A DNA stretch of 33,405 nucleotides, from NCBI GenBank assembly GCA_004294265.1, contig REAG01000123.1, forward strand, positions 1 through 33,405. Direction: 5' to 3'. Source of the DNA: Cytophagales bacterium. GTDB lineage: Bacteria > Bacteroidota > Bacteroidia > Cytophagales > UBA9547. The notes beneath the pieces were generated by a model. That model ran no database searches. It worked only from the letters and a program-made list of their open reading frames with translations, and had not been told where the DNA came from. Below, one piece after another: positions 1 to 33,405 of the stretch; position 1 is the stretch's first letter, and each line of letters opens with the position of its first letter. Made by a program: the position numbers and the translations under genes.

Positions 1-69
1 AAAACCCCTTTCTTATTTCCCCAATGGGGAAAAGTTAAAAAGGAATTGTAATTATTTATTTGACTTTAT
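1..69. repeat. Dispersed element copy 1 (partner at 26092-26160), with hairpin TTTCCCC-AAT-GGGGAAA; may continue outside window
   Basis: First 22 nt identical to 26092-26113; similarity continues to the ...gactttata segment. Confidence 0.85.
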
Positions 70-319
70 ATAATAATCTTTCAATTTTTTAAAAAAATTT
101 CTTTTTAATCTCTAAATGCGTTAATACAATATTTTTTAATTTTTATACCATAAAAAATGATTTAAGAAATTAATTTGATAACAATTACTTAAATACTTCA
201 AAAAAATATTTATTTATTTTTTAAAATACCTATTGAAAATTAAGCATAAATACTTATTTTTATAAATTATAATCAAAAACTCATTCATTTTTGAACTTAG
301 TTTATAAAAAAAATAGCAA

Positions 320-3300
320 ATGTCTAATTCTTTCGATAAAAAATCCTATAAATCTACCTGTTCTTATTGTGGTGTTGGCTGTGGAATTATTGTTCACAAA
401 GAAACCAATGGAAAAATCAAAATAGAAGGCGATAAAGACCATCCTGTTAATAAAGGAATGCTTTGTTCTAAGGGAATGAATTTACACTATACCGTAATGG
501 ATAAGTCAGATAGAATTTTTTATCCAGAAATGCGTTGGGGTAGAAATCAACCACGCCAAAGAGTTAGCTGGGATCAAGCATTGGATAGAACTGCCGCCAC
601 ATTTAAGACTTTTATAGAAAAATATGGACCTGATTCGGTTGGCTTTTATGTTTCAGGACAATGTCTCACTGAAGAGTATTATGTAATAAATAAATTAATT
701 AAAGGATTTATTGGTTCAAATAATATTGATACAAATTCTAGATTGTGTATGAGTTCGGCTGTGGTTGGTTATAAGCTTAGTTTGGGCGAGGATGCCGTTC
801 CTGTTTGTTATGATGATATTGAAATTGCAGATACTTTTTTTGTAACTGGTGCAAATCCTGCGTGGTGCCACCCGATTTTATGGCGAAGAGTGGAAGCTCA
901 CAAACAAAAAAATCCTGATACAAAAATAATTGTGGTTGATCCACGAAAAACGCAAACGGCTGCCATCGCAGATTTGCATTTGCAAATCAATCCTGGAACG
1001 GATATTGTTTTGTATCATGCCATTGGAAGATTATTAATAGAAAAAGATGCTGTCGATTTAGACTTTATTACTAATTATGCAGATGGTTTTGAAAAATATA
1101 AAGAAATAGTTTTCCTTAAAACTTTGAAAGAATCTGCCACTATTTGTGGTGTTCGAGCGGAAGATATTCGTTGGGCAGCCGAATATATCAGTCGTGCCAA
1201 AGGTTTTATAACAATGTGGACGATGGGTTTGAACCAATCTGTGATTGGAGTGAATAAAAATTTGGCTTTAATTAACTTAAATTTAATTACAGGTCATATT
1301 GGTAAACCTGGTTCTGGACCGTTTTCGCTCACTGGTCAGCCCAATGCGATGGGAGGCAGAGAAGTTGGTGGATTAGCAAATTTATTACCAAACCATCGAG
1401 ATTTATTAAACCCCGAACACCGCAAAGCGGTGGAGGATTTTTGGAAAAGTCCTGTTCAAATTGCATCAAAACCGGGTCTGACTGCAACTGAAATGTTTGA
1501 GGCTTTGGCAGATGGCAGAATGAAAGCCATTTGGATTGTTTGCACAAATCCATTGGTAAGCATGCCTGATGTGCGAACGGTAGAAAAGGCTTTAGAAAAG
1601 GCAAAATTCGTGGTTGTTCAAGATTGTTCTTGGCTTTCGGACACTACAAAATATGCGGATGTGATACTTCCTGCGGCTTCATGGACAGAAAAAGAAGGCA
1701 CAATGACAAATTCCGAACGCAGAATAACTTACTTAAATAAAATTGTAGATGCACCAGGAGAAGCTCTGCCTGACACAGATATTATTTTGAAATTTGCCAA
1801 AAAAATGGGTTTTGGCAATTCATTTAATTATAAAAATTGCGAAGAAGTTTATGCAGAACATGCTGCACTTTCCGAAGGTACAAATACTGATATTTCAGGA
1901 TTAAATTATGAAATTCTAAAAGCAAATACTTCCGTTCAATGGCCATTTCCGAAAGGAGAATTATTGGGAGGAAAAGAAAGATTATTTGAAAATAAAATAT
2001 TTTATACACTAAATAAAAAAGCTCAAATTCATGCGGTATCTGATGTCAATTTATCTGAATCATTATCAACTGAATTACCTCTTATTCTTACCACAGGAAG
2101 AATAAGAGATCAGTGGCATACAATGACAAAAACTGGAAAAGTAAATAAACTAAAACAACATATTGAAGTTCCATATTTAGAAATTCATCCATCTGATGCA
2201 GAAAAAAGGCATATTTTGGAAGATAGTATTGTAGTTATCAATAATGCAAGAGGCGAAGTTAGAGCAAAAGCAAAAGTAACTACTGATATAAAAAAAGGAG
2301 TTGTATTTTTACCTATGCACTGGGGAAAAACAATGAATAATGATTTTGGAAGAGCCAATAATCTTACCAATAATTTGGTTGATGCTCGCTCCAAAGAACC
2401 TGATTTTAAGTTTGCTGCTGTTCAGGTCGCTTTATTTAAAAAACCAAAACAAAAAATCGTAATAGTGGGTGCTGGTGCTGCTTGTTTTGGCTTTTGTAAA
2501 TCCTACAGAGAGCTGAATAAAGAAGACGAAATTCATATTTTTTCAAAAGAATTATGGCCTTTTTATAACCGAGTTATGTTGCCTGATTATATTTCGGGGC
2601 ATCAAGTGTGGGAACAATTAGTTAAGTTAAAAGATGAGGAAATTCCTGATTGGGATTTGCATGTTCATAGAGAAACTTTGATTTCAAATATTGATAGAAC
2701 TAATAAAACCATCACTGACGATAAAGGAATTGTACATAAGTATGATATTTTATTTTTAGGCATGGGAAGCCGTGCTTTTATGCCAAAAGAAGTCCCTATT
2801 GGCAAAATGGCTGGTATTTTCAATATGAGAAGTAGAATTGATGCCGACAAATTATTGCCTTATTGTTTGCCAAATGCACATATATTAATAGTCGGAGGTG
2901 GACTTTTGGGCTTAGAATTGGCAGCTTCTTTAACACAAATGAAAGTTAAAATTACAGTTGTCAATCGAACGGACAGGTTAATGGAACGGCAATTGGATAG
3001 TTTAGGAAGTCAATTACTTTTAGAAGAATATCAAGAACGTAATATTCAGTTTTATTTTAATGATGAAGTTCAGTCATTTTTTGGAAATGAACACATCGAA
3101 GCTGTAACTTTAAAATCTGGAAAAAGAATTGAATGTTCAGCTGCAGTTTTTGCTATTGGCACAACGCCAAATGTGGAACTTGCAAGAGCTTCCGGGATTG
3201 ATGTAAAGCGTGGAGTTGTAGTGAATGAATATTTGCAAACTTCAGATTCTAGTATTTACGCAGCAGGAGAAATTGCAGAATTTAAAGGCATGATGTGGGG

Positions 3301-3862
3301 AATTACTGCTGCAGCCGAGCAACAAGCCGATGTGATTGCAAAGCATCTTTCGGGCGATTTGAGTGCCATTTATAAAGGTTCTACTTTTATGAATATCTTA
3401 AAAATGGAAGGATTGCAACTTTGTTCGATTGGTTTTCCAGAAGCTCCGCCCGATGATCCCACTTACGAAGAGGTGGTTTTTATAGATAAATCGCAACGCT
3501 ATTATAAAAAATGTGTTATTCACAACGACAAATTAATTGGAGCAATTTTAATTGGAGATAAATCAGAATTTATAGAATTTAAAGATTTAATTAGTAATAA
3601 AATTGAACTTTCGGATAAGCGTTTGGAATTACTTCGTTCCAATAAAAAAGCCGAACCTGTACTTGGAAAATTGGTTTGCTCTTGCAATAGTGTTGGAGAA
3701 GGAAATTTGGTAAATAAAGTAAAAGCAGGATGCAAAGACTTTACGGCTTTATGCAAAGAAACAGGTGCTGGCATGGGTTGCGGTAGTTGCAGACCCGAAG
3801 TTAAAGGAATTTTAGAACGTGAATATAAACCCGAAAAAGCAGGAAAATTAGAAATGGTTTAA
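320..3862 (+). CDS. nasA: Assimilatory nitrate reductase, multidomain fusion: molybdopterin (bis-MGD) catalytic domain + NirB-like FAD/NAD(P)H-type pyridine nucleotide-disulfide oxidoreductase + C-terminal BFD-like [2Fe-2S] domain
   Basis: 1180-aa ORF. N-terminal CSYCGVGCG...GMLCSKG is a 4Fe-4S motif; SRLCMSSAV fits the Mo-ligand region. Middle KIVIVGAGAACFGF and ILIVGGGLLGLELAASL are two dinucleotide-binding Rossmann motifs. C-terminus LVCSCNSVGEGNL...GAGMGCGSCRPEV is BFD-like. Confidence 0.92.
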   Translation: MSNSFDKKSYKSTCSYCGVGCGIIVHKETNGKIKIEGDKDHPVNKGMLCSKGMNLHYTVMDKSDRIFYPEMRWGRNQPRQRVSWDQALDRTAATFKTFIEKYGPDSVGFYVSGQCLTEEYYVINKLIKGFIGSNNIDTNSRLCMSSAVVGYKLSLGEDAVPVCYDDIEIADTFFVTGANPAWCHPILWRRVEAHKQKNPDTKIIVVDPRKTQTAAIADLHLQINPGTDIVLYHAIGRLLIEKDAVDLDFITNYADGFEKYKEIVFLKTLKESATICGVRAEDIRWAAEYISRAKGFITMWTMGLNQSVIGVNKNLALINLNLITGHIGKPGSGPFSLTGQPNAMGGREVGGLANLLPNHRDLLNPEHRKAVEDFWKSPVQIASKPGLTATEMFEALADGRMKAIWIVCTNPLVSMPDVRTVEKALEKAKFVVVQDCSWLSDTTKYADVILPAASWTEKEGTMTNSERRITYLNKIVDAPGEALPDTDIILKFAKKMGFGNSFNYKNCEEVYAEHAALSEGTNTDISGLNYEILKANTSVQWPFPKGELLGGKERLFENKIFYTLNKKAQIHAVSDVNLSESLSTELPLILTTGRIRDQWHTMTKTGKVNKLKQHIEVPYLEIHPSDAEKRHILEDSIVVINNARGEVRAKAKVTTDIKKGVVFLPMHWGKTMNNDFGRANNLTNNLVDARSKEPDFKFAAVQVALFKKPKQKIVIVGAGAACFGFCKSYRELNKEDEIHIFSKELWPFYNRVMLPDYISGHQVWEQLVKLKDEEIPDWDLHVHRETLISNIDRTNKTITDDKGIVHKYDILFLGMGSRAFMPKEVPIGKMAGIFNMRSRIDADKLLPYCLPNAHILIVGGGLLGLELAASLTQMKVKITVVNRTDRLMERQLDSLGSQLLLEEYQERNIQFYFNDEVQSFFGNEHIEAVTLKSGKRIECSAAVFAIGTTPNVELARASGIDVKRGVVVNEYLQTSDSSIYAAGEIAEFKGMMWGITAAAEQQADVIAKHLSGDLSAIYKGSTFMNILKMEGLQLCSIGFPEAPPDDPTYEEVVFIDKSQRYYKKCVIHNDKLIGAILIGDKSEFIEFKDLISNKIELSDKRLELLRSNKKAEPVLGKLVCSCNSVGEGNLVNKVKAGCKDFTALCKETGAGMGCGSCRPEVKGILEREYKPEKAGKLEMV

Positions 3863-3871
3863 CAATAAATG

Positions 3872-3903
3872 TTTGTAAATAAGTATAATATTTTATATAT
3901 TTG
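3872..3903 (+). promoter_or_regulatory. Bacteroidota-type promoter: TTTG (3872-3875) - N20 - TATATTTG (3896-3903, TAnnTTTG)
   Basis: Matches the published Bacteroidetes -33 TTTG / -7 TAnnTTTG pattern with normal spacing, 21 nt before the ATG at 3924. Confidence 0.6.
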
Positions 3904-3923
3904 AATAAAATAAAAAAAAGAAA

Positions 3924-4079
3924 ATGAAAAAAGATAAAACATTAAATTCTGTTGGAGCACCTTTTTTTCAAAAAATGTTGGATATTAAAAAGGCTTTATC
4001 TACTCATTATGCCAAAAATGGAACTAATGAAGGTGCAAAAAAAATAATAGAAGATGCTAGAACCTTATCTATTCAATAA
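3924..4079 (+). CDS. Small ORF, 51 aa (MKKDKTLNSVGAPFFQKMLDIKKALSTHYAKNGTNEGAKKIIEDARTLSIQ), unknown function; overlaps the next ORF by 26 nt in another frame
   Basis: Translated by hand; absent from the supplied track (below length cutoff). Follows a promoter-like sequence and has plausible amino-acid composition. Confidence 0.5.
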   Translation: MKKDKTLNSVGAPFFQKMLDIKKALSTHYAKNGTNEGAKKIIEDARTLSIQ

Positions 4080-4533
4080 GTTAGAAGATTTGATTTATGT
4101 ATTTAAAACAACTAATAACATTGAATACAAAATAAATTTATTTTCTTTTGATTATATGTTTCATCAATATCCACACATTTCAAAATATATTTATTCTTTT
4201 GATTTAAGTTTAGTTGGTGAACATAAAAAAACGCCTCTAGACCCAAGAATAGGAATAACGGTAGCATATATACTAGGAGATTTTTTTCAAAATGAAGAAA
4301 ACGCTATTATATATGTGTGCGAAAGTTTGGATAACAGGCAAAAAGCTCGAAAAAGAAAGTTTGATGAATGGTTTAATAAATACAAAGGAAAAAAAATACT
4401 TCAAATTAATATGACAGCTTATATTGAAGGTCTTGAGATTTTAAATTCTTTAATTTTACATGTAAATAATCCAAATTTCAAAGAAATTGTTGTTGCATTT
4501 GCTGAATTGAACAATAACGCAGAAGAAAAATAA
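4054..4533 (+). CDS. DUF6169-like protein of unknown function
   Basis: 159 aa. The segment AIIYVCESLDNRQKARKRKFDEWF resembles what I recall of the DUF6169 family. Tightly spaced with the next gene (4 nt). Confidence 0.65.
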   Translation: MLEPYLFNKLEDLIYVFKTTNNIEYKINLFSFDYMFHQYPHISKYIYSFDLSLVGEHKKTPLDPRIGITVAYILGDFFQNEENAIIYVCESLDNRQKARKRKFDEWFNKYKGKKILQINMTAYIEGLEILNSLILHVNNPNFKEIVVAFAELNNNAEEK

Positions 4534-4537
4534 AAAT

Positions 4538-4936
4538 ATGAGTATAATTAAATTGCCAATTTCTTACGAAGGTGATATTTCAGACAAAATTCTTTATACT
4601 TTGTTTGATAGTGGTTCTACTTATTCGTGCATTCATCCTGATATGCTCGAAAAGTTGGCAAATCCTATAAAATTTAAGCGTCCTATGCTTTTTGGAACAG
4701 CTTCAGAAGGAAACTTTATTGAAGTAAGAGAGGCTTGTAGATTAGATTTCTATTTAGAAGACGTTCGGCTTACGGACGAGTTTTATGTTGTTCCTGGTTT
4801 ATCGGAAGATGCGATTATTGGAGCTACAACGATGCAAAAATGGCGAATAAATCTTGATTTTGAACTTGATAAGCCTATTATAGATCCTAAAGTTGCAAAA
4901 TTAATTTTAATAAATTTAATTAGAAAAGAAAACTAA
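4538..4936 (+). CDS. Retropepsin-like (clan AA) aspartic protease
   Basis: 132 aa. LFDSGSTYSCIHPDML fits the D-[ST]-G active-site motif (D-S-G-S). The second hydrophobic-hydrophobic-Gly motif is AIIGATTMQKWRINLDFE. Confidence 0.7.
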   Translation: MSIIKLPISYEGDISDKILYTLFDSGSTYSCIHPDMLEKLANPIKFKRPMLFGTASEGNFIEVREACRLDFYLEDVRLTDEFYVVPGLSEDAIIGATTMQKWRINLDFELDKPIIDPKVAKLILINLIRKEN

Positions 4937-4939
4937 AAT

Positions 4940-6391
4940 ATGAATCATATCGTAAAATTTAATGCCATTGGCGGTATTTTTACGCCACGTGTTTTGCAAG
5001 ATATTGTAGAAATTGCCTATTCAGAAAAAGTTGAAAATATCAATTTTGGACCTAGGCAAGAAATATATTTGAATGTTAAAAATGAATACATTTTAAGTTT
5101 TCAAAATCAGTTACACGAAAAAAATATTTCTTACGAATTAGATAAAGATGAATATCCAAATATTGTGAGTTCGTATGTGGCTGAAAGTATTCTTTCGCCC
5201 GATAATTGGCTTACAGAAGGAATTTATAAAGATATTTTTGATCAATTTGATTTTGATCCAAAATTAAAAGTAAATATCTGCGACTCTGTTCAAACTTTAG
5301 TTCCGTTTTTTTCTGGTGAATTGAATTTTATTGCTTCTGAAACTTACCAATATTGGTATTTATATCTTAATTTTGAAGGACAAGAAAACGTAATTCTTTG
5401 GAATAGACTAATTTACACCACCGATATTCCTAAAATTTGTAAAGAAATAGAAGAATTATTTTTAAACAATAAAATTACAAATGGCAACCAAATAATGGCA
5501 ACTGTAAACGAAAATACGATTTTTCTTTTTGAGAATATTACAAAAGATTTAAAATTACCTCGATTTGTATTTCCTTATTATGAAGGAATGGTAAAATATG
5601 GTGATAAATATTGGCTTGGCGTTTACCGCAGAGATTATCTTTATCCAATTCCGTTTATCTTTGAATTATGCAAATTATGTAACCATACCGATATTGGTCA
5701 GTTGTGCATCACACCATGGCGTACTTTGATTGTAAAAGGTATAGAATCTAAAGACCGTATTTATTGGGAGAAAATATTAGGAAAACATGGAATTAACCTC
5801 AGACACTCTTCAAACGAACTTAATTGGATTGTGGATGATATAAATTCGGAAGAAATTGAAATCAAAAAACATATCATTCGGGCTTTTGACAAAGACGATG
5901 TGCGTACTTTTGGATTAGTTTTTGGCATAAAATTAAATCCATCTAAGTTTATCCCAGCTTCCATTATCATTGAAAAGTGCAAAACTGAAGATAACAGTTT
6001 ACCATCTTTTGATATTTATTATTCAGATAATTTTAATCCTAATAATCCAAACAAAAATATATTTGCACATGGAATTTATAAAAATGAACTTTCTGCTAAA
6101 TTATTAGAATTAAGTAAAAAATTTTTTAGTAACCTAAACGAAATAGAAAAAAGTAAACCTATCGGAAAAAATGTAATTTCTAAAACAACTTCCGAAAAAA
6201 TTGATCTAGATTTACATCAATGTCTATCATGTTTTACAGTTTATGACGAACGATTTGGTGATGAAATGCAAGGTATTAAAAAAGGAATTAAATTTGAAAA
6301 TTTACCAATATCTTACTGTTGTCCGACTTGCGAAACACCTAAAAATAAATTTATTAAAATAAATATTGAAAAAATATTGAATAATAATTGA
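4940..6391 (+). CDS. Nitrite/sulfite reductase ferredoxin-like (half-domain) protein with C-terminal rubredoxin domain
   Basis: NFGPRQEIYLN, INICDSVQTLVPFFSGELNFIAS-type region, CITPWRTLIVKGI and DVRTFGLVFGIKL resemble sulfite/nitrite reductase-like domains. C-terminal CLSC...YCCPTC is a rubredoxin iron site. The canonical siroheme/4Fe-4S C-x5-C...C-x3-C set is not seen. Confidence 0.75.
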   Translation: MNHIVKFNAIGGIFTPRVLQDIVEIAYSEKVENINFGPRQEIYLNVKNEYILSFQNQLHEKNISYELDKDEYPNIVSSYVAESILSPDNWLTEGIYKDIFDQFDFDPKLKVNICDSVQTLVPFFSGELNFIASETYQYWYLYLNFEGQENVILWNRLIYTTDIPKICKEIEELFLNNKITNGNQIMATVNENTIFLFENITKDLKLPRFVFPYYEGMVKYGDKYWLGVYRRDYLYPIPFIFELCKLCNHTDIGQLCITPWRTLIVKGIESKDRIYWEKILGKHGINLRHSSNELNWIVDDINSEEIEIKKHIIRAFDKDDVRTFGLVFGIKLNPSKFIPASIIIEKCKTEDNSLPSFDIYYSDNFNPNNPNKNIFAHGIYKNELSAKLLELSKKFFSNLNEIEKSKPIGKNVISKTTSEKIDLDLHQCLSCFTVYDERFGDEMQGIKKGIKFENLPISYCCPTCETPKNKFIKINIEKILNNN

Positions 6392-6420
6392 CATTTGTCT
6401 AAATAATTACGACATTTGTG
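6390..6420. promoter_or_regulatory. Candidate operator of the Xre-RES module: two GACATTTGT[C/G] sites 21 bp apart (6390-6399 and 6411-6420)
   Basis: Direct repeat of GACATTTGT, each half-palindromic (GACA-TT-TGT[C/G]), immediately upstream of the antitoxin ATG at 6439. Confidence 0.4.
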
Positions 6421-6438
6421 TTGTTAAAAATAAGCAAA

Positions 6439-6906
6439 ATGAAAAAATCAAAATTTATTGACACAGAAGAGCAAGATATATCCGTTGTAAGTGAGCCACA
6501 AATTTCCTACCATACAACTGCAAATCCTAATTTTTATAATCCATATAAAATGATAGATACAGCTCGAAGTGGCGTATCAAAAAAGAAACTTTTGGAACTT
6601 TCTTATTCTACTAATATTGATATTGTAGAAATGGCAAAAATGCTTCATGTTTCAGTTCGTACTATTCAACGATATTCAGACAATGACAAACTAGACACGC
6701 ACATCAGTGAGCATATTTTAATGATTGAAAAGCTTTATCAAAAAGGTAATTCAACTTTTGATTCTCCAAATGGTTTTCATAATTGGATGAACACAGAGCT
6801 TTTTGCACTTAACTTTCAAAAACCTATCAGTTTTTTGGATACCTTATCAGGTGTTGAATTAGTTTACAACAAAATTGGGCAGTTTGAGCATGGCATTTTT
6901 GCATAA
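6439..6906 (+). CDS. Xre/MbcA/ParS-type antitoxin of a RES-Xre toxin-antitoxin module (track ORF opens at GTG 6418; ATG 6439 preferred)
   Basis: Helix-turn-helix-like TNIDIVEMAKMLHVSVRTIQRYSDND and C-terminal toxin-binding-like SPNGFHNWMNTELFALNFQKPISFLDTLSGVELVYNKIGQFEHGIFA. Directly precedes a RES gene. Confidence 0.88.
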   Translation: MKKSKFIDTEEQDISVVSEPQISYHTTANPNFYNPYKMIDTARSGVSKKKLLELSYSTNIDIVEMAKMLHVSVRTIQRYSDNDKLDTHISEHILMIEKLYQKGNSTFDSPNGFHNWMNTELFALNFQKPISFLDTLSGVELVYNKIGQFEHGIFA

Positions 6907-6912
6907 ATATCA

Positions 6913-7362
6913 ATGAAAGTTTATAGAATTGCAAAAAAAAACTTTGCCAAAGATTTAACTGGTGAAGGAGCTAGATTATACGGAGGAAGATGGAATTTTA
7001 TCGGAGATACAATGCTTTACACAGCAAGTAATGTAGCTTTAGCGGCTTTAGAGGTGGTTGTAAATATGCAATTTGTAAATATTCCTTCAGATTATAAAAT
7101 AGTGGTTATTGAAATACCTGATATTTTAAAAGTTTATTCTATGGAAATGGATGCAGACATAAATTGGACTAAAAATATAACTATATCTCAGTATTTTGGA
7201 CAGCAATGGTTAAATTCTAAAGTGTCTTTGTTAGCTGAGGTTTCTTCAGTCATTGTTCCGATTGATAAAAATATTTTAATAAATCCTTTGCACCCTGATT
7301 TTTCTAAAGTAAAAATTATTGACGTACAAGATTTTAATTTTGATAAAAGACTTATAAAATAA
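6913..7362 (+). CDS. RES-domain toxin
   Basis: 149 aa; MKVYRIAKKNFAKDLTGEGARLYGGRWNFIGDTMLYTASNVALAALEVVV is characteristic of RES-domain toxins. Confidence 0.9.
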   Translation: MKVYRIAKKNFAKDLTGEGARLYGGRWNFIGDTMLYTASNVALAALEVVVNMQFVNIPSDYKIVVIEIPDILKVYSMEMDADINWTKNITISQYFGQQWLNSKVSLLAEVSSVIVPIDKNILINPLHPDFSKVKIIDVQDFNFDKRLIK

Positions 7363-7364
7363 AT

Positions 7365-8321
7365 TTGATTATTACCGATTCATATTCTCGTATTTTTAAA
7401 ACTTTGCGTGTTAGCCTTACCAATACTTGTAATTTGGCTTGTACGTATTGTGTAAACGAAAATGCTGATTATAAGCAAGTTAGTAAATTTGAAAATCAAA
7501 TTTTAAAAACGGAAAATCTATTAGAAATAATCATTAAATTACACAAAATCTTACAATTTAAAACTATTAGACTTACAGGTGGAGAACCTACTTTGTATAA
7601 AAATATTGTGCCTTTAATTCAACAATTATCAAGTCTAGACGTTAAAATCAAACTAACAACCAATGGATTTTTACTTAAAAATTTAATAGATAAATTAAAT
7701 ATAAATGAATTAGACTCTATTAATGTTTCGTTGGATGCCATGGATGAAGACATATTTTTTAGAATTAGCAAACGCAGAAGTTTATATAAAATCTTGGAAG
7801 GTATTGAAGCAGCAAAATCAAAAAATATTCATGTAAAATTAAATGCTGTTATTTTAAAAAACATAAATAGCTCACAGATTTTACCCTTATTAGAATATTC
7901 GTTTTCAAAAAATATATCTATTCGTTTTTTAGAATTAATGAAAATGGGACACATAAAAGATGGTAATTTTGATAATTTTTTTAGTCAAAAAGATATTTTA
8001 AAAGTAATAAAATCTAAATATGAATTTAAAAAAATACTTAGAGAAGATGCTGCAACTGCCAATTATTGGCAAACAAAATCAGGGAATACTTTTGGAATCA
8101 TCGCCAATGAGTCTGAACCATTTTGTGCTGACTGCAATCGTTTACGCTTAGACAGTTCCGGTAATATTTTTGGTTGTCTGAGTTCAAATACGCCTTTAGA
8201 TATTTCACAAATTTATGAAAATGACTATTTACTAGAAGAAAAACTTAATCTTGCGATGGCTCAAAAGCAAGTTTTAAAGTTTACAGGTAGTAATTTAAGT
8301 ATGCTTGAAATTGGTGGTTAA
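7365..8321 (+). CDS. moaA: GTP 3',8-cyclase (molybdenum cofactor biosynthesis protein A), probable TTG start
   Basis: Radical SAM CNLACTYC, LTGGEPTLY, C-terminal cluster FCADCNRLRLDSSGNIFGCL, and C-terminal GG. Confidence 0.92.
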   Translation: MIITDSYSRIFKTLRVSLTNTCNLACTYCVNENADYKQVSKFENQILKTENLLEIIIKLHKILQFKTIRLTGGEPTLYKNIVPLIQQLSSLDVKIKLTTNGFLLKNLIDKLNINELDSINVSLDAMDEDIFFRISKRRSLYKILEGIEAAKSKNIHVKLNAVILKNINSSQILPLLEYSFSKNISIRFLELMKMGHIKDGNFDNFFSQKDILKVIKSKYEFKKILREDAATANYWQTKSGNTFGIIANESEPFCADCNRLRLDSSGNIFGCLSSNTPLDISQIYENDYLLEEKLNLAMAQKQVLKFTGSNLSMLEIGG

Positions 8322-8333
8322 AAATTAAAATAG

Positions 8334-8567
8334 ATGAAATTAAAAACATTTGCTGTCATTAAAGATATTATTGGAGATGACATTATTATAGATAAAAATT
8401 TACATACAATAGGAGATTTAAAGTATTATTTAATAGAAAAATACCCCAAAATCATTTCTTTAATAGAAAGTTCTCGTTTTGCAGTGGAAATGCAAATTGT
8501 TAATTTAGATTTTAATATTTCAGAAATTTCAACAGTTTATATTATCCCTCCTAGTAGTGGTGGTTGA
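8334..8567 (+). CDS. moaD: Molybdopterin synthase sulfur-carrier subunit (MoaD/ThiS family)
   Basis: 77 aa, ubiquitin-like length, ends IIPPSSGG (C-terminal Gly-Gly), follows moaA. Confidence 0.82.
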   Translation: MKLKTFAVIKDIIGDDIIIDKNLHTIGDLKYYLIEKYPKIISLIESSRFAVEMQIVNLDFNISEISTVYIIPPSSGG

Positions 8568-8625
8568 GGTAATAAATTATTATTATTAAATTAAAAAAAT
8601 GATAAACTATTAGTAATAAATTTAT

Positions 8626-9447
8626 TTAATAACTCTCATTGTTATTAGGGAAATCTTCTAATTTAACGTCTTTCACATAGTTGCGAACTGCATTAGTAAT
8701 TATATCGTTTAAATTGGCATATTTCCTTAAAAATCGTGGTTTGAATTCGTTATTTATACCCAACATATCATGTGTAACTAGTACTTGTCCATCAACATCA
8801 GGACCTGCACCAATTCCAATAACAGGAATTCGTAAGTTAGAAGCAACTTTTTTAGCTAAACTTGCAGGGATTTTTTCTAAAACCAATCCAAAACAACCTA
8901 AATCTTGTAGCACTTGGGCATCTTCAAATAATTTTTTTGCTTCCTCTTCTTCTTTTGCTCGTACAGTATAAGTTCCAAATTTATAAATTGATTGAGGTGT
9001 AAGTCCCAAATGACCCATAACAGGCACACCAGCAGATAATATACGAATTATTGAGTCTTTAATTTCAGAGCCGCCCTCAACTTTAATAGCGTGAGCACCA
9101 GATTCTTTCATAATTCTAATTGCACTTCTGAGAGCTTCAGAAGAGTTGCCTTGATATGAACCAAATGGAATATCAACCACAACTAGGGCACGTTGAACTG
9201 CACGAACTACTGCCGAAGCATGTGAAATCATTTGATCTAAAGTAATTGGAAGCGTAGTTTCGTGTCCGTGAATTACATTTGATGCTGAATCTCCCACCAA
9301 AAGTATATCTATTCCTGAAGAATCTAAAATCTTGGCAATAGAATATTCGTAAGCAGTTAGCATAGTGATTTTTTCGCCACGACCTTTCATTTCTTGAATT
9401 TGATGTGTCGTAATTTTTTTTATTTCTAGTTCTGGAAATATAGACAT
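8626..9447 (-). CDS. panB: 3-methyl-2-oxobutanoate hydroxymethyltransferase
   Basis: [78 protein letters not shown]. Confidence 0.96.
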
Positions 9448-9776
9448 TTTAAATTTTTAGATATAATGGCAAATATCTAAAAAAAATAAAATCTATTTGA
9501 TAGATTTTAAAATAAAAATGAATATTTAGATTTTGTTTATTTTAATAAAGACTGATTTGAATGTTTTATTCCTAATTCAAAAAACAAAACTAAAAATTAT
9601 AAAATATACCTTTTAGTACAATAAACCTAATTCAAAAATAATATTATTTTTATAAATTGAATTTATCTTAACCAATTAGAAAAAGACTTAAATAACAATT
9701 TGTTAAGATTTAAAATTAAGTTTAAAAATCAAAATTCATAAATATATCCTATATTTGTGGCTTAATAAAGATTGCA

Positions 9777-11105
9777 ATGGTAAATGTAGTAGCAATTGTT
9801 GGACGCCCAAACGTAGGAAAGTCCACTTTTTTTAACCGATTAGTTGGAGAAAGAAGAGCCATCATGGACAATGAAAGTGGGGTAACGAGAGATAGACATT
9901 ATGGCGAAAGTGAATGGTTAGGACATGAATTTACAGTAATAGATACAGGCGGTTATGTGGTTGGAAGTGAAGATATTTTTGAATCAGAAATAAGAAAACA
10001 AGTAAAACTAGCGATGGAAGAAGCAACCGTGATTTTATTTATGGTTGACATTGTTGATGGTATTAATGATTTAGATAAAGAGTTTGCAAATCATGTACGT
10101 AGGACAAAAAAACCGACTTACATTATTGCAAATAAAGCCGATACACCCGATAAAACACACTATATTGCTGATTTTTATGGATTAGGAATAGGTGGAGATG
10201 AGATCTATGCAATCTCTTCTCAGACGGGCTCGGGTACTGGTGATTTGTTAGATCAAGTTATAACTCATTTCAAAGAAGAACTAGAACTAACAGAGGAGCA
10301 AATTAAAGCTCCTAAAATCCCAAGAATTGCCATAGTTGGCAGACCCAATGTAGGCAAATCTTCACTTCTAAATGTGCTTTTAGGTACTGAAAGAAGTATT
10401 GTAACCGATATTGCAGGTACAACCAGAGATGCCATCGACACAAGATACAAGGCATACGGTTTAGATATTATTTTGACAGATACAGCTGGAATTCGTAAGA
10501 AATCTGTCGAAAAGGATGATATAGAATTTTATTCAAGTATGCGGTCTATAAAAGCAATCGAAAAATCTGACATCTGTATTTGTATGTTGGATGCCGAGAG
10601 AGGACTTGAAAGCCAAGATATGAGCATTATCGGCTTGGCAGTAAAATACAAAAAAGCAACCATAATTGCAGTCAATAAATGGGATTTAATTGAAGATAAA
10701 GACTCAAAATCAACAAAAGAATGGGAGGACTTTATTAAAAAGAAACTCTCTCCAAACGATTTTTTGCCTGTTATTTTCACTTCTGTGATTAATAAACAAC
10801 GTATTCATAAGGTTTTAGAAAAAGCTGTTGAAATTTTTAATAACAAAACAAAGAAAATTCCTACATCGGTTTTGAATGACAAAATGCAAGAAGCAATAGC
10901 TCAATATCCACCACCAGCCGTCTCTGGAAGGTATGTTAAAATAAAATATATTACTCAATTACCAATCAGAAACCCTACATTTGCCTATTTTTGTTCAAAT
11001 CCAAGATATGTAAACGAACCTTATAAAAGATATTTAGAAAATAAAATGAGAGAATATTTTGGTTATGAAGGTATTAGTATTACATTAGTTTTTAGACAAA
11101 AATAA
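9777..11105 (+). CDS. der: Ribosome-associated GTPase Der (EngA)
   Basis: Two tandem GTPase domains: GRPNVGKSTFFNRL and GRPNVGKSSLLNVL, with DTGG/DTAG and NKAD/NKWD motifs, and a KH-like C-terminus. Confidence 0.97.
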   Translation: MVNVVAIVGRPNVGKSTFFNRLVGERRAIMDNESGVTRDRHYGESEWLGHEFTVIDTGGYVVGSEDIFESEIRKQVKLAMEEATVILFMVDIVDGINDLDKEFANHVRRTKKPTYIIANKADTPDKTHYIADFYGLGIGGDEIYAISSQTGSGTGDLLDQVITHFKEELELTEEQIKAPKIPRIAIVGRPNVGKSSLLNVLLGTERSIVTDIAGTTRDAIDTRYKAYGLDIILTDTAGIRKKSVEKDDIEFYSSMRSIKAIEKSDICICMLDAERGLESQDMSIIGLAVKYKKATIIAVNKWDLIEDKDSKSTKEWEDFIKKKLSPNDFLPVIFTSVINKQRIHKVLEKAVEIFNNKTKKIPTSVLNDKMQEAIAQYPPPAVSGRYVKIKYITQLPIRNPTFAYFCSNPRYVNEPYKRYLENKMREYFGYEGISITLVFRQK

Positions 11106-11114
11106 AAAATATAT

Positions 11115-11145
11115 TTTGTATATTTAAACTTATTCTATATATTTG
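11115..11145 (+). promoter_or_regulatory. Bacteroidota promoter: TTTG (11115-11118) - N19 - TATATTTG (11138-11145)
   Basis: Exact TTTG-N19-TAnnTTTG, 29 nt upstream of the small lipoprotein ATG at 11175. Confidence 0.7.
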
Positions 11146-11174
11146 CGTATTGTTAAATTTTAAAAATAAATAAT

Positions 11175-11378
11175 ATGAAAAAAGTATTTGCGTTATCAAT
11201 CGTGGCTGGTGCATTAGCATTGGCGTCTTGTAAAAAAGCTGAAACTGCTTCTACTGAAGCTGCTGGAGATGTAGTTGCTACTGTAGATTCAGCTGCTAAT
11301 GCAGTTGTTGATTCTGCTGCTGCAGTTGTTGATTCTGCTGCTGCAGTTGTTGATTCTGCTGCTGCTATAGTAAAATAA
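11175..11378 (+). CDS. Small Ala/Val/Asp-rich lipoprotein with heptapeptide repeats
   Basis: 67 aa; signal peptide and lipobox MKKVFALSIVAGALALASC; repeats AVVDSAA; own promoter and terminator. Confidence 0.82.
   Translation: MKKVFALSIVAGALALASCKKAETASTEAAGDVVATVDSAANAVVDSAAAVVDSAAAVVDSAAAIVK
11301..11363 (+). repeat. Three perfect tandem copies of 21-nt GCAGTTGTTGATTCTGCTGCT inside the lipoprotein gene
   Basis: Read directly: 11301-11321, 11322-11342, 11343-11363 identical; a degenerate copy precedes. Confidence 0.97.
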
Positions 11379-11400
11379 TTTACTATATATTGCAAGAACA

Positions 11401-11431
11401 AAAAAGGCTATCTCTTAAAGATAGCCTTTTT
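11401..11431 (+). terminator. Intrinsic terminator of the lipoprotein gene
   Basis: AAAAAGGCTATCT-CTTAA-AGATAGCCTTTTT, 13-nt inverted repeat with T-tract. Confidence 0.9.
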
Positions 11432-11723
11432 TGTTAAATTTTATTTACTGTAAAACCTATTTAACTTTTTGTAAATAGCAAAACTAATTACCCATTCTGA
11501 AACTAAAACTTAAAATTCAAAAGTTATGAAAACATTCCGTTTTATATAATATTAATAAGTATATATTAAAATAAAAAATGAAATATTACTAATTATAATA
11601 TTTAATTTAAACGAAAAAATATTTCAAGAATAAATATTAGAATCAATTAATCATCAACATAATTTAAAATAACTTTAATTATTACTTTGAATTATGCTTT
11701 TAAGAAACTTAAATTTTAAAATT

Positions 11724-12719
11724 TCAAGACAATATGATGTCAATTTCTTGAAGTAGCTCATTAGTAAATGCCGAATTGTCAAGACATTTAACTGAATCTT
11801 CCAATTGAGCAACCGAACTGGCTCCAATCAAAACACTAGTTACGGTTTTTTGTCTTAAAACCCAAGCCAATGCCATTTGTGCTAAGGTTTGTCCTCTCGA
11901 AACAGCAATAGAATTTAACTTTTCAATTTGAGAAATTACTTTGGGTGTAACTTGATCTTGCTGTAAAAAGCCATGCGACTTTCCAGCTCTAGAATCTTTT
12001 GGTATTCCTTTTAAATATTTATTTGTTAATAATCCTTGAGCTAATGGCGAAAATGGAATACATCCTATTTTATTTTTGTCCAAAACATCAAATAAACCAT
12101 TTTCAGGTGTACGTACAAACATAGAATATTTGGGTTGATGAATCACACAAGGTGTTCCTAATTTATTCAAAACTTCAATTGCTTTTAATGTTTCTTGAGG
12201 ATCATAATTTGAAATACCTACATATAATGCCTTACCCTGTCTTACAATTAAATCTAAAGCACCCATAGTTTCTTCAATAGGCGTGTTTGGGTCAAAGCGA
12301 TGCGAATAAAAAATATCAACATAATCTAGCTGCATTCGGCTTAAACTTTGGTCTAAACTAGAAATTAAATATTTTTTCGACCCCCAATCTCCATAAGGTC
12401 CATCCCACATAGTGTAACCAGCTTTTGTAGAAATGATTAATTCATCTCTAAAACCATTAAATTGTTTTTTAAGTACAATTCCAAAATTTATTTCTGCAGA
12501 TCCCGGAGGCGGTCCGTAATTATTTGCTAAATCGAAATGAGTAATTCCCATATCAAAGGCTCTTGTAAGTGTTTTTTTATACACGTGTGCATCATCTACA
12601 TCTCCGAAATTATGCCATAATCCAAGTGAAACCGCTGGCAAAAGTAAGCCACTGTTTCCACAACGATTATATTTCATTTTATCATACCTTGAAACCAAAG
12701 GTTTATATTCTATTGCCAT
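11724..12719 (-). CDS. Aldo/keto reductase (YghZ / L-glyceraldehyde 3-phosphate reductase-like)
   Basis: MKYNRCGNSGLLLPAVSLGLWHNFG, FDLANNYGPPPGSAE, YVDIFYSHRFDPNTPIEETM, YVGISNY. Confidence 0.93.
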   Translation of the reverse strand: MAIEYKPLVSRYDKMKYNRCGNSGLLLPAVSLGLWHNFGDVDDAHVYKKTLTRAFDMGITHFDLANNYGPPPGSAEINFGIVLKKQFNGFRDELIISTKAGYTMWDGPYGDWGSKKYLISSLDQSLSRMQLDYVDIFYSHRFDPNTPIEETMGALDLIVRQGKALYVGISNYDPQETLKAIEVLNKLGTPCVIHQPKYSMFVRTPENGLFDVLDKNKIGCIPFSPLAQGLLTNKYLKGIPKDSRAGKSHGFLQQDQVTPKVISQIEKLNSIAVSRGQTLAQMALAWVLRQKTVTSVLIGASSVAQLEDSVKCLDNSAFTNELLQEIDIILS

Positions 12720-12799
12720 TTTTAATAATTTTTATTTTAAAATTAGTTATATTTATTATTTTAGAAAAATATTTAAAATTGAATATGATTGAAAAGTAA

Positions 12800-13210
12800 T
12801 TAATTAAAATTAAAATCTATAATCTGCTTAATTTCAGGATCTAAACTTAATGATACTGGGCAAGTTAGTGCCGTATTTTTTAATTTAATTTGTTGATTTT
12901 CGTTAAGGTAAATATCATTAAAATTAAATGAAATATGTATTTCTGAAATTGCTCGAGGTGGTTCAGTTGTCATTACTTTTTTAATTTCCATTCCTACGCC
13001 TTTCAAATCAAGATTTTCTCGCTCCCCTACTATAGCCATAGTTGTAAGCATACAAGCTCCCAAAGCAGTTGCTACTAAATCAGTTGGAGAAAAAGCTTCA
13101 CCTTTCCCGTGATTATCTGTTGGAGCATCAGTTAATATTTCAGAATTTGATTTTAAATGAATGCATTTAGTGCGTAAATCACCCAAATAAATTGATTTTG
13201 AAGTTGCCAT
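12800..13210 (-). CDS. OsmC family protein
   Basis: SPTDLVATALGACMLTTMAIVGERENLDL and the C-terminal LTCPVSLSLDPE signature. Confidence 0.9.
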   Translation of the reverse strand: MATSKSIYLGDLRTKCIHLKSNSEILTDAPTDNHGKGEAFSPTDLVATALGACMLTTMAIVGERENLDLKGVGMEIKKVMTTEPPRAISEIHISFNFNDIYLNENQQIKLKNTALTCPVSLSLDPEIKQIIDFNFN

Positions 13211-13214
13211 TTGT

Positions 13215-13256
13215 TTAGTTGTTAGTTGTTAGTTGTAAATTGTTAGTTGTAAATTG
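13215..13256. repeat. Heptanucleotide tandem array, 6 units (TTAGTTG x3, TAAATTG, TTAGTTG, TAAATTG) directly 5' of the OsmC-like start
   Basis: Counted directly from sequence. Confidence 0.93.
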
Positions 13257-13315
13257 ATAGTCATAATACATTATTTTTTAAAATAAAATTTATAATAAAA
13301 AATTAATTCTAAATT

Positions 13316-13385
13316 GATAACTCATAATTCATAATTCATAATTCATAATTCATAATTCATAACTCATAATTCATAACTCATAATT
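13316..13385. repeat. Heptanucleotide tandem array (CATAATT/CATAACT, first unit GATAACT), 10 units, abutting the fabG stop codon
   Basis: Counted directly: GATAACT + 9 CATAAYT units. Confidence 0.95.
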
Positions 13386-14130
13386 AAGTTAACAATCCGC
13401 CATCAACTTGCAAAACTTGACCAGTAATATAACTACTCATATCAGAAGCCAAAAACACACAAGCATCAGCAACTTCTTGCGGTTGACCACCACGCTTTAA
13501 AGGTATTCCAGCTCTCCAACTTTCAACCACTTTTTGATCTAAAACTGCTGTCATTTCGGTTTCGATAAAACCAGGTGCTACTGCATTACATCGTATATTT
13601 CGTGAGCCTAATTCAAGAGCTACAGATTTTGTAAATCCAATAATTCCTGCTTTTGATGCAGCATAATTTGCTTGACCTGCATTGCCTTTCAAACCAACAA
13701 CTGAAGTTATGTTTATTACACTACCATATTTTTGTTTCATCATAATTTTGGTTGCAGATTTGGTAAGGTTAAATACAGATTTCATATTCACTCTTTGAAC
13801 TTCATCCCAATTTTCTTCTGTCATTCTCATCAGCAAACCATCTCTGGTTATGCCTGCATTATTTACAACAATATCTATTTTTCCAAACTCAGCTTGAGTG
13901 ATGTTTGCCAGTTCTTCAGCAGAAATATAATCTGAAGCATCAGATTTGTATCCTTTTATTTTAGTGCCATATTGAGCCAATTCTTTTTCGAGTGCCTCCC
14001 CTTTTTCTACACTTGATAGATAAGTAAAAGCGACCGATGCACCATGTTTGGCAAAACTTTCAGCAATAGCTCTACCAATTCCTTTGGATGCACCTGTTAC
14101 TAATGCAACCTTTCCTCCTAATAATTTCAT
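13384..14130 (-). CDS. fabG: 3-oxoacyl-[ACP] reductase
   Basis: VTGASKGIGRAIAESFAKHGA, NNAGITRDGLLMRMTEENWDEV, YAASKAGIIGFTKS, YITGQVLQVDGG. Confidence 0.95.
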   Translation of the reverse strand: MKLLGGKVALVTGASKGIGRAIAESFAKHGASVAFTYLSSVEKGEALEKELAQYGTKIKGYKSDASDYISAEELANITQAEFGKIDIVVNNAGITRDGLLMRMTEENWDEVQRVNMKSVFNLTKSATKIMMKQKYGSVINITSVVGLKGNAGQANYAASKAGIIGFTKSVALELGSRNIRCNAVAPGFIETEMTAVLDQKVVESWRAGIPLKRGGQPQEVADACVFLASDMSSYITGQVLQVDGGLLT

Positions 14131-14226
14131 ATTTTTAATTATACTATAAATTTAATAAAAATGTATTTAAAATCTTAAAAATGTATTTTAATATTTAATT
14201 ATGCAAATATGCTATTTCATTTTATA

Positions 14227-14272
14227 TTAAAATAAAAAAGGGTAGCAAATTTGCTACCCTTTTTTATTTTAA
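14227..14272. terminator. Strong, likely bidirectional terminator; perfect 46-bp palindrome
   Basis: TTAAAATAAAAAAGGGTAGCAAA | TTTGCTACCCTTTTTTATTTTAA, exact reverse complements. Confidence 0.9.
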
Positions 14273-14283
14273 TTTAAAATTAT

Positions 14284-16494
14284 CTATTTTTCGATAATTA
14301 ATTTTTTAGTTAAACGACTTCCATTTTTCAACTGAGCAGAAACTATATAAATTCCTGCCGCCAAATTACCCGTAGAAATTTTGGTCTCTCCACTTGAAAC
14401 CGTAACAGATACCACTGGCATACCAACCAAACTATAAATAATTACAGAAGATAAACCATTTGCAGAAACTGTAACCGACTCAGTTGCTGGATTAGGGAAA
14501 AGACTCAAAGAAGAAATTTCTTCAGATTGAGAAGTTACCCCAGTTAAAGTATGAGTCCCGCCACAACCCAATGGTGGTGCATTATTAATGCTAAACACAT
14601 TACCATTACAAGTTGAAGTAATCGTATTTCTATTTGTTGATGCAGTCATAACAACAGTATATCTTAAAGAAGGATTATAAATATACGAACCTGAAAGTGT
14701 AATAACAATAGTTGAAGATGAAAGCGATAGTATATGAGCATCTGGTGTTGAACTCAATGCAGATCTACCAACACCTAGTGGAGTACCCAAAACTGATAAA
14801 GTTGTAAATTCTCTTGGAATAATTCCAGGACCTGTCGTATTAAAAATATCAGAATATTCAAAATTAAAAGACATTTTATCACTAGTAGAATAACTTCCAG
14901 CTCTCATAGTATAATATCCTAATCCATTTAAGGTATTTGGATATTTTGAACATTGATTAATAAACTGATATGAATTTAAAGAAAAACAATTAACAGGTAC
15001 TTGATTATTAATTAAAATCTCTTTAGACTTTTTTAAACCATTTGCTAAAGAAGTTGCTGTTACAGTAATAACTGAATTTTCAGTTAAAGATTTTGAACGA
15101 ACAGAACCTGTAATTGAATTTATTGTTGCACTCTCTAATGAAACAGGATCTAAAGAATAAGTCACATTTTGAGGAGTAAATGCAGGCAATACAGTTGATA
15201 CTACGTTTGAATAACCCCAATTTGATGTAATATTAGGTGCATCAATTGAAATATCCGTTGGAACAGGTTGATTAGAAATTTCTACAACAACAGATTTTGT
15301 ATAAGATCTATTTCCTACAGAAGTAGCAGTTACAGTTACAGAACCATCACTAAACGGAGTAATGACACCTAACTCATTAATAATTGCTAAAGGAAAACCC
15401 AAATTTGAAATTCCTTGTACTGTCCATTCAACAATAGGATTTGCACCACGTGGAGTAATAATTGATTTTAAAGTTAAGTTTTCTCCTGCATTGGAGATAA
15501 CGAATGGACTACCATTTTTAGTTACTACATCAATGCCAATTACTGAAATAACACCAGGAACACCTTTAAGAACCATTACACCAAAATGTTTAGAAATAGT
15601 CCAATTACAATTCCAGCAACATTGATTCCACATGAGTTGTCCTCTTCTAATATAATTATTTTCAGGATTTTTATCTGTTGTTGCAATGTTGTTAGAAATA
15701 TCAAAACCTAAAGGTTTACGAGTATTACTAGGTTTGGAAGCTTGTGCAGCAGGAGTCGTACCATAATCGAGAGTTAAATCATCAATAAACTCTTTGTTAA
15801 TGCTTTTCCAAGGAATTCTGCACTCAATAATATATCCTTCTGTAGTATTTTTACAAACAGCAGATGAGCCTTCTAAAAGCATACCATGACCCAAACCTTT
15901 AGCAGGTATGATAGAAACATCGGGAGTGTTTTTGTAGCTCAAAACCATTTGAGCATCTCTTAAAGCATTATAAATTTGAGGAAAATTAGGCTCTCCAGGA
16001 TTTATAGATGTTCTAGCTTCACCATTATTAAGAAAAAGCTCTAATGCTTCTGCTGATTGTTCAGTAGGTTTTGCGTTTCTAAAAGCTACAGATGATGGAG
16101 ATTTTACTTTAGCTGCCATATACAAATACGTTTCATCCCAAGCTGTTGAAAAAGAAGTTACTTGATTGTTGCGATCATTTGGAAAAGGTTTTACTCCATC
16201 TGCGTCAATGGTAATCATATTATTCAAAAGATTTTTAAACAATCCAGAAGAATTGTCTATAATATTTTGAGAATTGTCTTCTCCAAGAATATTAGATTCT
16301 GTCCAACAATAATCATCTAACTCACCATCTAAAGTAGGTGGTGCGGGTGTAAATACAGGAAAAACTGTAAGGTTACTATTATTGATAACCTGCGAAAAGG
16401 AAATCAGTGGTAAAGAGAACGCAAGTGCTGCGATTTTCGATAATAAATGTACTTTTTTAAACATGATTATAAAGATTAAATTATATGGAAACAA
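14284..16494 (-). CDS. Secreted protein with CBM9-like N-terminal domain, Ig-like (BIG2-type) repeats and type IX secretion C-terminal sorting domain
   Basis: LDGELDDYCWTES... AWDETYLYMAAKV... EGYIIECRIPWKSI (CBM9-like); VTVTATSVGNRSYTKSVVVEIS (Ig-like); C-term LSLFPNPATESVTVS...LAAGIYIVSAQLKNGSRLTKKLIIEK (T9SS type A). Start probably at an internal Met (MFKKVHLLSKIAALAFSLPLISFS). Confidence 0.82.
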   Translation of the reverse strand: MFPYNLIFIIMFKKVHLLSKIAALAFSLPLISFSQVINNSNLTVFPVFTPAPPTLDGELDDYCWTESNILGEDNSQNIIDNSSGLFKNLLNNMITIDADGVKPFPNDRNNQVTSFSTAWDETYLYMAAKVKSPSSVAFRNAKPTEQSAEALELFLNNGEARTSINPGEPNFPQIYNALRDAQMVLSYKNTPDVSIIPAKGLGHGMLLEGSSAVCKNTTEGYIIECRIPWKSINKEFIDDLTLDYGTTPAAQASKPSNTRKPLGFDISNNIATTDKNPENNYIRRGQLMWNQCCWNCNWTISKHFGVMVLKGVPGVISVIGIDVVTKNGSPFVISNAGENLTLKSIITPRGANPIVEWTVQGISNLGFPLAIINELGVITPFSDGSVTVTATSVGNRSYTKSVVVEISNQPVPTDISIDAPNITSNWGYSNVVSTVLPAFTPQNVTYSLDPVSLESATINSITGSVRSKSLTENSVITVTATSLANGLKKSKEILINNQVPVNCFSLNSYQFINQCSKYPNTLNGLGYYTMRAGSYSTSDKMSFNFEYSDIFNTTGPGIIPREFTTLSVLGTPLGVGRSALSSTPDAHILSLSSSTIVITLSGSYIYNPSLRYTVVMTASTNRNTITSTCNGNVFSINNAPPLGCGGTHTLTGVTSQSEEISSLSLFPNPATESVTVSANGLSSVIIYSLVGMPVVSVTVSSGETKISTGNLAAGIYIVSAQLKNGSRLTKKLIIEK

Positions 16495-16561
16495 AATTAA
16501 TAAAAAAAATTATATTAAACAAAGAAATTATTATATTTTTTTTCTAAATATCATTTATAAA

Positions 16562-18529
16562 TTAATACCCTGGATTTTGAGTTAAGGTTTCACGACTTAA
16601 ATCAATTTGATTTTGTGGTATTGGGCATAAATTATGAATTGTATTAAGATATTTTTTTTTGTTATCAGGTTCATTTTTTAAACTAAATACAATGCTAGCT
16701 GAACCAGGATGGTCTTTTTCATCTAATGCCTCCCAACGTCTTAAATCTAAAAATCTATGGTATTCAAATGCTAACTCTACACGCCTTTCTCTAACAATAG
16801 CATCTCTTAATCCATATTTTTTATCTTCAAACATTCTTATGGGAAATAAACCTAGTTCTGGATTTAAAAAAGCACTTTCTGCGTTTGTTACACCATAATT
16901 TAAAGGTTCATTATTTTCTGTTAATGTAGCATAAGGAAATTCAGAAAGAATTTTAAGAGATGATTCGCCAACAACTAAATTATTTGGTATGTCTAATTCC
17001 ACAGTATTAGGAAAACCAGCATACATAACCGTTGCGTCACTTGCATTGGGGCGTTTAGGTAAATGATTAGGAATATTTTGTCCATCATAAATAAAACCAC
17101 CAAATGTTACTATAGGGGTAGGTACATCATCCATTACCAAACGTCTTTTAATTGTTAAATATTGACTTGATAATCCTCTTGCTCTTTCTCTTACTTTATT
17201 AAGATATTCAGTTGCTTTTGTTAATTCGCCAGTTTCTAAACAAGCTTCTGCATACATCAATAAAACATCTGAGTAACGTATCATTTTATAATTCATTTCA
17301 CCAAATGCTCCACCAGGTCCACTTGCCCCAAAGTTATCAACTCCTTTTTTTACATGAAAGAACTCGCCAATAGTATTTGATCTATTTTCTTTTACATCTC
17401 TCGCCATTCCTGCTTCATAGGATTTTCCAGTAACTTTTGTAGTTTTATCATCACCTACGCCACTAAAATCATTATCATATAGAAATCTTAAAGATTGTCG
17501 GATGCGAGGATCTCCCATTTCACAACTGTTAGCCCATTCTTGAGTAGCAATTAATTCGCCATAACCTTGAGATATGCCTCCTTGAACACCAAATCTTAAA
17601 TCTCTTTGTTGATTTTCACTTGCTATTCCAACATCGTGTGTCCAACCGAAATTTCCATATTTTGAATAAGTTATTTCAAAAATAGACTCTGAGTGATATT
17701 CTTTTTCAAATATATCTTTCCATGCAGTAGGTCCAGTTAATAAACTAAACTTTTTACTATCAATAACTTTAAACAAATAATCTTTAGCAGATTGAAAATC
17801 ACTTTCTCGTGTGGCAGCTATATAACAAGCTTTATGCAAATAAATTTTACCAAGAAGTGCATTTGCAGCATGTAGGGTTATACGTCCTTGATTTATATCA
17901 GACCAAGTTGGAGGTAAAAGATTGGTTGCCATTTTTAAGTCTTCAACTGCTTGATTAAAAACCTCTTGCCTTGTACTTCGCTTTACATAAAGCGGACCTG
18001 GAAAACTAGCACTTTGAGGAGTTTCAGTAAGGATTGGTGCACCACCAAAAAGTACAGCCAAATTAAAATAGTGTAACCCTCTTAAAAAATAGGCTTCTCC
18101 CAAAATGGCATTTCTATCTACCTCACTTTTAAATGGAATTTCAGACTTTTTATCTCTCCGGGTTTTAGAAACATTTTCGAGTACTAAATTTGTTCTGTAA
18201 ACACCTTCGTACATAAACCTCCAAAGATCTCTAAATTGAGGTTCACCACCTGCATCTTGGGTTGCAGACCAGTTAAAGTCATCAATGGCATCAGTTAAAT
18301 TTTTTGTTGTGATATCATCACTTGCCATTTCTACAACTTGAAAATAGGAACTACCATAATAGGCTACATGTTGAATATTAGAGTAGCAAGCCATGATTGC
18401 AGAAAAAGCATCTTGTTCTGTTTTGTAAAAGTTTTCAGCTAGAATATCATTTTTAGGGTCTAAATAGATGTAATTTGCACAACCAGTAGTGAGTAAGAAA
18501 ACAATTGAAGCTATAATTAACTTTTTCAT
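16562..18529 (-). CDS. SusD/RagB family outer-membrane lipoprotein
   Basis: Lipobox LLTTGC; NAILGEAYFLRGLHYFNLAVLFGGAPILTE; RYSDVLLMYAEACLE; VRERRVELAFEYHRFLDLRRW. Confidence 0.96.
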   Translation of the reverse strand: MKKLIIASIVFLLTTGCANYIYLDPKNDILAENFYKTEQDAFSAIMACYSNIQHVAYYGSSYFQVVEMASDDITTKNLTDAIDDFNWSATQDAGGEPQFRDLWRFMYEGVYRTNLVLENVSKTRRDKKSEIPFKSEVDRNAILGEAYFLRGLHYFNLAVLFGGAPILTETPQSASFPGPLYVKRSTRQEVFNQAVEDLKMATNLLPPTWSDINQGRITLHAANALLGKIYLHKACYIAATRESDFQSAKDYLFKVIDSKKFSLLTGPTAWKDIFEKEYHSESIFEITYSKYGNFGWTHDVGIASENQQRDLRFGVQGGISQGYGELIATQEWANSCEMGDPRIRQSLRFLYDNDFSGVGDDKTTKVTGKSYEAGMARDVKENRSNTIGEFFHVKKGVDNFGASGPGGAFGEMNYKMIRYSDVLLMYAEACLETGELTKATEYLNKVRERARGLSSQYLTIKRRLVMDDVPTPIVTFGGFIYDGQNIPNHLPKRPNASDATVMYAGFPNTVELDIPNNLVVGESSLKILSEFPYATLTENNEPLNYGVTNAESAFLNPELGLFPIRMFEDKKYGLRDAIVRERRVELAFEYHRFLDLRRWEALDEKDHPGSASIVFSLKNEPDNKKKYLNTIHNLCPIPQNQIDLSRETLTQNPGY

Positions 18530-18556
18530 TTTTTTATAAATTTAAATTGTATAGAA

Positions 18557-21500
18557 TTAAAATGTGAATTGTAAACCAACAGAATAAGTGCGTGGTTGAG
18601 GATAAGAACCTCTGTCGTAACCAGCAACTTGAGAAGAAATGACATCTCTTCCATTTGCATCTTTACCTAAGTTAGCTAATTCTGGATCAAAACCTTTGTA
18701 AGCGGTTAAAGTTATTAAATTTTGAGCTTGAATATAAAAACGTAATGAAATTTGATCATCCGTTTTAAACATTTTAGTTAGTAATTTAGCAGGAATACTA
18801 TACCCAATTTGAATGTTTTTAAGCCTTACAAAACTTCCATCTTCAACCCACCTTGATGAAGGTCTAGAATTTTGAGCAGGATCTTTAGTGTAAGCCAAAG
18901 GCATATTTGTTGGTTTAGCCCTTGTAGATCTGTCAAGGACAGATACCAATTGATTTTTATCTTGAGGTCCCCCACCATTATCCATAGCCTCTAAACCTTT
19001 TCTTTGGTTATTATAAATTTCTTGACCAAAAGAACCTTGTAAAAATAGTTTGAAATCAAAACCTTTATAGGATGCATCAGCAGAAAATCCAAAATTCATA
19101 AAAGGAATAGGATTGCCAATGTTTACTCTATCTTTACTATCTAAAACACCATCATTGTTAACATCTTTAAACTTTGCATCCCCAACACCTTTTTTAACAT
19201 TTACTCCTAAATCAGCTAAACCACCACCTGCAATTGTTTGATTTCCTACATAGGAATCAGCTTCAGACTGAGTTTGAATTACTCCATCATATACATAACC
19301 TCTAAAGTAAGAAACTGGTTCATTAACCTCTATATAAGAAACACCATTAAAATCAAATATTGGCTGACCTGGTTTGTCAGTAGCTAATGCGGTAACTTTA
19401 TTTGAAATAAAAGATACATTTGGGCCAAGAGAATATTTGAATTCTCTACTTTCATTTCTGTATAAAATTGCAATTTCTAAACCTTTATTTGAAATTGAAC
19501 CAATATTAGTAAAATAACTTACCCTTTCGTAGTAAGGAGCATCAGTTGCACCAGAAAGCGCAGGTATTGAAACTGGCACCAACATATCGTAAGAATTTTT
19601 CATGTAAGCATCAATATTTAATAGAACCCGGTTTTTATAAATACCTACATCAACACCAGCATTAAACTGTTGTGCAGACTCCCATTTTAAGTTTGGATTA
19701 GCCAAACCTCGGGTTGGTGCTATTCCAGGATATACCGTATTTCCAAGTGAATACCTAATAATATCTGTACTTATAACTTGAGCGTATCTAAAGTTTCCAA
19801 TTTCCTGATTTCCAGTTAAACCCCAGCCTACCCTTAATTTTAATTCTGAAATTATTTTGATATTTTCCATAAATTTCATATTTGAGATTCTCCAACCAAG
19901 AGAAATTGATGGGAAAAAACCATATTTAAAGTCATTAGCAAATCGGGAAGAACCGTCATATCTAGCATTGATTGTAGCCATGTAAGTGTTTTTGTAAGCG
20001 TAATTTATACGACCTAAAAAACCATACAAGCCATTTTCGAGAATTTTTCCGTCTGGTCTTAAATACACACTTGATTGAGTTGCACCAATGGTATATAATC
20101 CTTGAGGAAAATCTTGTGCAGTAGCAACTAAAGTTTTATTTCTAAAATATTGTGCATCCATACCTACAGTTACACCTAGGTCATGATCATTGGCGAAAGA
20201 TTTGTTATACATAAGCAAATGATTAACTACGTTTGAAAAATTAGTTCTTTCGGTTTGAGTTACTTCAGTTCTATCAATTCTATCAGCAGATAGTCCCCCC
20301 TCAAATTTATCCCTAATAGCTTGTTTTGATTCTGTAAAAATATCTACACCAAAACTTGAACGCCATTTCAATCCTTCAATAGCTTTAATTCCTAATGCTT
20401 TAGAAATATCTATTTCAGCATATACATTTCCAAAAATACGATATTTTTCTGTTAAATCTCTAATAAAAGTATTGGCAGCTACAGGATTTCTAAAATCATT
20501 ATTTCCAATAATCGTACTATTTTGTGCGTTTAGTCTCGAAAAAGCATTTGGTTGATTAATTAAAGGTAAACTAGGGTCATATACAGTAGAATAGGGCGTA
20601 ATTGAGTTTGCAGAAGTATATTCAGTATTATACACAGGCATTAATGGGCTTCCAGTAAGAGCACCGTCAGCAAAATCAATTCCTTTTTTACTAGTTTCAC
20701 GAGCAAAAGAAAGCGCCTCTCCCACTTTGAGCCATTTTTTTGGTATAATATCAGAATTTACTCTAAAAGTATATCTATCATATCCATTTCCTTTTTGAGT
20801 TCCTTGTTGATTAAAATAACCAAGACCAACAGCGTAATTTGCATTTTCGTTACCACCTGAAGCTCTGATATTGTAATTTTGAATAGTACCCGTTTGTAAT
20901 AATTGATCTAACCAGTTAGTGTTACCTTGTTTTGCAATAATAGCAGGATCTTTTGTTGTATAGGCTTGATTAACACCAGTTGCAGTTGCATCGCCAGAGT
21001 TTGTGTAAACATCTTTCATAAAGGCTTTATATTGGTCAGCATTTAAAACATCTAGTTTATTCCAAACATTTTGAATACCAGCCATTGCATCAAACTCAAT
21101 TCTCCCTTTACCGCTTTTTCCTCTTTTGGTAGTGATAATAACAACCCCATTAGAACCTCTTGAACCATAAATTGCAGTAGCTGCTGCATCTTTAAGTACC
21201 TCCATGCTTTCAAAATCGGCTGGATTGAAATTTGAAAGATTTCCTTCTGAAACATCTAAAGGTACACCATCAATCACATAAAGAGGTTGCGAACCATTAA
21301 TAGAGCCTACACCACGAATATTTACGGAAGATGCTGCTCCAGGAGCACCTGAAGTTTGTGTTACATTAACACCTGCTGCTCTCCCTTGCAATGCAGATGC
21401 TGCATCTACATTGATTGTTTGCTCCATAGATTTACGACTTACGGATACATTTGAACTTGTAACTTGAGATGTTTTGATAGTACCATATCCAATAGCTACT

Positions 21501-21868
21501 ACTGGAGGTATTTCAATGGCATCAGTTTGAAGGCTAATGTTAAATTCTGTTTTAGAACCATCAATTTTAATTATTTCATTTTTGTAGCCAAAAAATGAAA
21601 TTGAAATACTAGAATTTTCTGATACCTCTACATTTTTTAATATAAAGTTTCCATCATAATCTGTCGTAGTTCCTTTGGTTGTTCCTACCACAACAACAGT
21701 AGCTCCAACAACTGGGTCTCCTTTAGAAATACCCATACTTTTGTCATCTATACCTGATAAAACTGTACCTTTTATATCAACAGTTTTTTTTAATTGTTCT
21801 TGGGCAAAAGTTAGACTTGCTAGTAAAAGAAAAACAAATTTTAATTTTATAAAAACTTTTAATTTCAT
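18557..21868 (-). CDS. SusC/RagA family TonB-linked outer-membrane receptor
   Basis: Carboxypeptidase D-regulatory-like N-domain; ALQGRAAGVNVTQTSGAPGAASSVNIRGVGSINGSQPLYVIDGVPL; plug MEVLKDAAATAIYGSRGSNGVVIITTKRGK. Confidence 0.97.
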   Translation of the reverse strand: MKLKVFIKLKFVFLLLASLTFAQEQLKKTVDIKGTVLSGIDDKSMGISKGDPVVGATVVVVGTTKGTTTDYDGNFILKNVEVSENSSISISFFGYKNEIIKIDGSKTEFNISLQTDAIEIPPVVAIGYGTIKTSQVTSSNVSVSRKSMEQTINVDAASALQGRAAGVNVTQTSGAPGAASSVNIRGVGSINGSQPLYVIDGVPLDVSEGNLSNFNPADFESMEVLKDAAATAIYGSRGSNGVVIITTKRGKSGKGRIEFDAMAGIQNVWNKLDVLNADQYKAFMKDVYTNSGDATATGVNQAYTTKDPAIIAKQGNTNWLDQLLQTGTIQNYNIRASGGNENANYAVGLGYFNQQGTQKGNGYDRYTFRVNSDIIPKKWLKVGEALSFARETSKKGIDFADGALTGSPLMPVYNTEYTSANSITPYSTVYDPSLPLINQPNAFSRLNAQNSTIIGNNDFRNPVAANTFIRDLTEKYRIFGNVYAEIDISKALGIKAIEGLKWRSSFGVDIFTESKQAIRDKFEGGLSADRIDRTEVTQTERTNFSNVVNHLLMYNKSFANDHDLGVTVGMDAQYFRNKTLVATAQDFPQGLYTIGATQSSVYLRPDGKILENGLYGFLGRINYAYKNTYMATINARYDGSSRFANDFKYGFFPSISLGWRISNMKFMENIKIISELKLRVGWGLTGNQEIGNFRYAQVISTDIIRYSLGNTVYPGIAPTRGLANPNLKWESAQQFNAGVDVGIYKNRVLLNIDAYMKNSYDMLVPVSIPALSGATDAPYYERVSYFTNIGSISNKGLEIAILYRNESREFKYSLGPNVSFISNKVTALATDKPGQPIFDFNGVSYIEVNEPVSYFRGYVYDGVIQTQSEADSYVGNQTIAGGGLADLGVNVKKGVGDAKFKDVNNDGVLDSKDRVNIGNPIPFMNFGFSADASYKGFDFKLFLQGSFGQEIYNNQRKGLEAMDNGGGPQDKNQLVSVLDRSTRAKPTNMPLAYTKDPAQNSRPSSRWVEDGSFVRLKNIQIGYSIPAKLLTKMFKTDDQISLRFYIQAQNLITLTAYKGFDPELANLGKDANGRDVISSQVAGYDRGSYPQPRTYSVGLQFTF

Positions 21869-21985
21869 ATATTATTATTTTTAATGATTTATATATTTCA
21901 CAAAATTATGATAACTTTTCTAAAAAAAATAATATTTCCGAAAATATATTTTAATTAAAATAAAAAAAAATATTATTTCAAAAAC

Positions 21986-22018
21986 AAAAAGGTTGATAAT
22001 TCTATTATCAACCTTTTT
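21986..22018. terminator. Intrinsic terminator between the 1227-aa gene and SusC
   Basis: AAAAAGGTTGATAAT-TCT-ATTATCAACCTTTTT inverted repeat. Confidence 0.85.
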
Positions 22019-22038
22019 TGAATATTAATTAATATTAA

Positions 22039-25000
22039 TTAGTTTGTTATAACTATTTTCTTAGAAGTTGTTCCATATTTAGAACTGAACTTAGCAATAT
22101 ATATACCTGGTTCAAGATTTAAAATAGATTTTTTAGAATTTTGATTAAACTCTGTTTGATAAATGACAGAACCTTGAATGTTAGTAATTACAACAGAACC
22201 ACTCAAATTAGCAGTTAATGTAACCGTTCCTTCAGAAGGGTTTGGAGAAACATTAAAATTAACCAAATTTTGAATATTAGTTTCATTAATTTTAGATGTA
22301 GGACATGGTAGTAAATTATCTAAATTAACTACTTGATTAGTTATTGTAAATGTTCTTGTAAAAGAAAACAAATTAGGATTATCCATTAATTCTCCAACTA
22401 CAGTTACTGTACCAATGCTTGAACAGTTTTGAGCTTGGATATTAAGCTGAGATCCGTTATTTTTTTCCTGTATATCTATCTCCATAGTTGGGCTAGATTT
22501 GAATATTTTCCACTGTAATCTTTTTGATTCTTCATAAACATTTGAAGGAACAAATGAGGTTTTAAATTCCATTGTACCTAAAGGAGTTTCAATATTTGGA
22601 CTTAAAGATGGAGCTTCTTCAACTGATAGAGAAACACTTGTGGGTTTTCTATAATTTGTGTAACCGACTGTTAACTCTCTATTTGTAAGCGTATTACCAG
22701 AAAATGTTAATAAAACTAACGTATATTTAGGTACTGTTACAATCAATTTATTATTTACCACTACATTTTCAGAATCCAAAATTGTACCTTTTGAATCAAA
22801 ATTTGTTTCAGGTCTTAAGATATATTTTTTTCCAGAACTTGCAACAGGTGTAATGCCTGCAGGTAAATTTAATTGAACTTCAAAATCATGTTCAAAATCT
22901 TTACTTACTAATAAAACAACATATTTTCCATCTTTATGATAGGCATTCATAGAAACTGGATCAGGATCTTGACTTACGTTACCATCTGATTTCAATAATA
23001 CCTCTTTTGTTCGACCCGAAACACCCAAAATATTGGATTTAACAAATCTATTTAGAAGTTTCATTACATAATATCTAGGCATTTTTATAGTTCCCGATTG
23101 GAACAAACCCCATTGACTATCACCTAACGCGAAATTTAAAGGTGAAATTTGTCCTAATTTAAGAGATTGCATGTGGAAATCAGCCATTAAAATTGCTTGT
23201 CCAAATTTTTTATTGATAGTTTCACTACTCATGTCTGTTTCATAAAAAATAGAGGGCCTTAATTTTGGTTGTCTTGGATTTCCATTAACAGCAGCCGTTA
23301 AATCTATGTTCATTGTAAGTTTAAGACCTGCCAATTTTTTAAAAATCTGCTCTCTAGCATTTTTAAAATAATCTAATTCGCTTTTACCAACTTCGATTTC
23401 TTTAACATAACCTAAATTTCCACCTACATATCCTCCTAATGTATAACCATCAAGCCTGTCTGGTCCTGGAGAAAAGAACATATCTTCATGCAATTCTTTT
23501 GACCCATATTCAGTAGGATGTGGTTCTCTGCCAGAATAATACAATTTAATTCTTGTTGAATCAAAGCCTGGAATAGCTTTTGCTGCATTTGCTAATTCTC
23601 TTGCCCATAATGCATAAACTTTATAATCATTGAACCCTCCAGCATTGTGATCTACTCCTACCCCATTGCTAGTGCCTCCCCAAGGTTCGCATCCAAACTC
23701 AATGTAAACATTAGTAGTAGAATTATCATAAAGGGGTGGATTTATAAAACCTTCTTCTAACCTTCTAGCATATCCTAAATTATATTGTGGAAAACCTGCA
23801 ATTGTTTTTGTTCCTTGAATATAACCTATAAATCTTTGCATTGTATTCGTAGGATTGGCACGCCAATCAATTTCTGGATTATCATCAGTGCCTATGGCAA
23901 TTTCTGCATGTGCTTTTAAAAAAGTTGCAAATTTTATAAATTCTGAAAATGTAGCGGAATTTGGTCTATTTTTAGCTACCAATCCAGAACGACCAGAAAA
24001 AGAAACAAGATTAGCATCTAAAGAACCCCAACGAACCATACTGGGAGCTAAATCTGTGTGAATATCCAAAGTACTTCCTAGAAAATCATTTCTATTAAAT
24101 GCAGCACCGTTCAAACCAATACCTTCGCTTTTTCCTACATAATCCGTAGTAATATCCATAGCAACTTTTTTTACACCCGGAGAGTTTAATAAATGATCAA
24201 AGCCTAAAGTTGTAAATACCTGAGTTACACTTGGTAAAGATTCGTTTAAAGAACCATCCAAAGCTGTTACATAATATTCATGAACTGTATTGGGTTGGTA
24301 TGTTTTTAAAATTTGATTTGTTTTGCTTAAAATTCCTAAAGCACTTGTATTATATTTAATACCATCCACAAATAGGTTATATCCAAATATAGCAGACTCT
24401 ACATCAGTAGCTCCAGACCATGCAACATTGATACTCATATCTCCTAAGCCCAAAACTGTAAATGAATTTGGTGGTGTAGGTTTATTAGTTTCGGCAGTAT
24501 ATGTAGTTTCGTTTATTACGTTGCTTGGAAAAGACTCATTGCCATTTTTGTCAAAACAAGTATAAAAAATTGAGTAATTAGTAACCTCATCTAATCCTGA
24601 AAGAACGTAAGAAGTATTATTTTCTCCTTTCAATATTTTATTTAATTTACCATCAACATAAATTTTATATCCAAAAATTCCTGAATTTGACTCCTCGTCA
24701 GGATCAACAGCTTTTTTCCAAGTTATATATATTTTATTATTAGATTTTCTTAAAAAATTAAGTGTTTCAGTTAGAATAGGTTTTTTAAAATCAGAGTAAG
24801 GGGTTATTTGATTTCCTGACATAACAACTGGATTTGCCCCAGCAACACTTGGCGTGTTGTAAACACCATTACCAGAAACTGGAACAATATTTGGAGGATT
24901 TGTACCTAGATAAGCAACACTAATATCCCAAATATTATTATCATAAGCACTTCCAGATGCTAGAAAGCCATAAGTATTTCCACCTGATAAAGTAGTTACA

Positions 25001-25722
25001 AAGGATATTTTATTTGTTAAGCTAAGAACTTCAATTTCTTTTTGAAATCTACCATAGACATTAACAGGTAATATTTCGTTATTTTTATACAAATTCATTT
25101 GCACACCTTGTGGAGCATTTCCAACAAACAAATAATAACCAGTTGATGGTGGTGTATAATAACCTTTGAGTCTTGTAGTTATAGATATTCCATATTTTGA
25201 ACCATTTGGACCACCTTGAGTTAGGGGCAAACCTTTATAAATTCCATTTTCATCATCCTGCATATTGTTTGCAGATGTTGGAACAATAGTATCTAAAACC
25301 GACTCAGTAGTTAATGAGGGGAGATTATTTGTCCAAAAAACAATATCATAAATACTTAGCATACAACCTTTTCTATAAAAATCTCCTACATTAATTGTGA
25401 AAACTTTATCTGTTTGTGAACCATTATCGGCAGTTACAGTTAAATTAACAGAACCCGAATTTCCGAATTCTTTTACATTAATAATAGCCACTTTTTGAGG
25501 CGATGTATATTTTACACCTGTTACGCTCAAAATTGCATTATTAGAAGATGAGGCAGATATTGTGATTGCTCCAGAACCAGAAATTCCATTGACAATAATA
25601 TAACCATCGCCACTACCTATATTTAAATTATTTGATGTTACAGTACCAATCATAGGTTGTGCAAACAAATGAAAGGCTGAAAAAAGCCATATTGAAAGGA
25701 GAATTTGTAATTTAGTTTTCAT
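22039..25722 (-). CDS. Large secreted T9SS protein: fibronectin type III domains + putative clan GH-A-like (alpha/beta)8 glycosidase region + T9SS C-terminal domain
   Basis: 1227 aa; fn3-like NKIYITWKKAVDPDEESNSGIFGYKIYVDG...; TIM-barrel-like SMVRWGSLDANL, TTNVYIEFGCEPWGG, RPSIFYETDMSSETINKKFGQAILMADFHMQ; C-term VNFNVSPNPSEGTVTLTANLSG...LEPGIYIAKFSSKYGTTSKKIVITN. Confidence 0.7.
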   Translation of the reverse strand: MKTKLQILLSIWLFSAFHLFAQPMIGTVTSNNLNIGSGDGYIIVNGISGSGAITISASSSNNAILSVTGVKYTSPQKVAIINVKEFGNSGSVNLTVTADNGSQTDKVFTINVGDFYRKGCMLSIYDIVFWTNNLPSLTTESVLDTIVPTSANNMQDDENGIYKGLPLTQGGPNGSKYGISITTRLKGYYTPPSTGYYLFVGNAPQGVQMNLYKNNEILPVNVYGRFQKEIEVLSLTNKISFVTTLSGGNTYGFLASGSAYDNNIWDISVAYLGTNPPNIVPVSGNGVYNTPSVAGANPVVMSGNQITPYSDFKKPILTETLNFLRKSNNKIYITWKKAVDPDEESNSGIFGYKIYVDGKLNKILKGENNTSYVLSGLDEVTNYSIFYTCFDKNGNESFPSNVINETTYTAETNKPTPPNSFTVLGLGDMSINVAWSGATDVESAIFGYNLFVDGIKYNTSALGILSKTNQILKTYQPNTVHEYYVTALDGSLNESLPSVTQVFTTLGFDHLLNSPGVKKVAMDITTDYVGKSEGIGLNGAAFNRNDFLGSTLDIHTDLAPSMVRWGSLDANLVSFSGRSGLVAKNRPNSATFSEFIKFATFLKAHAEIAIGTDDNPEIDWRANPTNTMQRFIGYIQGTKTIAGFPQYNLGYARRLEEGFINPPLYDNSTTNVYIEFGCEPWGGTSNGVGVDHNAGGFNDYKVYALWARELANAAKAIPGFDSTRIKLYYSGREPHPTEYGSKELHEDMFFSPGPDRLDGYTLGGYVGGNLGYVKEIEVGKSELDYFKNAREQIFKKLAGLKLTMNIDLTAAVNGNPRQPKLRPSIFYETDMSSETINKKFGQAILMADFHMQSLKLGQISPLNFALGDSQWGLFQSGTIKMPRYYVMKLLNRFVKSNILGVSGRTKEVLLKSDGNVSQDPDPVSMNAYHKDGKYVVLLVSKDFEHDFEVQLNLPAGITPVASSGKKYILRPETNFDSKGTILDSENVVVNNKLIVTVPKYTLVLLTFSGNTLTNRELTVGYTNYRKPTSVSLSVEEAPSLSPNIETPLGTMEFKTSFVPSNVYEESKRLQWKIFKSSPTMEIDIQEKNNGSQLNIQAQNCSSIGTVTVVGELMDNPNLFSFTRTFTITNQVVNLDNLLPCPTSKINETNIQNLVNFNVSPNPSEGTVTLTANLSGSVVITNIQGSVIYQTEFNQNSKKSILNLEPGIYIAKFSSKYGTTSKKIVITN

Positions 25723-25757
25723 GAGAATAAAATTAAGTTAATTTATAAAGAATAATG

Positions 25758-25765
25758 CAAATATA
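25758..25765 (-). promoter_or_regulatory. TATATTTG -7 element (minus strand) upstream of the 1227-aa gene
   Basis: CAAATATA on + strand, 36 nt upstream of the minus-strand start; no well-spaced TTTG found. Confidence 0.4.
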
Positions 25766-26091
25766 TATAAATAAAATACAATAAAAAAAATATACTAAAA
25801 TATTTTTAAAAAAGTTTATGAGAAAAAAACCATTAATAATTTCTTATTAAAATTTTTGAAAATCTTTTATAGAAAAGAGCACTTAAATATTTCAAAAAAA
25901 AATGCCCCACCCCTAACCCAATTTCTGCTACGAAACCGCAGAATTCAGTAGGAGGTAATTGTCATAATTTTATTAAATATTACTAATGTATTTATTAATT
26001 AATTAATTAATTAATAAAAGTTAAAATACTTATCTGGGCTTATCTAATCTTGTACAAAAAGTCCACTAAATATTTACAATTATATTTTTAG

Positions 26092-26160
26092 AAAACCCCT
26101 TTCTTATTTCCCCTATGGGAAAAGTTTACAAGGTATTTATAAATATTTATTAGACTTTAG
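26092..26160. repeat. Dispersed element copy 2, with hairpin TTTCCC-CTAT-GGGAAA
   Basis: Aligned by eye with 1-69. Confidence 0.85.
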
Positions 26161-26191
26161 ATGAAAATAGCAAAAAAAGTTTACCTTTAAC

Positions 26192-26227
26192 AAAAAAGCC
26201 TTCAATAAAATTTATTGAAGGCTTTTT
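26192..26227 (-). terminator. Intrinsic terminator downstream of gltD
   Basis: AAAAAAGCCTTCAATAAA...TTTATTGAAGGCTTTTTT. Confidence 0.9.
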
Positions 26228-26230
26228 TAA

Positions 26231-27691
26231 TTAATAAACGCTGGATAAAATTCCTGTGTCTTTGGTTTCTAATTTGGAATCTCCCATGAGGTATTCGTCC
26301 AGTTTTCTAGCACATTCTCTGCCTTCAGAAATTGCCCACACAACCAAGGATTGTCCCCTACGCATATCGCCCGCAGAAAAAACTTTTGGGTTCAATGTTT
26401 GGTAATTATTAGTTTTTACATTGCCACGCTCATCATATTCTACACCTAAATCATTCAACATTCCTTCGTGTTGAGGATGCAAAAATCCAGCAGCAATCAA
26501 AGCTAATTCGCAATCAATAGTTTTTTCCGTACCCGGTCTTTCTACCATTTTTGGTTTACCGTTTTCCATTGCCCAATCCACTTCCACTATTTTTATGCCT
26601 TTCAAATTACCATTCTCATCGCCCACAAATTCTTTGGTATTGATTGCCCATTGGCGTTCGCAACCTTCTTCGTGCGATGAGGAAGTTCTTAAAATCATGG
26701 GCCAATTTGGCCAAGGCGTATTGGTGTTTTTGCCTTCTGGCGGTTTGCTCAAGAGTTCAATTTGCGTTACAGATTTTGCTCCATGTCTAATAGAAGTACC
26801 TACACAATCCGAGCCTGTATCTCCACCACCAATTACAAAAACATTTTTATTAGTGGCTTTCAAATCTTTAGTAACGGCTTTATTTGAAACCCGTCTATTT
26901 TGCTGAGGCAAAAATTCCATGGCAAAATAAACGCCATTCAATTCACGACCTTTAATAGTAACATCTCTAGGAATTGTAGAACCACCTGCCAAAACTACAG
27001 CATCGTAATCATTTAATATTTCTGATACTTTAATATCTTTTCCTACATTTGTTGAAGTTTTGAAAACAACGCCTTCTTCTCGCATCACATTTACTCTTCT
27101 TTCGATAACCCATTTTTCTAATTTGAAATCAGGGATTCCATATCGTAGCAACCCACCAACTTCATCATCTCTTTCAAAAACTGTTACAGAATGTCCTGCA
27201 TAATTTAATTGAGCAGCAGTAGCTAATCCAGCAGGTCCAGAACCTATTATAGCAATATTTTTACCAGTTCTTTCTGTAGGAATTCTTGGTTTTACTAAAT
27301 TATTTTTAAAAGCAGTTTCAATAATTGTTTTCTCGATTTGTTCTATCGTTACTGCTGGTTGGTTTATTCCCAAAACGCAAGATGCCTCGCAAGGTGCGGG
27401 ACAAATTCTACCTGTAAACTCAGGAAAATTATTGGTTGAAGTTAATATTTCATACGCTTCTTCCCAATTTTTTTGATACACCGCATCATTAAATTCAGGA
27501 ATAATATTACCTAGCGGACAGCCACTATGGCAAAAAGGAATGCCACAATTCATACATCTGCCCGATTGTTGGTTGGTTTGCTCATCCGACCAATCCGCAA
27601 CAAATTCTTTGTAATGCTCTGTTCGTGAACCTGGCTTTTCTTTGCCTGGCATTTCACGGGTTTTTTCTAGAAATCCGGTTGGTTTACCCAT
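26231..27691 (-). CDS. gltD: Glutamate synthase small (beta) subunit
   Basis: MNCGIPFCHSGCPLGNIIPEFND, GRICPAPCEASCVLGI, AIIGSGPAGLATAAQL, GGGDTGSDCVGTS. Confidence 0.95.
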   Translation of the reverse strand: MGKPTGFLEKTREMPGKEKPGSRTEHYKEFVADWSDEQTNQQSGRCMNCGIPFCHSGCPLGNIIPEFNDAVYQKNWEEAYEILTSTNNFPEFTGRICPAPCEASCVLGINQPAVTIEQIEKTIIETAFKNNLVKPRIPTERTGKNIAIIGSGPAGLATAAQLNYAGHSVTVFERDDEVGGLLRYGIPDFKLEKWVIERRVNVMREEGVVFKTSTNVGKDIKVSEILNDYDAVVLAGGSTIPRDVTIKGRELNGVYFAMEFLPQQNRRVSNKAVTKDLKATNKNVFVIGGGDTGSDCVGTSIRHGAKSVTQIELLSKPPEGKNTNTPWPNWPMILRTSSSHEEGCERQWAINTKEFVGDENGNLKGIKIVEVDWAMENGKPKMVERPGTEKTIDCELALIAAGFLHPQHEGMLNDLGVEYDERGNVKTNNYQTLNPKVFSAGDMRRGQSLVVWAISEGRECARKLDEYLMGDSKLETKDTGILSSVY

Positions 27692-28040
27692 TATAATAAA
27701 GATTTTATCAAGATTTTACTTAGTAATATTTTATTTATTTTAGTATAATTTATCAATTTTAAATTACTAAAAAGCTAATATATTTAATATTTTGATAATA
27801 TTAAATTCAATATTTTTGTTTAAATTTAAATCAATGTTAAAAAATACTTAAAATTGTATTTTAGATAGAAAAATTTATATAATTTTAATATATTTAATTT
27901 ATTTGTAATCAATATAAAAAATATTCACAGTACTACTTTAGAAATATTGATTTTTTTTAAAAAAATGTATATTTTAAAATAGTGAAATATTGAAAATCTA
28001 AAAAAAATAACAAACAATTTAAAAATTTCGCTTTTATAAA

Positions 28041-28694
28041 ATGAACATCCAAAAAAACATTATAAATATTAAAAACGCTTTATCAAATAGTTGTAAACTA
28101 ATTGTAGTAACAAAAACAAAGCCGATTGAGGTTTTAGAAAATGTTTATGCCACAAGCGAACGAGCTTTTGGAGAAAATAGAGTGCAAGAATTGGTTGAAA
28201 AATACGAAAAATTGCCAAAAGATATTCAATGGCATTTAATCGGACATTTGCAAAGTAATAAAGTTAAATATATTGCCCCTTTTATTTCTTGCATACATTC
28301 GGTGGAAAGCATGAATTTATTAGAAGAAATTAACAAACAAGCCTTAAAAAATAACCGCATTATTGAATGCTTATTGCAAATTTATATTGCCAAAGAAGAA
28401 ACTAAATTTGGACTTTCGGAAACTGAAGCTTTAGAAATTTTGAATTCCGAAAAAATAAACCTACTAAAAAATATCAAAATCATTGGACTAATGGGAATGG
28501 CTACCAATACAAACGATATTTCAATTGTTAAAAATGAATTTTCAAGATTAAAAACTTTTTTTGACTCTTTTCATTCCATAAAAAAAGAAAATATTGAAAT
28601 AAAAGAACTTTCAATGGGAATGAGCAACGATTATGCCCTTGCATCCGATTTGGGTAGCACTATGGTAAGGGTAGGAAGTGCTATTTTTACATAA
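28041..28694 (+). CDS. YggS-family pyridoxal-phosphate homeostasis protein
   Basis: LIVVTKTKP, AFGENRVQELVEKYE, WHLIGHLQSNKVKYIAPFISCIHSVES, LSMGMSNDYALASDLGSTMVRVGSAIF. Confidence 0.94.
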   Translation: MNIQKNIINIKNALSNSCKLIVVTKTKPIEVLENVYATSERAFGENRVQELVEKYEKLPKDIQWHLIGHLQSNKVKYIAPFISCIHSVESMNLLEEINKQALKNNRIIECLLQIYIAKEETKFGLSETEALEILNSEKINLLKNIKIIGLMGMATNTNDISIVKNEFSRLKTFFDSFHSIKKENIEIKELSMGMSNDYALASDLGSTMVRVGSAIFT

Positions 28695-28696
28695 AA

Positions 28697-28735
28697 AAAG
28701 GCAATAATTTACAAAAAATCATTGCCTTTTTTAAA
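28697..28735. terminator. Terminator between convergent genes (YggS-family and the small minus-strand ORF)
   Basis: AAAAAGGCAATAAT ... ATCATTGCCTTTTTT stem with T-tract. Confidence 0.75.
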
Positions 28736-28743
28736 AAAATATA

Positions 28744-28929
28744 TTAAAAAGTTATCACTTTTGCCATATTACTTTTATATGCTTTCAAATCATAACCAGC
28801 CATATTTGAATACGAACCAGCCAATATTTTTTCTGCATATTTTTGTGCAACTTCATCTTTTCCATCGAAAAGATCGGTATTTGAAATAAATTTACTTATT
28901 TGAGAAATACCATAATTTTTGTCTTCCAT
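28744..28929 (-). CDS. Small hypothetical protein, 61 aa (MEDKNYGISQISKFISNTDLFDGKDEVAQKYAEKILAGSYSNMAGYDLKAYKSNMAKVITF)
   Basis: Internal Met of the supplied 96-aa ORF; the longer N-terminus reads through a palindromic repeat and is unlikely to be real. Confidence 0.5.
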   Translation of the reverse strand: MEDKNYGISQISKFISNTDLFDGKDEVAQKYAEKILAGSYSNMAGYDLKAYKSNMAKVITF

Positions 28930-28978
28930 TTTTTTATTTTTAAATATATTTAAAATTAATTTTTTTACCAATCTGTAT

Positions 28979-29006
28979 GTAGATACAAGGTATGCCTTGT
29001 ATCTAC
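28979..29006. repeat. Palindromic REP-like element: GTAGATACAAGG-TATG-CCTTGTATCTAC
   Basis: Perfect 12-bp inverted repeat with 4-nt loop. Confidence 0.9.
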
Positions 29007-29040
29007 CAAATATAAACGATTTGTGATTTATCATTTACAA

Positions 29041-29060
29041 AGACGCCAAGCATGGCGTCT
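29041..29060. repeat. Second palindromic element: AGACGCCA-AGCA-TGGCGTCT
   Basis: Perfect 8-bp inverted repeat with 4-nt loop. Confidence 0.85.
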
Positions 29061-29064
29061 CTAC

Positions 29065-29110
29065 ATTAACAATTAACCATTAACAATTAACCATTAACAA
29101 TTAACAATTA
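29065..29110. repeat. Heptanucleotide tandem array (ATTAACA/ATTAACC), 6 units plus partial, abutting the mdh stop codon
   Basis: Counted directly from sequence. Confidence 0.93.
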
Positions 29111-30037
29111 TTTCGTGTTATCCAAAACACCCATAACAACCTTAACGGCTTTTTCTGAATCTTTTAATAATTGTAATTCGGCATCGTTGAGTTTTACTTC
29201 AAAAATACGTTCTACGCCATTTTTTCCTAAAACTACTGGAACGCCTAAATAACAATCCGAAATTCCAAATTCGCCTTTTAATTGCATACAAACTGGGAAA
29301 ACTCTTTTTTGATCTTTTACAATCGCTTCAACCATCTGAGCAGCTGCCGAACCTGGTGCATACCAAGCCGAAGTTCCCATTAATTTTACACATTCGCCAC
29401 CGCCTCTTTTTGTTCTTTCTAAGATACCTTGCAATTTATCAGCATCTATAAGTTCGGTAACCGGAATTCCACCAACAGTTGTGTATCGTGGCAAAGGCAC
29501 CATCGTATCGCCATGTCCGCCCAACAATACGGCTTGAATATCTTTTGGAGATACATTTAATTCTTCCGCAATAAAAGCTCTATAACGAGCAGTATCCAAG
29601 ATGCCAGCCATTCCAATTACTCTATTTCTAGGTAATTTTGAAGTTAAATGTGCTTGATAAGTCATTACATCCAAAGGATTTGAAACCACAATAATAATGG
29701 CATTTGGAGAATATTTAACAACATTTTCAGTAACAGTTTTTACAATTCCTGCATTGATTGAGATTAAATCATCTCTTGTCATACCCGGTTTGCGAGGCAA
29801 ACCCGAAGTAATTACTACCACATCAGAGTTGGCAGTTTTTGAATAATCATTGGTAGAACCAACAACTCTTGTATCGTACAAATCGATAGGTGCTTTTTGA
29901 TAAATATCCAAAGATTTTCCTTCAGCAACGCCATCTTTAATATCTAATAATACAACTTCGTTTACAATATCTTTGTAAGCTAATACATCAGCACAGGTAG
30001 CTCCTACGTTACCAGCACCTACTACGGTTACTTTCAT
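29108..30037 (-). CDS. mdh: Malate dehydrogenase
   Basis: MKVTVVGAGNVGATCADVLAYKDIVNEVVLLDI, TSGLPRKPGMTRDDL, VSNPLDVMTY, GMAGILDTARYR, LLGGHGDTMVPL. Confidence 0.95.
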   Translation of the reverse strand: MKVTVVGAGNVGATCADVLAYKDIVNEVVLLDIKDGVAEGKSLDIYQKAPIDLYDTRVVGSTNDYSKTANSDVVVITSGLPRKPGMTRDDLISINAGIVKTVTENVVKYSPNAIIIVVSNPLDVMTYQAHLTSKLPRNRVIGMAGILDTARYRAFIAEELNVSPKDIQAVLLGGHGDTMVPLPRYTTVGGIPVTELIDADKLQGILERTKRGGGECVKLMGTSAWYAPGSAAAQMVEAIVKDQKRVFPVCMQLKGEFGISDCYLGVPVVLGKNGVERIFEVKLNDAELQLLKDSEKAVKVVMGVLDNTK

Positions 30038-30350
30038 GTTAAATCTTTAATGTATAAATGATAAAAAACTCTTTTTTTTAATTATTTTGTAAAAATAGAA
30101 AGCTATTTTGATTATAGAAATATTTTATAAAATTTGTTTATTAAAATAGGTAAATATTTTTAGATAAAATATTATTGAAAAGTATTTAAAATTTTAATTC
30201 TTTATTATAAAATACCAAAACAGTTAGAATCAATATTAACCTAAACCACTGCAACTCATAACCCAATATCAGCTTCAATGCAACTGAATTATAAGGAAGT
30301 AAACTAAATATGAAATTAAAACATCTATTTGTTAGTTTTATTTTAAAAAA

Positions 30351-30374
30351 AAAGATTCTATTGCTAGAATCTTT
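30351..30374 (-). terminator. Terminator downstream of the cytochrome oxidase gene cluster
   Basis: AAAGATTCTA-TTGC-TAGAATCTTT with flanking A/T tracts, just 3' of the subunit IV stop. Confidence 0.85.
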
Positions 30375-30386
30375 TTTTAATAAATT

Positions 30387-30740
30387 TTATTTAATCCATT
30401 TAAGGAAAATATGTCCACCTTCAGTAAGCATAGCAGTTATAAACCATATTATAAAGATAATTGGAATAACAATAGAAAGTATTAAACTTTTTACTTCGTA
30501 TTTTAAGTGCATAAATTCAGCCACTATATAAAAAGCCTTTACCAAAGTAAGTGTAACAAAAATTACTATAACTAACCATTTTCCTAATCCTAAAGGTCCT
30601 TTAGTAAAAGCGATTAAAAACTCAAAAGCAGTTATGGCAAGAAGCAAATAAAATACTTTCCAAATATTTTTTCTAGTTTCTACCGAATGAGGATCTGTTT
30701 CTGGCGTAAACTGTGCAGTGTGTCCGTGTGAATGTTCCAT
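30387..30740 (-). CDS. Cytochrome c oxidase subunit IV family protein
   Basis: Three hydrophobic segments; position after subunit III genes; LVIVIFVTLTLVKAFYIVAEFMHLKYEVKSL. Confidence 0.85.
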   Translation of the reverse strand: MEHSHGHTAQFTPETDPHSVETRKNIWKVFYLLLAITAFEFLIAFTKGPLGLGKWLVIVIFVTLTLVKAFYIVAEFMHLKYEVKSLILSIVIPIIFIIWFITAMLTEGGHIFLKWIK

Positions 30741-30786
30741 TTATATATATATTATGTATTAAATTATTTTTATTTTATTATTTAAA

Positions 30787-31503
30787 CTAAACAAGATAGA
30801 AGAATGTAAAAACAAACACCCAAACTAAATCTACAAAATGCCAGTAAAGACCAACTTTTTCCACCATTTCGTAATGTCCTCTTTGTTGATAAGTTCCCAT
30901 GACCGTATTATAATAAATGATAATATTTAAAACAACGCCTGAAAGTACGTGTGTGCCATGAAAACCTGTGATAAAGAAGAATAAATCTGCAAAAGCAGGA
31001 GGACCGTAAGGATTATCTTTAAGATTTGCATGCCATCCATCAATTCCTTCAATAAATATTGACCATTCCCAAGCCTGAGAAGCCAAAAAGCAAATACCCC
31101 CAAAAATTGTCCAAAGCATCCATTTTTCTACTGATTTCTGATCCATTCTATGTCCAGCCTCAACCGCTAAAACCATTGTAACGGAACTCATAATCAAAAT
31201 AAAAGTCATTAAACCTACGAAAGCCAAAGGAGCATTTACACCATGAAGAAAAGGAAAATGTGTAAAAACTGCCTCTGGAATAGGCCAATAAGAACCTGAC
31301 ATCACAAAATTTTCTATTGCACCATCGTAAGAAGGGAAACTAAATCTTATTAAACCATAGGTTATGAGAAGTGCTGAAAAAGTAAAAGCATCTGAAACTA
31401 AGAAAAACCACATCATTAGTTTTCCATAACTTGACTTCATTGGTTCTGCATTTCCAAGCCAGATATCTTGAGAAGGCGAAATTATTGTAGCTGTTGCTGC
31501 CAT
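30787..31503 (-). CDS. Cytochrome c oxidase subunit III
   Basis: FFFITGFHGTHVLSGVVLNIIIYY, YWHFVDLVWVFVFTFFYLV. Confidence 0.93.
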   Translation of the reverse strand: MAATATIISPSQDIWLGNAEPMKSSYGKLMMWFFLVSDAFTFSALLITYGLIRFSFPSYDGAIENFVMSGSYWPIPEAVFTHFPFLHGVNAPLAFVGLMTFILIMSSVTMVLAVEAGHRMDQKSVEKWMLWTIFGGICFLASQAWEWSIFIEGIDGWHANLKDNPYGPPAFADLFFFITGFHGTHVLSGVVLNIIIYYNTVMGTYQQRGHYEMVEKVGLYWHFVDLVWVFVFTFFYLV

Positions 31504-31543
31504 TTTTTGTATTAGGTTGTTTTAAAGTTATATAAATGCAAAT

Positions 31544-32131
31544 TTAACGGTTCAATATTAAGAATAAAAATAAATAAAGCCAAAGACCATCTAAAAAATG
31601 CCAAAAAGTTGTGCATATTTCTATCCATAACATTTTTTTTGAGTGTATTTTATCTTGAAAAACCATTATAAAAACGATTAAAAGAAAAATAACTCCGGCA
31701 ATTATATGAGCTCCGTGCAAACCGCTTAATATATAAACAAAAGAACCAGCGGGATTTCCCACTAAAAACACTTTGTTATCTACTAAAGCAATCCAGCCGT
31801 AAAATTGTAAAATTAAAAATCCAATTCCTAATATTGCAGTAAAAAAAATTCCAATTTTTAATTGAGTGAAATTATCTTTTTTCGCTTGTAAGTAACTAAA
31901 GTGCATGGTAACACTACTTAAAAGTAATAATACAGTGTTATACCAAAATAAAATTGGCAATTCAAATTCGAGCCAATTACCTTCAGAACGCCTTACTATA
32001 AATGCACTTGTAAGGGATGCAAAGACCATGATAATACTTACAATAAAAAGCCATGCCGAAAATTTGAGTGGGTTCATTCCTAAAGGTCGAAAAGCAGGTA
32101 TTTCTTGTTCTTTTGATACTACTGAATTCAT
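31544..32131 (-). CDS. Heme-copper oxidase subunit III family protein
   Basis: SFVYILSGLHGAHIIAGVIFLLIV, TFWHFLDGLWLYLFLFLIL; 4-nt overlap with ctaB. Confidence 0.9.
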   Translation of the reverse strand: MNSVVSKEQEIPAFRPLGMNPLKFSAWLFIVSIIMVFASLTSAFIVRRSEGNWLEFELPILFWYNTVLLLLSSVTMHFSYLQAKKDNFTQLKIGIFFTAILGIGFLILQFYGWIALVDNKVFLVGNPAGSFVYILSGLHGAHIIAGVIFLLIVFIMVFQDKIHSKKMLWIEICTTFWHFLDGLWLYLFLFLILNR

Positions 32132-33021
32132 ATTCTATCTAATATTAGTGCTATTTGTAAAATTGGTAAATAAATAAAACTTCCAAACATTAACATTTTT
32201 GCAGCCTTATCTGTTTTGGTTTTTAATAAATAAATGGCTTGAGCCACAAATAAGAGTCCAATAAAAGTAATAATTCCTGCCGAAATGATGCCTGTAAATC
32301 CTAATTTCATAGGTATTAAACCAATAGGAATCATAAATAAAGTGTAAACCAATATTTGAAAAGCACTTTGAGTAGATTTACCTGAGCTTGTTGGCAACAT
32401 TTTAATTCCTGCCTTGCTGTAATCCGCATCTAACACCCAAGCAATCGCCCAAAAATGCGGAAATTGCCACATAAATTGAATACTAAACAATACCCAAGCC
32501 TCAATTTGAAGGTTATTGGCGTAAGCTGCCCAACCGATAAGTGGCGGCATTGCTCCTGGAAAAGCTCCAATCAAAACCGAAAAAGGTGTAACTTTTTTCA
32601 TGGGTGTATAAACAAAAGCATATAAAATAACGGAAATAAAAGTAAGAAATGCTGTTAAAGGATTTGTAATAGATAATAAAATCAAAAAGCCGCTTAGAAC
32701 GAGAAATACACAAAAAGTTAGGGCTTCATTGATAGAAATTAATTCGGTAGGTAAAGGGCGTGAAGTTGTGCGTTTCATCAAAGCATCCGAATCTTTTTCA
32801 AGCGCTTGATTTAAAATATTGGCAGCACCTGTCATTATAAAACCGCCTAAAAGTAAGCTACACAAAGTAATATAATTTATTTCGCCTTTTGCTGCAAATA
32901 AATAACCAAAACCAGCTGAAATCACAACTGTTAGGGTTAATCTTGGTTTTAGCAAAGCCACAAAGCCTTTCAATTTTAAGGCTAAACTTATAGGTTTTGA
33001 GGTTGGAGTTGATATATTCAC
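32128..33021 (-). CDS. ctaB: Protoheme IX farnesyltransferase (heme O synthase)
   Basis: UbiA-type NILNQALEKDSDALMKRTTSRPLP, IGAFPGAMPPLIGW, QFPHFWAIAWVLDADYSKAGIKMLP. Confidence 0.95.
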   Translation of the reverse strand: MNISTPTSKPISLALKLKGFVALLKPRLTLTVVISAGFGYLFAAKGEINYITLCSLLLGGFIMTGAANILNQALEKDSDALMKRTTSRPLPTELISINEALTFCVFLVLSGFLILLSITNPLTAFLTFISVILYAFVYTPMKKVTPFSVLIGAFPGAMPPLIGWAAYANNLQIEAWVLFSIQFMWQFPHFWAIAWVLDADYSKAGIKMLPTSSGKSTQSAFQILVYTLFMIPIGLIPMKLGFTGIISAGIITFIGLLFVAQAIYLLKTKTDKAAKMLMFGSFIYLPILQIALILDRI

Positions 33022-33329
33022 GTTGCAAATCTAATACATAATATTAATTAAAAGTGTAAATATTTAGAGTTATTTTAACTTAAAATGCTGGTTTTATGAT
33101 TTTATATAAACAAAAAACAGTATTTGTAACATTCAAATTGGATTAAATGTTTAAAACTTTAAAATCATATAAATATTAGCCCACATTTTAACTGTCCTTT
33201 AAAATTATTGTATTTTTTTAACAAATCACATCAATTTTCAAAGATAATAATTTTTATTTTTTTTACAAAGTCGATTTAGAGGAAAATAAGGCATTTAATA
33301 AACTCAAAAAGTGATTTGTAGTACACAAA

Positions 33330-33345
33330 GATACTTATAAGTATC
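33330..33345. promoter_or_regulatory. Perfect 16-bp palindrome GATACTTATAAGTATC, possible operator
   Basis: Self-reverse-complementary; followed by TAAATTTG (33357-33364), a TAnnTTTG -7 match pointing off the right edge. Confidence 0.35.
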
Positions 33346-33405
33346 AAAAATTTTACTAAATTTGTATTATCAACAAAAATAACGCAAATCAGAATTATAA
33401 GAAGT

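Follow-up and report, generated by a model that had tools for sequence, protein, structure and literature searches.

A small ORF and its DUF6169 neighbour as a candidate toxin-antitoxin pair inserted in a nitrate-assimilation operon

We propose that a 51-aa small ORF and the DUF6169 gene that it overlaps constitute a candidate type-II-like toxin-antitoxin pair, in which the small, helical protein would be the antitoxin and DUF6169 the putative toxin; we put the probability of this reading at about 60%. The window analysed here (the whole stretch of 33,405 nucleotides) carries the pair within an operon for nitrate/nitrite assimilation. The initial annotation had described a promoter, a 51-aa ORF overlapping a DUF6169-like gene in a different frame, and a single-domain aspartic protease of the DSGS type immediately downstream, and had grouped the three genes into one candidate module, reminiscent of toxin-antitoxin or regulated-proteolysis cassettes. 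All of these elements are present, on the + strand, and are listed below with the neighbouring genes:

320-3862: molybdopterin nitrate-reductase-like fusion
3872..3903, + strand: Bacteroidota sigma-type promoter TTTG-N20-TATATTTG, exact match, 20 nt 5' of the small ORF
3924..4079, + strand: small ORF of 51 aa, proposed antitoxin; conserved family A2, no known domain
4054..4079, + strand: out-of-frame overlap of 26 nt between the small ORF and DUF6169, read from the sequence; probable translational coupling
4054..4533, + strand: DUF6169 gene of 159 aa, proposed toxin (PF19666, E=2.3e-25)
4538..4936, + strand: single-domain retropepsin-like aspartic protease of 132 aa, a neighbour (PF12384, above gathering score)
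4607..4618, + strand: codons of the retropepsin DSGS catalytic motif, from the translation of 4538-4936
4940-6391: rubredoxin-domain protein
6418-7362: RES/Xre (ParT/ParS-type) toxin-antitoxin pair, 1.9 kb downstream, same operon region

The small ORF and DUF6169 thus show the layout of a type II module: both are short, they lie side by side on one strand with overlapping ends, and the smaller gene comes first. The gap from DUF6169 to the retropepsin is 4 nt. The promoter is one of six matches to the pattern TTTG-N18-22-TANNTTTG on both strands of the 33-kb window. With at most one mismatch, the same pattern was found 5' of 45 of 141 related small ORFs, compared with 4.7% of shuffles. Palindromes in the promoter region were only AT-rich and of low complexity.

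Pairing of the two genes was assessed on about 200 loci gathered from the order and from a single family rich in DUF6169. An automatic survey retained 119 non-redundant loci with an intact DUF6169, at 105 of which the small ORF was retrieved with HMM profiles and at 13 more by eye, the last locus lying at a contig end. The small ORF therefore precedes an intact DUF6169 in 118 out of the 118 loci with readable upstream sequence, 13 of them judged by eye. When 105 DUF6169 proteins were arranged in a tree, the family label of the partner changed only once along it, whereas shuffled labels changed 25.5 times on average and none of 500 shuffles was as low; the partners are therefore inherited together. 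As in type II systems, they are always found together and co-inherited. Small-ORF profile matches in two genome sets adjoin DUF6169 or its remnant, with the exception of a minority of orphans, and the overlap has the identical length of 26 nt on plasmid pRUNSL03. In three genomes (L180, L182 and L196), an orphan A3 small ORF without DUF6169 lies directly 5' of a XisH-XisI pair, and in one of them it contains two stops.

The small ORF is conserved as a protein, and DUF6169 recurs with it, as the initial annotation would have required. At 52 of 62 DUF6169 loci this position is occupied by an ORF that starts with ATG and has 45 aa or more, compared with 12% in shuffles; partner ORFs upstream of DUF6169 range from roughly 40 to 95 aa, and two families, A2 (that of the window) and A3, account for most of the small proteins. 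Between the window and the sister genome (G036, record L001), the small protein is 76% identical (dN 0.15, dS 0.5-0.6, dN/dS about 0.3). A chance overlap can be dismissed on account of this conservation, the ORF frequency relative to shuffles and the universal pairing. Neither family has a model in the Pfam or NCBIfam libraries searched, and the 51-aa protein itself gave no convincing match in Pfam or NCBIfam, none in PADLOC and an insignificant one in PHROGs, which speaks against a known antitoxin family in these four resources. Its predicted structure, of low confidence (pLDDT 71, pTM 0.44), consists of two helices (residues 11-30 and 35-50), and profile scans with Pfam and NCBIfam recognized no DNA-binding domain. 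Being short, directly upstream and usually overlapping, the small ORF might be taken for a mere leader or translational-coupling peptide through which DUF6169 expression is controlled, with no function as a protein. However, its amino acid sequence is conserved within two families whose distribution follows that of the partner, dN/dS is about 0.3 for the closest pair of copies, and orphans whose DUF6169 has gone still have an open frame, so that we consider this explanation very improbable.

The two genes decay asymmetrically. Searches with the small-ORF profiles detected about 26 loci in which the small ORF is intact and DUF6169 is broken by a stop, frameshift or deletion, or is gone (e.g. 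L071, L124, L187, L189, L198, L201-L207, L211-L213 and L219). The reverse, an intact DUF6169 without the small ORF, was found at none of the surveyed loci, and a few loci have lost both genes. As in type II systems, the putative toxin is lost before the antitoxin and never the other way round (about 26 vs 0, the loci being partly non-independent). From gene length, about 26% of decays would be expected to strike the small ORF first, for which 0 out of about 26 gives a nominal p near 5e-4, a value weakened by shared ancestry among loci and by the chance that some breaks arose in assembly. Gene length may account for part of the asymmetry; such a lopsided pattern is also what a DUF6169 that does harm in the absence of the small protein would produce. 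An obligate complex would fit the universal pairing and co-inheritance equally well: the small protein could be a chaperone, subunit or adaptor needed by DUF6169, in a non-toxic two-protein module with a stress-response, signalling or anti-phage role, and a plasmid copy beside restriction-modification genes is in keeping with such a role. An obligate subunit, however, predicts similar decay rates of either gene, whereas only DUF6169-first decay was seen, and orphan small ORFs remain open. We regard the non-toxic module as unlikely, though it deserves to be weighed seriously, and favour the toxin-antitoxin pair.

The distribution of the pair is that of a mobile element: patchy, multicopy and plasmid-borne. 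DUF6169 was detected in 24 of the 242 genomes sampled from the order, in 10 of 396 from a phylum-wide sample and in 95 of 223 from one family, where a genome may carry as many as 10 copies. The copy on the conjugative plasmid pRUNSL03 lies beside a restriction-modification pair. A Spirosoma plasmid also carries DUF6169, the small ORF being absent from its gene table, which is known to be incomplete. A search of genome contigs with the window DUF6169 as sole query retrieved the sister genome only, and a plasmid search with another DUF6169 member gave no matches. Pairing, co-inheritance, asymmetric decay and mobility together support the toxin-antitoxin part of the initial annotation for the small ORF and DUF6169; the retropepsin does not hold as a third member (see below). 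In several genomes (L189, L190, L198 and L202), a broken DUF6169 with an intact small ORF lies directly 5' of a gatB-like gene, whose flank is possibly a shared insertion site. Two human-gut metagenomic records labelled 'Bacteriophage sp.' (L277 and L278) contain DUF6169 with an upstream small ORF; in L278, DUF6169 sits amid glycosyltransferase genes and looks bacterial.

In the window, the pair separates two genes of the nitrate-assimilation operon. Four related genomes (G092, G120, G051 and G065) show this site uninterrupted, with the reductase gene directly abutting the rubredoxin-domain gene; the DUF6169 region is therefore an insertion in this genus. The sister genome has the same insertion with the same layout. 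As a unit that probably moves between genomes, the pair would have entered the operon between its nitrate reductase and rubredoxin-domain genes, alone or together with the retropepsin, in an ancestor of all or part of this genus. The RES/Xre pair is likewise an insertion, flanked by the rubredoxin-domain gene on one side and by a MoaA-like gene on the other (a MoaD-like gene follows as well, and both Moa-like genes were named from sequence), and so one operon holds two toxin-antitoxin-like insertions. The sequences of RES/Xre and of the DUF6169 pair are unrelated.

The retropepsin carries the motifs DSGS and IIGA and scores 24.3 bits with PF12384 (Peptidase_A2B), above the cut-off of 21.2; with a D(S/T)G motif, a second hhG motif and this family score, it is a retropepsin-like aspartic protease. 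It shares these motifs with the proteases of clan AA and gave weak matches to structures of Retroviral-like aspartic protease 1, but it is a single short domain, and outside this genus it has no link to DUF6169. The initial annotation had suggested that the protease may process or release one of its neighbours, the small ORF product or DUF6169. Within this genus there is something to be said for such a regulated-proteolysis cassette: two species preserve the arrangement of the genes and the close spacing (4 and 7 nt) from DUF6169 to the retropepsin at a dS exceeding 1.2, and against record L001 the protease is under the strongest constraint of the three genes (dN 0.036, dS 1.77; for DUF6169, dN 0.12 and dS 1.46). 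However, the retropepsin adjoins DUF6169 only in the window and in the sister genome. No match to a profile of its relatives was found at the other DUF6169 loci examined (median of 1 kb of downstream sequence), and relatives without DUF6169 occur in G036 (a second copy), G020 (tandem copies), G092 and G002. The neighbourhood survey and these stand-alone relatives argue against a three-gene module that includes the protease, and regulated proteolysis by the retropepsin is very improbable. It is a chance neighbour outside the conserved module, an independent gene that would be co-transcribed by virtue of its position. Because of the tight spacing and strong conservation, a local functional link with DUF6169 may exist in this genus. 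A literature search retrieved no paper joining a retropepsin with toxin-antitoxin systems. The copies in G020 (L035 and L039) are arranged in tandem with a fragment, suggesting that the gene spreads or duplicates on its own.

The window DUF6169 protein is a clear member of PF19666 (88.9 bits, cut-off 27), a family with no assigned function whose obligate upstream small ORF lies outside every family model searched. Its conserved residues are D63, T69, C89, R99, F103 and W106. The structural model is confident (pLDDT 91.9, pTM 0.85), and its best PDB matches with Foldseek were mostly GNAT acetyltransferases and GNAT-fold acyl-homoserine lactone synthases, at weak scores (E about 3e-3 to 0.05, TM about 0.4-0.5). 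Large phage proteins, mostly uncharacterized, match the model better (E 4e-6, TM 0.55). The acetyl-CoA P-loop (Q/R)xxGx(G/A) is not conserved in the DUF6169 alignment, where, by eye, the consensus DxxIxxTIAxI takes its place and no P-loop glycine is conserved. Profile comparison of DUF6169 with 25 GNATs using hhalign gave no support (E=0.56), no GNAT family was among the Pfam matches listed for DUF6169 members, and sequence searches found no solved structural relative. The hhalign result and the missing P-loop argue against an ordinary GNAT enzyme; the predicted GNAT-like topology is a lead only. These genes matched no PADLOC defence family.

GNAT toxin-antitoxin systems (AtaT/AtaR, TacT/TacA and KacT) resemble the pair in having a small gene beside a partner of roughly 160 aa, here with a predicted GNAT-like fold, and in being multicopy and plasmid-borne. 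In contrast to their antitoxins, the small protein is not of the ribbon-helix-helix DUF1778 type (no Pfam or NCBIfam match to ribbon-helix-helix families, and a two-helix model of low confidence), and unlike their toxins, DUF6169 lacks the acetyl-CoA P-loop pattern and sequence-profile similarity. GNAT-RHH pairs show lineage-specific expansions and plasmid copies, and both GNAT-RHH and GNAT-Xre pairs were judged more likely to be resistance operons (PMC2701414); subsequent work established that GNAT toxins act on aminoacyl-tRNA (PMC9177977). By the tests made here, the pair is not in the GNAT toxin family, although a similar action may be possible.

If the toxin-antitoxin reading is right, a single transcript would start at the promoter just upstream. 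The small helical protein would be made first, and the overlapping ends would couple its translation to that of DUF6169. As antitoxin, it would keep DUF6169 inactive through direct binding. DUF6169 would then be a growth-inhibiting effector, predicted to fold as a divergent GNAT-like alpha/beta domain; on the basis of this fold, our leading guess, a weak one, is that it acts on a component of translation by a transferase-type or nucleotide-binding mechanism. This offers a testable function for a Pfam family that is uncharacterized yet frequent in certain lineages of Bacteroidota, and it identifies obligate partner proteins that have no Pfam or NCBIfam family model. To our knowledge, few toxin-antitoxin types have been studied in Bacteroidota; if confirmed, the pair would add a widespread one.

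PF22028 (DUF6934) is a related family. It shares with DUF6169 the common core T(I/V)A ... Y..(S/T) ..R.R.(F/Y); 8 out of 55 DUF6169 members matched DUF6934 with hmmscan (best 4.5e-4), and hhalign gave a short match (E=0.0015). A literature search covering 5.39 million papers found neither family named. Unlike DUF6169, DUF6934 often stands alone or has an XRE-HTH partner in place of the small ORF. A broader possibility, speculative and rather doubtful, is that the two families form a new superfamily of GNAT-derived toxins which, because the acetyl-CoA loop has been lost, would poison by another chemistry. With a tiny helical antitoxin devoid of a DNA-binding domain, they would represent a major uncatalogued toxin-antitoxin type of Bacteroidota, to which the retropepsin may have added a layer of control in this genus. 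As a counterpoint, many DUF6934 relatives stand alone, which would be odd if the whole superfamily were toxic. An apparent XRE-HTH gene lies directly 5' of DUF6934 in L257, L266 and L273 (the HTH being confirmed by Pfam in L266 and L273), and one such DUF6934 gene is found in the window's own genome. An XRE-HTH gene upstream of some DUF6934 members is a classical antitoxin arrangement, which favours the toxin-antitoxin reading of the DUF6169 pair. A DUF6934 gene of G020 (L270) is preceded, at a distance of 50 nt, by a gene for a YoeB-type toxin.
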